This document shows positions 1 to 64,000 of a stretch of DNA of 64,000 nt, piece after piece. The notes beneath the pieces were generated by a model that had not been told where the DNA came from, made no database searches, and saw only the letters and a program-made list of their open reading frames with translations. The first letter of the stretch is position 1, and each line of letters opens with the position of its first letter. The position numbers and the translations under genes were made by a program. The stretch comes from Mucilaginibacter rubeus (GTDB lineage: Bacteria; Bacteroidota; Bacteroidia; Sphingobacteriales; Sphingobacteriaceae): assembly GCF_014643835.1 (NCBI RefSeq), contig NZ_BMKD01000003.1, positions 62,001-126,000 on the forward strand, written 5' to 3'.

Positions 1-951
1 TACTTTGCATTGTCGGCTTATACACAGGGAAGCTCAACCGGTCAGTACTATCCAAAATCAAGTCCTTACTATAATAAGTTGCGTATTAATGGTATTGGGG
101 TTACGTTAGGTAAACGTTTGAAATGGCCTGACAACTATTTCCAGTTAAACTACTCGCTTAACTTTGACCATTACAGTCTTGATAACTATGGTGGTTACCT
201 GTTTACCAATGGTACATCATATAATATTAAGTTAACCCAGGAGTTAACCCGTAACTCTATTGACGCGCCTATCTTCCCGACACAGGGTTCAAATATTAAA
301 TTTACTGTACAGGCTACGCCGCCATACTCATTGTTTAACAATATAAACTATAAAATAGCTACTCCGGAAGAGCGTTACCATTTTGTTGAGTATTATAAAT
401 TTAAATATGATGCGCAGTGGTTTTCAAAACTGGTAGGTAAATTTGTATTGATGTCGCAGGTAAGGTTTGGTTTCCTTGGCCAGTACAATCACCAGGTTGG
501 CCCATCACCGTTTGAACGCTTTAAATTAGGTGGCGACGGTATGCAGAGCTATCAGTTTTTACAGGGTAGCGAGATCATCGGTTTACGCGGTTACCAAAAC
601 TTCTCGATAGTGCCTGAAGGCTCCAACGAAACTCAAAATAATAATACAGGTAGTGCGATCTACAATAAATACACACTGGAGCTTCGCCATCCGGTTATCG
701 CAAGCCAGTCGGCAACAATTTTCTTGCTGGCCTTTGCCGAAGGCGGTAACGCATGGAACCAGTTTAGCCAGTTTAATCCGTTTAACGTAAGGCGTTCGGT
801 AGGTGTGGGCGCAAGGATATTTTTGCCTATATTTGGCTTACTGGGGCTAGATTATGGTTATGGCTTTGACAAAATACCGGGACAACCGGATGCTAATAAA
901 GGCCAGTTCCATTTTACAATTTCTCAGAGTTTATCCGGCGGATTTAATTAA
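1..951 (+). CDS. bamA: Outer membrane protein assembly factor BamA, C-terminal part (5' end outside window)
   Basis: This is the C-terminal 316 residues of an Omp85/BamA beta-barrel, the outer-membrane insertase that folds other barrel proteins. The reading frame is open from base 1, so the signal peptide, POTRA domains and first strands lie upstream. An apparent TTG start at base 10 is only the first start-like codon in the frame. Visible hallmarks are alternating aromatic/polar barrel strands, an IGLRGY segment matching the conserved loop-6 VRGF/Y motif, a late LGLDYGYGFD strand, and a last strand ending in a hydrophobic/aromatic residue pattern (GGFN). The next gene, an OmpH/Skp chaperone, begins 17 bases after the stop. 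That bamA-ompH order is usual in Bacteroidota and supports the assignment over a generic TamA/surface antigen protein. Confidence 0.87.
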   Translation, partial: YFALSAYTQGSSTGQYYPKSSPYYNKLRINGIGVTLGKRLKWPDNYFQLNYSLNFDHYSLDNYGGYLFTNGTSYNIKLTQELTRNSIDAPIFPTQGSNIKFTVQATPPYSLFNNINYKIATPEERYHFVEYYKFKYDAQWFSKLVGKFVLMSQVRFGFLGQYNHQVGPSPFERFKLGGDGMQSYQFLQGSEIIGLRGYQNFSIVPEGSNETQNNNTGSAIYNKYTLELRHPVIASQSATIFLLAFAEGGNAWNQFSQFNPFNVRRSVGVGARIFLPIFGLLGLDYGYGFDKIPGQPDANKGQFHFTISQSLSGGFN

Positions 952-967
952 TTTGCGTACCGAATAT

Positions 968-1498
968 ATGAAGAAGATAATTTTAGTAGCCTTTTTAACG
1001 TTAACTGCTTTTGCAGGCGCCTATGCGCAACGTTTTGCTTATGTTGATTCGGAGTATATATTAAAGCACATGCCTGAATATGCTTCATCACAAAAGCAAT
1101 TAGCTGCATTATCTGATCAGTGGCAGAAGGAAGTTGATGGCCGTTTTCAGGAAATTGACCGTCTGTACAAAGCCTACCAGGCCGACCAGGTGTTGATGAC
1201 CCCTGATATGAAAAAACGTCGTGAGGCTGAAATTGTAGAAAAAGAAAAGGCGGCGAAAGATTTTCAACGCCAGAAGTTTGGTCCGGATGGCGAGCTTTCA
1301 CAAAGAAGCACAGCGCTGATTAAACCAATTCAGGATAGGGTGTCTAAAGCTGTACAAGCAATTGCCGAAGGCGATAACCTGGATATGATTTTTGATAAAA
1401 ACAGCGAGGTTATTATGTTATATGCTAACCCGCGGTATGATAAAAGCGCGGATGTTATAACCAGATTAGGACTAAAACCCGGGGTATTTGCTAAATAA
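968..1498 (+). CDS. OmpH/Skp family periplasmic chaperone (copy 1, divergent)
   Basis: This 176-residue protein belongs to the OmpH/Skp family of periplasmic holdases that carry unfolded outer-membrane proteins to BamA. It has a signal peptide (KKIILVAFLTLTAFAGAYA, cleavage before QRFAYVD), then the family opening (FAYVDSEYILKHMPEY), a long charged coiled-coil middle (about residues 45-125) and a C-terminal beta segment. I chose the ATG at 968 because the signal peptide starts there; the frame is open back to 854, but that extension overlaps bamA and does not look like protein. It lies 17 bases behind bamA and is probably co-transcribed. It is clearly more divergent from the two following copies than they are from each other. 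Confidence 0.85.
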   Translation: MKKIILVAFLTLTAFAGAYAQRFAYVDSEYILKHMPEYASSQKQLAALSDQWQKEVDGRFQEIDRLYKAYQADQVLMTPDMKKRREAEIVEKEKAAKDFQRQKFGPDGELSQRSTALIKPIQDRVSKAVQAIAEGDNLDMIFDKNSEVIMLYANPRYDKSADVITRLGLKPGVFAK

Positions 1499-1546
1499 TT
1501 TGAATTAAAATAAATCGAACTATTATTTAAACACAGAAAAAGGAAA

Positions 1547-2059
1547 ATGAAAAAACTATTTAAAGTTGCCTTAGTTGCAGTAGGTTTGTTATTTGCGGGC
1601 AGCTTTGCAAATGCTCAGACTAAGATCGGCCACATCAACTTCAATCAGCTGATTGATATGATGCCCGAAACTAAAACTGTAACTGCTTCGATCCAGGCTT
1701 ATCAAAAAACATTTATTGATCAGCTTACTACAATGAATAATGAGTACCAGACAAAAGGCCAGGACTACCAGTCAAAAAGGGCAAGCATGACCGATGCTGT
1801 ACGTACTGCTAAAGAAAACGAGCTTACCGATATTCAAAAACGTATGAATGATTACCAAAACAATGCCCAGCAACAGGTTGATGCTAAAAGGCAGGAATTA
1901 GGTAAACCGCTTATTGATAAAGCTACCCAGGCAGTACAGGCTGTAGCTAAAGAAAAAGGCTATGCTTATGTATTGGATTCATCACAGATCACTTTATTGG
2001 TATCTCCTGATGCTGATGACCTGATGGCAGCTGTGAAATTAAAATTAGGTTTGAAATAA
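1547..2059 (+). CDS. OmpH/Skp family periplasmic chaperone (copy 2)
   Basis: A 170-residue OmpH/Skp-type chaperone. It has a signal peptide of about 23 residues ending ANAQ, the family start TKIGHINFNQLIDMMPE, a helical middle rich in Gln/Lys/Asp that would form the Skp tentacle, and the conserved end (YAYVLDSSQI..LLVSPDADDLMAAVKLKLGLK). A purine-rich AAAAAGGAAA precedes the ATG. It is followed by its own hairpin terminator. The next gene encodes a protein of exactly the same length that aligns without gaps and shares long identical blocks, so the two are recent tandem duplicates. It presumably works with the adjacent BamA in outer-membrane biogenesis. Confidence 0.87.
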   Translation: MKKLFKVALVAVGLLFAGSFANAQTKIGHINFNQLIDMMPETKTVTASIQAYQKTFIDQLTTMNNEYQTKGQDYQSKRASMTDAVRTAKENELTDIQKRMNDYQNNAQQQVDAKRQELGKPLIDKATQAVQAVAKEKGYAYVLDSSQITLLVSPDADDLMAAVKLKLGLK

Positions 2060-2075
2060 GAAATACAAAAGACAT

Positions 2076-2112
2076 AAAAAAAGCGCCCTGATTAAACGGG
2101 ACGCTTTTTTTA
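2076..2112 (+). terminator. Rho-independent terminator after OmpH copy 2
   Basis: A stem AAAAAAGCG-CCC pairs with GGG-A-CGCTTTTTT around a nine-base loop, with one bulged base, and ends in a run of T. It lies 17 bases after the stop codon. Confidence 0.8.
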
Positions 2113-2284
2113 TGTTTGCCATTTAAATTACACATTGTTATTTTAGCCGGGGTAAGGGTAGCTGTCAAATGTTCCTGTTCATTGTAAGCTCTCCCAAGGT
2201 TAGTTCATGAGTAATTTGCTGATACACGTTACAAAAACAAAAAGATAATTATTATCCATTATTAAACACAGGACACAAAACAAA

Positions 2285-2797
2285 ATGAAAAAACTATTTA
2301 AAGTCGCCTTAGTTGCAGCAGGTATGTTGTTCGTGGGTAGTTTCGCTAAAGCGCAAACAAAAATAGGTTATGTTAATTTTAGCCAGGTTATTGACCAGAT
2401 GCCTGAAACTAAAACTGTTTCTACAACATTACAGGCCTATCAAAAAACATTCATTGATCAGTTAACTACTATGAACAATGAGTTACAAACCAAGGGTGCC
2501 GATCTGGAAAAAAACGGTTCAACTTTGACAGATGCTGCCCGTTCGGCAAAAACTTCTGAATTGCAGGATATTCAGAAACGCATGAACGATTACCAAAACA
2601 ACGCACAGCAACAAGTTGATGCTAAAAAACAAGAATTAGGCAAACCTATTATCGATAAAGTTAGCCAGGCTGTACAAGCGGTAGCTAAAGAAAAAGGTTA
2701 CGCTTATGTATTGGATTCATCACAGGTTAGCATGATCGTATCTCCTGCAGGCGACGACCTGATGGCTGCCGTGAAATTGAAATTAGGTTTAAAATAA
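2285..2797 (+). CDS. OmpH/Skp family periplasmic chaperone (copy 3, tandem duplicate)
   Basis: A 170-residue OmpH/Skp protein, collinear with the preceding copy. The signal peptides differ at only a few positions (KKLFKVALVAAGMLFVGSFAKA), and the blocks MPETKTV, AYQKTFIDQLTTMNNE, IQKRMNDYQNNAQQQVDAK and VQAVAKEKGYAYVLDSSQ are identical. The central stretch (about residues 70-90) is the main divergent part, where client or partner preference might differ. The short upstream sequence (ATTATTAAACACAG) also resembles that before copy 2, so the duplication seems to include the translation start region. It has its own terminator and is separated by 225 bases from copy 2, so it may be separately transcribed. 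Confidence 0.87.
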   Translation: MKKLFKVALVAAGMLFVGSFAKAQTKIGYVNFSQVIDQMPETKTVSTTLQAYQKTFIDQLTTMNNELQTKGADLEKNGSTLTDAARSAKTSELQDIQKRMNDYQNNAQQQVDAKKQELGKPIIDKVSQAVQAVAKEKGYAYVLDSSQVSMIVSPAGDDLMAAVKLKLGLK

Positions 2798-2820
2798 AAT
2801 CACCTTTAAGTAAATTATAC

Positions 2821-2853
2821 AAAAGCGCCCCGTAATTACGGGGCGCTTTTTTT
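2821..2853 (+). terminator. Perfectly palindromic terminator after OmpH copy 3
   Basis: Bases 2821-2850 are a perfect palindrome with arms AAAAGCGCCCCG and CGGGGCGCTTTT, followed by further T residues. It ends about ten bases before the murI start codon, so murI needs its own promoter. Confidence 0.88.
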
Positions 2854-2860
2854 ATGTTTG
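2853..2860 (+). promoter_or_regulatory. Candidate -7 box of murI (TATGTTTG)
   Basis: TATGTTTG matches the Bacteroidota -7 consensus TAnnTTTG. It sits at the base of the preceding terminator and only three bases before the murI ATG, so the message would be leaderless or nearly so. No clear -33 TTG was identified. Confidence 0.4.
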
Positions 2861-2863
2861 TAT

Positions 2864-3709
2864 ATGTCAAATCAACCAATTGGTATTTTTGATTCGGGTT
2901 ATGGCGGGCTAACAGTGTTCCGTTCTATCATTGAACAACTGCCCGGCTATGATTATATTTATATGGGCGATAATGCCCGTGCTCCCTATGGTAACCGCTC
3001 ATTCAGCACCATACACCAGTATACCTGGGAATGCGTGCAGTGGATGTTTGACCAGGGATGCCCCTTAGTGATCCTGGCGTGTAATACGGCATCGGCCAAG
3101 GCATTACGTACCATTCAGCAGCAGGACCTTAAACAGATAGATAATCCGTCGAAAAGGGTATTGGGCGTTATCCGCCCTACGGCCGAGGTTATTGGCGATT
3201 ATACTAAAACCAAAGAGATTGGGGTGCTTGGTACAAAGGGCACCGTACAATCTGGCTCATACCTGCTCGAGATCCAGAATTTTTTCCCCGACATAAAAGT
3301 TTACCAGCAGGCCTGTCCGCTTTGGGTGCCGTTAATTGAAAACGGGGAATACGATAAACCCGGTGCGGATTTTTTTGTGCAGCTGTACCTGGACCAAATC
3401 ATGGCACAATCGCCCAACATCGATACCATTTTGTTGGCTTGCACACATTATCCTATTATCCAGGACAAAATAAAAGCACATTTGCCCGAACGCATTAATG
3501 TTATAAGGCAGGGCGATATCGTGGCTAAAAGCCTTGTTAGTTATTTAAACCGCCACCCCGAAATTGAGCAAAAGCTTAGTCGGAACGGCGAAAATAAGTT
3601 TTATACCACTACCGATGATACTGCCGATTTTGACCATCATGCTTCGTTGTTCTTCTCGGCCCCGGTAAAATCAACGTTTATATCGGCAAATGATTTGGTG
3701 AAGTGTTGA
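2864..3709 (+). CDS. murI: Glutamate racemase MurI
   Basis: Converts L- to D-glutamate for the peptidoglycan stem peptide, in the cytoplasm. The protein is 281 residues, normal for the family. It begins MSNQPIGIFDSGYGGLTV, with the conserved DSG-GGL loop, and carries both cofactor-independent racemase cysteines: ACNTAS (first half) and ACTHYP (second half). I chose the ATG at 2864; the frame opens at an upstream TTG (2858) inside the promoter-like box, but only the ATG gives the standard N-terminus. It follows the bamA-ompH genes but is separated from them by a strong terminator. Confidence 0.93.
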   Translation: MSNQPIGIFDSGYGGLTVFRSIIEQLPGYDYIYMGDNARAPYGNRSFSTIHQYTWECVQWMFDQGCPLVILACNTASAKALRTIQQQDLKQIDNPSKRVLGVIRPTAEVIGDYTKTKEIGVLGTKGTVQSGSYLLEIQNFFPDIKVYQQACPLWVPLIENGEYDKPGADFFVQLYLDQIMAQSPNIDTILLACTHYPIIQDKIKAHLPERINVIRQGDIVAKSLVSYLNRHPEIEQKLSRNGENKFYTTTDDTADFDHHASLFFSAPVKSTFISANDLVKC

Positions 3710-3800
3710 ACCGTGATTTCTATGATTATAGGATGATCATGATACAGAGCTTCAGGCGTTGATATATCAGGCAATCCTTAAATCAGGTAAATCATGGTTC
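3708..3800. repeat. Imperfect intergenic inverted repeat beginning in the murI stop codon
   Basis: Arms GAACCGTGATTT (3708-3719) and AAATCATGGTTC (3789-3800) pair with one mismatch. The intervening DNA has further word-like similarity (GATTATAGGAT versus ATCCTTAAATC). The pattern resembles sequence at the nuoI start and at 50409-50499, and looks like a dispersed repeat family. Confidence 0.45.
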
Positions 3801-3851
3801 TCCTATCAACTTAATATATAATTTAATCATTCTAAATAACTCAACATTTAG

Positions 3852-3859
3852 TAAGTTTG
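3852..3859 (+). promoter_or_regulatory. Candidate -7 box of the nuo operon (TAAGTTTG)
   Basis: TAAGTTTG matches TAnnTTTG and lies 22 bases before the nuoH TTG start. A -33 element is not obvious upstream. Confidence 0.45.
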
Positions 3860-3881
3860 CACCCTTAAGCAAATATTCCTG

Positions 3882-4952
3882 TTGAACTATTATTTTACAT
3901 ATTTTATTGCAGCAATCGGGTTGTTCAGTTTTTCGGCCTTTTTCGCTTTATTCGGTGTATATGCCGAGCGTAAAATATCAGCGTTTATACAAGACAGGCT
4001 CGGTCCAACGGAAACAGGAAAATATGGTTCGCTGCAAACGCTGGCCGATATTTTAAAAATGCTCCAGAAGGAGCTGATCGTCCCGGCAGCGGCAGATAAG
4101 TGGTTGTTTATGCTGGCGCCGGCGGTAATATTCATTGCTGTATACCTCGGTTTCGCTGCGCTACCCTGGGCCCCCGGGCTTATTCCTTCAAAAACAAATA
4201 TCGGTCTCTACTATATTTTTGCCATTATTTCTATCGAAACGTTAGGAATTTTGATGGCAGGCTGGGGATCAAATAACAAATACTCTATCCTGGGCGCTAT
4301 GCGTTCGGCGGCTCAGATCATTTCGTACGAAATCCCCGCAGGCTTTGCCATTATAGCTGTTGTGATGATAGCACAAACGCTCGACTTGCAGGTGATCTCT
4401 GCTCAGCAGGGCATTTTGGCTACTGAAAAGATAAAATTTGCCGGTTTTTGGGATGTATCTCAGATAGGTGGTTTATTTAGCTGGAACGTATTCCGTGCAC
4501 CACATTTGCTCATCGCATTTGTGATCTATTTTATAGCTTCACTGGCCGAAAGTAACCGTGCGCCTTTTGACATTCCGGAGGCGGAATCGGAGTTGGTAGC
4601 CGGTTTTCATACCGAGTTTACGGGGATCCGCTTTGCGCTGGTATTTTTGGCCGAATATTCGATGATGTTCCTGGTATCCATGATAGCAGTAATATTGTTT
4701 TTAGGTGCCTGGAATACGCCGCTGCCCAACATAGGCGGCGTTAAATTGGCAACATGGACTACCAATGTGCCTTGGGGGATATTATGGGTAGTAATAAAAA
4801 CATTAGGCCTGGTGGGTGTTCAAATGTGGATCAGGTGGACATTGCCCCGCCTGCGGGTTGACCAGCTCATGAACCTTTGCTGGAAGGTATTGACCCCGGC
4901 GGCTTTCGCTTGTATGCTGATATCGGGCGTGTGGAGGTTGTGGTTAATGTGA
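3882..4952 (+). CDS. nuoH: NADH-quinone oxidoreductase subunit H
   Basis: Integral membrane subunit (ND1 homologue) that joins the peripheral and membrane arms of complex I and lines the quinone-binding tunnel. The 356-residue protein has about eight transmembrane helices, the motif YAERKISAFIQDRLGP near the N-terminus, and the diagnostic loop ESNRAPFDIPEAESELVAGFHTE in the second half. The only plausible start is TTG at 3882: upstream the frame meets a TAA within 30 bases and has no ATG. It opens the nuoHIJKLMN cluster and sits directly downstream of murI, so nuoA-G must be encoded elsewhere. A -7-like box lies just upstream. Confidence 0.94.
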   Translation: MNYYFTYFIAAIGLFSFSAFFALFGVYAERKISAFIQDRLGPTETGKYGSLQTLADILKMLQKELIVPAAADKWLFMLAPAVIFIAVYLGFAALPWAPGLIPSKTNIGLYYIFAIISIETLGILMAGWGSNNKYSILGAMRSAAQIISYEIPAGFAIIAVVMIAQTLDLQVISAQQGILATEKIKFAGFWDVSQIGGLFSWNVFRAPHLLIAFVIYFIASLAESNRAPFDIPEAESELVAGFHTEFTGIRFALVFLAEYSMMFLVSMIAVILFLGAWNTPLPNIGGVKLATWTTNVPWGILWVVIKTLGLVGVQMWIRWTLPRLRVDQLMNLCWKVLTPAAFACMLISGVWRLWLM

Positions 4953-5048
4953 TTTTTGATTTCGGATGTTCGATTTCGGATTTGGAAAAGTTGAAATATA
5001 GAATTTATTAAAATATAAAATAACGGATTTAACGGAGAGAAAGGCAAT

Positions 5049-5087
5049 ATCCTGGTAATCCTAAAATCCTAAAAATCATGGTTCAGA
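5049..5087 (+). repeat. Repeat-like sequence containing the nuoI start codon
   Basis: The stretch has the word structure CCTGGTAATCC-TAAAATCC-TAAAAATC followed by ATGGTTCAGA. The AAATCATGGTTC core also occurs at 3789-3800. It resembles dispersed intergenic repeats of Bacteroidota; membership of a family is inference. Confidence 0.3.
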
Positions 5088-5668
5088 AAGTAATAAAAGC
5101 GTTTACAACGGCATGGAAAGGTTTAAGCCTTACCATACACCACCTTTTTGCGGGTAATGGCAAAAGGGAGATTGTGACCGTGAGCGACAGCAATTACTTT
5201 AAACAATTGGAACATGGCACCAATACCATCCAATATCCTAAGCAACAACTGCCGGTACCTGAAGTGGGCCGGTACCAATTGGACGTGGAAATGGATGACT
5301 GTATCGTATGTGATCTGTGCGCCAAGGTTTGCCCCGTTAATTGTATCGATATTGAATCGATCAAGGCTACGGAAGCTATCGGCCAAACATCCGACGGCAC
5401 TACCAAACGTTTGTATGCAGCCAAGTTTGATATTGATATGGCCAAGTGTATGTATTGTGGGTTGTGTACTATTGTGTGCCCAACTGAATGCATTACCATG
5501 ACCAACCAGTACGATAAAACAGTTTTTCAGCTAAGCGATCTGGTTTACCAGTTTTCGGATATGACGCCCGAAGATGCCGCCGAAAAGCGTGCCCTTTTTG
5601 ACAAACAACAGGCCGAAAAACAGGCTGCCAAATTAGCCGCCATGAAACAAAAGGAGGGTGGGGCATGA
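5078..5668 (+). CDS. nuoI: NADH-quinone oxidoreductase subunit I (two 4Fe-4S clusters)
   Basis: Peripheral-arm subunit that carries electrons through clusters N6a and N6b toward quinone. The 196-residue protein starts MVQKVIKAFTTAWKGLSLTI, the typical membrane-associated N-terminus. It has two ferredoxin motifs, CIVCDLCAKVCPVNC and CMYCGLCTIVCPTEC, each with the CxxCxxCxxxCP pattern. The C-terminal 40 residues are charged and Ala/Lys/Gln rich (KQQAEKQAAKLAAMKQK), a likely helical tail. It is separated from nuoH by 125 bases of repeat-like DNA that runs into its own start codon, and its stop overlaps the nuoJ start as ATGA, implying coupled translation. Confidence 0.94.
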   Translation: MVQKVIKAFTTAWKGLSLTIHHLFAGNGKREIVTVSDSNYFKQLEHGTNTIQYPKQQLPVPEVGRYQLDVEMDDCIVCDLCAKVCPVNCIDIESIKATEAIGQTSDGTTKRLYAAKFDIDMAKCMYCGLCTIVCPTECITMTNQYDKTVFQLSDLVYQFSDMTPEDAAEKRALFDKQQAEKQAAKLAAMKQKEGGA

Positions 5669-6213
5669 CCTTGATGCGGGTGTTGTTTTATCTGATGAGT
5701 TTTATCGCGGTTGGCTCGGCGCTATATGCTGCTTTAAGTAAAAACCTGGTCAGGAGTATTTTTATATTTTTTGTGACCTTGTTTGCATTAGCTGGCTTGT
5801 ATGTAATTGCCCTTGCCGATTTTGTTGCCGTAACGCAAGTGGTAATTTATGTGGGAGGCATTTTGGTGTTAATCCTTTTTGCATTTATGCTTTCTGGTCG
5901 TGAAACGCTAAATGTGATAGAGCAACACAAAGGAAAATTCATTAACATGGCTAAAGTACCGGCGGTTATACTGGCTGCGTTGTTTTTAGCGGTGATTGTA
6001 AACATTATCCTTAAAGCCGATGCTGATAACCTGCCATGGGTAAAACAGGCCATCGCACAAAAAAATGAGACAACGCCAATCTCTTCAACTATAGATAATA
6101 TAGGCGTTAACCTCATGACCACCTACCTGCTGCCTTTTGAAGCCATTTCTGTTTTATTGCTGATGGCTTTGGTAGGTGCGGCGCATTTATCACGTAAGGA
6201 GGGCAGAGCATGA
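5665..6213 (+). CDS. nuoJ: NADH-quinone oxidoreductase subunit J
   Basis: Membrane subunit (ND6 homologue) of the complex I proton-pumping arm. The 182-residue protein has five predicted transmembrane helices. The segment ADFVAVTQVVIYVGGILVLILFAFML contains the conserved VQVIVYVGAI..L-type helix that bears the pi-bulge linking quinone chemistry to pumping. The start ATG overlaps the nuoI stop (ATGA) and its own stop overlaps nuoK in the same way, so I, J and K are translationally coupled. Length is normal. Confidence 0.93.
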   Translation: MTLMRVLFYLMSFIAVGSALYAALSKNLVRSIFIFFVTLFALAGLYVIALADFVAVTQVVIYVGGILVLILFAFMLSGRETLNVIEQHKGKFINMAKVPAVILAALFLAVIVNIILKADADNLPWVKQAIAQKNETTPISSTIDNIGVNLMTTYLLPFEAISVLLLMALVGAAHLSRKEGRA

Positions 6214-6515
6214 TAACGTTAACCGATTTTTTACTGGTAGGCGCGTTATTGTTTTGTACAGGCATGTACATGATTGTATCCAAACGTAACTCGATACAAG
6301 TATTAATAGGTATTGAACTGATGCTGAATGCTGCCATTTTAAACCTGGTAGCTTTTGGTAAATATGATAAGCTGAATAACGGCGGACAGGTGTTCGCCTT
6401 GTTTGCTATTGTGCTGGCCGCGGCAACAACAGCGGTTGCGCTGGCCATCGTCCTGAATGTTTACCGGCGATATAAAACCATTGACCCGGATGAGATTAAA
6501 AATTTGAGGGATTAA
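6210..6515 (+). CDS. nuoK: NADH-quinone oxidoreductase subunit K
   Basis: Small membrane subunit (ND4L homologue) of complex I. The 101 residues form three transmembrane helices. The family motif SIQVLIGIELMLNAAILNLVAF is present, with the buried glutamate of GIELMLN, and a second acidic helix (FALFAIVLAAATTAVALAIVL) follows. The start codon overlaps the nuoJ stop as ATGA. Downstream, the operon is interrupted by a 76-base inverted-repeat element before nuoL. Confidence 0.94.
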   Translation: MITLTDFLLVGALLFCTGMYMIVSKRNSIQVLIGIELMLNAAILNLVAFGKYDKLNNGGQVFALFAIVLAAATTAVALAIVLNVYRRYKTIDPDEIKNLRD

Positions 6516-6520
6516 AATAT

Positions 6521-6596
6521 TGTAGAGACGCATAATTGCGCCTCCCGCAGGACAAGCGGATATGTACATTCGGAGACGCAATTATGCGTCTCTACA
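6521..6596. repeat. REP-like inverted repeat between nuoK and nuoL
   Basis: Two perfect 20-base arms, TGTAGAGACGCATAATTGCG (6521-6540) and its complement (6577-6596), flank a 36-base centre. Pairing continues about five more base pairs with one mismatch. It starts five bases after the nuoK stop and ends 19 bases before the nuoL start. A related half-copy lies at 19146-19173. It looks like a mobile palindromic (REP/MITE-like) element inside an essential operon. Confidence 0.8.
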
Positions 6597-6615
6597 GAGA
6601 AGATAAAAAAACTAA

Positions 6616-8676
6616 TTGGGCACCGCGCTTTTACATACCGATCCAACCATCATCAGCTACACCATTGCAGCTGTGGCTTTGCCGCTGTTTGCTGCTTTGA
6701 TCAATTTTTGCCTGCCTGTAAAAAGTAAGGCAGCTGGCTGGATCTCAACCCTGACTATTTTGGTTGGTTGTGTATTATCGGCTATGGTATTTGCAGCGGT
6801 TTGGAACCGGCAACCTTTGCATACACAAACACTTTGGTTTACCATTGGTAACACCAAAGTTTTCGCGGGGATCTTGCTTAATAACCTCTCGGCGATGATG
6901 TTGCTGCTGGTATCGCTGATTGCCTTGCCGGTACATATCTACTCTACGGCATACATGAAGCACGACGACAGGTACAGTCGCTATTTTACCTACCTCAGTT
7001 TCTTTTGTTTCAGTATGCTTGGTTTGGTTGTGGTAGATAGCCTGGTGTTGTTTTATGCTTTCTGGGAGTTGGTGGGCTTTTCGTCATACCTGCTTATCGG
7101 TTTTTGGTTTACCAGGGATAAAGCCGTACAGGCCAATAAAAAAGCCTTTATCATGAACCGTATCGGAGACATCGGTTTGCTAAGTGCTATCATTATCCTA
7201 TTTGCCCAGTTCCATACGTTCGATATTGCTACGCTTTTCATTAATGATAACCTGGTATTTAAATCGGCTATTCATGATGGTTTGTGGATCTCTGCCTCAG
7301 GGCAGATTCCTGCTGTATGGCAATACGTGGCCTGCATTGGTGTATTTATGGCTGTTGCGGTCAAATCGGCACAATTCCCGTTGCATACCTGGCTACCTGA
7401 TGCCATGGAAGGGCCGACGTCAGTTTCGGCGCTGATCCACGCGGCTACTATGGTTGCTGCCGGGGTGTTTTTACTGGGCAGGGTTTATCCCTTGTTTACT
7501 GATAGTGAGTTAACTGTTTTGGCTGTTATTGGTTGCTTTACCGCTTTCATGGCCGCCACTATCGCGCTTACGCAAAACGATTTGAAACGGGTGCTTGCTT
7601 ACTCAACCATATCGCAACTGGGTTATATGATCCTTGCGATGGGGGTTGGAGCTTATGGCTCTTCTTTATTCCATTTAGCCACGCATGCTTTCTTTAAATG
7701 TTTACTGTTTTTGGTGGCCGGCGTGGTGATCCACGAAATGCAGCATATCAGGGAGGAAAATGATCTGGATATCGACCCGCAAAATATTCAGTACATGGGT
7801 GGCTTGCGTAAAAAGCTGCCATTAACTTTTATTGTTGCTATTGTTGGTTCTCTGGCGCTTATCGGTATTCCGCTTACTTCAGGCTATCTGTCAAAAGATG
7901 GCATCCTGATCCAGGCTTTTGAATGGAGCGAGGGAAGGAGCGCATGGCTTAAACTGATCCCGGCAGGTGCATTATTTACCAGTTGGCTTACTGCCTTTTA
8001 CGTATCAAGGTTAATAGTGAAAGTATTTTTCGGAGAGTTTCGCTTGTTGAAACATCACCCTGACATTAAACTACATATCAGCGATGGAGGTTGGCAATAT
8101 CGTGTGCCATTGATCCTGCTGGCGGTTTGCAGTTTGTTCCCCTTATTTTCGCTTAATCCTTTCTTTTATGAAAAAGCGTGGCTATTCGAAAGCTTAAAAC
8201 CTGCCGAATTTATGGCCCGCGAAAATATCTACCATACCATTATTCCGATAGGGGTGAATATTTTAAGCGTTTTTGTAATGTACGCGGCCTATGCTATCTA
8301 CGTAAAAAGAAATACGTTCTCGTTTCCGCAAACTGGCTTCTTTTACCGCTTATCCTATAATCAATGGTATCTGGATAAGATCTATAAAAAAGTAATCGTA
8401 AAACCTATACTTGGCCTGGGTAAAACCTGCTTCTGGTTCGACAGGAATATTATTGACGGACTCATCCATTCAATTGAACGGCTGAGCAGGAAGGTGGCAG
8501 ACCTTACCGCCTGGTGCGATAAATATATTGTCGACGGATTTTTGCATTTAATGGCTGCATTAGTGCAAAGTATTGGCAATTTTGCACGTAAGTTTCAAAA
8601 CGGCAAGGTGCAGTATTACCTGTATAGTATGCTGCTCATTGTGTTGGTACTCTTTATTTTAAAAATACTGATCTGA
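6616..8676 (+). CDS. nuoL: NADH-quinone oxidoreductase subunit L
   Basis: Antiporter-like proton-pumping subunit (ND5 homologue) at the distal part of the complex I membrane arm. At 686 residues it has the expected core of about 14 transmembrane helices. These include FYAFWELVGFSSYLLIGFW with the key glutamate, FPLHTWLPDAMEGPTSVSALIHAATMV with the conserved histidines and lysine-rich helices, and NDLKRVLAYSTISQLGYM. A C-terminal amphipathic lateral helix region follows. Start choice is unusual: an in-frame TAA ends immediately before TTG 6616 and the next ATG is over 50 residues inside the conserved region, so a TTG start is most likely. The upstream repeat may have displaced the ancestral start. 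Confidence 0.93.
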   Translation: MGTALLHTDPTIISYTIAAVALPLFAALINFCLPVKSKAAGWISTLTILVGCVLSAMVFAAVWNRQPLHTQTLWFTIGNTKVFAGILLNNLSAMMLLLVSLIALPVHIYSTAYMKHDDRYSRYFTYLSFFCFSMLGLVVVDSLVLFYAFWELVGFSSYLLIGFWFTRDKAVQANKKAFIMNRIGDIGLLSAIIILFAQFHTFDIATLFINDNLVFKSAIHDGLWISASGQIPAVWQYVACIGVFMAVAVKSAQFPLHTWLPDAMEGPTSVSALIHAATMVAAGVFLLGRVYPLFTDSELTVLAVIGCFTAFMAATIALTQNDLKRVLAYSTISQLGYMILAMGVGAYGSSLFHLATHAFFKCLLFLVAGVVIHEMQHIREENDLDIDPQNIQYMGGLRKKLPLTFIVAIVGSLALIGIPLTSGYLSKDGILIQAFEWSEGRSAWLKLIPAGALFTSWLTAFYVSRLIVKVFFGEFRLLKHHPDIKLHISDGGWQYRVPLILLAVCSLFPLFSLNPFFYEKAWLFESLKPAEFMARENIYHTIIPIGVNILSVFVMYAAYAIYVKRNTFSFPQTGFFYRLSYNQWYLDKIYKKVIVKPILGLGKTCFWFDRNIIDGLIHSIERLSRKVADLTAWCDKYIVDGFLHLMAALVQSIGNFARKFQNGKVQYYLYSMLLIVLVLFILKILI

Positions 8677-8681
8677 ATTTA

Positions 8682-10286
8682 ATGAACCTACTAACCCTAC
8701 TCATATTTATACCTGTACTGTTTGCGTTGGTGATCGTATTGCTGCCATCGTCGGTTCGGGGGAGTTTTAAATATATTACCCTGCTGGCTACGCTTTTGCA
8801 GCTGGGTATCAGCATCGCGATCTACCTTAACTTTAAAACAGGTGCGGCAACGGCAGGTATTAACCATGAAGACCAGTTTCAGTTTGTACAGAAACTGCCA
8901 TGGATTGCCCTTAACCTGGGCAGCATGGGCAAAATGCAGATAGATTATTTTGTAGGGATAGATGGCATTTCGGTAACCCTATTGGTAATGTCGGCACTGG
9001 TGATGGTGGTTGCTACGCTGGCCTCCTGGGAAATCAAGAGCAATCTCAAAGGTTTCTTCCTTTTGTTTTTACTGTTGGATATGGCCGTGATGGGTGTATT
9101 CTGCGCGCTGGATTTCTTCCTGTTTTACCTGTTTTATGAGCTCATGTTGCTGCCCCTTTATTTCCTGATTGGGATGTGGGGCGGTGTGCGCCGGGAATAT
9201 GCGGCTATCAAGTTTTTCCTGTATACCCTGTTTGGTTCGGTGTTTATGCTGCTGGTGATGGTTGGTTTATACCTTTCGGTAAACGATCCCGCAACCGGAA
9301 GCCATACCTTCAATATTATCCAGATGATGAACCCGGCTAACTATGCCCAGGGTTCGGTATTTTCAGTGGCGGCACATCAAACTATATTGGGGATGCCTGC
9401 GCGTACGGTTGGTTTTGTGGTATTGTTTATTGCATTTGCCATCAAAGTGCCGGTTGTGCCTTTACATACTTGGTTGCCCGATGCGCACGTTGAAGCGCCT
9501 ACACCGGTATCTATCATTCTTGCTGGGGTGTTGCTTAAAATTGGTGGCTATGGCATTATTCGTATCTGCCTCGGGATTTTCCCGGAGATAGCTTCTTCCG
9601 GAGCTTTTTGGCTCGGTTTAATAGGCGTTGTTTCGATATTATATGGCGCCTGCAACGCCCTGGCCCAGCGCGATCTGAAGCGGATGATCGCTTACTCATC
9701 GGTATCGCACATGGGTTTTGTGTTACTGGGCATTGCCTCGCAAACTGCCGAAGGTGTAAGCGGTGCGGTAATGCAGATGATAAGCCATGGCTTTTTATCA
9801 TCAATGCTGTTCTTTTTGGTGGGCGTGGTTTATAACCGCGTGCACGACAGGGATATTTATCATTTCCGCGGGTTGGGCACTCAGATGCCTCAATATACAG
9901 CCTTTGTTATGGTGGCTTTCTTTGCCTCACTGGGGCTGCCGGGCTTTTCGGCATTTGTGGCCGAAGCATTTACACTGGCGGGTACATTTAAATCGCCCAC
10001 GGTTAACGGTTTGCTGCCATACTGGATGGCTGTTTGCGGTTCGGTAGGGATCCTGTTGGGAGCGGCTTATTTCCTGTGGACGCTGCAGCGCATGTTCTTC
10101 GGAAAAGTATCACTTAAAGGCGGCGAGGTTTGGAAAATAGCACTTACCGATGTAAGCATCCGCGAAAAGCTGGCGCTGATACCACTTGCCGCTGCAGCAT
10201 TGGCTTTAGGTTTGATGCCGTCGTTGGTGTTTGGAAAAATCAATGATTCGGTATTGGCATTGATACAGTTTTTACAGGCTAAATAA
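8682..10286 (+). CDS. nuoM: NADH-quinone oxidoreductase subunit M
   Basis: Antiporter-like proton-pumping subunit (ND4 homologue) of complex I, 534 residues with about 14 transmembrane helices. Diagnostic segments are FFLFYLFYELMLLPLYFLIGMWGG with its essential glutamate, KVPVVPLHTWLPDAHVEAPTPVSIILAGVLLKIGGYG, and QRDLKRMIAYSSVSHMGFVLLGI. It begins with ATG five bases after the nuoL stop. In most bacteria nuoN follows directly; here an exported DUF4139 gene intervenes. Confidence 0.95.
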   Translation: MNLLTLLIFIPVLFALVIVLLPSSVRGSFKYITLLATLLQLGISIAIYLNFKTGAATAGINHEDQFQFVQKLPWIALNLGSMGKMQIDYFVGIDGISVTLLVMSALVMVVATLASWEIKSNLKGFFLLFLLLDMAVMGVFCALDFFLFYLFYELMLLPLYFLIGMWGGVRREYAAIKFFLYTLFGSVFMLLVMVGLYLSVNDPATGSHTFNIIQMMNPANYAQGSVFSVAAHQTILGMPARTVGFVVLFIAFAIKVPVVPLHTWLPDAHVEAPTPVSIILAGVLLKIGGYGIIRICLGIFPEIASSGAFWLGLIGVVSILYGACNALAQRDLKRMIAYSSVSHMGFVLLGIASQTAEGVSGAVMQMISHGFLSSMLFFLVGVVYNRVHDRDIYHFRGLGTQMPQYTAFVMVAFFASLGLPGFSAFVAEAFTLAGTFKSPTVNGLLPYWMAVCGSVGILLGAAYFLWTLQRMFFGKVSLKGGEVWKIALTDVSIREKLALIPLAAAALALGLMPSLVFGKINDSVLALIQFLQAK

Positions 10287-10413
10287 AAAAATAGTGTTTC
10301 AACATAAATTCATTTATGGAAAAGTGCATACACCTGCATCTTTTATTTACGCTGCCCCCGGCAACCCGGGCATAAGCGAAATAACAGATGGTATGTATTT
10401 AACCGAAGGAATT

Positions 10414-12273
10414 ATGTTTAAAAAATTATCTATCGCAGCAGCATTGCTTTTTATCGCTGCAGCAACAAGGGCCGATGAAGGCCAGAAGGTAGCCTCAAAA
10501 GTTCAGAAAGTAACCGTGTTTTTGAACGGGGCGCAGGTAAGTCGTACAGCGTTAGTCAATATCAGCCCCGGCACATCAACGCTGGTGTTTGAAAACCTGT
10601 CGCCTGGAATTGATGTGCAGAGTATCCAGGTAAATGCAGGCGGCGATTTTACCATTCTTTCGGTTAATCACGAACTTGATTTTGCCGATAATGACATCAG
10701 GCAAAAAAACATACAGGCTATTGAGGCGAAGGTAAAACTGGTAAGAAACAAAATAGCCTTGCAAAATAACATGCTCTCTATTTACCAGGAAGAAGCTAAT
10801 ACACTGGCTAAAAACCCGGTGAGCAACGGTACTAATGTTGCGCTGGATCCGATCAGGCTGAAACAGACACTCGACTTTCAGACAGCTCGCTTAAACGAGA
10901 TCAAAAAGAATCAGCAAGCCGTAAATGATCAGATAGATTTGTTTAACGACGAGCTGGAAGATTATAACAAACAAATTGCAGAGATAAACAAAGCAGGTGT
11001 TAAAACAACCAGTAATGTTTTGGTCACCGTATCGGCAAAAGTTGCGTTGCAGGCAAATTTTACTTTAAGTTATCTGGTGCGAAACGCCAACTGGTTCCCT
11101 ACCTACGATATCCGTGCTAAAAATGTGAACAGTCCAATAACTATCGTTTACAAAGCCAACGTGTCGCAAAAAACGGGTGAGGACTGGAAAAGCGCTAAGC
11201 TTACCTTATCAACCGGTAACCCAAGCGTAAATGGGGCGAAGCCCGAGCTTACGCCTACCTATCTTAACTTCGGTATGTACTATTCAGGTACTGGTGTTCC
11301 AATAACTAAAGTAATGGGTAGAATAGTGAGCAGGGATGATAACAGCTCCATCCCTGGTGTAAGCATCAGGGTAAAAGGTACATCAATAGGGGCCGTAAGT
11401 GATGCCGGTGGAAATTACAGCATCCAGATCCCTAACGCCAATGCTGTGCTTACTTATAGTTTTATTGGATATGAAACATTAGAAAGGCAGGCCAATGCGC
11501 CAATGATCAACGTGGCGCTAAATCCGTCTTCACGACAGCTTAACGAGGTGGTTGTTGCAGGTTATGGCACGGAATATAAAAGGGATTTGACCGGTGCTGT
11601 TGCGAGAATACAAGATAAAAATATAATTAACACGGTTCCTATCGAAGTAAAAAAAGAAGAGAACCAAACCAATATTGAGTTTAACATCGCTAACCCTTAT
11701 ACGGTACCAAGTGATGGCAAACAGTATGCGGTTGAAATTAGCCAATATAATATTGATGCTACTTATCAATATTACGTGGCGCCAAAATTGAGTACCGATG
11801 TATTCCTCACCGCGCAGCTTACCAACTGGAATAAATACAGTTTTCTTTCGGGCGAGGCCAACCTGTTTTTTGAAGGAACATACATTGGCAAGTCGCTGAT
11901 TAATACCGATGCTACTACCGATACACTGAACCTATCGTTAGGTACCGATAAAAATATTGTTGTTACCCGTACGCTGGAGAAAGGTTTGGCCATGCGCCAG
12001 TCATCAGGTTCAAACCAAAAGGAAACCCGTAACTGGCTTATCGACGTAAAAAACAGGAAAAGCCAGTCGGTTAATTTATTGGTTGAAGACCAGGTACCTG
12101 TTTCGCAAAATAAAGATATCGAAGTAGAGGCGCAGGAAACATCAGGCGCAAAACCTGATGCAACAACAGGTAGGGTTTCATGGAATTTCATGTTAAATTC
12201 GCTCGATGAAAAGAAGGTGAAACTAAAATACCAGGTTAAATACCCCAAAAATCAATCAGTAATAGTACAATAA
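10414..12273 (+). CDS. Exported DUF4139 (MuiA-like) protein with an inserted carboxypeptidase-regulatory/TonB-plug-like segment
   Basis: A 619-residue exported protein; function unknown. It has a signal peptide (FKKLSIAAALLFIAAATRA), an N-terminal DUF4140-type region (VTVFLNGAQVSRTA, about residues 28-110), a coiled-coil stretch (about 115-200) and a DUF4139 beta-rich domain (about 210 to the end). About residues 296-408 hold an insertion: a carboxypeptidase-D regulatory-like fold (GRIVSRDD..IPGVSIRVKGTSIGAVSDAGGNYSI) followed by LNEVVVAGYGTEYKRDLTGAV, the sequence normally found at the start of SusC-type receptor plugs. I chose ATG 10414 for the signal peptide rather than the longer open frame from 10294. 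It lies inside the nuo operon, between nuoM and nuoN, eight bases before nuoN. Confidence 0.82.
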   Translation: MFKKLSIAAALLFIAAATRADEGQKVASKVQKVTVFLNGAQVSRTALVNISPGTSTLVFENLSPGIDVQSIQVNAGGDFTILSVNHELDFADNDIRQKNIQAIEAKVKLVRNKIALQNNMLSIYQEEANTLAKNPVSNGTNVALDPIRLKQTLDFQTARLNEIKKNQQAVNDQIDLFNDELEDYNKQIAEINKAGVKTTSNVLVTVSAKVALQANFTLSYLVRNANWFPTYDIRAKNVNSPITIVYKANVSQKTGEDWKSAKLTLSTGNPSVNGAKPELTPTYLNFGMYYSGTGVPITKVMGRIVSRDDNSSIPGVSIRVKGTSIGAVSDAGGNYSIQIPNANAVLTYSFIGYETLERQANAPMINVALNPSSRQLNEVVVAGYGTEYKRDLTGAVARIQDKNIINTVPIEVKKEENQTNIEFNIANPYTVPSDGKQYAVEISQYNIDATYQYYVAPKLSTDVFLTAQLTNWNKYSFLSGEANLFFEGTYIGKSLINTDATTDTLNLSLGTDKNIVVTRTLEKGLAMRQSSGSNQKETRNWLIDVKNRKSQSVNLLVEDQVPVSQNKDIEVEAQETSGAKPDATTGRVSWNFMLNSLDEKKVKLKYQVKYPKNQSVIVQ

Positions 12274-12280
12274 AATATAA

Positions 12281-13774
12281 ATGCACGATCTGCTTCCCCA
12301 TATATCAGTTCAGTTAACCAATGTTTTTGGCAGCATACCCTATTTTATGCCCGAAATTTATTTAACCGGGCTGTTTTTGGTAGTGCTGATAACCGACCTG
12401 ATATTTGGGCGCAGATCTGTAAAGCTTTGTAAAATAGTAGCCTGCGCCGGCTTGCTGCTGGTGTTGTTTAAAGACCTGCAGCAGGTAGCCCTGATCCTTG
12501 ACGGCGATCATGTTATCTTCGGCAGTATGTTACTGCTGCGCCGGTCGGCGGTATTTTTCAAGATCATTATCGATCTGCTTTCATTCATTCTCCTATTAAA
12601 TTTTACCTGGGATGACAAGCTGAAGGTGCATCCAAAAGGCTTATCAGACCTGTATACCATTTCCATAGCATCTATTTTAGGTCTGCATTTAATGGCTATG
12701 GCTATTAACCTGCTCTCGGTTTATCTTGCCATCGAGATGGTATCCATAGCATCATACCTGATGGTGGCTTACCGGTCTGAAACTGCTTTAAGTACCGAAG
12801 CCGGTTTAAAGTACGTGCTTTTTGGCGCGGCATCATCGGCTGTTATGCTATACGGGATCTCGTTATTGTACGGCTTCAGCGGCTCGCTGGATCTGCCGGG
12901 TATTGTAGCCCAGTTGCCTAATGTAAACCCGGTGAGCGCTTCATTTGCTTTAGTACTGGTGCTGATTGGCATAGGGTTTAAATTATCATTTATGCCAATG
13001 CATTTTTGGGTACCCGATGTTTACCAGGGGGCGCCCACGCCGGTTACCGCATATCTTTCAACCGTACCTAAAATAGCAGCTTTTGCGCTGCTTGTAAATG
13101 TGATGCCTTTGTTCCTGTTTTCGGCGGATTGGAAGGGGATTGATTTTGGGATAGTTTTATCGGCCATTGGTATTATCACCATGATAGCCGGAAATTTTGC
13201 TGCCGTTTTGCAAAGCAATGTAAAAAGGATGCTGGCTTATTCAAGCATTGGCCACACCGGTTTTGCTTTAATGGCAGTAGTTACGTTCAATTTACAGGGC
13301 TTATCATCATTAACCTATTACCTGGCCGTTTACGCGTTAGCCAATATCGGGGCGCTGACACTGGCATCGTACTTCAGCAATATTGTGGACGCTGAAGAGG
13401 TGGAAGCTTACAAGGGGCAGGGCTTAAAATACCCTGTAGCCTCGGTTTGTTTTGTAATTATCCTTATTTCTTTAACGGGGATCCCGGTTACTGCGGGGTT
13501 TACGGGTAAACTGTTTGTGTTTTCGGCGGCTTACAGCGCCTATGAGCAAACACACAGTACCTGGCTGTTGTCGCTGATGATAACGGGCGCCATAACCACG
13601 GTAGTATCGTTGTTTTATTACCTTAAAATTCCTTTGTATTTATTTCTGAAAAGGACAGAAAATGCTGAAGTTGCCAGTGAAAGATCTTATAATTTACTTG
13701 TTTTAGCTATTGTTATTAGTTTTCTGCTCGTTTTATTGGGGATTTTCCCGAATTCTATCCTGAAATATCTGTAG
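12281..13774 (+). CDS. nuoN: NADH-quinone oxidoreductase subunit N
   Basis: Antiporter-like proton-pumping subunit (ND2 homologue) of complex I, 497 residues with about 14 transmembrane helices. Conserved features include NLLSVYLAIEMVSIASYLMVAYR with its glutamate, GLKYVLFGAASSAVMLYGISLLYG, GFKLSFMPMHFWVPDVYQGAPTPVTAYLSTVPK with paired lysine and histidine, and NVKRMLAYSSIGHTGFALM. ATG 12281 is eight bases after the DUF4139 stop. It ends the nuo cluster; amt follows with its own promoter-like sequence. Confidence 0.95.
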   Translation: MHDLLPHISVQLTNVFGSIPYFMPEIYLTGLFLVVLITDLIFGRRSVKLCKIVACAGLLLVLFKDLQQVALILDGDHVIFGSMLLLRRSAVFFKIIIDLLSFILLLNFTWDDKLKVHPKGLSDLYTISIASILGLHLMAMAINLLSVYLAIEMVSIASYLMVAYRSETALSTEAGLKYVLFGAASSAVMLYGISLLYGFSGSLDLPGIVAQLPNVNPVSASFALVLVLIGIGFKLSFMPMHFWVPDVYQGAPTPVTAYLSTVPKIAAFALLVNVMPLFLFSADWKGIDFGIVLSAIGIITMIAGNFAAVLQSNVKRMLAYSSIGHTGFALMAVVTFNLQGLSSLTYYLAVYALANIGALTLASYFSNIVDAEEVEAYKGQGLKYPVASVCFVIILISLTGIPVTAGFTGKLFVFSAAYSAYEQTHSTWLLSLMITGAITTVVSLFYYLKIPLYLFLKRTENAEVASERSYNLLVLAIVISFLLVLLGIFPNSILKYL

Positions 13775-13810
13775 TTGTTGTTTTTTTTCAACAAAAGCCA
13801 ATTATTTTCT

Positions 13811-13838
13811 TTTGTTTTTAGAAAAAATCATACCTTTC
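13811..13838 (+). promoter_or_regulatory. Candidate amt promoter (TTTG ... TACCTTTC)
   Basis: TTTG at 13811-13814 and TACCTTTC at 13831-13838, one mismatch from TAnnTTTG, are spaced by 16 bases. They lie about 32 bases before the chosen amt ATG, in otherwise AT-rich non-coding DNA. Confidence 0.4.
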
Positions 13839-13870
13839 GTGCTGATTTAAAACATATTTTTTCTGAATAC

Positions 13871-15178
13871 ATGAAGAGGTATTTCCCTTTTTTCCTGATC
13901 TTAATTATACTTTCACTTACTTTCATTTTTCCGTCCGTTGATTTTAAGAATTCCGGTCATCCCAATTTTAATACGGGCGATATAGCCTGGATGCTAATGT
14001 CGACGGCGCTGGTTTTGATCATGACACCCGGTCTCGCGTTTTTTTACGGTGGAATGGTTAATAAGAAAAATGTGATCTCCACCATGCTGCAAAGCATCAT
14101 TTGTATGGTGATCATTACAGTAATGTGGGGCATCTTTGGATTTAGCTTAGCCTTCGGCGATAGCTTTTATGGCCTTATCGGTAACCCCGGAACTTATTTC
14201 ATGATGAAAGGCATGTTAGGTAACGCCACCTGGAAAGCCGCGCCAACCATTCCTTTACTGCTTTTCGCTATGTACCAGTTAAAATTCGCCATTATTACCC
14301 CGGCGCTTATCACCGGTGCATTTGCCGAGCGTATCCGTTTTAACTCGTACATTATTTTCCTGGTACTGTTTTCTATTTTCATATTCTCGCCGCTTGCGCA
14401 TTGCACCTGGCACCCGGATGGCATATTAGCCAAATTTGGTGTGCTTGACTTTGCAGGCGGTACGGTAGTGCACATGTCGGCCGGATGGGCTGCCCTGGCA
14501 TCGGCTTTATATTTAAAACGCCGTAATGAGGCTAATCATTCTCCTGCGCGGATTACCTACGTAATGATAGGTACGGGCTTGTTGTGGTTTGGTTGGTTTG
14601 GTTTCAATGCCGGTTCGGCTTTTGGCGCAAACGCTTTGGCGGTTACCGCTTTGGCTACCAGTACAACTGCTTCGGCTGCTGCCGGTGTTACCTGGATCTT
14701 TTTTGATATGCTGCTTGGCCGCAAGCCATCTGCAATGGGTACCTGTATTGGCGCTGTTGTTGGTTTGGTGGCTATTACACCTGCCGCCGGCTTTGTATCG
14801 GTGCCGCACTCGCTGGCTATCGGTATCATATCGGCTGTGGTGAGTAACCTGGTTGTGGAATGGCGTACCCGTACTTCTATTGATGACACGCTTGATGTAT
14901 TCCCTTGTCACGGCGTTGGCGGTATGGTGGGGATGCTGTTAACCGGCGTATTTGCCAGTCAGCATGTAAATGCTAATAATACAACAGGCAACGGTTTGTT
15001 TTTTGGCGAAACACACCTGTTCCTCGTACAGTTGGTAGCATTGGTGTGCGTATCGATATTCGCATTCTTTGGTTCATTATTATTGTTAAAGATCACCGAC
15101 ATGATCTCGCCATTAAGGGTATCGGCCGAAGAAGAAGAACAAGGTCTTGATATCAGCCAGCACGGCGAAAAATTATAA
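13871..15178 (+). CDS. amt: Ammonium transporter, Amt/MEP/Rh family
   Basis: Inner-membrane ammonium channel/transporter, 435 residues with 11 predicted transmembrane helices. Family motifs are FFYGGMVNKKN, AHCTWHPDG, DFAGGTVVHMSAGWAAL (recruitment aspartate and first pore histidine), WFGWFGFNAGSA and DVFPCHGVGGMVGMLLTGVFA (second pore histidine). The frame is open upstream to 13775, but ATG 13871 begins a hydrophobic leader-like helix and fits the promoter-like sequence before it. No glnK/glnB gene is adjacent, unlike many amt loci. A strong terminator follows. Confidence 0.93.
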   Translation: MKRYFPFFLILIILSLTFIFPSVDFKNSGHPNFNTGDIAWMLMSTALVLIMTPGLAFFYGGMVNKKNVISTMLQSIICMVIITVMWGIFGFSLAFGDSFYGLIGNPGTYFMMKGMLGNATWKAAPTIPLLLFAMYQLKFAIITPALITGAFAERIRFNSYIIFLVLFSIFIFSPLAHCTWHPDGILAKFGVLDFAGGTVVHMSAGWAALASALYLKRRNEANHSPARITYVMIGTGLLWFGWFGFNAGSAFGANALAVTALATSTTASAAAGVTWIFFDMLLGRKPSAMGTCIGAVVGLVAITPAAGFVSVPHSLAIGIISAVVSNLVVEWRTRTSIDDTLDVFPCHGVGGMVGMLLTGVFASQHVNANNTTGNGLFFGETHLFLVQLVALVCVSIFAFFGSLLLLKITDMISPLRVSAEEEEQGLDISQHGEKL

Positions 15179-15214
15179 TTACGTATTTCCAACCAATCCA
15201 ATAAATCTAATGAA

Positions 15215-15246
15215 ATTCCCGGCCGCAAGGCCGGGTTTTTTGTTTT
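15215..15246 (+). terminator. Terminator after amt
   Basis: CCCGGCC-GCAA-GGCCGGG (15218-15235) is followed by TTTTTTGTTTT, a textbook intrinsic terminator 37 bases after the amt stop. Confidence 0.92.
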
Positions 15247-15292
15247 AAGGGGTAATTGAAAATATTAACGCGGGTTCAAGCGTGACGCCATT

Positions 15293-15350
15293 AGAAAAAA
15301 AACTCTCAAATCTCCTCTTAAGAAGGGCGGGGAGGGGAGAGTCTTTTTTT
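15293..15350 (-). terminator. Terminator of the DHFR-like gene (minus strand)
   Basis: Arms AAAAAAAACTCTC (15295-15307) and GAGAGTCTTTTTTT (15337-15350) pair with one bulge. Read on the minus strand, it starts in the stop codon of the DHFR-like gene and ends in a T-run. The loop is long, so it is weaker than the amt terminator it faces. Confidence 0.55.
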
Positions 15351-15873
15351 ACGCCCTGGTATAATAAAGCAAAGCCGCACCACAGGCAAATGGTTTACAA
15401 TCCACCAATTTTAACTCTAAATCATTTTTTAAAGGGTTAAAGGTTTTTTGTCCGTTACCGATCTCAGCAGGGTTTACAAGCAAATAAAACTCATCAACCA
15501 AATCATGTTGAATTAAGGATGATACAAACGAATCTCCTCCATAAACAAGGATATCTTTACCATTTTTCTTTTTCAATGTTTCTATCGCCTCCTTTATGTC
15601 GCCGCTTATAATTGTTGTATTGTCCCATGGGCTTACTTTGAGGGTGTTTGAAAAAACAGCATTTGGAATATCCGCGAAATGCCTTCCAAGCTTGTATTCA
15701 GCGTCATTAGGGTTGTTTGCTATTGCTGTCCAATAGGGAATAAAACCTTCAGCTGTTTTTCGTCCATGTAAAATACAGTCCACATTCTTAAGATTATCGA
15801 TACTGAAATCAGACATTCCGCTGTCCCATTTATTGTTGAGTGCAAGGTTCATTTGTAATTTTAACTTTCTCAT
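15349..15873 (-). CDS. Dihydrofolate reductase family protein (RibD C-terminal fold), shortened N-terminus
   Basis: A 174-residue protein of the RibD-C/DHFR-like family (YyaP/YwjB type), NAD(P)H-dependent reductases of mostly unknown substrate. The body is typical: VDCILHGRKTAEGFIPYW, then KVSPWDNTTIISGDI, DILVYGGDSFVSSLIQHDLVDEFYLLVNPAEIGNGQ and a C-terminal strand. The start MRKLKLQMNLALNN lacks the usual segment in which a DG(F/Y)xAGPxGExDWM-like stretch follows the first strand; here it jumps to WDSGMSDFSIDNLKNVDCI. That stretch normally contributes to the nucleotide/substrate site, so activity may be altered. It is a single gene with its own -7-like box. It is not folA. Confidence 0.75.
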   Translation of the reverse strand: MRKLKLQMNLALNNKWDSGMSDFSIDNLKNVDCILHGRKTAEGFIPYWTAIANNPNDAEYKLGRHFADIPNAVFSNTLKVSPWDNTTIISGDIKEAIETLKKKNGKDILVYGGDSFVSSLIQHDLVDEFYLLVNPAEIGNGQKTFNPLKNDLELKLVDCKPFACGAALLYYTRA

Positions 15874-15903
15874 GCCGATCCGTTTTAGGGTAAATTGATA
15901 TTA

Positions 15904-15911
15904 CAAAGTTA
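15904..15911 (-). promoter_or_regulatory. Candidate -7 box of the DHFR-like gene (TAACTTTG)
   Basis: On the minus strand TAACTTTG matches TAnnTTTG, 30 bases upstream of the ATG at 15873. No clear -33 TTG was seen. Confidence 0.42.
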
Positions 15912-16094
15912 CAGGCCCTGCGGCTGCAGAATAAGGCATGATCACGACATTATACCGTTATGATTGCGACATTTTAGAAGTATTCGTCCCGCGTTCGTTT
16001 GCAACGAGAGCTTAACCTGAATTAGCGTTTATACGCGATGAGCGATGCGATTGCCCGGCCGGAATAAGCACTCGTTGAAAATAAGCGCAAAAGG

Positions 16095-16133
16095 GAGAAA
16101 AATAAAGCCCCTCTTTGCAAAGCAAAGAGGGGC
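16095..16133 (-). terminator. Terminator of kup
   Basis: GCCCCTCTTTGC (16107-16118) and GCAAAGAGGGGC (16122-16133) form a perfect 12-base stem with a three-base loop. On the minus strand it is followed by TTTATTTTTCTC. Confidence 0.85.
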
Positions 16134-16178
16134 AACACATGTAGTTAGGTAGTGGAAGTTAATACATAATGGTTAGCC

Positions 16179-18188
16179 CTACGCAAAAACTTTCTTACCC
16201 ATACCTTCAACCGCTTTATGCGTAACCGGGTCAACCCTTTTTATGTGGATATTATTAACCGGTTTTACCACCAGCGGAATCTTTTCAATGCGTGTTTCAC
16301 TGGTATCAAGCCCAAAAGCCTTAGCTTCTGACTGGGCCAGTTTTTTAATGGCAAAATAGCTGTTGAGGATAAAGCTCTCCGATACATTGAACACGTTATT
16401 ATACGACAGGAATTTCTCCATGATCACAAACCTGAAATCGGCAGCCATATTGTGTTGTTTTAATGATGGGTAATTGCTGGAGATATCAATCTCGCCACGT
16501 TCAACCATATCTTCAACTACTTTACGGAACAATACGTTTACCCGCGGCTGGATCCTGAAGCCCAAACGGAATTCTACGCGGATGACTTTGCCCGGCTCAA
16601 TCTGGTCAACACTGTACTCCATAGTGTATGGCTCGTCGGTGCGTTCAATGTGCACAAACCAATAGGTGTCGGCACGTTTAGGACGGCGGCTCATGATGGA
16701 GTAGATGATCTTTTCTTCAATTTGTTTGCCATTATTGGCTTTGGTAAGATAGATCAGGTGCGTAGCGTATTTGTTTATGGTAGTATCATTGCTCAGTGCG
16801 TTTAGTAAAGGCAGTTTCTCCTTGATATCGGTAAAATGAAGGAAGCGGTTATTGATTTTACGGGCCTTAAACCAGGTGTACATCGTAAAGATCAGGCCAA
16901 CTTCAAATCCCACAAAAAACAAACGTTTTAGTATTTTAACCGCGTTAGCTACAAAAAAGGAGAATTCAACGGTTACAAATAAGCACAGGATAATGGTAAC
17001 CAGCCATACAGGCCAGTGCTTTACATAGCGCATAAAGTAATACATTAAAATGGTAGTGCTAAGCATAGCAATGGTGATGCTGAATCCGTAAGCAGCCGTC
17101 ATTGCGCTTGAGGTGCGGAAATAGAGCGATACCAAGATACAACCGATACACAGTATCCAGTTAATGCTTGGAATATAGATCTGCCCGCGGATATTTGACG
17201 GGTATTTGATGGTGATCCTCGGCCAAAAGTTCATGCTTACCGCCTCGCTGATAAGCGTAAAGGAGCCGCTGATTAAAGCCTGACTGGCAATAATGGTTGC
17301 CAGTGTAGCCAAAGCTATCGCAGGTAGCAGGAAGAAATGAGGAACGATTTCGAAGAACGGGTTAACGCCGGTAAAGTTCTTATCCGGAGCTTGCGACAGC
17401 ACCCAGGCGCCCTGCCCCAGGTAGTTTAATATCAGGGTTGTTTTCACAAAGATCCAGCTTACCTGGATATTGCGCCTGCCGCAATGGCCCAGGTCGGAGT
17501 ATAGGGCTTCCGCGCCCGTGGTACATAAAAATACCGCGCCTAACAACCAGAAACCTTTAGGATGGTCCATCAGTAAATGGGCGCCATAATAAGGGTTAAG
17601 AGCTTTAAAAATAGAGGGGAAATGCGCTACCTGTATAGTGCCTAATACACCCAGCATGATAAACCACATCAGCATAACCGGCCCGAATGCGGAACCGACC
17701 ACCTTGGTGCCAAACTGCTGAAAAAAGAACAGCAATAAAATGATGCTAATTACAATAATGAGGATCAGGTTATTGCCAGGGACAATAACAGTTGAAAATG
17801 CCGGTACTAAATTTAGGCCCTCAATGGCCGAGGTCACAGAGATGGGCGGGGTAATGATACCATCGGCAAGCAAAGTACCTGCGCCAATTATAGCAGGAAT
17901 AGCCAGCCATTTACCGTAACGCCTTACCAGAGCATATAATGAAAAAATACCGCCTTCGCCTTTGTTATCAGCCTGCAGCGTGATAACGATATACTTGAAT
18001 GTGGTTTGCAAAGTGAGTGTCCAGAAGATACAGGAAATGGAGCCTAATACCAGCGCGGGGTTCACCTTACCGCCTTCAACCAACAGGGTTTGAAAAACAT
18101 ACAGGGGAGAAGTACCGATATCGCCAAAAATAATACCGAGGGTAACGATCATACCCGCGAAAGTGAGTTGCTTAACGTGCGAATTCAT
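16179..18188 (-). CDS. kup: Low-affinity potassium transporter Kup
   Basis: K+/H+ symporter of the KUP/HAK/KT family in the inner membrane, 669 residues. The first helix carries GIIFGDIGTSPLYVF, the family signature. About 12 transmembrane helices run to about residue 430 (DNKGEGGIFSLYALVRRY, LADGIITPPISVTSAIEGL and AEALYSDLGHCGRRNIQ are all visible). A cytoplasmic C-terminal domain of about 230 residues follows. The ATG is clear and the length is normal. It is monocistronic, with a terminator downstream and divergent alkB upstream. Confidence 0.94.
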   Translation of the reverse strand: MNSHVKQLTFAGMIVTLGIIFGDIGTSPLYVFQTLLVEGGKVNPALVLGSISCIFWTLTLQTTFKYIVITLQADNKGEGGIFSLYALVRRYGKWLAIPAIIGAGTLLADGIITPPISVTSAIEGLNLVPAFSTVIVPGNNLILIIVISIILLLFFFQQFGTKVVGSAFGPVMLMWFIMLGVLGTIQVAHFPSIFKALNPYYGAHLLMDHPKGFWLLGAVFLCTTGAEALYSDLGHCGRRNIQVSWIFVKTTLILNYLGQGAWVLSQAPDKNFTGVNPFFEIVPHFFLLPAIALATLATIIASQALISGSFTLISEAVSMNFWPRITIKYPSNIRGQIYIPSINWILCIGCILVSLYFRTSSAMTAAYGFSITIAMLSTTILMYYFMRYVKHWPVWLVTIILCLFVTVEFSFFVANAVKILKRLFFVGFEVGLIFTMYTWFKARKINNRFLHFTDIKEKLPLLNALSNDTTINKYATHLIYLTKANNGKQIEEKIIYSIMSRRPKRADTYWFVHIERTDEPYTMEYSVDQIEPGKVIRVEFRLGFRIQPRVNVLFRKVVEDMVERGEIDISSNYPSLKQHNMAADFRFVIMEKFLSYNNVFNVSESFILNSYFAIKKLAQSEAKAFGLDTSETRIEKIPLVVKPVNNIHIKRVDPVTHKAVEGMGKKVFA

Positions 18189-18502
18189 GAAGTGTATAAA
18201 TTGTTAGGGGAAAAAGAGGGGATGATACCAGCTGCAATGAAGAAACTTATTGTCCGTTTTGTAAATTTTGCTGCAGCAGCGATAAACAATGCCATCGTAA
18301 ATTTATTTTGTATTGTGAAGCCGCATGGCCAATAAGCATGCCATAGCGTTTTTGTTTTATTTAGAGGCTTGTGTTATAGGAGTTTATCAAAATGAGAAAG
18401 ATTTTCTCAATATGAGGAAAAGCTATCAAAATGATAGGTTTTATCATTTTGATAACAGGATGGCCGATCGTGTTTATGGTATGTATTTACAGATATTTGA
18501 AC
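18189..18502. other. Divergent kup-alkB intergenic region with an inverted repeat
   Basis: A 314-base region separating divergent genes. TATCAAAATGATA (18424-18436) and TATCATTTTGATA (18442-18454) form a perfect 13-base inverted repeat with a five-base spacer. A related TTTATCAAAATGAGA lies near 18384 and a smaller palindrome GAGAAAGATTTTCTC sits between them. The arrangement looks operator-like. No gene was supported here; the short frames present are accidental. Confidence 0.5.
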
Positions 18503-19111
18503 ATGGATCTATTCAATAATGACCAGCTGAACCTGTTTGGCGCACCAAAAAACTTGTTGCCTTTTGATGGAGAGGTATTGCTTTATCCCCATTTTTATAA
18601 GGAAGATGTATTTACGCGGCTGGTTGAGGAAACCCCATGGAAGCAGGATAAAATGAAAATCTATGGCAGGGAAGTGAACTTCCCCCGGCTTACGGCCTGG
18701 TATGGCGAAAGCGATGAAGTGTATGTATACTCCGGAGTAGTAAATGTTCCGGTTAAGTTTAGTCCGCTGTTGTTGGATATTAAGCAGGCGGCGGAGCAGC
18801 AGTGCGGTCACCGGTTTAATACAGCGCTGCTTAATTATTACCGTGACGGTTGCGATAGTATGGGCTGGCATAGTGATGATGAAAGCGAGCTTGGCGGTAA
18901 CCCTGTCATCGCTTCGGTATCATTTGGTGCTTCGCGGGTTTTCCAGTTTAAGCATAAGCGGCAAAAGAATGCTAAAGTATCTGTCGTACTTAACAACGGC
19001 GATCTGCTGATCATGCAGGGGCAAACGCAGCATCACTGGCTTCACCAGGTACCCAAAACAAGCAGGATGCAGGGGGCAAGGATTAATATAACGTTCAGAA
19101 GAATTGGATAA
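18503..19111 (+). CDS. AlkB-like 2-oxoglutarate/Fe(II)-dependent dioxygenase
   Basis: A 202-residue AlkB-family oxidative demethylase, predicted to repair N-alkylated bases (1-meA, 3-meC) in DNA or RNA. NYYRDGCDSMGWHSDDESEL contains the iron-binding HxD and the typical HSDDE; HHWLHQVPK supplies the distal histidine; RINITFR holds the 2-oxoglutarate-binding arginine. The NYY..G...M.WHSDDE pattern is like the ALKBH2/3 type. The frame is open upstream to 18431, but ATG 18503 gives the usual short N-terminus and the extension overlaps the inverted repeat, so I chose 18503. A link to DNA-damage control is only suggested by the operator-like repeat. Confidence 0.88.
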   Translation: MDLFNNDQLNLFGAPKNLLPFDGEVLLYPHFYKEDVFTRLVEETPWKQDKMKIYGREVNFPRLTAWYGESDEVYVYSGVVNVPVKFSPLLLDIKQAAEQQCGHRFNTALLNYYRDGCDSMGWHSDDESELGGNPVIASVSFGASRVFQFKHKRQKNAKVSVVLNNGDLLIMQGQTQHHWLHQVPKTSRMQGARINITFRRIG

Positions 19112-19145
19112 AGATTTTGCTTTTATGATATAGTTGATCCGAAAG

Positions 19146-19173
19146 TGGCAGGCGCAATTAAGCGTCCCTGCAC
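19146..19173. repeat. Short palindromic half-element related to the nuoK-nuoL repeat
   Basis: Read on the minus strand it is GTGCAGGGACGCTTAATTGCGCCTGCC, here given only by its parts: GTGCAGGGACGC, TTAATTGCG and CCTGCC. It aligns with TGTAGAGACGCATAATTGCG of the element at 6521-6596. It lies between alkB and the amidohydrolase gene. Confidence 0.45.
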
Positions 19174-19234
19174 AAAAAAACTGTTTTGTAACATCCCAAA
19201 CAAACCCCTATCTTACATTAACATTACTGACCTT

Positions 19235-21214
19235 ATGAAAACACCTTTATTATTATTTGCCGCCTTTTCGGCCTTAATAACAAACGCCAACGCGCAAACC
19301 GATTTGCCAACTGATAGCGGTACCTTTTTTCTGCATAAGTTTGAGCAGCACATTGGTAAGGAAACCTATTACGTACACAAGTATAAAGATGCCGTTCATT
19401 ATAATATCAATTTTAAGTTTGTTGACCGTGGTTCGCCGGTGCCGCTTACTGCCGAGTTGAAGGTGAATCCCGTAGCCGATCCGCTGGAATTGACCATAAA
19501 AGGCAATACTTCAAGGTTTTCGACCATTGATGATAAAATAACCATTCGCGGAGGTGAGGCTGCAATCAGGGTTAACGATTCATCATATACACAAAAAGTA
19601 CTGCCGCTCAGCTTCCCGGTAGCTGGCTATTCGCCGGGCACTGTGCAGCAGGTTCTCATCCAATATTGGAATAAACATAAACAACCTGCAAGCATCCATA
19701 CACTGCCATTTGGCGCGGTACAAATCAAAAAAGCAGGTATTGATCAGCTTACGTTTAACGGTAAACCGCTTACACTTAACCGGCTCACCATAAGCGGACT
19801 GGTTTGGGGTAACGAACTGGTTTGGACTGATAATGAGGGTAAACTCATATGCCTGATCACTAATGACGCCGAAGGTGACAAACTGGAAATGATGCGGGTA
19901 CCTTACGAAGAACTGTTACCACAGCTCATCAGTAAGGCGGCTACCTACGGTATGGAACTATTTGCGAAAGCGGCCGCACCAACAGGTAAAGCAGATAAGA
20001 TAATAGCTATTACCGGCGGAAACCTGGTTGACGTAAATACCGGTATAAGCACACCTAATGCTGTTGTGTTGATTGAAAATGGCATTATCAAACAAACGGG
20101 TAAGATTGGTGAGGTTAAAATACCGGCAGGGGCTAAGCTCATCGATGCCAAAGGAAAATCTATTTTACCTGGCCTGTGGGATATGCACTCGCACTTTGAG
20201 CAGGCCGAGTGGGGGCCGGCCTATCTTGCAGCAGGTGTAACTACCGTGCGCGATTGTGGTAACGAATTTGGTTACATCAACGCTATAAAAGCCGCTATTG
20301 ATGGCGGCAAGGGTGTGGGGCCCAATATTATTAAAGCCGGCATTATTGACGGCAAAGGGCCTTATGCATTGGGGATTATCCAGGCTGATACTAAAGAAGA
20401 GGCTATAAAGGCAGTAGACCGTTATAAAGAAAATGGCTTTCAGCAGATCAAGATCTATAGTTCGGTTAAACCGGCTATAGTTAAAGTTATTTGTGATGAG
20501 GCACACCGGTTGGGTTTAACCGTAACAGGCCATATCCCGCAGGGCATGACCCTTCAGCAAGGCGTTGATTCGGGGATGAATATGGTTAACCACGTACAGT
20601 ATGTGTATTCCATCATGAAACGGGATAAGGACAGGTCGGTTATTTTCGATGATTCGGTAAGTATTGCGGCTATTAAGTTTATAAAAGACCATCATGTGGT
20701 AATTGATCCCACAGTAGGTGTTTTCGAGCTCGCCTTCCGTAATGTTAAGGATGATATAACCAAACTGGAGCCTAATTATTATACACTGCCGCTGCCGCTT
20801 CAGGCACTGTTTAAAAACATGGGCGAAGAACCGGAGAAGGCCGCTAAGCTGAAACCCTTGTATGAAAGCATGAAGAAAACCGTTAAGGTATTGCATGATG
20901 CCGGAGTTACTATTGTTGCAGGCACAGATATGGGGTTCCCCGGCTATAGTCTTGACCGCGAACTTGAATTATATGTTGAAGCCGGTCTTACCCCGGCGCA
21001 GGCTATCAAAACAGCAACGATAACACCGGCAATGGTAATGGGGCTTGATAAAACAACAGGTTCGGTTGAAGTGGGAAAGCAAGCCGACCTTGTTATTATC
21101 GATGGTGATCCGCTGCGTAATATCAGGGAGATCAGGAAAGTATCGGTAGTAATAAAAGAAGGCCGGATCTATGACCCGGTTAAGCTGCACCAGATGGTTG
21201 GGTTTAAGAAATAG
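19235..21214 (+). CDS. Exported amidohydrolase family protein (metal-dependent hydrolase)
   Basis: A 659-residue amidohydrolase-superfamily enzyme with a signal peptide (KTPLLLFAAFSALITNANA), so probably periplasmic. An extra N-terminal domain of about 220 residues precedes the hydrolase core. The core begins with GGNLVDVNTGISTPNAVVLIENG and has LPGLWDMHSHFE (metal-binding HxH), VTGHIPQGM, NHVQYV, TIVAGTDMGFPGYSLDRELELYVEAGLTP (metal aspartate) and the closing KTTGSVEVGKQADLVIIDGDPL. This pattern is closest to imidazolonepropionase-like or dipeptidase-type amidohydrolases; the substrate cannot be read from sequence. ATG 19235 was chosen over an upstream open frame because of the signal peptide. 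Confidence 0.83.
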   Translation: MKTPLLLFAAFSALITNANAQTDLPTDSGTFFLHKFEQHIGKETYYVHKYKDAVHYNINFKFVDRGSPVPLTAELKVNPVADPLELTIKGNTSRFSTIDDKITIRGGEAAIRVNDSSYTQKVLPLSFPVAGYSPGTVQQVLIQYWNKHKQPASIHTLPFGAVQIKKAGIDQLTFNGKPLTLNRLTISGLVWGNELVWTDNEGKLICLITNDAEGDKLEMMRVPYEELLPQLISKAATYGMELFAKAAAPTGKADKIIAITGGNLVDVNTGISTPNAVVLIENGIIKQTGKIGEVKIPAGAKLIDAKGKSILPGLWDMHSHFEQAEWGPAYLAAGVTTVRDCGNEFGYINAIKAAIDGGKGVGPNIIKAGIIDGKGPYALGIIQADTKEEAIKAVDRYKENGFQQIKIYSSVKPAIVKVICDEAHRLGLTVTGHIPQGMTLQQGVDSGMNMVNHVQYVYSIMKRDKDRSVIFDDSVSIAAIKFIKDHHVVIDPTVGVFELAFRNVKDDITKLEPNYYTLPLPLQALFKNMGEEPEKAAKLKPLYESMKKTVKVLHDAGVTIVAGTDMGFPGYSLDRELELYVEAGLTPAQAIKTATITPAMVMGLDKTTGSVEVGKQADLVIIDGDPLRNIREIRKVSVVIKEGRIYDPVKLHQMVGFKK

Positions 21215-21218
21215 GCGT

Positions 21219-21317
21219 GTGGTTTATTGGGTTGATTAGGTTAATGGTTGGTTTTCAGTGTGATAACTACTCATTAAATCAACCATTCACCAAATCAACC
21301 TGGCAATCAATAAACTA
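21219..21317. repeat. Imperfect intergenic inverted repeat
   Basis: The left part (21219-21255) is built from GGTTTATTGGGTTGATTAGG and TTAATGGTTGGTTTT. The right part (21276-21317) is its approximate complement (AAATCAACCATTCACCAAATC, AATCAATAAAC). It could form a long imperfect hairpin between the amidohydrolase and purF-like genes. Confidence 0.45.
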
Positions 21318-21362
21318 CTAATTTATGACAATAGATTTTACCGATACTTCATTTTAAAATGA

Positions 21363-21370
21363 TACCTTTG
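21363..21370 (+). promoter_or_regulatory. Candidate -7 box of the purF-like gene (TACCTTTG)
   Basis: TACCTTTG is an exact TAnnTTTG match 17 bases before the ATG. No good -33 element was seen. Confidence 0.45.
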
Positions 21371-21387
21371 CAGCCTCATTCCGAATC

Positions 21388-23295
21388 ATGAGCGATCAGA
21401 TTAAACATGAATGCGGTGTGGCATTTATCCGCTTACTAAAGCCACTATCTTATTATCAGAAAAAGTACGGAACTGCACTGTACGGCCTGAACAAACTTTA
21501 TCTCTTAATGGAAAAACAACACAACCGCGGCCAGGATGGCGCAGGTGTTGCTACCATTAAACTGGATATTGAACCGGGCAAAAGATACATCAGCCGTCAC
21601 CGCTCAATGGCCTCAAATGCCGTTGCCGATATTTTTGAATATATCCAAAAGAAATTTGCGGAAATTCAAAAAGAAACCCCGGAAAAGATGGCTGATGCTG
21701 AATGGCTTAAAGAACATGTTAGCTTTACCGGCGAGGTTTTGTTAGGGCACCTGCGTTATGGTACCCATGGCAAAAACAGCATTGAAAGCTGCCACCCGTT
21801 TTTAAGGCAAAACAACTGGATGACCCGTAACCTGGTTATTGCCGGTAATTTTAACATGACCAATGTTGATGAATTACTGCAACAACTGTATGCATTAGGC
21901 CAGCATCCAAAAGAAAAGGCCGACACGGTTACTGTGCTCGAAAAAATAGGCCACTTCATCGATACCGAAAACCAGGGCTTGTTTGATCAGTACAAGCGCG
22001 AAGGATTGGACGACAACAGGGAGATCAGTAAGCTTATCGCTAATGATATGGATGTTGCCAAGATCCTCCGTAAATCTGCAAAGAACTGGGATGGCGGCTA
22101 TACTATTGCCGGGATCCTTGGCCATGGAGATGCCTTTGTAATGCGTGATCCGGTGGGGATTCGCCCGGCATTTTATTATTATAATGATGAGATCGTTGTT
22201 GCGGCATCTGAACGCCCTGCTATCCAAACGGCATTTAACGTGCCGATGGAGGAGATTAGGGAAATCCGCCCGGGCCATGCGTTGATCGTTAAAAAGAATG
22301 GTAAGATAACTGAGGATATGTTCAGCGAGCCAAAAGAAAAGAAAGCCTGCTCTTTTGAGCGGATCTACTTTTCGCGCGGCAGCGACTCGGCCATTTACCG
22401 TGAGCGTAAGCAATTAGGTCGCCTGCTTTGCCCGCAGATATTGGATTTTGTTAATCATGATATTAAAAACACGGTATTCTCCTACATACCAAACACCGCC
22501 GAAGTTGCCTTTTATGGTATGGTTGAGGGCATGCACAAGTATGTAAAGAAATATCAGCACGAAAAACTGCTTGAGCTTGGAAGCGACATTACCGAAGAAA
22601 AGCTTACCGAAATATTACAGGTAGCCCCAAGGGTTGAAAAGATAGCCATTAAGGATGTTAAACTGCGTACTTTCATCACCCAGGACGCGGATCGCAGCGA
22701 AATGGTGGCCCACGTATACGATACTACTTACGGATTGATCAAAAAAGGCACCGATACCTTAGTGGTATTGGATGACTCTATAGTTCGTGGTACTACGCTG
22801 AAACAAAGTATCCTGAAAATCCTTGACAGGCTTGGCCCTAAAAAAGTAGTTGTGGTTTCGTCTGCTCCGCAGATCCGTTACCCCGATTGTTATGGGATCG
22901 ACATGTCACGTATGGGTGAATTTGTGGCATTTGAAGCAGCAATCAGTTTGTTAAAAGAGATGGGCAGGGAAGATGTGATCCTGGATGTTTATCAAAAATG
23001 TAAAGACAGCCAGAAACTGCCGAAGGAGGAAGTTGAAAATTATGTGAAAGAGATTTATGCCTTGTTTACCGATCAGCAGATCTCTGACCGTATTGCGCAG
23101 ATCATCACACCTAAAAATGTGAATTGCGAGGTACAGGTAATTTATCAAACATTAGATAACCTGCACATCGCTTGTCCTGATAACCTTGGTGATTGGTATT
23201 TCAGTGGTGATTACCCAACCCCGGGTGGTAACAAGGTTGTTAACCGCGCCTTTGTTAACTGGATGGAAGGTAAAAACCAAAGAGCTTATATGTAA
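21388..23295 (+). CDS. Amidophosphoribosyltransferase-like class II glutamine amidotransferase (long PurF-like form)
   Basis: A 635-residue protein with an N-terminal Ntn glutamine amidotransferase domain and a C-terminal phosphoribosyltransferase domain, as in PurF, which makes phosphoribosylamine from PRPP and glutamine. Cys9 in HECGVAF would be the nucleophile after removal of MSDQIKHE. LLGHLRYGTHGKNS and MRDPVGIRPAFYY are family motifs, and VVLDDSIVRGTTLKQSI is the PRPP-binding loop. It is over 100 residues longer than standard PurF, with insertions in the middle (about 370-420) and a C-terminal extension after residue 530. Bacteroidota often carry this long form beside a canonical PurF; whether it is the purine enzyme or a paralogue with another acceptor is open. 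Confidence 0.82.
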   Translation: MSDQIKHECGVAFIRLLKPLSYYQKKYGTALYGLNKLYLLMEKQHNRGQDGAGVATIKLDIEPGKRYISRHRSMASNAVADIFEYIQKKFAEIQKETPEKMADAEWLKEHVSFTGEVLLGHLRYGTHGKNSIESCHPFLRQNNWMTRNLVIAGNFNMTNVDELLQQLYALGQHPKEKADTVTVLEKIGHFIDTENQGLFDQYKREGLDDNREISKLIANDMDVAKILRKSAKNWDGGYTIAGILGHGDAFVMRDPVGIRPAFYYYNDEIVVAASERPAIQTAFNVPMEEIREIRPGHALIVKKNGKITEDMFSEPKEKKACSFERIYFSRGSDSAIYRERKQLGRLLCPQILDFVNHDIKNTVFSYIPNTAEVAFYGMVEGMHKYVKKYQHEKLLELGSDITEEKLTEILQVAPRVEKIAIKDVKLRTFITQDADRSEMVAHVYDTTYGLIKKGTDTLVVLDDSIVRGTTLKQSILKILDRLGPKKVVVVSSAPQIRYPDCYGIDMSRMGEFVAFEAAISLLKEMGREDVILDVYQKCKDSQKLPKEEVENYVKEIYALFTDQQISDRIAQIITPKNVNCEVQVIYQTLDNLHIACPDNLGDWYFSGDYPTPGGNKVVNRAFVNWMEGKNQRAYM

Positions 23296-23330
23296 TGCCC
23301 CCTAACCCCCTAAAGGGGGAATGATATACG

Positions 23331-23362
23331 AGGCGATGAGTTTTTCATCGCCTTTTTTGTTT
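23331..23362 (+). terminator. Terminator after the purF-like gene
   Basis: AGGCGATGA and TCATCGCCT pair around GTTTT and are followed by TTTTTTGTTTT. A second small palindrome (CCCCCTAAAGGGGG) lies between it and the stop codon. Confidence 0.85.
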
Positions 23363-23442
23363 TAAAAGAAAATCATTGTTTAGACAATGACAAGAAATAT
23401 GTCACAGCGCACGTAGTGACAATACCAACAACCACGAAAGTT

Positions 23443-23832
23443 TTATTTTATGAGTGAAAGGATAATCGATACTTGCATAATCAAAGTCATTGCATAAACA
23501 AGCTTTAAAAAAAAGAAGGAGAATACTTTTAGGCCGGTAGAAATAAAGTTTTCGTTTTGCGGTGTTGTTATCCTGTGTATTCTTTTGACCGCAAAATAAG
23601 TAAACCAGAAATAAGTGAACAGGGGAAATAATGAAAAGAAAATAAGCCCTGAAAAAGTACGCATTGGCATTAGGAATGGGAGGTTGAAAAAATGTAGTAA
23701 AATCAATAATATAGTGCATATAAGAAATAGCTTGAATTGTTTTGCATTTACCCATTCGGTTTTATTCAGTTTTGAATAAACAACTAAGTCAACCGCAATA
23801 AAAAGAAGTATATAAATGATTTCCTGGAACAT
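23443..23832 (-). CDS. Hypothetical integral membrane protein
   Basis: A 129-residue frame rich in Phe, Leu and Ile with about four predicted transmembrane helices (around residues 4-20, 34-50, 58-80 and 102-125). I do not recognise a family. It starts with ATG and ends 146 bases from the end of the purF-like gene, in tail-to-tail orientation. An overlapping open frame on the same strand (23402-23755) is less convincing because it lacks coherent membrane segments. AT-rich codon use makes chance reading harder to exclude. Confidence 0.5.
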   Translation of the reverse strand: MFQEIIYILLFIAVDLVVYSKLNKTEWVNAKQFKLFLICTILLILLHFFNLPFLMPMRTFSGLIFFSLFPLFTYFWFTYFAVKRIHRITTPQNENFISTGLKVFSFFFLKLVYAMTLIMQVSIILSLIK

Positions 23833-23887
23833 GACAATAAGGTTTATGGTTTAAAGTAAATGTAGCGAATACTGATAGAAAAGTTTC

Positions 23888-24544
23888 CTATGATCCTGCC
23901 GGTGCCGCAAATACAAAATGTGTAACCAGCTTATCAATCAGCACCAATGAGGCGATAATGAGCGCGATACCAGCAACCTCATTTAAACGGTGGATAAATT
24001 TAACCGAAATACGTGCCCGGAGTTTATTAGCATAAAAAGCTTTGAGGGTATCCATACCAAACTGGATGATGAGTATGGTAAGGAACATAACGGCTATATG
24101 AAAGGATCTGTGCGGGGTGCCCACCAAGAATGTGGTACTGGCCGCACCGATCACTACCGTCCAGTGGAAGAGGAGGGTAGGGTTAAAAATGCACATCAGG
24201 AAACCTTTAAGTACGTAACCAAAGCGGTCGGCACCTGATGGGACTTTGTTTTCATAATTGATCTCGCTTTTTTTGAACATGTAATATAGGCCAAGCGCGA
24301 ATAATATGGCGCTGCCTACAACGCCTGCTATAACTTTGGTATGGTCAGATACATCGATATATTGCGAACCAAACAGGATTGCTCCTACAAAAACCACATC
24401 GCTGCAAACCACACCAAGGGCAAGCGAAACACCGGCATGAAACCCTTTTTCGATACTGGTTTTAATGAGCGCAAAAAAAACCGGGCCGGTAATAAATGTA
24501 AGCACTAATCCAAACCCGATACCCGAAACAATGGCTTTTATCAT
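23888..24544 (-). CDS. LysE/RhtB family translocator
   Basis: A 218-residue membrane exporter of the LysE/RhtB superfamily, whose members export amino acids or related small molecules. It has six predicted helices with the family features GFGLVLTFITGPVFFALIKTSIEKGF and ALGVVCSDVVFVGAILFG in the first half and GFLMCIFNPTLLFHW (the NP-containing re-entrant segment) in the middle. The frame opens 14 codons earlier, but MIKAIVSGIGFG is the usual start, so I chose 24544. The substrate is not predictable. Confidence 0.85.
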   Translation of the reverse strand: MIKAIVSGIGFGLVLTFITGPVFFALIKTSIEKGFHAGVSLALGVVCSDVVFVGAILFGSQYIDVSDHTKVIAGVVGSAILFALGLYYMFKKSEINYENKVPSGADRFGYVLKGFLMCIFNPTLLFHWTVVIGAASTTFLVGTPHRSFHIAVMFLTILIIQFGMDTLKAFYANKLRARISVKFIHRLNEVAGIALIIASLVLIDKLVTHFVFAAPAGS

Positions 24545-24711
24545 TAAGTTAAGCTTTGTTCTTTTTTGAACATTGCGAATATGCAATTTTATCTCATAAA
24601 CAACGAAAGTTAAAATTGTGATTTAATTTATTTAAAAAAGACCAGAGAGTTTTACCAAAATTGAATTATGTTTAGAAATTCAAAAATCAAATCTGTACAA
24701 CCTATTTTAAA

Positions 24712-26346
24712 ATGGAACAAAACAATGCTAAGAACTACGGTACAGCCCTGTATACGCTGATTACCGTGTTTTTCTTTTGGGGCTTTTTAGCCGCCTCCAA
24801 CGGTATTTTCATACCTTTCTGTAAAGAGCACTTTCACCTTACCCAGTTCGAATCACAACTTATCGACTTTACATTTTACGGTGGATATTTTATCGGTTCA
24901 TTGATACTTTATTTTGCATCACAAGCCAGTAAAGTTGATATTATGAACAAGTTAGGTTACAAAAATGGTATCATTTTAGGCCTCGTTGTTTCGGCAGTTG
25001 GTGCATTGGCTATGATCCCTGCTGTAGCTTCGGGCGCGTTTGGTTTCATTTTGGCTGTATTCTTTATTATAGCTGTTGGTTTTTCGTTACAGCAAACAGC
25101 TGCAAACCCATTTGTTGTTGCATTAGGCCCCCCTGAAACCGGTTCAAATCGTTTAAACTTTGCAGGCAGTATCAACAACATAGGCGCTTTATTAGGCCCG
25201 GTAGTAGTAAGTGTGGTATTATTTGGTTCGGCAACCGCAAAAACTGCCGCTGCTGATGTTAAAATATCATCAATCAATAATCTCTATTACCTGTTAGCTG
25301 GCTTGTTCATTGCTGTTGCTTTGTTCTTTTGGTTTTCGAACCTGCCAAAGGTTACCAGCGATGAAAAGATCGAATCAAGCTCAAAAGCAAATACCCCATT
25401 GCTGGTGATGTTTGTAGCGTTTTGTTTGATACTTGCAGCCGACCCTATCAGCAAGGCTATAGGCATACCGAGCCAATATTTTGTATATGCGTCGTTAGCT
25501 ATAATCGTATTTACACTGATAGGTACCATTTTCGCCGCTAAAAAGAGTAAAGAAGGCTGGGGTGCCATGCAATACCCGCAGTTAATATTGGGTATGCTGG
25601 CTATATTTACTTACGTAGGTACGGAGGTTACTATTCAAAGTAATATGGGTTCATTATTAAAGACTCCGGAATTTGGTTCTTTTGCTGAGTCAGACATTGC
25701 TCCATATATCTCATTATACTGGGGTAGTTTGATGATCGGGCGTTTTGCCGGATCTATCGACGCGTTCAATCTTTCAAAATCGGTTAAATACGTTTTATAT
25801 ATTTTAATCCCGTTCCTCGCATTCGGCATAGTGCTGCTGGTAAATGTTTTCTCAGGCGCTAACGTAAGCCACTTGTACGCTTATGCAATTTGCGTGGCCA
25901 TCCTGATCGTTGCTTTCTTTATCGGTCAGCAAAAACCAACCCGTACCTTATCTGTACTTGGTTTGCTGGGCGTAGCGTTTATGCTTATCGGTTTATTTAC
26001 TACAGGTAAGGTGGCTACCTTTGCTTTTATCAGCGGTGGTTTATGCTGCTCTATCATGTGGCCATCAATCTTCTCATTAGCTATTACAGGTTTGGGTAAA
26101 TACACCAGCCAGGGCTCGGCATTTTTGATCATGATGATCTTAGGGGGCTCTATCATCCCGCCGCTGCAAGGTAAAATTGCCGACGGGGCAGGGAATGTTG
26201 TACCGGGGATGAGCGGTATTCACTTCTCGTACATCGTGCCTGTAATTGGTTTCGCATACCTTGCTTATTTTGCATGGAAAGTTAGCCACGAACTCCGTCA
26301 TCAGGGTATCGACCTTGACCACGTTGAAGTTAAAGGCGGACATTAA
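24712..26346 (+). CDS. Sugar MFS transporter, FHS (FucP-like) family
   Basis: A 544-residue major facilitator with 12 or more predicted transmembrane helices, related to the fucose/glucose/GlcNAc:H+ symporters. Typical features are [30 protein letters not shown] at the N-terminus, [48 protein letters not shown], and [31 protein letters not shown] in the C-terminal half. The family's substrate varies (fucose, glucose/galactose, GlcNAc). No catabolic gene is adjacent, so the sugar is unknown; the GH20 hexosaminidase in this window makes GlcNAc a possibility, but it is 24 kb away. Confidence 0.88.
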
Positions 26347-26348
26347 TC

Positions 26349-26450
26349 TTTTTAGAGATTAGAGGTTGGAGATTAGAGGTTAGGCCTTTAATTTTCAACC
26401 TCTTTCTTTTTATAATAATTTTAACTAATCTCAAATCTCTAACCTCCGAT
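26349..26450. repeat. Inverted repeat built of GATTAGAGGTT words
   Basis: The left part reads TTAGAGATTAGAGGTTGGAG, then ATTAGAGGTTAGG. The right part (26422-26450) is AACTAATCTCAAATCTCTAACCTCCGATC, an imperfect complement (parts only are quoted as words: AACTAATCTC, AAATCTCTAACC, TCCGATC). Single arms of the same family occur at 27011-27046 and 28333-28360. Confidence 0.5.
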
Positions 26451-26455
26451 CACCG

Positions 26456-26911
26456 ATGACAAAACCCAGCTTCGATCAGATTTTTATGAACCTGGCCACT
26501 GATCTGGCCGAGCGGTCGCATTGTGTTAAGGCGCATGTGGGAGCGGTTTTAACGCGTGATACGCGGATTATTTCCATAGGCTATAACGGTCCGCCGGCTG
26601 GAACACATAATTGTGATGTGGAATGGCCCGAAACAGGTTGTGCGCGCGATTCAAAAGGCAGCTGTTCACTTGCCCTGCATGCCGAAGAAAACGCGATACT
26701 TTATGCGGTAAAAAATGGGGCGCGACTTGAAGGCGCTACGTTGTATACCACGCTGTCGCCATGTTTGCCTTGCGCAAGGCTCATCTATTCGGCCGGGATC
26801 ACCCAGGTTTATTATGATAAATCATATGCCGAATATAAAGGCTTAGCAAGCGATGAGGGAGTGGATTTTTTAAACAGGTTTGGGGTGAAAGCGGAGAAGT
26901 TTAACCGTTGA
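26456..26911 (+). CDS. Deoxycytidylate (dCMP) deaminase family protein
   Basis: A 151-residue zinc-dependent deaminase, predicted to convert dCMP to dUMP for thymidylate synthesis. The zinc/catalytic motifs are complete: LHAEENAIL (HAE) and SPCLPCARLI (PCxxC). The N-terminal region SFDQIFMNLATDLAERSHCVKAHVGAVL and GYNGPPAGTHNCD match the dCMP deaminase/ComEB branch rather than guanine or cytidine deaminases. It directly follows an inverted repeat and has its own terminator. Confidence 0.9.
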   Translation: MTKPSFDQIFMNLATDLAERSHCVKAHVGAVLTRDTRIISIGYNGPPAGTHNCDVEWPETGCARDSKGSCSLALHAEENAILYAVKNGARLEGATLYTTLSPCLPCARLIYSAGITQVYYDKSYAEYKGLASDEGVDFLNRFGVKAEKFNR

Positions 26912-26959
26912 TTTTTTGATTACGTTGATTTCGCTGATTAAATCTTATACATAAAATAG

Positions 26960-26998
26960 AAAAGCGCTATCGGGACTCTCCAATAGCGCTTTTTTTGT
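26960..26998 (+). terminator. Terminator after dCMP deaminase
   Basis: AAAAGCGCTAT (26960-26970) and ATAGCGCTTTTTTT pair around a 12-base loop that can itself partly pair. It ends in a T-run. It could also serve cmk transcripts from the other side. Confidence 0.8.
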
Positions 26999-27010
26999 AT
27001 CTGAAAGGAA

Positions 27011-27046
27011 AGCTAATCACCAATCTCTAACCTCTAATCACCAATA
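27011..27046. repeat. Single-arm copy of the CTCTAACCTCTAATC word repeat
   Basis: AGCTAATCACC-AATCTCTAACC-TCTAATCACC lies just beyond the cmk stop codon and matches the arms at 26349-26450. Confidence 0.4.
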
Positions 27047-27047
27047 G

Positions 27048-27725
27048 CTACTCCGCAATAAAGGGCTCAATATGGCTTATGGCAAACATCAATTGCTCAT
27101 CCTGGCTCAGGTCGGTGTTATCTAATATGATAGCATCTTCGGCGCGGGTAAGGGGGCTTTCCTCGCGGGTGGTATCCTGGTAGTCGCGGTGTGCCAGGTT
27201 ATCAAAAACCTCTTCCAAAGTAATGTTAGGGTTGGTTGGTAATAACTCTTTATAACGGCGTTCGGCGCGGATCTTTGGATCGGCAGTCATGAACAGTTTC
27301 ACCTGCGCATCAGGGAACACAACGGTACCAATATCCCTGCCATCCATAATAATGTTTTTGGAGCGGCCTAAACGCTGCTGCTGCCTTACCATGGCCGCGC
27401 GCACTTCTTTTATAGCAGCTACCGAGCTAACTTTATCAGCTACGTGCATCTGGCGGATCTCTTCAGACACGTCCTCTTCATTTAAGGTAATAAAGGTTTT
27501 ATAATTTTGCGTATGAAAATTAAGATGGATATTATGCAAGGCATCCGCTATCTGGGCATGATTTTCAAGATCAATGTTATGCCTTAAAAAGTATAAGGTT
27601 ACGGCACGGTACATAGCGCCGCTATCAACATAGATAAAATGAAGCTCTTTTGCTAAAGCTTTTGCCAGGGTGCTTTTCCCGCACGAAGAATAACCATCAA
27701 TGGCTACTACGATATTGTTGTTCAT
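27048..27725 (-). CDS. cmk: Cytidylate kinase
   Basis: Cytoplasmic (d)CMP kinase, 225 residues, supplying (d)CDP. It has the P-loop AIDGYSSCGKSTLAKALA near the start, YVDSGAMYRAVTLYFLR, IIMDGRDIGTVVFPDAQVKLFMTADPKIRAERRYKE (CMP-binding and LID arginine region), and DYQDTTREESPLTRAEDAIILDNT. The frame opens ten codons upstream, but MNNNIVVAIDGYSSCGKST is the expected start, so 27725 is used. It faces dCMP deaminase tail-to-tail, so both ends of dCMP metabolism are side by side, though convergently transcribed. Confidence 0.94.
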   Translation of the reverse strand: MNNNIVVAIDGYSSCGKSTLAKALAKELHFIYVDSGAMYRAVTLYFLRHNIDLENHAQIADALHNIHLNFHTQNYKTFITLNEEDVSEEIRQMHVADKVSSVAAIKEVRAAMVRQQQRLGRSKNIIMDGRDIGTVVFPDAQVKLFMTADPKIRAERRYKELLPTNPNITLEEVFDNLAHRDYQDTTREESPLTRAEDAIILDNTDLSQDEQLMFAISHIEPFIAE

Positions 27726-27785
27726 AGAGCTGCTAAAATAGCAAATTATTAGCAAATGGCCTGATAGCGGTAACTCAATAAGGCT

Positions 27786-27793
27786 TATTTTTG
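27786..27793 (+). promoter_or_regulatory. Candidate -7 box of the release-factor-like gene (TATTTTTG)
   Basis: TATTTTTG matches TAnnTTTG and ends three bases before the ATG at 27797, implying a leaderless or nearly leaderless transcript. Confidence 0.38.
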
Positions 27794-27796
27794 AAG

Positions 27797-28207
27797 ATGA
27801 ATTTTACAAAAGCCGATCTCCAAAAGGAAACGAGCTACAAAACATCAAGAAGCGGCGGGAAGGGCGGGCAAAACGTAAATAAGGTTTCGAGCAAGGTTGA
27901 ACTGTTATTTTCAATAGGTTCATCCGCTTTGTTTAACGATGAGGAAAAGCTGCTGCTAACCGAAAAACTGCAGAACAGGCTTAACAAAGATGGTTATGTG
28001 CAGGTAATATGCGATGAAGAACGAAGCCAGTATCTTAATAAAGAAAAAGCAATTGAAAGGTTAACATCGCTGCTAACAAAAGCACTACAAAAGCCCAAAG
28101 TGCGCAAACCCACCAAAGTAAGCAAAGCCGCCAAAACCGCAAGATTGGACAACAAGAAAATGCAATCGGTAAAGAAGGAGAATAGGAAAAATGATTTTGG
28201 GGAATAG
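27797..28207 (+). CDS. arfB: ArfB/YaeJ-like peptidyl-tRNA hydrolase (RF-1 domain)
   Basis: A 136-residue class I release-factor-domain protein lacking codon-recognition domains, like ArfB/YaeJ/ICT1. These hydrolyse peptidyl-tRNA on stalled ribosomes. RSGGKGGQNVNKVSSKVEL contains the catalytic GGQ. The C-terminal tail (from about residue 95) is strongly basic (KPKVRKPTKVSKAAKTARL..KKMQSVKKENRKN), as needed to enter the empty mRNA channel. I chose ATG 27797 over a TTG two codons upstream. It is divergent from cmk, with only about 70 bases between the two starts. Confidence 0.88.
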   Translation: MNFTKADLQKETSYKTSRSGGKGGQNVNKVSSKVELLFSIGSSALFNDEEKLLLTEKLQNRLNKDGYVQVICDEERSQYLNKEKAIERLTSLLTKALQKPKVRKPTKVSKAAKTARLDNKKMQSVKKENRKNDFGE

Positions 28208-28228
28208 TTAAGCGAACTCTCTAAAGCT

Positions 28229-28310
28229 ATGTCATTGCGCAGCGTGGCAATCGCATACTCTACAGAGTGGCAATGCTTCCGTGCGATTGCTTCGTTCCTC
28301 GCAATGACAT
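28229..28310. repeat. REP-like palindromic element (GTCATTGCG...CGCAATGAC)
   Basis: ATGTCATTGCG (28229-28239) and CGCAATGACAT (28300-28310) are perfect end arms. The interior has partly complementary GCAATCGCA and TGCGATTGC blocks plus CTCTACAGAG. This resembles a widespread bacterial repeat recognisable by GTCATTGCGAGGAACGAAGC. It lies between the convergent arfB-like and lpxR-like genes. Confidence 0.75.
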
Positions 28311-28362
28311 GATGGTTCAGGTAGCGGTTCTTCTAATCACTAACCTCCAACCTCTAATCTCT

Positions 28363-29322
28363 TTATTTAAACCTGTAAAACCCGGTAATTGATCCCCATT
28401 GATGCGAGCGGAACATTTCCTTAGTGTCTTTGGTATGGAATATAGCAGCTATATCAAAAGCGAAACGGCTGGTTGTAAAAGCTACACCTACCTGCTGGCT
28501 AAATATAAACGGTTTCTTTTCTGAAACAACTTCCAGGCTGTTTGGGTCGTCATGTTTGCGGAACAGGCTGCCTTGTATGGTTGCATCATAACCAACCAAA
28601 TTGGCTAAAGGCTTGTAGTAGAAAAAGATCTCGTGCTTGTGCAGTAATTTTTCCTCACCGCTGGTTGATACCGTACTTTGGGTACTGATGGAATTGAACA
28701 GCTGGTTGAAATTTCCTAGGCGTACCATACCCCCTGCACCAGCACCGGTAAATCCGTTACCCAGGTTGGCATATGAGCTAAAGCTCAGGTCGACCCATGA
28801 GGTACGGGCCAGCAGCTTATTATACTCGGCCGAAAGATTGAGCTCTACATCATTTTTGATCTGGTATTGCCAGCCGTTAAGTTTGTAAAAACCGAAAGTA
28901 TTGTGAATAAGCTTCTGAACAGGTTCGCCGCCCGCAGCCGGGCCTACCAGGCCTATCTGGGCACCAAGCTTCAGGTTACTTTCGTTTTTGTACAGTAAGT
29001 TAAGTGTTGAACCTATATAAGTATATGCAGCAAACGGCCTGTCAATATCAAAGGGACCGCGAACATAGCCCGATTGGGGGTTGAACATTTTTTGCCCTAA
29101 CTCAAATCCTAAAACTTTGTTTTGAAGATCGTTTTCGGTTGGTTTAACTGTAAGCGCTTTTCGGTAATAAAAGAAAATGCCATTGGTGTAATACCTGTCA
29201 GATCCCTGACCAAGGAATGAATCATTGTCAGTTTGGATACCAAATTCATGACCGCGGGTTTGTGCAAATAAACAGGTAGCGCTTAACAGGCATACCAGTG
29301 TTAAAAATAGTTTATTAGGCAT
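28363..29322 (-). CDS. LpxR-like lipid A deacylase family outer-membrane protein
   Basis: A 319-residue outer-membrane beta-barrel of the LpxR family (formerly DUF2219), which removes the 3'-acyloxyacyl group from lipid A. It has a signal peptide (PNKLFLTLVCLLSATCLFA|QT), then FGIQTDNDSFLGQGSDRYYTNGIFFYYRKAL, containing the conserved N-D-F and YTNG active-site motifs, and alternating barrel strands to a terminal ..GFYRFK. The terminal residue is not aromatic, though the preceding strand is. Deacylase activity is a family prediction. It is monocistronic; a single-arm word repeat lies just after its stop. Confidence 0.83.
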   Translation of the reverse strand: MPNKLFLTLVCLLSATCLFAQTRGHEFGIQTDNDSFLGQGSDRYYTNGIFFYYRKALTVKPTENDLQNKVLGFELGQKMFNPQSGYVRGPFDIDRPFAAYTYIGSTLNLLYKNESNLKLGAQIGLVGPAAGGEPVQKLIHNTFGFYKLNGWQYQIKNDVELNLSAEYNKLLARTSWVDLSFSSYANLGNGFTGAGAGGMVRLGNFNQLFNSISTQSTVSTSGEEKLLHKHEIFFYYKPLANLVGYDATIQGSLFRKHDDPNSLEVVSEKKPFIFSQQVGVAFTTSRFAFDIAAIFHTKDTKEMFRSHQWGSITGFYRFK

Positions 29323-29513
29323 TGGGGTTTATATAGTATAATAGTATATATGTGCGCTAATATATAAAAAACCCGATGCAAATAAAGCAGTTATAAATTT
29401 AGGGAATGTTACAGTTTGAAATTTGGTTGATGAGAAAGAAATGAATTAGGGTTTTACTAAAAATAAAACGAAATTTAAAAGGCAAATCAAACAACCCATA
29501 ATACCATATTTAT

Positions 29514-29945
29514 ATGAACGTGCAGCAGCAAACCGAAGAGTATATTGCCAGCCAACCCGAACCCAAACGTGGTGATATGCAAATTTTACATAAACATATA
29601 CTTCAAATATTACCGGGATGTAAGCTATGGTTTGAGGATGGCAGAAACGCTGAAGGCCGGATTGTTAGCAACCCTAACGTGGGATATGGATCTTACACCA
29701 TAAAATATGCTAACGGAACAACCCGCGAGTTTTTTCAGGTTGGTATGAGCGCCAATACTACGGGGATTTCTATCTACATACTTGGTATTAAGGATAAAAA
29801 ATATTTACCCCAAACATATGGAAAAGAAATAGGCAAAGCGAGCGTGACAGGGTATTGTATTAAGTTCAATAATTTGAACGATATAAACATTGATATACTT
29901 GAAGCGGCAATAAGGGATGGGGTTGAGATTACCAATGAAAATTAA
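29514..29945 (+). CDS. DUF1801 domain-containing protein
   Basis: A 143-residue cytoplasmic protein of the DUF1801 (YdhG-like) family, of unknown function and with an iron-chaperone-like fold related to frataxin. Visible family features are the N-terminal helix TEEYIASQPEPKRGDMQILHKHILQILPGCKLWFEDG and the strand region GYGSYTIKYANGTTREFFQVGMSANTTGISIYILG. It is monocistronic between lpxR-like (divergent) and lon (convergent), with a shared hairpin terminator downstream. Confidence 0.75.
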   Translation: MNVQQQTEEYIASQPEPKRGDMQILHKHILQILPGCKLWFEDGRNAEGRIVSNPNVGYGSYTIKYANGTTREFFQVGMSANTTGISIYILGIKDKKYLPQTYGKEIGKASVTGYCIKFNNLNDINIDILEAAIRDGVEITNEN

Positions 29946-30012
29946 ACTTCAAGCCGGGGATTCTATTTTAAGTTGGGCGTTATGTTTCGATACCTTGTCA
30001 TGAAGAACTTCT

Positions 30013-30059
30013 AAAACAAAAAAGTTTTACAGCGTGTAACTGTAAAACTTTTTTGTTTT
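30013..30059. terminator. Bidirectional terminator between the DUF1801 gene and lon
   Basis: A perfect 20-base stem (arms 30013-30032 and 30040-30059) with a seven-base loop. Each arm begins or ends in AAAACAAAAAA/TTTTTTGTTTT, giving U-tracts in both directions. Confidence 0.9.
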
Positions 30060-30080
30060 ATGCCGGGAAATAGCCCCGCT

Positions 30081-32555
30081 TTAATTAATGGCTGTTTTTT
30101 CGTCTTCTTTAACGGTAAGATTTATTGGATTTTTAACCTTTTCGTTAAGCAGGGCTAGGGTTATCACATCTCTCATATCGGTAACGTAATGAAAGCTAAG
30201 GTCTTTGATGTAATCTTCCTTAATTTCCAGAATGTCTTTTTGGTTTGATTTGCATAGGATGATCTCTTTTATGTTGGCACGTTTTGCAGCCAGGATCTTT
30301 TCTTTGATACCGCCTACAGGCAAAACCCGACCGCGGAGGGTGATTTCGCCCGTCATGGCCAAATTGGGCTTTACTTTACGCTGCGTAAATGCCGAAACCA
30401 GTGCTGTAAGCATGGTAACACCTGCCGACGGGCCATCTTTAGGCGTAGCGCCTGCCGGTACGTGTACATGCACATCCCACTGATCAAACAGTTTAGGGTT
30501 GATGTCAAAATCGGCAGCGTGGGCGCGCAGGTAAGCGAGGGCAATAGTTACCGATTCTTTCATTACATCGCCAAGGCTGCCTGTAAGTGTTAAGCGGCCT
30601 TTTCCGGGGCTTAAACTGGCTTCAATAAACAGGATGTCGCCGCCTACAGAAGTCCAGGCCAGGCCCGTAACAACGCCTGCAACATCATTGCCTTCATAAA
30701 GGTCTTTATCAAAAATAGGTGCGCCCAGTATCTTTTCGATATCTTTTTTACTTACAACACTGTTGTAAGGCTCTTCCAAAGCTATGTTCTTAGCCACGCC
30801 GCGCACAACCGATCCAATCTTTTTCTCCAGTGAACGTACCCCCGATTCGCGGGTGTAATCAACTATCACCTTTTCGATCACATCTGCTTTAAGGCTTACA
30901 TCTTTTATTTTTAAGCCATGTGCTTCGCGCTGTTTAGGTACAAGGTGTTGCTTTGCTATCTCAATTTTTTCTTCAATGGTATAGCCGTTCACTTCAATGA
31001 TCTCCATCCTGTCTAACAAGGCAGGCTGGATCGTGCTTAGCGAGTTGGCGGTAGCAATAAACATCACGTTTGAAAGGTCGTAGTCCATTTCAACATAATG
31101 ATCAGAAAAAGTGCCGTTTTGCTCGGGGTCAAGTACTTCAAGCAGGGCAGATGAAGGATCGCCCCTGAAATCGTTGCCTACTTTATCTATCTCATCCAAA
31201 ATAAATACCGGGTTTGATGCGCCCGCCTTTTTTATCGACTGGATAATGCGGCCCGGCATAGCACCAATATATGTTTTACGGTGGCCCCGGATCTCCGCTT
31301 CATCGCGGATTCCGCCCAATGCCATGCGCACGTATTTACGGCCCAAAGCTTTGGCTATTGATTTACCTAACGATGTTTTACCAACTCCCGGAGGGCCAAC
31401 CAAACAAAGAATAGGCGCTTTCATGTCATGCTTCAACTTAAGCACAGCCAGGTATTCAATAATACGTTGTTTTACCTTATCCAAACCAAAGTGATCTTTA
31501 TCAAGGATCCTTTGCGCACGCTTAAGGTCGAAGTTATCTTTGGTAAACTCGTTCCATGGTAAATCAAGCAACAGTTCAAGGTAATTGATCTGAACCGAGT
31601 AATCGGCTGCTGCAGGATTGGTACGGCTCAGTTTTTCAAGTTCTTTGTTAAAATGATCTTTGACTTCTTTTGCCCATTTCTTTTTGATGCCACGCTGGCG
31701 CAGGCTTTCAATTTCCAGGTCGGGTGTATTGCCGCCCAGCTCTTCCTGTATAGTTTTTAGCTGCTGGTTAAGGAAATAATCCCTTTGCTGTTTGTCAAGG
31801 TCAACACGTACTTTGGTCTGGATCTGGTTTTTTAATTCCAGCATTTGCAGGTCGAGCGTTAAATGCTCAAGCACAAGGTTAGCACGTTCGCGCAGGTTGG
31901 CAATTTCAAGCAGGTGTTGCTTAGCGGTCATATCAGCGTTCATATTTGATGATATGAAGTTGATCAGGAACGATGTGCTTTCGATATTGCGGATTGCGAT
32001 CCCTGCTTCACTCGGGATATTTGGCGAAAGCTGGATAATATTCATGGCCATATCCTTAATGGATGATACCATGGCTTTAAACTCTTTATCTTCCTTGATT
32101 TTTATCTCATGAAAGGGTTCAACTGTGGCTTTTATATAGGGTTCGCTCTGTACTTCTTCTTTTAAATAAAAACGTTTTTTGCCCTGGATGATAACGGTGG
32201 TGTTACCATCAGGCATTTGCAGCATTTTTATAATGAGTGCTATAGTGCCAACTTTGTTAAGCTGGTTAAAAGTAGGGTCTTCAATCCCCACATCCTGTTG
32301 CGAAACCACCCCAATCATGCGGCTGCCTTTATTGGCATCGCGGATTAGTTTTATTGATTTATCCCTGCCAACTGTAATTGGGATCACAACACCCGGGAAA
32401 AGTACAGTATTGCGCAAGGGTAAAATAGGCATTACATCGGGCAGTTCCTCATTATTCATCTCTTCTTCATCTTCCGATGACATTAGCGGGAAAAATTCTG
32501 AATCCTCGTTTATAACCGGTAAAGCATTTTTAAAATCAAACGGATCGAAATTCAT
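30081..32555 (-). CDS. lon: ATP-dependent protease Lon
   Basis: Cytoplasmic AAA+ serine protease that degrades misfolded and regulatory proteins; 824 residues, normal length. It has an N-terminal LON substrate-binding domain (PDVMPILPLRNTVLFPGVVIPITVGR), a coiled-coil linker, Walker A GPPGVGKTSLGKSIA, Walker B VFILDEIDKVG, and a C-terminal protease domain with PKDGPSAGVTM (catalytic Ser) and GGIKEKILAAKRA (catalytic Lys). An acidic N-terminal extension (SEDEEEMNNEELPD) precedes the domain. No CIRCE-like operator is seen upstream; a small inverted repeat CCTGTAAT..ATTACAGG lies 37 bases before the start. Confidence 0.96.
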   Translation of the reverse strand: MNFDPFDFKNALPVINEDSEFFPLMSSEDEEEMNNEELPDVMPILPLRNTVLFPGVVIPITVGRDKSIKLIRDANKGSRMIGVVSQQDVGIEDPTFNQLNKVGTIALIIKMLQMPDGNTTVIIQGKKRFYLKEEVQSEPYIKATVEPFHEIKIKEDKEFKAMVSSIKDMAMNIIQLSPNIPSEAGIAIRNIESTSFLINFISSNMNADMTAKQHLLEIANLRERANLVLEHLTLDLQMLELKNQIQTKVRVDLDKQQRDYFLNQQLKTIQEELGGNTPDLEIESLRQRGIKKKWAKEVKDHFNKELEKLSRTNPAAADYSVQINYLELLLDLPWNEFTKDNFDLKRAQRILDKDHFGLDKVKQRIIEYLAVLKLKHDMKAPILCLVGPPGVGKTSLGKSIAKALGRKYVRMALGGIRDEAEIRGHRKTYIGAMPGRIIQSIKKAGASNPVFILDEIDKVGNDFRGDPSSALLEVLDPEQNGTFSDHYVEMDYDLSNVMFIATANSLSTIQPALLDRMEIIEVNGYTIEEKIEIAKQHLVPKQREAHGLKIKDVSLKADVIEKVIVDYTRESGVRSLEKKIGSVVRGVAKNIALEEPYNSVVSKKDIEKILGAPIFDKDLYEGNDVAGVVTGLAWTSVGGDILFIEASLSPGKGRLTLTGSLGDVMKESVTIALAYLRAHAADFDINPKLFDQWDVHVHVPAGATPKDGPSAGVTMLTALVSAFTQRKVKPNLAMTGEITLRGRVLPVGGIKEKILAAKRANIKEIILCKSNQKDILEIKEDYIKDLSFHYVTDMRDVITLALLNEKVKNPINLTVKEDEKTAIN

Positions 32556-32922
32556 TATTATATTTTGTAGAATAAAACGTCATGTTGTCAGCCTGTAATA
32601 TAGTATCCACTTCAATTACAGGTTAAATTGCGATTATCAATCGCACATAACAATGGTTCAAGAGCTGTGCCAAGTTACGATAATAAATAACAACAATTAA
32701 TCTGGTGATTTAACGTACTGGGTATATGTTTGTTACAAATTTGTAAAACGAATTGTAAATAAATAAGATTTTATTGGTAAAGATGAAAAAAAGTCATAGT
32801 ATCGCTGTGCTTAATTTATTTGTAGGTGTAAAAATTTTTACACAAAACCACAATATGGCATAATAATTTAGGGTATTAATAGTTAATATTATACCATTTT
32901 TGTTTTACCAGTAATCCGTTTA
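32556..32922. other. Divergent lon-TPR intergenic region with palindromes
   Basis: An AT-rich 367-base region without a gene. It holds CCTGTAAT/ATTACAGG (32592-32599 and 32615-32622), a small hairpin TGCGAT/ATCGCA (32629-32645) and a perfect 18-base palindrome GTGTAAAAATTTTTACAC (32826-32843). The first two are close to lon and the last is about 80 bases before the TPR gene. All could be operators, but none is identified. Confidence 0.5.
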
Positions 32923-33573
32923 ATGAAGTTATCAGTTATCCTGCCCCTTCTGATCATGTCTTCGCTCGAGTCGGCTATAGCGCAAAACGCTTATGTACGG
33001 CTCGGCCAGCAGGCGCTTATGGATGGCGATTTCCGTTCGGCGGTGTCACACCTGGAAAAGGCGTGCATAACTGATTCAACAAATGCAAACGCTATGTGGA
33101 TGCTGGGCTACTCATACTACCACAGCGATAACTACAAAAAATCGATACTGGCATATACCAAGGTAATTGCCGTAAAGCCGGCCGATGCAACAGCTTATTA
33201 TTACAGGGCAAGGGCAAAAAGCTACCTGGGGAGAGACAGCCAGGCTTCGGCGGCGGATAAGGAATTGTACCTGTTAGGCGCTATTGTGGATCTTACAAAG
33301 GCCATTTCTATTAACAGCGATCTCAGGGATAACAAATACTACCAAAACAGGGGCATAGCTTACCGCGACTACGGTATGTTTAAATTGCAGGCGACATCTC
33401 GTTTTTATGACAAAGCAAGGGGAATAAACTCGTTAAAGGCTTCAGTTGCCGATCTGGAAAAAGTACTGGCAGATAACCCGGGCCGCATGGACATTTCCGC
33501 ACTGATCGATCAGTCAAAAGAGAAACTCATCCAGGCTACTACAGGGGTTAATACTTTAGTGAAGCAGCACTAA
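32923..33573 (+). CDS. Exported tetratricopeptide-repeat protein
   Basis: A 216-residue protein with a signal peptide (KLSVILPLLIMSSLESAIA|QN). It has at least two to three TPR units: LGQQALMDGDFRSAVSHLEKACITDSTNANAMWMLGYSYYHSDNYKKSILAYTKVIAVKPADATAYYYRA shows the canonical 34-residue spacing with G, Y, A and P positions. A later unit contains AIVDLTKAISINSDL and a final one DLEKVLADNPG. TPRs mediate protein-protein contact; the partner is unknown. It is probably periplasmic and single-gene. Confidence 0.75.
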   Translation: MKLSVILPLLIMSSLESAIAQNAYVRLGQQALMDGDFRSAVSHLEKACITDSTNANAMWMLGYSYYHSDNYKKSILAYTKVIAVKPADATAYYYRARAKSYLGRDSQASAADKELYLLGAIVDLTKAISINSDLRDNKYYQNRGIAYRDYGMFKLQATSRFYDKARGINSLKASVADLEKVLADNPGRMDISALIDQSKEKLIQATTGVNTLVKQH

Positions 33574-33594
33574 AATCCGGTTAAACTTTCTCTT

Positions 33595-34161
33595 TTACCT
33601 TTTAGGCAGGGTTCCCTGCACTTTGTAATCGTTCCGACCCATCAATTTCACATGTTGTGTTTTTTGGATCAGGTAAAGCGAATCGGGAAAATAACTCAAT
33701 TTTTCGTTGGTTTCGTACAGCAGGTTTTTGGTGTGGTTATAGATTAGGATCCACGCCACTTTATCGCCGGCTTTTTTGATGATGATGCGGCGGGTTTTAA
33801 GCTCGGGGGTACGGGCCTTATAAATAATAGCGCTATCGCTTGTACTAACTGTATAACTGTTTTTCCAGGCCGGGCGGTTAATGTCCGACTGGATAAACAA
33901 ATTAAGCTCCTGGTTCCAGTTGCCAATGTGTACTACTTTGGTTTCGGTAACGCCATTGTGGGTAACCGTTTTGTTTACCGCGGGGTTTAACCTGGTAAGC
34001 CGTGCCGAATCGGCCCTGAAAAACTCTTTCAGGTCAAAGTAAACCAGTTTGGCACCGCTTTGCCTGTTATCGGGCCGGCAGGAATATAAATTTGCTATTA
34101 ACAATAAAAAGCCGCCCATCAGGGCGGCTTTGCTTATGTTTTTTGGATTACGCCAATACAT
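33595..34161 (-). CDS. Hypothetical lipoprotein overlapping the gpmI stop
   Basis: A 188-residue protein of unrecognised family with a lipoprotein signal (LLLIANLYSC, lipobox cysteine at residue 28, or 14 from the internal start). Two starts are possible: ATG 34161, overlapping the gpmI stop by 14 bases, or ATG 34119, which lies inside the loop and stem of the gpmI terminator hairpin and gives a more compact signal peptide. The mature part is soluble-looking, with LVYFDLKEFF, VVHIGNWNQELNLFIQSDINRPAW and TRRIIIKKAGDKVAWILIYN suggesting beta structure. Expression may depend on read-through of that hairpin. Confidence 0.7.
   Translation of the reverse strand: MYWRNPKNISKAALMGGFLLLIANLYSCRPDNRQSGAKLVYFDLKEFFRADSARLTRLNPAVNKTVTHNGVTETKVVHIGNWNQELNLFIQSDINRPAWKNSYTVSTSDSAIIYKARTPELKTRRIIIKKAGDKVAWILIYNHTKNLLYETNEKLSYFPDSLYLIQKTQHVKLMGRNDYKVQGTLPKR
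34108..34131 (-). terminator. gpmI terminator embedded in the lipoprotein start region
   Basis: On the minus strand AAAGCCGCCC-TGAT-GGGCGGCTTT is followed by TTATTG. The hairpin is 17 bases beyond the gpmI stop, and its loop/stem contains the ATG at 34119 of the next gene. Confidence 0.7.
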
Positions 34162-35671
34162 TACCAGTCATTTCGGGAGGGATGGCAACACCTAATATAC
34201 TTAATATGGTTGGCGCCACATCGCCCAGTTTTCCGTCTTTTACCTCTTTAACATCCTTGTCAATCACAATACATGGTACCAGGTTGGTGGTATGTGCCGT
34301 ATTGGGCGACCCATCTTCGTTGATCATGTAGTCGGCATTGCCATGGTCGGCCAGGATAATGAACGAATAGCCATTGGCCAAACCTGCTTCAACAACAGCT
34401 TTGGTGCAGCTGTCGGCAGTTTCGGCTGCTTTAACTACGGCGCTAAAAACACCGGTATGGCCAACCATATCGGTATTGGCAAAGTTAAGGCAAACAAAAT
34501 CAGGCCAGCCGGTTTCCAGTTCCGGGATAATGGCATCACGGATACCGGCAGCACTCATCTCGGGCTGCAAATCGTAGGTGGCAACCTTTGGTGATGGTAC
34601 TAATAACCTTTTTTCGTTGGCAAACTCTTTTTCCCTGCCGCCCGAAAAGAAGAAGGTTACGTGCGGGTATTTTTCGGTTTCGGCAATCCTGATTTGTGAT
34701 TTACCTGCATTTTGCAGGATCTCGCCCAAAGTTTTGGTCAGATCTTCTTTATTGAAAACAACCTGGACATTCTTAAACGTTTCATCATATGGTGTCATAG
34801 TGATGTAACGGATAGCCAGCGGGTGCATGTTGTATTCGGGGAACGACTTTTGAGTTAACGCGATACTGATCTCGCGGCCCCTGTCGGTCCGGAAGTTAAA
34901 GCAGATCACCACGTCGCCATCTTTAATAACGGCTAAAGGTTTTCCTTCGCTATCAACAGCAACTATCGGTTTTACAAATTCGTCGGTAACACCTTCAAGG
35001 TAGGAATGTTTGATGAGGTCGGTAACGTTTTGAGTTGGAGTGCCTATACCATTAACCATCAGGTCATAAGCCAGTTTAACACGTTCCCAGCGGTTATCAC
35101 GGTCCATAGCATAGTAACGGCCGATGGCCGAAGCTATCTTAGCGCCGGTACCTGCAATATGCTCTTCAAGTTCGGTAACAAAGCCCAAGCCCGATTTAGG
35201 GTCGGTATCGCGGCCATCTAAAAAGGCATGGATGTATACATTGTTAACATCCAGTTGTTTAGCGGCATCGCAAAGGCCTTTCACATGGCGAATGTGCGAA
35301 TGTACACCACCGTCAGATACTAAACCGATAAAGTGTACGTCTTTATTGTTTTGTTTCGCGTATTCAAACGCATCTTTCAATACAGGGATAGTTGGCAGCT
35401 CATTGTCATCAACTGCCTTGTGAATGCGGCCAAGTTCCTGGTAAACCACGCGGCCTGCACCAAGGTTCATGTGACCAACTTCCGAATTGCCCATTTGCCC
35501 GGCAGGTAAGCCTACTGCTGTTCCTGAGGCTTCAAGTTTTGAATTTGGATATTGCTTAAGCAGGCCATCAACAAAAGGAGTATTGGCAGCCAGTATAGCG
35601 TTTGATTGATCGTTGCGGCCATAACCCCAGCCATCAAGTATTATTAGTGCGAGTTTCTTTTTGTTTTCCAC
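34148..35671 (-). CDS. gpmI: 2,3-bisphosphoglycerate-independent phosphoglycerate mutase
   Basis: Glycolytic/gluconeogenic interconversion of 3- and 2-phosphoglycerate by a Mn2+-dependent alkaline-phosphatase-superfamily enzyme. The 507 residues are normal. LALIILDGWGYGRNDQSNAI supplies the first metal aspartate, GQMGNSEVGHMNLGAGRVV the catalytic serine, then HSHIRHVKGL, HAFLDGRDTDP, FSGGREKEF, and ADHGNADYM with HTTNLVP the second metal site. The start is GTG (35671), with a TATATTTG box only four bases upstream. The stop overlaps a lipoprotein gene. Confidence 0.95.
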   Translation of the reverse strand: MENKKKLALIILDGWGYGRNDQSNAILAANTPFVDGLLKQYPNSKLEASGTAVGLPAGQMGNSEVGHMNLGAGRVVYQELGRIHKAVDDNELPTIPVLKDAFEYAKQNNKDVHFIGLVSDGGVHSHIRHVKGLCDAAKQLDVNNVYIHAFLDGRDTDPKSGLGFVTELEEHIAGTGAKIASAIGRYYAMDRDNRWERVKLAYDLMVNGIGTPTQNVTDLIKHSYLEGVTDEFVKPIVAVDSEGKPLAVIKDGDVVICFNFRTDRGREISIALTQKSFPEYNMHPLAIRYITMTPYDETFKNVQVVFNKEDLTKTLGEILQNAGKSQIRIAETEKYPHVTFFFSGGREKEFANEKRLLVPSPKVATYDLQPEMSAAGIRDAIIPELETGWPDFVCLNFANTDMVGHTGVFSAVVKAAETADSCTKAVVEAGLANGYSFIILADHGNADYMINEDGSPNTAHTTNLVPCIVIDKDVKEVKDGKLGDVAPTILSILGVAIPPEMTGNVLA

Positions 35672-35675
35672 AATG

Positions 35676-35683
35676 CAAATATA
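35676..35683 (-). promoter_or_regulatory. Candidate -7 box of gpmI (TATATTTG)
   Basis: On the minus strand TATATTTG matches TAnnTTTG and ends four bases before the GTG start, implying a leaderless message. No clear -33 element was seen. Confidence 0.38.
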
Positions 35684-35867
35684 AAGGCAACTGGGTACTT
35701 TATATATAATTTTTTAATTTAGGTTAGCAGCCTGAAATAAAACTTAAATTATACTGTTAGTGTTTATTATACAGTTTTAATGAACACAGCTTTTTAGTTT
35801 ATTGAAAAACGAGTAAACACTTAACCGCTCTTTGTAACTTTAGCACCCATTAGTACGTTATCATTGT

Positions 35868-36263
35868 ATGAAATTAATATACCTGCCGTCGTTTATTTTT
35901 TTACTGCTGCTCCCATATGTCTCATCGGCAGATGCTATAGATAACGTGGCCAATCTTTTAAAAACAGGTAATACCAAAGAGCTTTCCAAACTATTTGCCA
36001 ATAATGTGGAGATCACCATTATGGAAGACGAGAATGTTTACTCGCAAAACCAGGCTACAGTTATACTGGATAAGTTCTTCGCAAGGAATAAGCCTAAAGG
36101 TATTAAGCTGTTACATAAAATAAATTCGGGGGGTAATTATCATTTCGGTGTTTATATTTTGAATACAGATAAGGGCGAATTTCGGGTTGCCATCACGCTC
36201 AAGGATGCAGGCAAAGGCACTAATGTTGTCGAATTAAAAATTGAAGACGAAAAGGTGAAATGA
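35868..36263 (+). CDS. DUF4783 domain-containing exported protein
   Basis: A 131-residue protein with a signal peptide (KLIYLPSFIFLLLLPYVSSA). A small alpha+beta domain follows (IDNVANLLKTGNTKELSKLFANNVEITIMEDENVYSQNQA, then GGNYHFGVYILNTDKGEFRVAITLK), typical of the Bacteroidota-specific DUF4783 family with an NTF2-like look. Function is unknown. The family is commonly found immediately before nadC, as here. A TAACTTTA box (one mismatch from consensus) lies at 35835. Confidence 0.78.
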   Translation: MKLIYLPSFIFLLLLPYVSSADAIDNVANLLKTGNTKELSKLFANNVEITIMEDENVYSQNQATVILDKFFARNKPKGIKLLHKINSGGNYHFGVYILNTDKGEFRVAITLKDAGKGTNVVELKIEDEKVK

Positions 36264-36267
36264 CTTA

Positions 36268-36362
36268 GTTCATGGATCATGGTTAATGGTTCATAGCACC
36301 TGTTTGGAGCTGAACCGTTTTCATAGTCAGAGATTTGCCATGAACCATGAACAATGAACCAT
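36268..36362. repeat. Imperfect inverted repeat of ATGGTTCATGG words
   Basis: GTTCATGGATCATGG-TTAATGGTTCAT (36268-36294) and CCATGAACCATGAAC-AATGAACCAT (36338-36362) are approximate complements, giving a long imperfect hairpin between the DUF4783 gene and nadC. Confidence 0.5.
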
Positions 36363-36404
36363 TATCTTTACCGTAATCAATCCCCTCCATTTAAAAATTG
36401 TTGT

Positions 36405-36412
36405 TACTTTTG
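36405..36412 (+). promoter_or_regulatory. Candidate -7 box of nadC (TACTTTTG)
   Basis: TACTTTTG matches TAnnTTTG and lies 19 bases before the TTG start of nadC. Confidence 0.42.
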
Positions 36413-36431
36413 ACACTCAAAAAGTACACAA

Positions 36432-37277
36432 TTGAATAAAGAACTCATACACCAGTTTATAAATAATGCTTTAAGTGAGGATGTGGGCGATGGCGATCAT
36501 ACCTCGCTTTCAACCATCCCGGCCGACGCTACCGGCAAAGCAAAACTTTTAGTTAAGGACGAAGGAATACTGGCCGGTGTAGAGCTGGCTGCCGAAATAT
36601 TTCATGTGGTTGATCCAAACCTTAAACTTAACGTGTTTTTGCAGGACGGAGCCCCGGTTAAATATAACGACATAGCTTTTGAGGTTGAGGGCAATTCGCG
36701 CAGCATTTTGACCGCCGAGCGTTTGGTACTAAATTGTATGCAGCGTATGTCGGGAATTGCTACAAAAACCAGGCAGATAGTTGATTTGCTAAAAGGGACT
36801 AATACTAAAGTTTTAGATACCCGTAAAACTACGCCGGGGCTTCGTTATCTCGAAAAATGGGCGGTGCGCATTGGGGGAGGTGTAAACCACAGGTTTGGTT
36901 TGTACGATATGATCCTGATTAAGGATAACCATGTAGACTATGCCGGCGGGATAAGACAAGCTATTGAAAGTGCTAATCAATATTTAACCGATAGTGGAAA
37001 AAAACTTGCCATTGAAATTGAGGTGCGTAACCTTGATGAACTGGAGCAGGTTTTACAAACCGGCCGGGTTAACCGCATACTGCTTGATAATTTCAATTTT
37101 GATGACCTGCGGCAGGCTGTTGGTATAATACAAGGGCGTTATATTACCGAAGCTTCGGGCGGTATCACCATTGATAACATACGTGAATATGCCGATTGCG
37201 GGGTCGATTATATTTCTGTCGGGGCGCTTACTCATTCGGTTAAAAGCCTTGACCTTAGCCTGAAAGCCGTAAAATAG
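36432..37277 (+). CDS. nadC: Nicotinate-nucleotide pyrophosphorylase (carboxylating)
   Basis: Quinolinate phosphoribosyltransferase of de novo NAD synthesis; makes nicotinate mononucleotide from quinolinate and PRPP. 281 residues. Motifs are EDVGDGDHTSLSTIP (N-terminal domain), ERLVLNCMQRMSGIAT, LDTRKTTPGLRYLEKWAVRIGGGVNHRFGLYDMILIKDNH (substrate-binding Arg/Lys/His set), and ASGGITIDNIREYADCGVDYISVGALTHS. The start is TTG at 36432, giving MNKELIHQFINNALSEDVG; no ATG fits. The -7-like box 19 bases upstream supports it. Confidence 0.95.
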   Translation: MNKELIHQFINNALSEDVGDGDHTSLSTIPADATGKAKLLVKDEGILAGVELAAEIFHVVDPNLKLNVFLQDGAPVKYNDIAFEVEGNSRSILTAERLVLNCMQRMSGIATKTRQIVDLLKGTNTKVLDTRKTTPGLRYLEKWAVRIGGGVNHRFGLYDMILIKDNHVDYAGGIRQAIESANQYLTDSGKKLAIEIEVRNLDELEQVLQTGRVNRILLDNFNFDDLRQAVGIIQGRYITEASGGITIDNIREYADCGVDYISVGALTHSVKSLDLSLKAVK

Positions 37278-37380
37278 GGTAATTAAAATATCAAATAACA
37301 CATTGTTAAACAAAGTTTAGTGGTAAAAGCGCTGTGATTAAAACGCTTTTACCGCTTCAATTTTGTAATATTGCAGGAGA

Positions 37381-38034
37381 ATGATAACCGTTTACTCTGT
37401 TACAGCACTTATAATGGCTTATCTGTGCGGCTCAATACCTACGGCTGTTTGGATTGGTATGGCTTTTTACAATGTGGATGTACGCGAGTACGGAAGCGGT
37501 AATGCAGGTGCTACAAATACTTTTCGTGTGCTTGGTAAAAAGGCGGGCATCCCAGTGATGCTGCTTGATATATTTAAAGGCTGGGCAGCAACAAACTTCG
37601 CTTATTTCATTGGTGCATCTGCTACAGGTGCCATCAATTCAACCGCATACACTAATTATGAACTGGCCTTAGGCATAGCGGCAGTTATGGGCCATCTGTT
37701 CCCTATTTTTGCAGGTTTCCGGGGCGGCAAGGGCGTAGCAACTTTGTTTGGAATGATTTTGGCTATACATTTTCATGCCGCTTTATTATGTATAGTGGTT
37801 TTTATAACGGTGTTACTGATCTCAAAATATGTGTCGCTTAGCTCAATTGCAGCTGCCTTTACTTACCCTATAGGCGTTACATTTGTTTTTCCGACACCTA
37901 TACGGTCTATAGTAATTTATGGCATGTGTATTTGTGTGCTTGTGCTGGTAACCCACCAAAAAAACATTGAACGCTTAATAAGAGGCAAAGAATCGAAAGT
38001 TAATTTTTTTAAGAAGAAAACAACAGCTGCCTAA
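37381..38034 (+). CDS. plsY: Glycerol-3-phosphate acyltransferase PlsY
   Basis: Inner-membrane acyl-phosphate:glycerol-3-phosphate acyltransferase, the first step of phospholipid synthesis. 217 residues with five to seven membrane segments and the three family motifs: LCGSIPTAVWIG, YGSGNAGATNTFRVLG, and MGHLFPIFAGFRGGKGVAT. A TAATATTG sequence (one mismatch from the -7 consensus) ends seven bases before the ATG. The next gene, an M48 protease, starts five bases after the stop and is probably co-transcribed. Confidence 0.94.
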   Translation: MITVYSVTALIMAYLCGSIPTAVWIGMAFYNVDVREYGSGNAGATNTFRVLGKKAGIPVMLLDIFKGWAATNFAYFIGASATGAINSTAYTNYELALGIAAVMGHLFPIFAGFRGGKGVATLFGMILAIHFHAALLCIVVFITVLLISKYVSLSSIAAAFTYPIGVTFVFPTPIRSIVIYGMCICVLVLVTHQKNIERLIRGKESKVNFFKKKTTAA

Positions 38035-38039
38035 TCACC

Positions 38040-38843
38040 ATGAAAAAGTTTAAACCTTTATTAGTCCTGATAGCCATCATGGCTGTCTTTTCCTGTTCAA
38101 CTGTGCCCTTAACCGGCCGTAAACAGTTAAGCCTTGTTGGCGATGCCGAAGTGAACCAGTCGGCAGCGGCAAGTTATAAGCAACTGCTTTCCGACCCCAA
38201 AACCAAAGTGGTGGCCAGCGGTGCCGACGCGCAACGTGTTAAAACCATTGGTAACAGACTGGCTGTAGCCATTGAAAAATACCTCAAAGAAAACGGTTAT
38301 GGCGATCAGTATAGCTTTAATTGGGAGTTTAACCTGATCCAGAGCAGTGAAGTTAACGCATGGTGTATGCCTGGCGGTAAAGTTGCGGTTTACAGCGGAT
38401 TATTACCTGTAGCCAATACCGATGCCTACCTTGCCGTAGTTATGGGCCATGAAATTGGGCATGCCATTGCCCGCCACTCGGCCGAACGGATATCGCAGGA
38501 GATGTTGGTACAAGGGGGCGGACAACTGGTAGGAGCGGCGACAAGCCAGCAGTCGCAGGCTACACAAACCGCCATAAGTACATTATATGGTGTTGGAAGC
38601 CAGCTGAAATTGTTGGCCTATTCCCGTAAACAAGAATCAGAAGCCGACCGTTTAGGTTTAACCTTTATGGCTATGGCCGGTTATGACCCGCACAATGCCA
38701 TTGCCTTTTGGCAACGTATGGCAGCCCAAAACAAAGGTGGGACACCGCCTGAATTTTTAAGCACTCACCCTGCCGATGCTACGCGTATTGCCGATATCCA
38801 GAACCTCATACCCGAGGCTATGAAATATTATAAAAAATATTAA
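38040..38843 (+). CDS. M48 family metalloprotease lipoprotein (LoiP/YcaL-like)
   Basis: A 267-residue lipoprotein (lipobox in IAIMAVFSC, Cys19) with a zinc metalloprotease domain. VMGHEIGHAIARHSAER carries HExxH, and SRKQESEADRLGLTFM carries the third zinc ligand glutamate. The N-terminal STVPLTGRKQLSLVGDAEV and the later GYDPHNAIAFWQRMAAQ plus STHPADATRIADIQNL are typical of the Oma1/LoiP/BepA-type M48 family, thought to take part in outer-membrane quality control. It lacks the TPR domain of BepA. It sits behind plsY and ends at a terminator. Confidence 0.87.
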   Translation: MKKFKPLLVLIAIMAVFSCSTVPLTGRKQLSLVGDAEVNQSAAASYKQLLSDPKTKVVASGADAQRVKTIGNRLAVAIEKYLKENGYGDQYSFNWEFNLIQSSEVNAWCMPGGKVAVYSGLLPVANTDAYLAVVMGHEIGHAIARHSAERISQEMLVQGGGQLVGAATSQQSQATQTAISTLYGVGSQLKLLAYSRKQESEADRLGLTFMAMAGYDPHNAIAFWQRMAAQNKGGTPPEFLSTHPADATRIADIQNLIPEAMKYYKKY

Positions 38844-38855
38844 TCATTTTAGTAG

Positions 38856-38890
38856 ATCCCGCTCGTAAAAAAGGCGGGATTTTTCTTTTT
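38856..38890 (+). terminator. Terminator after the M48 gene
   Basis: ATCCCGC and GCGGGAT pair around an 11-base loop and are followed by TTTTCTTTTT. The ATG of the next gene comes immediately after the T-run. Confidence 0.82.
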
Positions 38891-39622
38891 ATGGCTAAAA
38901 GCGAATTTTTAAAAGCCCAGTGGAAAAACCTTGTAATGCTCAATTACGAGGTTGATGCGGCAATATTAAAACCTTATACGCCAGCAGGCACGGTGCTCGA
39001 CCTTTGGGAAGGAAAAGCGCAGGTAAGTATGGTTGGTTTCATGTTTTTGGATACCCGGGTACTGGGTATTAAATGGCCCTGGCATGTAAACTTTGAAGAA
39101 GTTAACCTGCGGTTTTACGTGCGATACTTTAATGGTACCGAATGGAAGCGCGGCGCTGTTTTCATAAGCGAAATAGTGCCTAAAAGCATGATTGCGCTCA
39201 TTGCCAACAATCTTTATAAGGAACATTATCGCGCCCTGCCCATGCGGAGCTCTATCACCGCGACAACAGATCACCATACCCAGTTTTTATACGAATGGAA
39301 ACTTAACGGGACCTGGAACAAGCTTGGCGCTACGGCAAGCGACACCCTGGTGGATATTAAGCCCGGCAGCCCGGAAGAGTTTATTTTAGAACATTACTGG
39401 GGATACAACGGTTTAAGTGAAATAAAAACAATGGAGTACCAGGTTGAGCATATTTCATGGCAAACAGGTTTGGTGCGCGACTATGTTTTTGATGCTGATG
39501 TTGCCGCACTCTATGGTGATGCATTTAAGCCATTTTTGGAAAAAGAGCCGGTTTCGGCCTTTTACGCGCTTGGGTCGGATATCGTGGTGAGAATGGGGGA
39601 GAAGATAGTGGTGGGGAAGTAA
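38891..39622 (+). CDS. DUF2071 domain-containing protein (YqjF-like)
   Basis: A 243-residue cytoplasmic protein of the DUF2071 family, with an acetoacetate-decarboxylase-like fold and no assigned function. Features include KAQWKNLVMLNYEVDAAILKPYTPAGTVLDLWEGKAQVSMVGFMF, HVNFEEVNLRFYVRYF, KRGAVFISEIVPK and a long beta-rich C-terminal half with YNGLSEIKTMEYQVEHI. The ATG directly abuts the T-run of the preceding terminator, so the gene either has an overlapping promoter or depends on read-through. Confidence 0.75.
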   Translation: MAKSEFLKAQWKNLVMLNYEVDAAILKPYTPAGTVLDLWEGKAQVSMVGFMFLDTRVLGIKWPWHVNFEEVNLRFYVRYFNGTEWKRGAVFISEIVPKSMIALIANNLYKEHYRALPMRSSITATTDHHTQFLYEWKLNGTWNKLGATASDTLVDIKPGSPEEFILEHYWGYNGLSEIKTMEYQVEHISWQTGLVRDYVFDADVAALYGDAFKPFLEKEPVSAFYALGSDIVVRMGEKIVVGK

Positions 39623-39699
39623 AGAGTTGTGTGAAAGGGAGTGATGCTTCGAGTTTTTATGGTAAACTTATGGAAGTGAATTATTAAGCATGACGATCT

Positions 39700-40346
39700 G
39701 CCCCAGAGGGGCAAAAGGCTTGTAGAAAAAATAAATGCCCTTCCTTTTACAGCCCCAGAGGGGCTGAACAAAGCCAATAAGTTAATTATTGAGGCAATTT
39801 AAAGATATATTGTTCGTCAAATTCGATATTGAAATCATTTAGCATTTTCCTGTATTCGTCTAAAAATGTAATTTTTCGATGATGCTCTTGCTGGTTTGCT
39901 ATGTAGTTTACCACCTTATCAATTTGTGACCTGCTATTACTAAAAGCTCCATATCCTTCCTGCCACTGAAATCCGCCATTAGCTAATTTTTGTTTATTAA
40001 TCCATTCGGATGAGTCGCTTTTTATGATGCGCACAATTTCAGAAATAGATTGGTTAGGATTTAATCCGATAAGTAAATGCAGATGATCAGGCACATTGTT
40101 GATAGCAATTAGTTTATGCCCCTGGTTTTGAACAATTGAGGTTATATACATTCTTAACCGCTCAGCCCAGGTATCTTCAATTAATGCCATACGATATTTT
40201 ACGGCGAAAACGATGTGGATATATAACTGAGAATAAGTGTTATTACTTGCCATACATTGTGATCAGGTTCGTTAAGTTGAGCACCTCTGGTGCTCTAATC
40301 AAATTTACATTATTTTTCTACAAACCTTTTGCCCCTCTGGGGCAGC
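39700..40346. mobile_element. RAYT/IS200-like transposase gene flanked by palindromic repeats
   Basis: The transposase gene is bracketed by palindromes: GCCCCAGAGGGGC at 39700-39712 and 39752-39764 on one side, and GAGCACCTCTGGTGCTC (40279-40295) and GCCCCTCTGGGGC (40331-40343) on the other. The outer sequences are inverted copies: GCCCCAGAGGGGCAAAAGGC and TTGTAGAAAAA on the left are matched on the right strand-reversed. This is the layout of a REP-associated tyrosine transposase with its BIME repeats. Confidence 0.75.
39786..40253 (-). CDS. Y1 HUH transposase, IS200/IS605 or REP-associated (RAYT) type
   Basis: A 155-residue single-strand DNA transposase. NNVPDHLHLLIGL carries the HUH (His-hydrophobic-His) metal site, and VVNYIANQQEHHRKITF carries the single catalytic tyrosine in the usual position. 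The N-terminal YSQLYIHIVFAVKYRMALI and the central IKSDSSEWINK, WQEGYGAFS are family features. The gene appears intact, with an ATG at 40253. The flanking palindromic repeats and lack of a tnpB partner suggest a domesticated RAYT more than a free IS200, but the two families grade into each other. Confidence 0.85.
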   Translation of the reverse strand: MASNNTYSQLYIHIVFAVKYRMALIEDTWAERLRMYITSIVQNQGHKLIAINNVPDHLHLLIGLNPNQSISEIVRIIKSDSSEWINKQKLANGGFQWQEGYGAFSNSRSQIDKVVNYIANQQEHHRKITFLDEYRKMLNDFNIEFDEQYIFKLPQ

Positions 40347-40540
40347 CTTTCAATTTCTTAAATTTAAGTTAATGATATCGCTTGTAGCAGTAATCTGATC
40401 CGTTCCGAGTTAGCTGTGCTTTAAATCCTTATTAAAGCAACTATAATTAAATAATCCCCCATCACCCCGTCGTCAAAAAAAATAATCAGTTCATTAATAA
40501 TCACGTTGTTTGCTATTTTTGCCACCCATACAATTTTTGA

Positions 40541-41341
<801 letters not shown>

Positions 41342-41425
41342 CCATATAGCGATGGAAAAGTCATTTCAAGAGTGTATGGTTAGGGATTTTTCTTTCGCCT
41401 CCTAACGCCCGTTCTTGTCCCAGCT

Positions 41426-42220
41426 CTATCGGTTTGCTATCGTAGTATACAAAAATACTGCTGATTCTCCCAATATTACCTGGTCGCCTTCACTTAGGGG
41501 GTGGCCAATTTGAGTGGAATTGAGTTTGATCATCTTACCATCAGCCGCGATATGGATCTTGGTTTTATTGCGCGGAGGCACACCGCCTTCATCAGCAAAG
41601 ATCATGAAGCGCTCGCTTTCGGCGTCCCATTCAATATGGGCATGCTGCCTGCTGATGTATTTATTACTTTCGTCCCTGCTCTCTCCCGGAAAAACAAATT
41701 GATTTAGCCTGAACGAGCCATTTTCGGTAACGGACTTTTTATCCCTGCCGATGTAAAGTTTGGGGTCGGTAGCTTTGATCAGGTATTCTTCTTTTTCGGC
41801 CTCACCGCTCAGAATGCGTAAATAGGCTGTAAAGGAAGCTGCATTGTGTGCAACCTGCTTGCGGGTATTCATGATAAAGGCGGCGTCCAGATCAGGGATC
41901 CGTTTTGCTTCTGTCGGGAGCTCATCGGTGAACTCAACATCCAGCGTCCAGTCAGAAGGCAAATTGATGTCAAAGTCGTCGGCTATTTTTTGAACCTCGT
42001 TTTTGAAAAGCGCTTTATCATGTACATAAACCGCGCCCTCATAAATAGGCTTGTCCTCGGCATCGGCAACTATAAAAAGCTTCAGCTCTTTAATATGGCC
42101 GCCTTCTCCACCTTCTATCTTTTGTAACGATTCTTTAATGAAACGTAATATAGCCTCACGTAAGCTTTTTACATCCCAGGGTTGTTTTTCGCCGCTTCTT
42201 TTAAATAAACTGAATGCCAT
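41426..42220 (-). CDS. FHA domain protein, last gene of the kinase/SEDS-PBP operon
   Basis: A 264-residue cytoplasmic protein with a C-terminal forkhead-associated domain (about residues 150-262) that should bind phosphothreonine peptides. It has LYIGRD (157-160 core), the canonical SRQHAHI (190-196), then NKTKIH at 218 and GHPLSEGDQVILGESAVFLY. The N-terminal 130 residues form an alpha+beta region (LREAILRFIKESLQKIEG, LKLFIVADAEDKPIYEGAVYVHDKALFKNEVQKIADDF) that in outline resembles the N-terminal domain of actinobacterial FhaA; this likeness is an inference. It starts 25 bases after the SEDS-PBP stop, so it is co-transcribed with the kinase and phosphatase and is a likely phosphorylation reader or substrate. 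Confidence 0.88.
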   Translation of the reverse strand: MAFSLFKRSGEKQPWDVKSLREAILRFIKESLQKIEGGEGGHIKELKLFIVADAEDKPIYEGAVYVHDKALFKNEVQKIADDFDINLPSDWTLDVEFTDELPTEAKRIPDLDAAFIMNTRKQVAHNAASFTAYLRILSGEAEKEEYLIKATDPKLYIGRDKKSVTENGSFRLNQFVFPGESRDESNKYISRQHAHIEWDAESERFMIFADEGGVPPRNKTKIHIAADGKMIKLNSTQIGHPLSEGDQVILGESAVFLYTTIANR

Positions 42221-42245
42221 TTGCTCTTTCCTTTCTGCTTAAACA

Positions 42246-45200
42246 CTATTCTTCGGTAGTGGTTTCCGTTTCCATGCTTTTTATATAACCTTTTTTCAGC
42301 AGGAAAGGGATCACATGATTGCCGGCCAGGTGTACCGCGTCTGACGATCCGCGGGTTGATTCTACCCGGATACAAACCACCATATAGCCGCTGCCTTTTT
42401 CTTTTGGTGCAAAGAAAACATACCAGCCGTCATTAACACTCTGGTTCCTTACAATACGTTCCGGCGTACCGGTTTTACCTGCTACCTTGATGCCTAATAT
42501 AGGCGTTTTAGGCGCGCTTTGCTCAATCATATATTGTTTTAACAAAGCAGCATAACGCGGATCTTCGGCCAGCTTGATGCCGCTTTTTACAGCCACTGTT
42601 GAATCGGCAATTTTTAGCGCGTACCTGTTGGGCAGTAATATACCGTCATTAGCCACACCTGATACCAGCCTTGCTACCGCTGCGGGGGTAGCAATCAGCT
42701 CGCCCTGCCCCCAGGCCATACCCGAAATACCTTTAGCCCTTGTTTTATGGATATTGTTAGGATCGTACCGTGGTTTGGTATTAAATTCGGTTTTACGCCA
42801 TAAGGCGCGCCATTTATCTTCCTGGGTGGCATTTAATATCGGTTTATTATAATAGTAACCGCCTACGCCATGCAAAAACATCCCTGTTTTAAGGTACAAT
42901 GTTGCCATGTACTCTTCCAGGTGTTCCTGGTTGGCCAGCTTAATAAAATATACGTTGTTTGATTTGGCAATGGCCCGCTCCATGGTGATCATCCCGGTTT
43001 CGTCCGGTTCAATGCCCTTGGTACGGATCCGCTCCTGGGTGCTTACATGATATTGTATTGCAGATGCAGCGATGCCTAATTTATTAAATGCCGACATCGC
43101 CGTTAAAACTTTAGCCGTTGAACCAGGCTGACTGGCATAGGTAAAACCCAGATCGGTAGTGGTTAACCAGGTAGCCAGTTTATTCTGATCGGCCAGTGGC
43201 ATAGTCAGCTGGTCCCAGTTGTGCACAGGAGGCAGCGGGTATTGTGCCGATGTAAGCACATCGCCGGTATTGGATTCCACGATAACTACCGAAACCCTGT
43301 TATCATACAGCGAAGTATCGGAAGCGATAGATTGCTGAATACTGGTTTGCAGATCGGCATCCATGGTAAGCTTTACATCGCGGTTTTTGTTTTTGAAAGC
43401 CTCGACTTCAGGGCCGTTGATATCACTTACCAGCAGGTTGGCCAAAGCGCTGTAGTCTTTTTTAGCTACGGTCATTTCCTTCATTCCGCGGGGCAAAAAC
43501 CTGTCTTCCTGGTAACGTGATGCCTTCACATTATAATTGGTGATGGGCATATGAAACCCCCGAAGCTCGGCGGCATGTTCATACTCGGCAAAATAACCGT
43601 TGGTGCTGCCATTAAATACCCCGGTGTTTTGATCGCCCGTCCAAAAAAACATTTGTTCTTCAAAAGGATAAAACCTGTCCAGGCGCTTGTGCATAGCCGA
43701 ATCCAGGTCATAATGCAGCATACCCGAAGCGCTTAATTTGTTTTTTTGTTTTTCGATAAGCTCGGGTTTGCTGGTAGCCAGGATAAGGCCGTTACGGTCA
43801 TAGATAGTACCTGCTTGCAACCTGTTCATCAATATAGCGATACGCGGGTTATAGCTAAACATCCGCAGGCCGCTTTTATCGGCAACCAAAGCAGGTTTTA
43901 CAACCCATTGCTTATTATCTGTTGTGTAGCGCGATACATTCACCACCAATAATACCACTCCGGCAAGCGCGGCTGCCAATGCAGGTACCAGGTTTTTATC
44001 CTGCTGTTTGGTGATATAATCCATTTGCACAGCGGTTCCCCTTACTGATGAAACCGACAGCAGGAAGCCCGCGGCCAGCAGATTTATTACCAATGATGAG
44101 CCGCCATAACTTTCAAAAGGAAGGGAAACGCCGGATAACGGCAATGCCCCGATGGAGCCGCCCGCAATCAGCAAAAACTGCACAAAAGTACATACGCCTA
44201 TGCCCGCGCTGAGGTAAAACAGCAGGGGCATCCCCGTTTGCCTGCCTATGATGATGGAGCGGTGCAGGTACAACAAAAACAAGATGAACACCGCGGCCAT
44301 GCCAGCCCAGCCAAACTCTTCGCCGATGGATGGCAATATCATATCGGTATGTGCTTCGGGGATAGTTTTGGCAAAGCCCTGCCCAACACCTTGCCCGCTT
44401 ACCCCTCCACTGGCCATGGCCCAAAGTCCGTTAGCTACCTGGTCGCCGCCGTAAACTTCATTATTCCAGGCGTCCTGCCAAATGGCCTTACGCTCAACCA
44501 AACGCTCCACCGGTCCGGGGATAATTTTATCGAGACCGGGGATTTTATCGATGGTTAAAAAAGCAGTGATCACCACGAGCGCCATAATGGCCGATTCACT
44601 CAACCTCCTCCGCCTGAAAAATACTACGCTCCCAAGCGAAAAAAATGTGATGCCGGCGCTAAGCCATATATTATCAAAAAACCAGGTAGTGAGCACAAAT
44701 AGCACCACAAAGCCCGCCATATACAGGAAATCGCCCCGTGAAAAAGAGAACAGGATGATGAACGTAAAACAAATCACCATGGCCGGCCCCAGATCGCCCA
44801 AAACCAAAAACAGCAGCAGGGTGATGATGGTAGCGATAAGCGCGAATGAAAAGAACGACCAGCGCTTGCTCCAACTGGCGTATTGACTGATGAATTTTTC
44901 GTTGGTGGCAAAAAACCCCGCAAGGAAAATAACAATGAGGTATTTTACAATTTCGCTTGGCTGAAAACCCAGCAGGTTAACTTTTACACCGCTACCCTCG
45001 GGGCCGGTACCAAACAAGATGGTTGAAAACAGGATGCCCATAGCAACAATAGCCCATGGCCAGCCGTTGGCGGCGCTCCTGCTCCATTTAAAAACAAGCA
45101 GCCGGTAAAAGCCCGAGTCGGGGTTAAGACGGCGAAGGTTAAATAGCTGAATGATGCAGATCCCCCCTATACCGATGCCCAAATAAACAAGTGTATCTTT

Positions 45201-46322
45201 AGCCAGGAACCTATCGCGCAGCGGGTCCTGCAAGCTTAAAAGCGTAAGGAATGAGATACCGGTAAGCATCATGATCAGGGGTAAAATGATCTGATCGGCA
45301 TCGGGGTACCGGGCGCTTAGTAACAGGTGTACGATGATAAAACCGGCAAAAAAACTGCCAGCTATGATCCAGTACCACATATTAAACTCTTCCTGGTAGC
45401 GCACGATAAAAGCACCCTCTTTTTTCAGGATGTTAAAATCGCGGGTAGAGAGCAGCTTGATACTATGAGGTGCCTGGCTAAATTTAAAGGTTACGTCTTT
45501 GTCCAGTTCGTCAACGCCCTGCGAGCGGCCAAACTCAAAACCCGGCTGCATGGGCAATACCGAAAATGCTTTGCCGGTTGGCAATTTGGCAAATACAAAC
45601 CGCCCTTGCTCATCGGTACGGGCAAAAGCTGTTAGTGACTGCAGTACCTTCTTTTTCTGATCGTTAAGTACATACAGTTTTTTGTATGATGAGGCATTTT
45701 CCGAATAAGAGGTTTTAGCCCCGGTCTCCTCATCGCTGAAAATACTATCACGGGGTAATATCATGGTGAGCTTTACCAGTACACCGGGCACAGGTTCGCC
45801 TTTGTGGGCTATTGTACCTTTAATGCTGTATTCGCCAAGGTTGAGATCGGTTTGGGCGCCCAAAGCAGGAGGATTTTTCAATTCCTGTTCAAAGCGGATA
45901 GAATCATCGCCGGTATAGCCTAAAAGTGTGCGGGAGGTAAGTACGCGTTTCTTGAAAGTTTCACCGCCTTTTTCAAAGGCCTCGTCGGCATTTACGTAGT
46001 ATTTACGTTTGTTAAGTTCGCCGGTATTATCTACCAGGTCGCCGGTTGTTTTACGCGATGCTATTACCGATTCAATGTAATCAACATCCTTCGGATCGTC
46101 AAAATAATACCCTTTTTTAAGCAGCGCCTTTACGTTTTGAGCGGTATTGGGCGAGTTAAGGTTTACGATGGTTCCGTCCTTCAGACGCTTATCAACATCA
46201 GTGAATTTAAGTTGCAATACGCTGAAAAGCTTCACAAATAAAACGGCCAGCAATATGCCTGTAAGCAACAGGAACAGCCGTTCCATTCTCCTGCCGGGTA
46301 CTTTGGGGTTTTCCTGGGCCAT
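42246..46322 (-). CDS. SEDS glycosyltransferase (RodA/FtsW) fused to class B penicillin-binding protein
   Basis: A 1358-residue bifunctional peptidoglycan synthase candidate. In order: a transmembrane helix (15-37); an extracytoplasmic region (40-310) containing a carboxypeptidase-regulatory-like beta domain (YSIKGTIAHKGEPVPGVLVKL..TDEQGRFVFAKLPTG, about 165-255); a SEDS domain (about 315-765) with GFQPSEIVKY, IPEAHTDMILPSIGEEFG (predicted catalytic Asp660) and PFESYGGSS; and a transpeptidase domain (about 835-1345). The latter has AGTIYDRNGLILA, SxxK at Ser1068-Lys1071 (PGSTAK), SNN at 1121-1123 and KTG at 1283-1285. All catalytic motifs are intact. RodA/PBP2 or FtsW/PBP3 normally work as separate paired proteins; here both activities are on one chain. 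It starts three bases after the PP2C stop codon. Confidence 0.93.
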   Translation of the reverse strand: MAQENPKVPGRRMERLFLLLTGILLAVLFVKLFSVLQLKFTDVDKRLKDGTIVNLNSPNTAQNVKALLKKGYYFDDPKDVDYIESVIASRKTTGDLVDNTGELNKRKYYVNADEAFEKGGETFKKRVLTSRTLLGYTGDDSIRFEQELKNPPALGAQTDLNLGEYSIKGTIAHKGEPVPGVLVKLTMILPRDSIFSDEETGAKTSYSENASSYKKLYVLNDQKKKVLQSLTAFARTDEQGRFVFAKLPTGKAFSVLPMQPGFEFGRSQGVDELDKDVTFKFSQAPHSIKLLSTRDFNILKKEGAFIVRYQEEFNMWYWIIAGSFFAGFIIVHLLLSARYPDADQIILPLIMMLTGISFLTLLSLQDPLRDRFLAKDTLVYLGIGIGGICIIQLFNLRRLNPDSGFYRLLVFKWSRSAANGWPWAIVAMGILFSTILFGTGPEGSGVKVNLLGFQPSEIVKYLIVIFLAGFFATNEKFISQYASWSKRWSFFSFALIATIITLLLFLVLGDLGPAMVICFTFIILFSFSRGDFLYMAGFVVLFVLTTWFFDNIWLSAGITFFSLGSVVFFRRRRLSESAIMALVVITAFLTIDKIPGLDKIIPGPVERLVERKAIWQDAWNNEVYGGDQVANGLWAMASGGVSGQGVGQGFAKTIPEAHTDMILPSIGEEFGWAGMAAVFILFLLYLHRSIIIGRQTGMPLLFYLSAGIGVCTFVQFLLIAGGSIGALPLSGVSLPFESYGGSSLVINLLAAGFLLSVSSVRGTAVQMDYITKQQDKNLVPALAAALAGVVLLVVNVSRYTTDNKQWVVKPALVADKSGLRMFSYNPRIAILMNRLQAGTIYDRNGLILATSKPELIEKQKNKLSASGMLHYDLDSAMHKRLDRFYPFEEQMFFWTGDQNTGVFNGSTNGYFAEYEHAAELRGFHMPITNYNVKASRYQEDRFLPRGMKEMTVAKKDYSALANLLVSDINGPEVEAFKNKNRDVKLTMDADLQTSIQQSIASDTSLYDNRVSVVIVESNTGDVLTSAQYPLPPVHNWDQLTMPLADQNKLATWLTTTDLGFTYASQPGSTAKVLTAMSAFNKLGIAASAIQYHVSTQERIRTKGIEPDETGMITMERAIAKSNNVYFIKLANQEHLEEYMATLYLKTGMFLHGVGGYYYNKPILNATQEDKWRALWRKTEFNTKPRYDPNNIHKTRAKGISGMAWGQGELIATPAAVARLVSGVANDGILLPNRYALKIADSTVAVKSGIKLAEDPRYAALLKQYMIEQSAPKTPILGIKVAGKTGTPERIVRNQSVNDGWYVFFAPKEKGSGYMVVCIRVESTRGSSDAVHLAGNHVIPFLLKKGYIKSMETETTTEE

Positions 46323-46325
46323 TTA

Positions 46326-47759
46326 TCAGTGAGTAGCTTTAGTTGGGACAGAATCAGTTTTGAACATGCTGCCAAACAACCTGCCCGAGATGTATTTTTT
46401 ATTAGGGAACATGTACAATGCCTGCACCGGCGTTAAGCAGTTATTGAACTGCACATTTTTTAGCACAAGGGCATCGTTATGTGTTACGATAGCTGTACCA
46501 AAGCCATCAAAAGCAACGCTATCCAGCACTACATATTTGCAGTTGGCAGCCAGCGCGATAGCCGGGCCAGAATAGGTGGAATCTTTTTTAAATACGACGG
46601 CGCCCTTTGTTTTAATATACAGGCTATCCTTATTGATATGCAGCGTATCGCTCAGCACAATAGGCTGCTGAAAATCAGCCGCTGAAAGTAACAACGTATG
46701 GCCTTTTAATTTATTGATAGTATCCTGGAGCTTGAGCTCCACCGCGTTTTTAATATGCTGAGCTACCAACGTATCTGTTTTTTTAGGAACAGCAGCCTGA
46801 TCTGCATTCTTTTTAAACTGCCAGATAAATCCACCCAAAAAAATAAAGCAAAGCAGGGTAAGTACAGCCACTGTGCCGCCATTGCCTTTGGTTTTTACCA
46901 CAGGATCAGGCTCTTCTTGCCTTTTTACCGGGGCGGGTGCAATTGCTTCCGGCTGTTCGGCAACTTTTACAGCAGCAACCGCTGGTTTCGTGGCGCTGTG
47001 TTGCTTGCGCTCCTTATCGTTATGTACCAGTACAACGGTCACATTATCTTTTCCACCACGGTTATTGGCTGCATCAATCAGTTTTTTTCCCTTTTCGGGC
47101 AGGTTATCGCTGCTGGTAAGGATATTGGTGATCTTGCTTTTATCAACAAGGTCGGTTAAGCCGTCGCTGCAAATGAGCAGGATATCGCCCGGCAAAAAGG
47201 GCGAGTTACCTGTCTCTACAAAATCGGGGTCCTGGCCTATTTGCCCGGCAAAACCAAGCGCTTTGTTGATCTCGTTGCGTTTGGGGTGGTCCATGGCCGC
47301 TTCCTCGGTCAGCCGGCCCGAATCTTCCAGGAAGCCCACAAAAGAGTGATCTTTCGAGATCTTGATCAGCGAATAATCTCGCAGCAGGTACAGACGGGTG
47401 TCCCCAACGTGGGCATAATAAAATTTATTGTTGATCATATCAACCACGGCCAGTGTAAGCACACAGGCCATGTTTTCAAGATCTTTGTTCTGTACTTTTT
47501 CGTCGTAGATCCGTTGATTGGCAATGGTAAACGTATTTACCAATAGCGGCACAATATCGCCGGCTATATATTGCAATTGCTCCAGGATGGTGGCGCGGGC
47601 AATTTCGGCAGCTATTTCGCCGCCGGCATAACCGCCAACCCCATCAACCACACAGGCAATGATAAAATTACCATCACCAGATTTTTCGGCAATAAAAACG
47701 TCCTCGTTATTTTGCCTTTGCCTACCGGTATCTGTTATCCCGAAAAAATTATTTGCCAT
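46326..47759 (-). CDS. Transmembrane PP2C Ser/Thr phosphatase with beta-helix-like extracytoplasmic domain
   Basis: A 477-residue membrane phosphatase that should reverse the neighbouring kinase. The PP2C catalytic domain (1-250) has RQNNED, VVDGVGGYAGGE (Asp39), YAHVGDTRLYLL, DHSFVGF, LLICSDGLTDLV (Asp199) and GGKDNVTVV (Asp238), the full metal-site set. A Pro/Ala/Lys-rich linker leads to one transmembrane helix (296-314). About 160 extracytoplasmic residues follow (ILSDTLHINKDSLYIKTKGAVVF..VVLDSVAFDGFGTAIVTHNDALVLKNVQFNNC), with the short repeated strands of a right-handed beta-helix. Mycobacterial PstP has a phosphatase-TM layout, but its outer part is not like this. It follows a 28-residue microprotein gene by four bases and precedes the SEDS-PBP gene by three. 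Confidence 0.92.
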   Translation of the reverse strand: MANNFFGITDTGRQRQNNEDVFIAEKSGDGNFIIACVVDGVGGYAGGEIAAEIARATILEQLQYIAGDIVPLLVNTFTIANQRIYDEKVQNKDLENMACVLTLAVVDMINNKFYYAHVGDTRLYLLRDYSLIKISKDHSFVGFLEDSGRLTEEAAMDHPKRNEINKALGFAGQIGQDPDFVETGNSPFLPGDILLICSDGLTDLVDKSKITNILTSSDNLPEKGKKLIDAANNRGGKDNVTVVLVHNDKERKQHSATKPAVAAVKVAEQPEAIAPAPVKRQEEPDPVVKTKGNGGTVAVLTLLCFIFLGGFIWQFKKNADQAAVPKKTDTLVAQHIKNAVELKLQDTINKLKGHTLLLSAADFQQPIVLSDTLHINKDSLYIKTKGAVVFKKDSTYSGPAIALAANCKYVVLDSVAFDGFGTAIVTHNDALVLKNVQFNNCLTPVQALYMFPNKKYISGRLFGSMFKTDSVPTKATH

Positions 47760-47763
47760 GGTT

Positions 47764-47850
47764 TTAACTGGATTTTTTTATGTCGATAAAATGAGCTACC
47801 AATAACAGCACACATATTGCCAGCAGCCCTATTGATAATACCTGTGACAT
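47764..47850 (-). CDS. 28-residue single-pass membrane microprotein
   Basis: Between the FHA-like gene and the PP2C gene, minus-strand bases 47850-47764 encode MSQVLSIGLLAICVL then LLVAHFIDIKKSS and stop. This is one hydrophobic helix (about residues 4-22) with a short KK-containing tail. Its ATG follows the upstream stop with no gap (TAA-ATG), and its stop is four bases before the PP2C ATG, so it fills the space exactly and looks translationally coupled on both sides. No known family was recognised. It may be a small subunit or regulator of the membrane kinase, phosphatase or synthase. Its length means a chance frame cannot be excluded. Confidence 0.6.
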   Translation of the reverse strand: MSQVLSIGLLAICVLLLVAHFIDIKKSS

Positions 47851-48816
47851 TTATGGTTCGGGTTTAAATATGTTAATACCTACTATGCCATTGAGCAGAA
47901 TCCTGGAGTTGAACGGCAGCTCAACCCATTGCGGCGAGTTCACGTCGCTCCCGGCTACTTCCAGTTCGTTGATCAGGGTGCGCTCGCCAAAAGACGCCAT
48001 GTAAAACTTACCATCGGCTTTATTTAACCTGATGCGCAGGTGGGGGGTGTTCACCCATTCAGACGGCACCTTAAACACGGCCTGCTCGTCCCTTTCCTCA
48101 TCACTGCCCGATACAACAATATCATCATCCTTGATCAGGTACTCCACCTTGCGGCCAACAAACTGCTTATCGGGCATAATGGTTTCCAGCCGGGCCAGTA
48201 CTTTGGTTCCGGGCTTAACTACGTCCTTTTCATTGTGCTGCAGGTCGTTAGCATAAGGCAATTCGTAATAACCTTCGCTGTAATAAGTAAAGCCTTTTAA
48301 AACCTCGTTACTGATATCCAGGGTTTGGGCAACACCCGTTTGGCGCGGAATGAATGTAACCCGCAGGTTCTCATCTTTTTTAGCGCTTGTGCCGGGCAGC
48401 AGTTTGCCTATAAAACCCTTATCGCCGCGTTTATAATCCGGGTGCGATACCAGCCTGAATACCCATTTTGAGCTTGAAGGTTCCACCTTTTTGCCTACTT
48501 CCTGGTGTTCGCGCAGCAGTTCATAGAATTTTTTAACAGATTCATTAACGATAATGCCGAACAGGCCAGAGCGGTTATTTACAAAATCCTGGTAATCTTC
48601 TTCGTTAAAGCTGATGATAAATTCGTGGTAAAAAACTATCCTGTCGGCAAAAGAAAGCTGCTTGATCGATTCCTTGAATTTTTCGATGATGTACAAATAC
48701 ACGTCATCGGGCGTTAGCGCTTTTATTTTTACAGCCTCCTCGTTTACTGGTTTTCCGTTTGGTAAAAACCAGTCCTGAAGGCCTATCCGTTTCCAAAATG
48801 TTGATTTAGGTTCCAT
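47851..48816 (-). CDS. FHA-like protein with FhaA-like N-terminal region
   Basis: A 321-residue cytoplasmic protein with no confident family match by eye. The C-terminal part (about 225-318) reads like a degenerate forkhead-associated domain: VEYLIKDDDIVVSGSDEE, then HLRIRLNKADGKFYMASFGERTLIN and SRILLNGIVGINIF follow the FHA strand order, but the phosphothreonine-binding Ser and Asn are replaced. The N-terminal half (about 35-140: DRIVFYHEFIISFNEEDYQDFV, FYELLREHQEVGKKVEPSSSKWVFRLVS) has the helix-strand-helix-strand pattern of the DUF3662/FhaA N-terminal domain. Both statements are inference from pattern. It lies 18 bases after the kinase stop and directly abuts the microprotein start. Confidence 0.75.
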   Translation of the reverse strand: MEPKSTFWKRIGLQDWFLPNGKPVNEEAVKIKALTPDDVYLYIIEKFKESIKQLSFADRIVFYHEFIISFNEEDYQDFVNNRSGLFGIIVNESVKKFYELLREHQEVGKKVEPSSSKWVFRLVSHPDYKRGDKGFIGKLLPGTSAKKDENLRVTFIPRQTGVAQTLDISNEVLKGFTYYSEGYYELPYANDLQHNEKDVVKPGTKVLARLETIMPDKQFVGRKVEYLIKDDDIVVSGSDEERDEQAVFKVPSEWVNTPHLRIRLNKADGKFYMASFGERTLINELEVAGSDVNSPQWVELPFNSRILLNGIVGINIFKPEP

Positions 48817-48834
48817 TCTGTATTTGCTAAATCA

Positions 48835-50262
48835 TTAAAAGTTTAAGTTAGAGGTATCCGCTTTTTTCACACTATCGCGATAAAACTGGGTATCTTCCTT
48901 TTGTTGTTTTGCCCGTTGTATGTTACGCAATATCGAATCGGCGGTTGAATCAACTTCCGGTGGAATATTGCTCTCATCTTTGTAATCACTGGCCTTAGGC
49001 TGCTGTACAGAGTCTTTTTTTTGGGGTGGGATAATTTTACTACTTGCAGCCGAATCGGTTGCCTTTTTTGAAGGTTTAAACAGCCTGCTAACCACCCCAT
49101 TATAAATACGCCCGCCAAACTTATCCATCACCACTGCCGAAAACACGGTAAAACCGCAAAGCAATATTATGAACATAATGAAGATCGGCTTTGACATGCG
49201 CACGGCTTTGCTATCAGCAGGCTCGTTGCTAACTACCTGTGCCGGTTGCTTGTTCTCGTTTTCCTGGTAATATAGCACCAGCCCCTGCAGTCGTTCATTT
49301 TCCTTCAATAAAACTTCGGTGTTCCACGATTCATCGGGGTGCGTTGGACTGATAGCGCCGATACTGCCCTGCATCAAAGCTTCCTGCAATTCAATGCCGT
49401 TGGCATACCGGTTATTGATGTCTTTTTGCAGACATTTAGCTACAATCTGTAATAACCAGGCCGGAACCTGCATCTGCATTTCCTTTTTCTCGTCCGACCA
49501 GCTTTCGGGCAGGTTTTTGCGGCGCAGCTCCATTACATCAGGTATCTCCGACTCCATGTGGGCCAGCATCACGGCGTTGCGTGCTGTTTCGCCATTATCT
49601 TTTAGCGGGAAAGGCACCTGCCCGCCAATCAATTCATACAGGATGATGCCGTAGCTGTACACATCTGTTTGGAAATACATCAGGCCTTCATTTTGCTCGG
49701 GCGCCATAAATTCAATAGCGCCCGCATGACGGATACTGGTACGGCGCTGATCATCAGACATGGCCGAAAGACCAAAATCAAGCAGCACGTAGTTACCGGT
49801 ATGTACGTTGAACTTTACATTGTTGCTTTTGATGTCGCCGTGCTTTACCGAAACTTTGTGACAGTGTGATAACGCATTTGCCAGCTGATCGGCCAGTTTA
49901 ATGATCTCTTTAATGCTGAAGATAGCCTCATGCGGTGGTTTCAGCAGGTCTTCCAGATCGGGGCCATCAATATATTCCATTTCGATAAACGGGAACGAAC
50001 CACTTTCGGTAATGCCCGAATTAAGAATCTTAACCACATTTGGGTTAGGCTCTTCGTTTACCTTTTTTAGTTTTTCGACCTCGTTCTGGAAATTGCGAAA
50101 ATTTTTATCGTCGGTGCTTTCGGTATGAATAGGAGTGGGCAGGAGCTTTACCGCTGTGATAATAGGCCCATAGCGGCGACCTTTATAAACAGAGCCCTGA
50201 CCGCCCGTTCGTAAAGCCCCCATGTTTTCCAAACCTTCGGTAATAGTAAATACTTTGCTCAT
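48835..50262 (-). CDS. Transmembrane Ser/Thr protein kinase, first gene of the operon
   Basis: A 475-residue Hanks-type kinase. The kinase domain (about 10-300) has the glycine loop LRTGGQGSVYKG, AVKLL (Lys39), HGDIKSNNVKF catalytic loop (Asp143, Asn148), LLDFGLS (Asp162) and FMAPEQ. The HRD arginine is replaced by Gly, so it is a non-RD kinase and may not need activation-loop phosphorylation. The activation segment contains RRTSIR. One transmembrane helix (about 358-378) is followed by an extracytoplasmic tail of about 95 residues rich in Ser, Lys, Pro and Asp with no PASTA repeats. It heads the operon with the FHA-like, phosphatase and peptidoglycan synthase genes, which are its likely targets. 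Two possible -7-like sequences upstream are weak. Confidence 0.92.
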   Translation of the reverse strand: MSKVFTITEGLENMGALRTGGQGSVYKGRRYGPIITAVKLLPTPIHTESTDDKNFRNFQNEVEKLKKVNEEPNPNVVKILNSGITESGSFPFIEMEYIDGPDLEDLLKPPHEAIFSIKEIIKLADQLANALSHCHKVSVKHGDIKSNNVKFNVHTGNYVLLDFGLSAMSDDQRRTSIRHAGAIEFMAPEQNEGLMYFQTDVYSYGIILYELIGGQVPFPLKDNGETARNAVMLAHMESEIPDVMELRRKNLPESWSDEKKEMQMQVPAWLLQIVAKCLQKDINNRYANGIELQEALMQGSIGAISPTHPDESWNTEVLLKENERLQGLVLYYQENENKQPAQVVSNEPADSKAVRMSKPIFIMFIILLCGFTVFSAVVMDKFGGRIYNGVVSRLFKPSKKATDSAASSKIIPPQKKDSVQQPKASDYKDESNIPPEVDSTADSILRNIQRAKQQKEDTQFYRDSVKKADTSNLNF

Positions 50263-50408
50263 TGAGTTATACTTGGGGAATGAGTATTCGTGACAAATAT
50301 TAAAAACTTTTTACTCAACATAACGCAGGCATTAGTGTTTGGTATAAAAATATAAAAAAATAACCGCTGATTAGGGTGATTTCGTTGATTACGCTGATTA
50401 TGAATGTT

Positions 50409-50499
50409 GTCTGAACTCGAATTTATTGAATTAAAAGAATGGACAGAATGCTCAGCAAATTCAATAAATTCCCTTAATTCAATAAATTCGAGTTCAGAC
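50409..50499. repeat. Inverted repeat with perfect 26-base arms
   Basis: Arms 50409-50434 (starting GTCTGAACTCGAATTTATTG) and 50474-50499 are exact complements over 26 bases, separated by 39 bases. The interior has more word repeats (GAATGGACAGAATGC). It lies between the hexosaminidase stop (50512) and the kinase promoter region. The GTCTGAAC...AGAATG structure resembles dispersed Bacteroidota repeats; it may also terminate hexosaminidase transcription, though there is no T-run. Confidence 0.85.
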
Positions 50500-50511
50500 G
50501 ACCATAGTTCA

Positions 50512-52809
50512 TTAATTCACAATTATCTCATCCACCATCAACCAGGCCTTCGCTCCGGCAATATACTCACCCGGCGGAATAATCCCTTTGTTAGTTGCTT
50601 TTACCCTGATATATCTTGCCTGCTGTGCTTTGATGTTTGCCCTTACAGCGTTGATGCCGTTATCCGGGAAATCAGTCTGGCGGTAAACTTCGGTATAATT
50701 GCTTCCATCTGTTGATACCTCAAAGGTAAGCAGCGTTGGCTCCCACATTTTTTGCCAATGGTATTTTAATATGTTAATGCCAAGCTTTGATACGTTTTGC
50801 ACGTTTCCCAGATCAACTACCGCTTCAAGGTCATCTCCACTGAAGCCATGCCATTGCCCGTCATTATAAAGCTTGCTGCCGAAGATGCCGTTCACCAAAC
50901 CAAAGGTATTACCCGGATTAAACCCTCCCTGCGGCTGGTTTTTAAGCGTTACCGTTTTGCCTATGGCCTTGTGAATGGTAAATGACTTTTCATAGGTTCG
51001 GCCCTGCTGCCTGCCATTATTAAAAACAGCTGCTTTAATAATCCCTGGTGATGCTATTGTAATTGCACCTGTGTAACCTTTGCTGTTTAAGCCTGGCTCA
51101 GTACCATCTGTTGTATAAAATATTTTAGCGCCGGGTAAAGTTGTTTGGAGATTTAACGCTACCCGATGATCTGCAGTTTCTGTTACCGAATCGGTGATCT
51201 CATCAAATACATCAGCCGCGTTTATATTTAACTTTTTGAGCAAAGGCTGCTGGTACCTTAGTCGCTTCAAAAAATCCGGATAGCTTTTATTTTCCTTCGA
51301 ACTCCAGGCAACTTCGGCCAAAGCCAGCATTCGCGGGAACAATTGCCGCTCGGCCTGTGCGGGGCTGGCCATGTATTCGCTCCAGGCGTTGGCTTGTACA
51401 CCTTTAATATATTTTGCTTCCTCGCCGCTTAATTCATTAGTTATTGGTTCGTAATTATAGACCTTGCTTAATGGTGTGTATCCGCCGCCGGCTAATGGCT
51501 CGGCCCGGTAAAGTGACTGGTAGTAATCCAGGTATACATATTTTTCGGGCGTCATGATGGCATCATGATGCTGTTTGGCGGCGGCTATTCCACCTTCTTC
51601 GCCAGTCCAGCTCATGACGGTTGCACCAGGGGTAAGCCCGCCTTCCAGAATCTCGTCCCAGCCTATGATCTGCCGGCCTTTACTGTTCAGGTATTTTTCC
51701 ATGCGGCCGATGAAATAACTTTGCAGTTCCTTCTCATCTTTCAGGTGTTCGTCCTTAATGCGCTGCTGGCATTTGGGGCAGACCTTCCATTTGGTTTTAG
51801 GGCATTCATCACCGCCGATGTGAATATATTTTGAAGGGAACAACGGCAGTACCTCATTCATCACATTTTGTAAAAAGGTAAACGTTTCGTCATTGCCGGC
51901 GCAATACACATCGTCAAAAATGCCCCAAAATGTTGCGGTTTTATACGGCCCGCCTGTACAGCCCAATTGCGGGTAAGCAGCCAGCGCCGCCAACGCATGG
52001 CCCGGCATTTCAATTTCCGGGATTACGGTAATGTGCCTTTGGGTGGCATATTCTACAATTTCTTTAACCTCATCCTGGGTGTAATAGCCGCCATAGCGTT
52101 TACCATCAAACCTGTGCGGACTATCCTTTTTGTGGCCAATGATGGTTTCATCGCGGTAAGCCGAAATGCTTTGCAGTAAAGGATATTTTTTTATTTCGAT
52201 GCGCCAGCCCTGGTCATCAGTTAAGTGCCAGTGAAAAGTATTGATCTTGTATAGTGCCAGCAGGTCTATCCATTTTTTAATGGCTTCGGGTTTAAAAAAG
52301 TGGCGGCTTACATCTAAATGCATTCCGCGGTATGCAAAACGGGGGTAGTCGGTAATGGTATAGCCTTGTATGGTTACTTTTCCGTTGGTTACCTTTAATA
52401 GTTGCGTAAGTGATTGTAGACCGTAAAACACACCGGCTGCATCATGGCCGCTAATTTTTATACGTTTAGCTGTAACCGATAGCTTATATCCCTCTGGTTG
52501 GGTAACATATTTATCATCTATATTTAACTGAACAGGAGCATTCGACCTATGATTTGTCCGGAGGCCGAAACCTGAAACAGATTTAAACCAGGTATTGAAA
52601 AATGTAAGGTTATCCCGGCCGATGTTGGGTGTGGTACCTATTGCTGTTGATTGATTAAAAGTAAAAACCTGGTTTGCGTTTGTCTTTACCATTATAACCG
52701 GCTTAGGGATAATGCCTTCCTCCTTTACCTGAGCATTGGTTACCGCTGCAAAAAGCAAGCATAACGGAATACAACTGAGAAATTTGCGGAATGTAAACAG
52801 GTTGATCAT
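50512..52809 (-). CDS. Family 20 beta-N-acetylhexosaminidase
   Basis: A 765-residue exported glycoside hydrolase that releases terminal beta-GlcNAc/GalNAc from glycans or chitooligosaccharides. It has a signal peptide (LFTFRKFLSCIPLCLLFAAVTNA|Q), a GH20b N-terminal domain (about 35-155), and a catalytic TIM barrel (about 158-510) with FAYRGMHLDVSRHF, TFHWHLTDDQGWRIEIKKYP and IHIGGDECP (catalytic Asp334-Glu335). A chitobiase-like C-terminal domain (about 555-620) and an F5/8-type-C-like carbohydrate-binding domain (about 640-765) follow. I chose ATG 52809 over the TTG one codon upstream. Monocistronic; a 26-base-arm inverted repeat follows the stop. Confidence 0.94.
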   Translation of the reverse strand: MINLFTFRKFLSCIPLCLLFAAVTNAQVKEEGIIPKPVIMVKTNANQVFTFNQSTAIGTTPNIGRDNLTFFNTWFKSVSGFGLRTNHRSNAPVQLNIDDKYVTQPEGYKLSVTAKRIKISGHDAAGVFYGLQSLTQLLKVTNGKVTIQGYTITDYPRFAYRGMHLDVSRHFFKPEAIKKWIDLLALYKINTFHWHLTDDQGWRIEIKKYPLLQSISAYRDETIIGHKKDSPHRFDGKRYGGYYTQDEVKEIVEYATQRHITVIPEIEMPGHALAALAAYPQLGCTGGPYKTATFWGIFDDVYCAGNDETFTFLQNVMNEVLPLFPSKYIHIGGDECPKTKWKVCPKCQQRIKDEHLKDEKELQSYFIGRMEKYLNSKGRQIIGWDEILEGGLTPGATVMSWTGEEGGIAAAKQHHDAIMTPEKYVYLDYYQSLYRAEPLAGGGYTPLSKVYNYEPITNELSGEEAKYIKGVQANAWSEYMASPAQAERQLFPRMLALAEVAWSSKENKSYPDFLKRLRYQQPLLKKLNINAADVFDEITDSVTETADHRVALNLQTTLPGAKIFYTTDGTEPGLNSKGYTGAITIASPGIIKAAVFNNGRQQGRTYEKSFTIHKAIGKTVTLKNQPQGGFNPGNTFGLVNGIFGSKLYNDGQWHGFSGDDLEAVVDLGNVQNVSKLGINILKYHWQKMWEPTLLTFEVSTDGSNYTEVYRQTDFPDNGINAVRANIKAQQARYIRVKATNKGIIPPGEYIAGAKAWLMVDEIIVN

Positions 52810-52933
52810 CAATGTAAATGTAAAACCGAATATACTTTTTTTGCCGAAAGGCGGATAATGAAATCGTTTAATAATAAAAAAACACTCCCCGTTTTTCTTA
52901 TCCTACATCAAGTGCCGCCGGCGATTTTGACCG

Positions 52934-52941
52934 TAATTTTG
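52934..52941 (+). promoter_or_regulatory. Candidate -7 box of the dioxygenase gene (TAATTTTG)
   Basis: TAATTTTG matches TAnnTTTG and lies 48 bases before the ATG at 52990. It argues against using the upstream in-frame ATG at 52858, which would precede the promoter. Confidence 0.42.
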
Positions 52942-52989
52942 AATCATAATAACACAGCAAGTATTAAAATATTTAAAACAAGGAAAACA

Positions 52990-53925
52990 ATGGAAAACAC
53001 TATAAACGGCATTCACCACATCACTGCAATTGCAGGCAATGCCAAAAAAAACTATGATTTTTATACCCGTGTATTGGGCTTAAGGTTAGTTAAAAAAACC
53101 GTAAACTTTGATGATCCCGGTACTTATCACTTATATTATGGCGATGGCAACGGTACTCCCGGCTCCATCCTTACTTTCTTCCCATGGGAAGGCATCACAG
53201 CAGGTCGCCGGGGCGCAAGGCAGGTAACTGAAATTGGTTATTCGGTACCTGAAGGTAGTTTGGATTTCTGGTTGAAAAGGTTTGAGGATAACAATGTGAT
53301 CTACAACAAACCGGCCGAAAAATTTGGCGAGCAGTATCTTACTTTCCTTGATCCTGATGGTTTGAAATTTGAGCTTATCGTTCCCAAAAAAGCCGATGAC
53401 CGCACGCCATGGGAAACTGCCGAGGTAACCGCAGCCAATGCTACCAAAGGTTTTCACAGCATTACTATTACATCAAATAAAATTGAGGCTACTGCCAAAA
53501 TATTAACCGGTGTATTAGGCTATCGCTTACTGGAACAGCATGTTAACCGCTACAGGTTTATTACCGATGCTGTCGAAAATGCAGCTATAGTTGATTTGGT
53601 GGAAGTTCCGGGAGAAGTTGCCGGTCATGTAGCGGGTGGTTCTGTTCACCACGTAGCATTCCGCGTACCAAACGAAAAAGTATTGATGGAATACCGTGAA
53701 AAGATAGCAAACCTTGGCTTGCATATCACCGACAAAATAGACAGAAACTATTTCTACTCATTATACTTCCGCGAACCAGGTGGTGTTTTGTTTGAGATAG
53801 CAACCGATAACCCAGGCTTCGCGGTTGATGAACCAGCCGAATTATTGGGCACAGGATTAAAATTACCTGCACAGTATGAAAACCTGCGCGGCGAGTTGGA
53901 AAAAACATTACCATCATTAGTTTAA
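52990..53925 (+). CDS. Ring-cleaving dioxygenase, vicinal oxygen chelate family (MhqO/MhqA-like)
   Basis: A 311-residue protein with two glyoxalase/vicinal-oxygen-chelate modules, predicted Fe(II)-dependent extradiol cleavage of hydroquinone/catechol-type rings. The first module starts INGIHHITAIAGNAKKNYDFYTRVLGLRLVKKTVNFDDPGTYHLYYGD. The second contains GFHSITITSN and GGSVHHVAFRVPN, with the late metal glutamate near YFREPGGVLFEIATD. ATG 52990 is preceded by AAGGAAAACA and matches the family start; the frame opens at 52858 but the extra 44 residues do not fit. An esterase gene follows eight bases later. Confidence 0.88.
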   Translation: MENTINGIHHITAIAGNAKKNYDFYTRVLGLRLVKKTVNFDDPGTYHLYYGDGNGTPGSILTFFPWEGITAGRRGARQVTEIGYSVPEGSLDFWLKRFEDNNVIYNKPAEKFGEQYLTFLDPDGLKFELIVPKKADDRTPWETAEVTAANATKGFHSITITSNKIEATAKILTGVLGYRLLEQHVNRYRFITDAVENAAIVDLVEVPGEVAGHVAGGSVHHVAFRVPNEKVLMEYREKIANLGLHITDKIDRNYFYSLYFREPGGVLFEIATDNPGFAVDEPAELLGTGLKLPAQYENLRGELEKTLPSLV

Positions 53926-53933
53926 TAAAACAG

Positions 53934-54557
53934 ATGTACAGGCACACAAAACAGCTTGTTTCGGCGGGAGTTCCCGCCGAACAGGCCAAAAAGGCCATCA
54001 TTATGCTGCATGGCCGCGGAGCATCGGCAAGCAGCATAATCTCGCTTAAAGATCATCTTGAATTAGATGGGTACGCTATCTATGCGCCACAGGCCAATCA
54101 ACATAGCTGGTATCCCTACAGCTTTATGGCTCCGGTTCAAAATAATCAACCGGCACTTGATTCGGCCCTTGAAGTGATTGACGAACTGGTTGAGGACCTC
54201 AGGCAAAAAGGAATAGCACAGGAAAATATCTATTTCCTTGGTTTTTCGCAGGGCGCATGTTTAACGCTTGAATATACCGGCCGAAATGCCGGCAGGTACG
54301 GGGGGATTATCGCTTTCACCGGCGGATTGATAGGAGAGGAGCTGGTTAAGGAAAACTATAAAGGCGATTTTAACAATACCCCGGTACTGGTCACCACCGG
54401 CGACCCCGACCCGCATGTACCAGTTAGCAGGGTTAATGACAGTGTTGAAATATTAAAAGAATTAAATGCGGGTGTAACCCTCAAAATATATAAAGGCCGC
54501 CAGCATACTATTTCCCATGAAGAAATTGTGTTGGCAAACGAGATACTGAAGAATTGA
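53934..54557 (+). CDS. Phospholipase/carboxylesterase-like alpha/beta hydrolase (MhqD-like)
   Basis: A 207-residue serine hydrolase. IIMLHGRGASASSI is the oxyanion-hole region, FLGFSQGACLTLEY the nucleophile elbow (GFSQG), TTGDPDPHVPVSRV the Asp and GRQHTISHEEI the His of the triad. The family includes MhqD of Bacillus, encoded with ring-cleaving dioxygenases and implicated in quinone resistance. The gene starts eight bases after the dioxygenase stop, so the pair is an operon. The exact ester or thioester substrate is unknown. Confidence 0.87.
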   Translation: MYRHTKQLVSAGVPAEQAKKAIIMLHGRGASASSIISLKDHLELDGYAIYAPQANQHSWYPYSFMAPVQNNQPALDSALEVIDELVEDLRQKGIAQENIYFLGFSQGACLTLEYTGRNAGRYGGIIAFTGGLIGEELVKENYKGDFNNTPVLVTTGDPDPHVPVSRVNDSVEILKELNAGVTLKIYKGRQHTISHEEIVLANEILKN

Positions 54558-54586
54558 TTGTTTTCAAAGTTGAGTGTTTAAGAGTG

Positions 54587-54620
54587 GAGAGCTGCCCGGA
54601 GGGGCGGCTCTCTTTTTTTT
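54587..54620 (+). terminator. Terminator of the dioxygenase-hydrolase operon
   Basis: GAGAGCTGCCC and GGGCGGCTCTC pair with one wobble around GGAGG, followed by TTTTTTTT. Confidence 0.9.
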
Positions 54621-54833
54621 GCCGGATAGCATTGACTAACCTGTATAATAAATAAGTTATGTCTACGCTTTCTGACAACCTTGGGGTTATTTTATATTAA
54701 TAACCAATAGTTTGAAACTATGGTTAAGCCGTTCATAATTAGCAGATAAGCTTATTTTTACTTTTTAAATATATTAAATTAATATTTAAGTAATTTTAGC
54801 CTTTGTTTCCCGGACGAACTTAATTAGTAAACT

Positions 54834-55418
54834 ATGCCCGACAAAATTGTGATGAGCGATATGCAGCTCATTAGCCGATTAAAGGCTGATGATGAAGCGG
54901 CGCTTACCATGATTTACAGGAGGTACTGGGCTTCGCTTTTTAAAGCGGCTTATAATATCTTAAAAGACAGGCAGGCATGCGAGGATATTATCCAGGAACT
55001 GTTTATTAAGCTTTGGGATTGCCGGGCCGAAGTGGAGATCACTATATCGCTTAAAGCCTATCTGTATGCATCGGTACGTTATGGGGTTTACAGGCAAATC
55101 CGCACAGGTACGCCCGTAAGAAGCGAGATTTTTGACGATCTGATAGAACGCCTGCACACTCCAGCTACCCACAACACCATTGAGCATAAAGAACTGTTAC
55201 TGCAAATAAACCAGGTAATTGATACCCTGCCCGAAAAATGCCGGGAAGTTTACAAGCTAAGCCGCGAAGAATGCCTTACCCATAAGGAAATAGCCCTGCA
55301 GCTAAATATATCCACTAAAACCGTCGAAAATCATTTAACCAAAGCGCTTCGCCAGTTGCGCGGCTCGTTAGGCTCTGCTTTTATCCTGGAAGCGTTGATG
55401 TTTTTTTTAGATAAATAG
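54834..55418 (+). CDS. RNA polymerase ECF sigma factor (FecI-like, Bacteroidota type)
   Basis: A 194-residue sigma-70 family factor with regions 2 and 4 only. Region 2 spans LISRLKADDEAALTMIYRRYWASLFKAAYNILKDRQACEDIIQELFIKLWD. Region 4 spans LPEKCREVYKLSREECLTHKEIALQLNISTKTVENHLTKALRQLRGSL, with the helix-turn-helix. It belongs to the group paired with FecR anti-sigma factors and SusC receptors. It should activate the downstream susCD-glycosidase genes when the receptor signals substrate. The anti-sigma gene is 361 bases downstream, an unusually wide gap filled by repeats. Confidence 0.92.
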   Translation: MPDKIVMSDMQLISRLKADDEAALTMIYRRYWASLFKAAYNILKDRQACEDIIQELFIKLWDCRAEVEITISLKAYLYASVRYGVYRQIRTGTPVRSEIFDDLIERLHTPATHNTIEHKELLLQINQVIDTLPEKCREVYKLSREECLTHKEIALQLNISTKTVENHLTKALRQLRGSLGSAFILEALMFFLDK

Positions 55419-55460
55419 CATCAAATGAAATCTTAGCTATTTAAAAATGTAAAATATTTA

Positions 55461-55585
55461 TTCCGTTGGTTTTAACCAACAGTGAAATAATTCGAAAAGT
55501 CTGGCTTTAGCCCAATTATACAGGCGGGTTTAGGCTAAAGCCCTCTTTATCGCTATTTAATATTCCGTTGGTTAAAACCAACGGC
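55461..55585. repeat. BIME-like palindromic repeat cluster between sigma and anti-sigma genes
   Basis: The two ends are TTCCGTTGGTTTTAACCAAC (55461-55480) and the perfect palindrome CCGTTGGTTAAAACCAACGG (55565-55584). Between them GGCTTTAG (55503-55510) pairs with CTAAAGCC (55535-55542). The rest of the 361-base gap (55586-55779) is AT-rich with no gene. Confidence 0.75.
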
Positions 55586-55779
55586 AATGAAAATTCTATT
55601 GAATGATTAGAGACTTGATTGTTTTTACACAGCTTTTCACCGGATTTTTTTTGGGGGAGATAATTGATTTTCGGCTAACATTCGTTTGTTAAAGCCTATT
55701 TACAAAATCTTTTAATTTTTTTTCATTTCGACGTAGGGGATACCCCCGTTTTTTTACTCTCCCTAACAAAACCACATTT

Positions 55780-56940
55780 GTGCAAAAAGAAGAATTTTTA
55801 CAACTGATAGATAAATACCTGGCCGGGCAGGCAACTGCCGCGGACAAGGAACAGTTGTTGAATTTTTTCGAAAGCTTTCAGGGTGATACCGACGAATGGG
55901 ATGAAAAAATAATTGGTGTAAAACAGGAACTGGAAGACCGCATGTTAAGCAACATCAGGCAGGCGATAGCCGAGCCGGTAGCTAACAAGGGCCCAAAAGT
56001 TATAAGGTTACATTTTTTCAGAAATGTTGCCGCTGCTGTTATCCTGTTGGCCGTGTCGGGCATTGCTGTTTATCATTGGTGTATTAAACATGAACAGCAA
56101 AAACTGGTTGCTCAAAACAAAGCAATTGTAAAGCATGACGTTGAGCCTGGCGATAACAGGGCTGTTTTAACCCTTGCCAATGGCTCCAAACTGATACTCG
56201 ATTCGGCTAAGATCGGCTTGCTCAATCAATCGGGTAACACCAGCATTAATAAAACGCAGGATGGGCAGGTGGTTTACACCGCGGATAAAGATCAACAGCA
56301 AAATGGACCGGTTGCCTATAACACCATTAGCACCCCCAGGGGCGGCCAGTACCGGGTAGTGCTTCCTGATGGTTCAAAAGTTTGGCTTAACTCTGCCTCT
56401 TCACTGAAATTCCCTACGGCATTTACAGGTACCGAACGTGATGTTGAACTCACCGGTGAAGGATATTTTGAGGTGGCCAAAAATAAGGCGAAGCCTTTTA
56501 ATGTAAAGGTTAAAGATATTAACGTGGCCGTATTGGGCACGCATTTCAATATCATGGCTTACAACGATGAGGCCGCTGTTAAAACCACTCTTCTTGAAGG
56601 ATCGGTGAAATTAACACAAGGTAATACGAGCAATTTATTAAAGCCCGGTCAGCAGGGCATTATAAATGATAAAAACATTAAAATTATTGATGTTGATACC
56701 GACGAAGCGGTAGCCTGGAAAAATGGCTTCTTTGACTTTGAGCGGGCAAACATACAAGTTATTATGAAGCAGCTTTCGAGGTGGTATGGTACCGAAGTAA
56801 TATACGAAGGTAAAATACCTGATGATGAGTTTGTAGGTAAGATCAGCAGGGATGTAAAACTATCGCAGGTATTGCACATCCTTGAATTAAGCCACGTGCG
56901 TTTTAGGATTGAGAACAAAAAAATAATTGTTGCGCCTTAA
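55780..56940 (+). CDS. FecR-type anti-sigma factor
   Basis: A 386-residue inner-membrane anti-sigma factor. The cytoplasmic N-terminal sigma-binding part (1-75) begins EEFLQLIDKYLAGQATAADKEQLL. One transmembrane helix (82-98) and a periplasmic FecR domain follow (about 185-280: TPRGGQYRVVLPDGSKVWLNSASSLKFP.., VAVLGTHFNIMAYNDE, TTLLEGSVKL). A C-terminal DUF4974 domain (about 318-386: DFERANIQVIMKQLSRWYGTEV) contacts the STN domain of the SusC receptor. The start is GTG 55780. It transmits the signal from SusC to the upstream sigma factor. Confidence 0.92.
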   Translation: MQKEEFLQLIDKYLAGQATAADKEQLLNFFESFQGDTDEWDEKIIGVKQELEDRMLSNIRQAIAEPVANKGPKVIRLHFFRNVAAAVILLAVSGIAVYHWCIKHEQQKLVAQNKAIVKHDVEPGDNRAVLTLANGSKLILDSAKIGLLNQSGNTSINKTQDGQVVYTADKDQQQNGPVAYNTISTPRGGQYRVVLPDGSKVWLNSASSLKFPTAFTGTERDVELTGEGYFEVAKNKAKPFNVKVKDINVAVLGTHFNIMAYNDEAAVKTTLLEGSVKLTQGNTSNLLKPGQQGIINDKNIKIIDVDTDEAVAWKNGFFDFERANIQVIMKQLSRWYGTEVIYEGKIPDDEFVGKISRDVKLSQVLHILELSHVRFRIENKKIIVAP

Positions 56941-57047
56941 ATACCGGCAGCTGATTTTTAACTACTAAACCCAAACTATGAAGAAACACTGACGATATAA
57001 TCTCAAAATATTCCAACCTAAGCTCCCCTTATCTAAATGAAAGAAAA

Positions 57048-57073
57048 GCCGGAAGCGCTGCAACGCTTCCGGC
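57048..57073 (+). other. Hairpin (and possible 24-codon frame) between fecR and susC
   Basis: GCCGGAAGCG and CGCTTCCGGC form a perfect 10-base stem with a six-base loop but no T-run, so it may be an mRNA-stabilising or attenuating hairpin rather than a terminator. A short frame from ATG 57037 to 57111 reads through it; whether it is translated is unknown. Confidence 0.5.
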
Positions 57074-57142
57074 ATAATGAATTGGATCAAGCTTTCCTGA
57101 GTTTTCAATAACAGATTTTTTTAACCCAAACATCACGAAGTT

Positions 57143-60100
57143 ATGCATTTAAACTTTACTGGTAAAGTATTTAGTGCCTTTGGTACACATTCAAAACTGT
57201 TTTTGACGATGAGATTAACCGTCTTATTATTAACCCTCGGCTGCCTGCAGCTAAGTGCTAAGAGCTTTTCACAATCCATAACCCTGAATGCGAGGGGAAT
57301 AGCGCTTGATAAAGCTTTTAAAGCAATTGAAAAGCAAAGCGGCTATTATTTCTTTTACAGGTATAAGGATATTTCAAAAACCAAACCGGTTAATCTTTCA
57401 CTAACTAACGCTTCATTACAGGAAGCGTTGCAGCAATGTTTTAAGGATGAGCCTTTAACCTATATTATAGATGATAAAAATATCATCGTAAATAAAAAGA
57501 AAACGCCCGATGTAAGCCCTGCCCAGGTACCCATAACCATAAGCGGTATTGTGGTAGATGATAAAAATCAAGCCTTACCAGGTGTTAATGTTAAAGTAAA
57601 AGGTACCAATGTTGGTGCCATAACCGGGGTGGACGGTAAGTATACCTTAAATGCCGAAGATAACGCAGTTTTGGTATTTACATTTATCGGTTTTCAAACC
57701 AAAGAGGAACCGGTTAATAAAAGAACAACTATCAACGTTGTTTTAAGTGAAGATAACAAGGAATTAAAGGAGGTAGTTGTTGTAGGCTACGGCAACCAGG
57801 AGCGTAAGGATGTAACGGGCGCTGTAGGTTCGGTAAAAATGGGCAATATCAAAGAGATCAAAACAGCGAGTCTTGATCTGAAACTGGCTGGCCAGCTCGC
57901 GGGCGTAACCGTAAACCAGGTAACCGGCACTCCGGGCGGTGGTGTATCTGTTAATATACGTGGCGCCGGTTCAGTGGGTGCCGGTGATGACCCTTTATAT
58001 GTAATAGATGGTTTCCCCATTTCTCCGGGGTTTGATCAATATCAAAACCCTTTAAGTACCATCAACCCCGACGATATAGAAAATATCAGCGTATTGAAAG
58101 ACGCTGCTTCTACAGCTATTTATGGTTCGCGCGGTTCAAACGGTGTAATATTGATTACTACCAGGAGGGCGAAAAAAGGAGAATCATCAGTTACGGTAAA
58201 TACTTCAACAGGTATCCAAACCATATTGCCTAAAAGCAAATTAAAAATGATGACCGCCGAGCAATTTGCACAGTGGCGTAAGGAGGCTATCCAGGATGCC
58301 AATGCTGTTAACGGAACAAATAACCCGATTCCCGTTGAGTACCAAAATCCGGCAGCTTTAGGCAAGGGAACAGATTGGTTTGACGCAGTAACCAGGGTGG
58401 CGCCGATACAGAATTATGACGTAACGGTTTCTAACGGTACTGAAAAAGCACGCTCCTTGTTTTCGATGGGGTATTTCGACCAACGGGGAACGGTACTCAA
58501 TACCGGGTTTCAGCGCTATTCTTTAAAAGGCACAATGGATGCTGATGTGGCAAAAAATGTTATTATTGGCTTAAGTATAGCGCCCACGTACAGTTTACGT
58601 AACCAGCAGCAAACAGATGGGCATTTTCTGTCGGCAGCATTAAGCCAGGCTTACCTTGAAAGCCCGCTTACCCCCGTAAAACAACCTGATGGTTCGTATA
58701 CCAATGTTATAGGATCACCCGGTACTTTCCAGAACGTGAACCCGGTAAGCGCGCTGGTTAATACAACAAACATGTATAAGCAATTCCGTACGCTGGCCAA
58801 TGCTTATGTGGAGTGGAAAGTAATTGACGGGCTTACACTACGGTCGACCTTTGGTGTTGACTATCAAAATAGTAACGGTGATTATTTCCGGCCGTCGTTT
58901 TTAGGGGGCTTTAATGCACCTAACCGCGATGGTAAACAAGTAAAAGCTGTTGGTTCATTTAACTCATCAAACACATTTAACTGGCTTAATGAAAATTCAG
59001 CTACCTATAAAAAAACTTGGGGCAATCATACATTGACTGTTTTAGGCGATTATTCGATTCAGCAGGAAACCAATCGTTACCGCTTAACATATGGTACAGA
59101 TTTTCCTGATGATGCAATCCAATCCTTAAGCTCTGCAACAACTATAACCGCAAACACTATTAATGAAGAATGGAGATTGCTATCCGTAATAGGGAGGGTT
59201 AACTACGCTTATAAAGATAAATACCTGCTGAGTGCCTCTATCAGGCGCGATGGTTCATCAAGATTTGCCCCTGGGCACAGATGGGGTACGTTTCCTTCGG
59301 TTTCGGGCGGATGGCGTATTTCGGATGAATCATTCTTTCCTAAAACTTCTTTTATCGACCAGGTTAAATTTTCGGGCAGTTATGGCCATGCGGGTAACAA
59401 CAACGTAGCAAGTTATATGTGGGTATCGCAGGTTGACGATACTAACTACACATTTGGCGGCGCACTTTCGCCTGGCAAGTCGCTAACAGATCTTGGCAAC
59501 CAGGAACTTGGCTGGGAAACCACTAAACAGTTTGATTTTGGTGTTGACATCTCGTTATTAAAAGGCCGTGTTTATTTAATAGCCGAGTATTATAACCGTT
59601 ATACCGAAAGGATGCTTCAATATATCCAAATACCAATAGTTTCCGGTTATAGCAGTGCTTTAACAAACGTGGGCAATGTGCGTAACAGGGGTTGGGAGTT
59701 TACCCTTACAACCAAAAATATCGTTGGAAAGGGATTTAACTGGAGTACCGATATGAACATTTCGTTCAACCGTAATAAAGTAATCAGCTTGGGCCCTACA
59801 CCCTACATATATGATGCACCAATTAACGATAACCCTACCAGCATAACGCAGGTGGGGTTACCATTGGGGCAATTTTATGGTTATATTTTTGAAGGAATAT
59901 TCCAAAACCAGGCCGAACTTGACAAATACCCGCATTTTGACGGTGAACAGGTTGGTAATATCAGGTATAAGGACGTTAATAATGATGGTATCATTGACGG
60001 GCATGATCAGGTGCCTATCGGTAATCCGTGGCCAAAGTTTACTTTCGGTTTCAACAACCACCTATCGTATAAAGGCTTTGACATGAATATCATTTCGGCA

Positions 60101-60532
60101 GGATCTGTTGGTGGGCACGTATTTGATATGTACAAGCAATTTACCACCAACCTTGATGGGGTATTTAATGTTGAGCAATCGGTAATACAGCGCTGGCGGT
60201 CGCCTCAGCAACCGGGGGCGGGCAAATTGCCAACAACGGTATCTAACACTAACCTTGCACGTGATTATTACCCTTCATATTGGGTTGAAAGCAACTCATA
60301 CCTGATGGTTAAAAATATTGACCTTGGATATAATTTCAAAACCAAATTCAGCAAGAATTTCAGGGTTTATTTTAGTGCCCAAAATGCTATCCTGATTACA
60401 GGCTACAGAGGCGGAAGCCCCGAGGTAGGGATTGAGGGGCAGGATGGCAACCGGTCTTTATCGCCCAATGTAAACTTTACAGGTTATCCGGTCTCGGCTG
60501 TTTACACATTGGGATGTAACGTAACATTTTAA
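57143..60532 (+). CDS. SusC/RagA-type TonB-dependent outer-membrane receptor with STN signalling domain
   Basis: A 1129-residue TonB-dependent oligosaccharide importer. After an N-terminal signal region (MRLTVLLLTLGCLQLSAKSFSQ) comes an STN domain (about 48-118: LDKAFKAIEKQSGYYFFYRYKDIS) used for transenvelope signalling to FecR. A carboxypeptidase-D-like domain follows (about 132-210: GIVVDDKNQALPGVNVKVKGTNVGAITGVDGKYTL), then the TonB-box/plug start ELKEVVVVGYGNQERKDVTGAVGSV. The plug runs to about 340 (ENISVLKDAASTAIYGSRGSNGVILITT), and a 22-strand barrel extends to the end. Its partner SusD follows 57 bases later. The STN domain agrees with the adjacent sigma/anti-sigma pair. Confidence 0.95.
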   Translation: MHLNFTGKVFSAFGTHSKLFLTMRLTVLLLTLGCLQLSAKSFSQSITLNARGIALDKAFKAIEKQSGYYFFYRYKDISKTKPVNLSLTNASLQEALQQCFKDEPLTYIIDDKNIIVNKKKTPDVSPAQVPITISGIVVDDKNQALPGVNVKVKGTNVGAITGVDGKYTLNAEDNAVLVFTFIGFQTKEEPVNKRTTINVVLSEDNKELKEVVVVGYGNQERKDVTGAVGSVKMGNIKEIKTASLDLKLAGQLAGVTVNQVTGTPGGGVSVNIRGAGSVGAGDDPLYVIDGFPISPGFDQYQNPLSTINPDDIENISVLKDAASTAIYGSRGSNGVILITTRRAKKGESSVTVNTSTGIQTILPKSKLKMMTAEQFAQWRKEAIQDANAVNGTNNPIPVEYQNPAALGKGTDWFDAVTRVAPIQNYDVTVSNGTEKARSLFSMGYFDQRGTVLNTGFQRYSLKGTMDADVAKNVIIGLSIAPTYSLRNQQQTDGHFLSAALSQAYLESPLTPVKQPDGSYTNVIGSPGTFQNVNPVSALVNTTNMYKQFRTLANAYVEWKVIDGLTLRSTFGVDYQNSNGDYFRPSFLGGFNAPNRDGKQVKAVGSFNSSNTFNWLNENSATYKKTWGNHTLTVLGDYSIQQETNRYRLTYGTDFPDDAIQSLSSATTITANTINEEWRLLSVIGRVNYAYKDKYLLSASIRRDGSSRFAPGHRWGTFPSVSGGWRISDESFFPKTSFIDQVKFSGSYGHAGNNNVASYMWVSQVDDTNYTFGGALSPGKSLTDLGNQELGWETTKQFDFGVDISLLKGRVYLIAEYYNRYTERMLQYIQIPIVSGYSSALTNVGNVRNRGWEFTLTTKNIVGKGFNWSTDMNISFNRNKVISLGPTPYIYDAPINDNPTSITQVGLPLGQFYGYIFEGIFQNQAELDKYPHFDGEQVGNIRYKDVNNDGIIDGHDQVPIGNPWPKFTFGFNNHLSYKGFDMNIISAGSVGGHVFDMYKQFTTNLDGVFNVEQSVIQRWRSPQQPGAGKLPTTVSNTNLARDYYPSYWVESNSYLMVKNIDLGYNFKTKFSKNFRVYFSAQNAILITGYRGGSPEVGIEGQDGNRSLSPNVNFTGYPVSAVYTLGCNVTF

Positions 60533-60589
60533 AGTATAAAAGCTTTTAACGGATCAATTGATAAGTTCAAACTTTAACAACTGAAAAGC

Positions 60590-62083
60590 ATGAAAAAATA
60601 CATATACCTTTTGGTTTTTCTTTGTGTTGCGATGTTAAGCAACTGTAAAAAAGATTATCTGAGTCTTCAGCCCACCGATACTCAAAATGGTATTAACTTT
60701 TTTAAAACCAAATCTCAGTTCATTCAGGCCACTAATGGTGCATATGCCCCGCTTCAGGGCTTATATAATGGTTCATTTTGGGCCATGGCCGAAATGCGTT
60801 CCGACAACACATCGTATGAGTATGACCCTGATGACCGCTCCGGAACAGGTAACGAAGAAATAGATGAATTCCGGGAGTTGAATAACAATGGCATCGTAGA
60901 GTCTTTCTTTAACGCTTGCTATATAGGTATTGGCCGGTGTAATGTTATTCTTGAGCGTTTGCCCGCGGCTAAACTTGATGCTGGAGTTTCAGATACGATA
61001 GCCGGACAGGCATCGTTTTTAAGGGCGTTTAACTATTTTAATATTGTGCGTATGTTTGGCGATGCCCCTTTGGTACTCACAGAAGCGCAATCTGTAGCTG
61101 ATGCTTTTAAAGTTGCCACTAAAAGTCCGGTCGCTAAAATTTACACCCAGATAATAGCTGACGCGCAAACTGCCATTGCCAAGTTGCCGGTGAAGTATAC
61201 AGCCACCGGCGATAAAGGGCGTGTAACCAAGGGCACAGCCGAAACTATGCTGGCCGAAGTTTACATGACCCAAAAGAAATTTGATTTGGCCATCCCGCTG
61301 CTTCGTGCTGTTATTTCATCGGGTGTTTATAGCCTGAATGCTGATTATGCCGATAACTTTGATATTCATAAAGAAAACGGCTCTGAATCGATATTTGAGA
61401 TCCAGTATATAGAAGGCCCGAATGGTTTGGGCAGCGATTTCGTAGACACATTTATCCCCTGGGATTATTATGATACTGATATTACCGGTCATGACATAGC
61501 TAATGGGGCTCAAAACGGTTGGAACATCCCTACCCAGGACCTTGTAAATGCTTATGAAGAAGGTGATAAAAGGAGGGATGCTTCATTAACTGATTTTACA
61601 TCAGATGAGTACGGCATCGATCTGCCTTTCATAAAGAAGTATCAGAGCATTGCATCGGTACCAGGCATTACCGGCAACAACTTCCCGGTTTATCGTTATG
61701 CAGATGTTTATCTGATGCTTGCGGAGTGTTTAAACGAACAGGGCTTCGCAGCAGGTGGCGATGCTTTCAAATACCTGAACCTGGTTAGGCAGCGCGCCGG
61801 TCTTGAACCTAAATCAATGGGCAATGCCAATCCCGATTTAAATGTTACCAGCCAGGATGGGTTTCGCGCGGCGATAGCTCACGAACGCCAGGTTGAACTT
61901 GCCTTTGAAAATCACCGCTGGTTTGATCTTTTGCGTACAGGTAAAGCAACAGAGGTAATGAAAGCGCATGCTACCCGCGAACGGGCTTATAAAAATGGTT
62001 CATGGCAAATTAATTCTGCGGCCTATAGCAATATCCGTTTGCTTTTCCAATATCCCGTTAATGAGGCTAACCTTGAACATTAA
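60590..62083 (+). CDS. SusD/RagB family surface glycan-binding lipoprotein
   Basis: A 497-residue outer-membrane lipoprotein (lipobox in CVAMLSNC, Cys19) that caps the SusC barrel and binds the oligosaccharide. SusD-type features are KKDYLSLQPTDTQNGINFFKTKSQFIQATNGAYAPL, FLRAFNYFNIVRMFGDAPLV, GRVTKGTAETMLAEVYMTQKKFDLAIPLLRAVI, VYRYADVYLMLAECLNEQG and AIAHERQVELAFENHRWFDLLRTGKA. The C-terminal end (RLLFQYPVNEANLEH) is slightly shorter than the usual ..NP.L.QNPGY finish. It is co-transcribed with susC and probably the glycosidase downstream. Confidence 0.95.
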   Translation: MKKYIYLLVFLCVAMLSNCKKDYLSLQPTDTQNGINFFKTKSQFIQATNGAYAPLQGLYNGSFWAMAEMRSDNTSYEYDPDDRSGTGNEEIDEFRELNNNGIVESFFNACYIGIGRCNVILERLPAAKLDAGVSDTIAGQASFLRAFNYFNIVRMFGDAPLVLTEAQSVADAFKVATKSPVAKIYTQIIADAQTAIAKLPVKYTATGDKGRVTKGTAETMLAEVYMTQKKFDLAIPLLRAVISSGVYSLNADYADNFDIHKENGSESIFEIQYIEGPNGLGSDFVDTFIPWDYYDTDITGHDIANGAQNGWNIPTQDLVNAYEEGDKRRDASLTDFTSDEYGIDLPFIKKYQSIASVPGITGNNFPVYRYADVYLMLAECLNEQGFAAGGDAFKYLNLVRQRAGLEPKSMGNANPDLNVTSQDGFRAAIAHERQVELAFENHRWFDLLRTGKATEVMKAHATRERAYKNGSWQINSAAYSNIRLLFQYPVNEANLEH

Positions 62084-62259
62084 TAATGTTACATGGCCAG
62101 GGTGAAACTTTTACCAGGCTATATTACGTTTATAGGTGTATATTGCGATGAACGCACATTTTGTGGGCAGGCTCGATGAAAAATTTCAGGTGCATATCAA
62201 AACAATATTGCTGTTAAAGTTTATTTAATAGCATGAACTATTAAAACCCCAAAAAAGGT

Positions 62260-64000
62260 ATGTGTAAAAAGGTATGCACACGCGTTATTATATTGTTTTT
62301 TTCTTTTCTGCCAATAATTGTACAAGCACAAAAAGTGCCGCCTGTTCCTCCGCCGTTCCGGGTTGATAACCTGGTTTGTGAATACAAAATAAATCCCATC
62401 TCTGTCGACGATGCCGCTCCCCGTCTTGGCTGGAAACTAATAACCCGGGATCGCAACATTCAGCAAATTGCCTATGAAATAAGGGTAGGCAGTAATGCCG
62501 TATCCTTACTGAAAGGCAAAGACCTGCTTTGGACCTCGGGAAAAGTTAATTCCAATGAATCGCTGCATGTTTACTATGGCGGCCCCGCGCTCGCTTCACG
62601 TCAGAAAGTTTACTGGCAGGTACGCGTCTGGAACAACAGGCAGCAGGTTACCCCATGGAGCATGGTTAACTCATGGAAAATGGGCCTGCTTAAACCCGCC
62701 GACTGGAGTGCCAAATGGATAGAAAATAATTACCTGTCGGATACTACCGGTGGCCCATGCCCCATGTTCAGAAAAACATTTAAACTTGATCATAAGGTAC
62801 GTGCGGCGCATTTATACATTACTGCCCACGGTTTGTATGAGGCGCAATTTAATGGTAAACGGATTAGCAGCGACTACTTTGCCCCCGGCTGGACGAGTTA
62901 CAATAAACGCCTGCAGTACCAGGTTTATGATGTAACTGCCGACCTGTTAAAAGGCGATAACGCTGTTGGCGTAACCCTTGGCGACGGCTGGTACCGTGGT
63001 TATACCTATAATCGAAAAAAGAATGTGTATGGCACCAAGCTTGGTTTACTTTTTCAGTTAGAGGTGGTGTACACTAACGGTAAACGGATACTCATTAATT
63101 CGGATAAAACCTGGAAGGTTGCTTATGGGCCGATCCGTTCATCATCATTTTTTGATGGCGAAGTTTATGATGCCCGCAAGGAGAAGAAAGGCTGGTCGAC
63201 CATTGCTTACAAAGATTTAAACTGGGATTCGGTACGCACCGTTGATACCGTTAAAGAAAATTTAGTGGCCACATTTGGTCCGCCGGTGCGCAAGCACGAA
63301 ATGTTTAAGCCGCTTAAAGTGTTTACCACTCCTGCAGGCGAGCATGTGGTTGATTTTGGGCAAAACCTGGTTGGCTGGGTTCAGTTTAAATTAAAGGCAA
63401 AAGCAGGCGATACGGTAAAGCTGTTCCATGCCGAGGTTTTGGATCAGAAAGGGAACTTCTACACAAAAAACCTGCGTACAGCCAAGCAGGAAAACGTATA
63501 TGTTTTTAAGGGCGATAGTATTGAAACATTCGAACCTCATTTTACCTTCCAGGGGTTCAGGTATATGAAGGTTGAAGGATATGATGGCCAGTTGGATTCT
63601 ACCAATGTGGCTGCCTTTGCCTTGTACTCGGATATGGTGCAAACGGGTATGTTCTCTACCTCCAATCCGCTTATCAACCAGTTGCAGCATAATATTCAAT
63701 GGGGGCAAAAGGGCAATTTTATCGATGTACCTACCGACTGCCCCCAGCGCGACGAGCGTATGGGCTGGACGGGCGATGCCCAGGCCTTTTCCCGCACCGC
63801 TACCTTCAATATGGATGTGGCCGGATTTTTTACCAAATGGCTAAAAGATCTTTCGGCCGACCAGCATAAAAACGGCGCGGTGCCCTATGTGATCCCTAAC
63901 ATGCTGGATAGCGCTTCGGCAGCAGCCTCAGGATGGAGCGATGTGGCAACTATTGTCCCCTGGAATATTTACCTGGCTTACGGCGATAAAAAGGTATTGG
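62260..64000 (+). CDS. GH78 alpha-L-rhamnosidase, 3' end outside window
   Basis: The first 580 residues of an exported glycoside hydrolase. It has a signal peptide (VCTRVIILFFSFLPIIVQA|Q). An N-terminal fibronectin-like domain follows, with the family opening FRVDNLVCEYKINPISVDDAAPRLGWKL, then WTSGKV and SWKMGLLKPADWSAKWIE. Carbohydrate-binding-type beta domains are next. The start of the (alpha/alpha)6 catalytic domain has FIDVPTDCPQRDERMGWTGDAQAF, the GH78 signature, and GWSDVATIVPWNIYLAYGD. The frame stays open to the last base. It hydrolyses terminal alpha-L-rhamnose. It follows susD by 176 bases, within the same locus, and points to a rhamnose-containing polysaccharide such as rhamnogalacturonan. 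Confidence 0.93.
   Translation, partial: MCKKVCTRVIILFFSFLPIIVQAQKVPPVPPPFRVDNLVCEYKINPISVDDAAPRLGWKLITRDRNIQQIAYEIRVGSNAVSLLKGKDLLWTSGKVNSNESLHVYYGGPALASRQKVYWQVRVWNNRQQVTPWSMVNSWKMGLLKPADWSAKWIENNYLSDTTGGPCPMFRKTFKLDHKVRAAHLYITAHGLYEAQFNGKRISSDYFAPGWTSYNKRLQYQVYDVTADLLKGDNAVGVTLGDGWYRGYTYNRKKNVYGTKLGLLFQLEVVYTNGKRILINSDKTWKVAYGPIRSSSFFDGEVYDARKEKKGWSTIAYKDLNWDSVRTVDTVKENLVATFGPPVRKHEMFKPLKVFTTPAGEHVVDFGQNLVGWVQFKLKAKAGDTVKLFHAEVLDQKGNFYTKNLRTAKQENVYVFKGDSIETFEPHFTFQGFRYMKVEGYDGQLDSTNVAAFALYSDMVQTGMFSTSNPLINQLQHNIQWGQKGNFIDVPTDCPQRDERMGWTGDAQAFSRTATFNMDVAGFFTKWLKDLSADQHKNGAVPYVIPNMLDSASAAASGWSDVATIVPWNIYLAYGDKKVL

Follow-up and report, generated by a model that had tools for sequence, protein, structure and literature searches.

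The stretch of DNA analysed here (the window, 64,000 nucleotides), which is placed in Mucilaginibacter by its named relatives, carries on its minus strand, from 50262 to 41426, a compact run of six genes with intergenic gaps of 18, 0, 4, 3 and 25 bases (Table 1). A sequence-only reading of the same DNA had described six consecutive minus-strand genes for a membrane kinase, an FHA-like protein (here P321), a membrane microprotein, a membrane PP2C phosphatase, a SEDS-PBP fusion and an FHA protein, and this gene set was confirmed by the open reading frames and by Pfam. In the nearest genome (G001), which has 45% of sampled words in common with the window, the five larger proteins are 97-99% identical to those of the window and are encoded in the same order. 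Beside the cluster, at 39786-40253 on the minus strand, a 155-aa ORF lies inside a 921-base gap, the counterpart of which in G001 (L013:12681-12970) is only 290 bases long. By its likeness this ORF may be an IS200-type transposase, and the longer gap probably reflects a recent insertion.

Table 1. The cluster genes and one domain of the fusion, with positions in the window
Feature	Position	Strand	Basis
Transmembrane Ser/Thr kinase, 475 aa, non-RD (HGD), without PASTA; TM 353-383	48835..50262	-	Pfam Pkinase 2e-35; TM by hydropathy
P321, 321 aa: N-terminal domain of uncertain kinship (FhaA_N-like?) and degenerate FHA fold from residue 205	47851..48816	-	
Microprotein, 28 aa, single-pass membrane, MSQ-LSIGLL...HF-DIK	47764..47850	-	ORF
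Transmembrane PP2C phosphatase, 477 aa; TM 293-316; tail extracytoplasmic, weakly like a beta-helix	46326..47759	-	Pfam
SEDS-PBP fusion, 1358 aa: TM1, periplasmic domain, TM2, SEDS core, TM, class B PBP	42246..46322	-	Pfam; TM scan
Periplasmic transthyretin-like (CarboxypepD_reg-type) domain, TM1-TM2 loop of the fusion	45381..46217	-	CarboxypepD_reg match, window copy below cut-off
FHA protein, cytoplasmic, 264 aa, phosphothreonine pocket kept	41426..42220	-	FHA match; without TM

The earlier claim of one fused synthase also holds, since Pfam matches and invariant motifs put a SEDS part and a class B PBP part in the same 1358-aa chain. D660, S1068-x-x-K1071, S1121-N-N1123 and K1283-T/S-G1285 are invariant in 14 rows, and in a wider set the SEDS HTDM motif, which contains the conserved extracytoplasmic Asp (D660 in the window), was present in 15/15 fusions. 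This Asp of SEDS glycosyltransferases corresponds to D262 of E. coli RodA and has a catalytic role. Four distant fusions did not fit a narrow SxN pattern, but neither did the three FtsI rows and the row from Monoglobus. Hydropathy scans of 5 fusions, 4 actinobacterial RodA proteins and 6 others, including that of Monoglobus, showed that the fusions and the actinobacterial RodA proteins have in common two additional TM helices N-terminal to the SEDS core, and in the window fusion these two helices are separated by about 270 residues. The periplasmic stretch matches CarboxypepD_reg, a transthyretin-like fold, at E <= 0.1 in 20/20 rows (best 9.2e-12), the window copy (7e-4) lying below the family cut-off. 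A 1686-aa frame with a SEDS match in another genome (G033) was considered as a further fusion and rejected, the RodA frame in the fetched stretch being an ordinary one of 466 aa.

The active sites of the signalling enzymes of the cluster are intact. Thirteen positions of the kinase catalytic core, including Lys39, Asp143 and Asp162, are identical in all 115 kinases compared (that of the window and 114 others), and in every one of them HGD replaces HRD, so that the kinases are non-RD. A Pfam scan of the window kinase found no PASTA domain, in agreement with what had been read from the sequence. Of 81 phosphatases, 79-80 retain the PP2C core residues (the remainder are gaps) and all 81 have a TM helix; Pfam gave a PP2C match in 19/19 phosphatase rows. 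The sequence-only reading had named broken catalytic sites in most homologues as the outcome that would tell against it, and these same counts (115/115 kinases, 79-80/81 phosphatases) show the sites to be whole; degenerate enzymes are ruled out by the intact kinase, PP2C, SEDS and PBP motifs. Where a beta-helix-like sensor had been ascribed to the phosphatase, there is an extracytoplasmic tail whose likeness to a beta-helix is weak. A rule that required the LS/LT and HF marks recognised an ORF 28-33 residues long (pattern MSQ-LSIGLL...HF-DIKNS) in 71 of 81 loci (the best 80 of 253 together with the window); of the ten misses two are without the gene pair, and the copy in L077 is visible otherwise. 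In 69 copies the 17-codon stretch that separates these marks gave a pN/pS of 0.33 and third codon positions vary most, which favours a conserved coding gene, and the 28-aa microprotein of the window looks genuinely coding.

The two FHA-type proteins differ in the state of their phosphothreonine pocket. The 264-aa FHA protein, in which hydropathy gave no TM helix, has an FHA match at E <= 0.1 in 24/24 rows and keeps the pocket residues G158, R159, S190, R191 and H193 (Gly-Arg and Ser-Arg-x-His) in all 24, whereas in P321 the Gly-Arg and Ser-Arg are not kept in the eight rows shown. A fold search with a model of P321 found an FHA fold, the matches being nearly all to FHA domains, with the N-terminal half barely probed. 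Pfam found FhaA_N in 0/26 rows of the P321 family, and with hhalign the N-terminal domain of P321 reached a probability of 34% when compared with a combined profile of FhaA_N; the rows of family f34 (from another class) by themselves gave 8.8% and the actinobacterial rows by themselves 1.6%. Comparisons with one actinobacterial FhaA were all weak (3.5% for the P321 family, 25.8% for the FHA family and 25.3% for the f34 FhaA-type family), as were those of P321 with the FHA family (15.4%, or 0.3% for the N-terminal domains alone), and sequence searches of solved structures with the P321 and FHA families gave a best E of only 0.41.

A scan of named-species genomes yielded 253 stretches that encode relatives, and the best 80 of these were read as loci. 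They come from Mucilaginibacter, Pedobacter, Hufsiella, Daejeonella, Paradesertivirga, Ferruginibacter, Paraflavisolibacter and a few unclassified Bacteroidetes. The gene-neighbourhood search that had been proposed for Bacteroidota genomes gave the core order P321-PP2C-fusion-FHA in 75 of these best 80 loci, the other five being cut by contig ends, and within those 75 a kinase adjoins the core in 73, the other two being cut by contig starts. Neighbouring cluster genes in the same best 80 of 253 are separated by a median of 25 bases (n=346), with an exception in L114, where 4247 bases separate the FHA gene from the fusion. A chance run of genes is ruled out by the keeping of this order across relatives. 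Among the fetched loci of the same genus, kinase-P321-PP2C-fusion-FHA was found in 14/15, the fifteenth being a contig-start cut. A kinase directly 3' of the FHA gene was observed in 48/80 of the named loci (best 80 of 253; L040-L119) and 7/15 of the same-genus loci (L013-L027), where it is a second kinase, and is not present in the window.

In G308, where the fusion is 33% identical to that of the window, the order is kinase-P321-PP2C-fusion-FHA-kinase, and in G288 and G410 it is P321-PP2C-kinase-kinase-fusion up to the end of the stretch read. Across 395 genomes of the phylum P321 was matched in 9 and the periplasmic domain of the fusion in 18 (13 strong, with E under 1e-10, and 5 near the limit), and among genomes that belong to the same class but to other families the fusion was found in 0/16.

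In five genomes, chosen for having the fusion, PF01098 found FtsW, RodA and the fusion in all five. Both G001 and G308 have an mreB-mreC-mreD-pbp2-rodA locus and an ftsI-mur-ftsW-murG-murC cluster, the neighbouring ORFs of which were named by eye from the sequence. The separate elongation and division loci that the sequence-only reading suggested looking for were thus found in the nearest genome, G001, as a stand-in for the window's own, and since they are ordinary there the fusion represents a third SEDS-PBP pair.

We consider, with a probability of about 0.68, that the product of the cluster is a peptidoglycan synthase, the third after RodA-PBP2 and FtsW-FtsI, which would work beside these two and carry its own phospho-control. 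The fusion combines in one chain a SEDS polymerase of the actinobacterial-cluster type, two extra N-terminal helices with a transthyretin-like periplasmic domain between them, and a terminal class B PBP, and its intact catalytic motifs suggest that it polymerises lipid II and cross-links the glycan. The membrane kinase may phosphorylate threonines of the fusion, of itself or of a protein that supplies precursors; the membrane PP2C would undo this. By analogy with mycobacteria, the intact FHA protein would read the phosphothreonine and recruit, place or gate (switch) the fused synthase; P321, with its degenerate FHA domain, is probably a phosphate-independent scaffold. The microprotein may be a small membrane subunit of the synthase complex, and two candidates for a periplasmic sensor are the transthyretin-like domain and the tail of the phosphatase. 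It is by the same analogy that we infer control of wall synthesis by this cluster through phosphorylation.

The fusion is full-length in 15 of 25 genomes of the same genus and partial in 1 more; the other 9, of which 6 are at least 92% complete and 3 are at 61-83%, have no full-length fusion, which is therefore not essential to the group. Relatives of the set also occur together on a 137-kb plasmid of Spirosoma oryzicola (L195:6432-16988), in the order FHA-PP2C-kinase-kinase-fusion-FHA and with a fusion 39.6% identical to that of the window. This full or partial presence in only 16/25 genomes, together with the plasmid, would fit a cluster that is an accessory and sometimes mobile trait which serves a single condition, such as remodelling of the wall during beta-lactam or osmotic stress, and has no role in normal growth. 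Against it, the cluster is kept in many Mucilaginibacter and Pedobacter species, and the annotated genes of the 28-kb stretch from the plasmid, for which the gene table is incomplete, include no mobility gene. A restricted use of this kind is a tentative possibility, and the best placed of the alternatives; it is compatible with a third synthase and would narrow only the time at which that synthase is used.

A different view would be that the kinase, the phosphatase and the FHA proteins steer something else, for instance general envelope-stress signalling, with the synthase merely a co-expressed output whose polymerisation is not under phospho-control. The number and place of the kinases differ among relatives (of the best 80 of 253 loci, 33 have kinases on both sides, 26 only upstream and 15 only downstream, and in the remaining 6, which are cut, none was seen), and the fusion of family f34 is flanked by two FHA-type proteins, with neither kinase nor PP2C beside it, both of which fit this view. 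However, the gene order persists across long divergence, in varied surroundings and on a plasmid, and the SEDS proteins among which the SEDS part falls have neighbours of the FHA kind, or of the FHA and kinase kinds, elsewhere; we regard signalling directed elsewhere as unlikely.

The origin of the SEDS part was addressed by phylogeny. In a 41-row SEDS tree, 11 fusions, 5 actinobacterial RodA proteins and 1 clostridial SEDS protein were split from the 24 other rows with support of 100/99, and the same support was obtained with well-filled columns and the clostridial row omitted (columns filled in <80% of rows were dropped, and the N-terminal trim matched 6/11 fusion rows). Three of the actinobacterial RodA proteins were read inside the actinobacterial cluster, in records listed as plasmids, that of Tsukamurella from its annotation and those of Nonomuraea and Nocardia from ORFs named by eye; the Embleya and Streptomyces rows were picked by similarity alone, and the other rows were hand-picked from plasmid-collection matches, of which there were more than those used. 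Forcing the fusions to group with Bacteroidota RodA gave a tree 43.8 log units worse, which was rejected (p-AU 0.01), and on this basis a duplicate of Bacteroidota RodA was rejected as the source of the SEDS part. Grouping with Bacteroidota FtsW was 29.3 log units worse and marginally rejected (p-AU 0.043); the groups for both tests were named after the first tree was known. In a 22-row PBP tree the fusion PBP is left apart and without a settled place, and its grouping with neither Bacteroidota PBP2 (p 0.148) nor FtsI (p 0.083) was rejected. That a duplicated Bacteroidota RodA or FtsW was instead fused to a PBP and gathered common signalling genes, so that the likeness to the actinobacterial cluster is convergent, would suit a PBP half that is not placed with PbpA, a window kinase without PASTA and the long branches in the SEDS trees, but it is the least probable of the alternatives in view of the SEDS split, the two rejected groupings, the shared N-terminal helices and the protein with FhaA_N (9.7e-6, over the cut-off) and FHA that adjoins the distant f34 fusion.

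The kinship with the actinobacterial kinase-phosphatase-FHA-RodA-PbpA cluster on which the sequence-only reading was built is upheld by the SEDS split, the extra helices and the SEDS-then-PBP order, and the idea that it is more than analogy, with the fused SEDS part akin to the RodA of the pstP cluster, is supported by these comparisons. The fhaA-fhaB-pstP-rodA-pbpA-pknA-pknB cluster likewise has a membrane PP2C, a membrane kinase and two FHA-type proteins. It differs in that SEDS and PBP are fused in Bacteroidota, with a transthyretin-like insert, the Bacteroidota kinases are non-RD, with PASTA absent from the window copy, and the Bacteroidota set includes a degenerate FHA protein and a microprotein; moreover, genomes related to the window also carry mreBCD/RodA-PBP2. 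FhaB has an N-terminal TM helix followed by FHA, and the Tsukamurella FhaB-type ORF does begin with a hydrophobic stretch, whereas the 264-aa Bacteroidota FHA protein is without a TM helix. The Bacteroidota cluster is related to the actinobacterial one by its SEDS part but departs from it in PASTA and FhaB-type features. In mycobacteria, wall growth is controlled by proteins of the actinobacterial cluster (PMC6554272, PMC11898655); phosphorylated MviN and CwlM are reported ligands of FhaA, and pstP is co-transcribed with rodA and pbpA (PMC11898655, PMC6554272).

A clostridial locus, FHA-SEDS-PBP of Monoglobus pectinilyticus, resembles the Bacteroidota set in having SEDS then PBP, an FHA neighbour and a SEDS protein that groups with the fusions and actinobacterial RodA, but there SEDS and PBP are unfused and neither kinase nor PP2C is annotated in the 5.4-kb stretch. 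RodA-PBP2 and FtsW-FtsI would be expected to share the SEDS and class B PBP chemistry of the fusion, given the catalytic Asp and the SxxK and KTG motifs, but they are encoded by separate genes in loci of their own in the same genomes (G001 and G308) and fall in other SEDS clades. Single-ORF SEDS-PBP fusions have already been mentioned (PMC10449877), likewise with both activities in one chain; the passage concerned names neither organisms nor a signalling cluster. Searches of the literature, confined to open-licence papers, found no account of such a Bacteroidota cluster among the papers listed. Whether there is a third, FHA-linked SEDS lineage common to Actinobacteria, to one clostridium or more and to two or more classes of Bacteroidota, which in the Gram-negative Bacteroidota has become a single-chain polymerase-transpeptidase with a periplasmic sensor, a microprotein subunit and a phospho-switch beside the normal elongasome and divisome, is in our estimation evenly balanced.

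Gram-positive bacteria and mycobacteria are the best-known cases of phospho-control of wall synthesis. Because the Gram-negative soil bacteria concerned possess ordinary RodA and FtsW as well, the role of a related and self-contained cluster could be tested in them in cells that stay alive. A natural one-chain SEDS-PBP is also convenient for structural work and enzyme studies, and in the conserved microprotein there is a ready candidate for a regulator.

Two further observations were made in the collections searched. Four plasmid-collection records (L196, L197, L210 and L211) resemble actinobacterial chromosomes or chromosome pieces, because the wall-growth cluster is present in them. G171 encodes a second, deeply branching SEDS-PBP fusion of 1307 aa (L176:5165-9088), with a kinase-like ORF about 4 kb before it, and distant from this fusion another FhaA_N-type protein adjoins a PP2C (L177:3547-5821).
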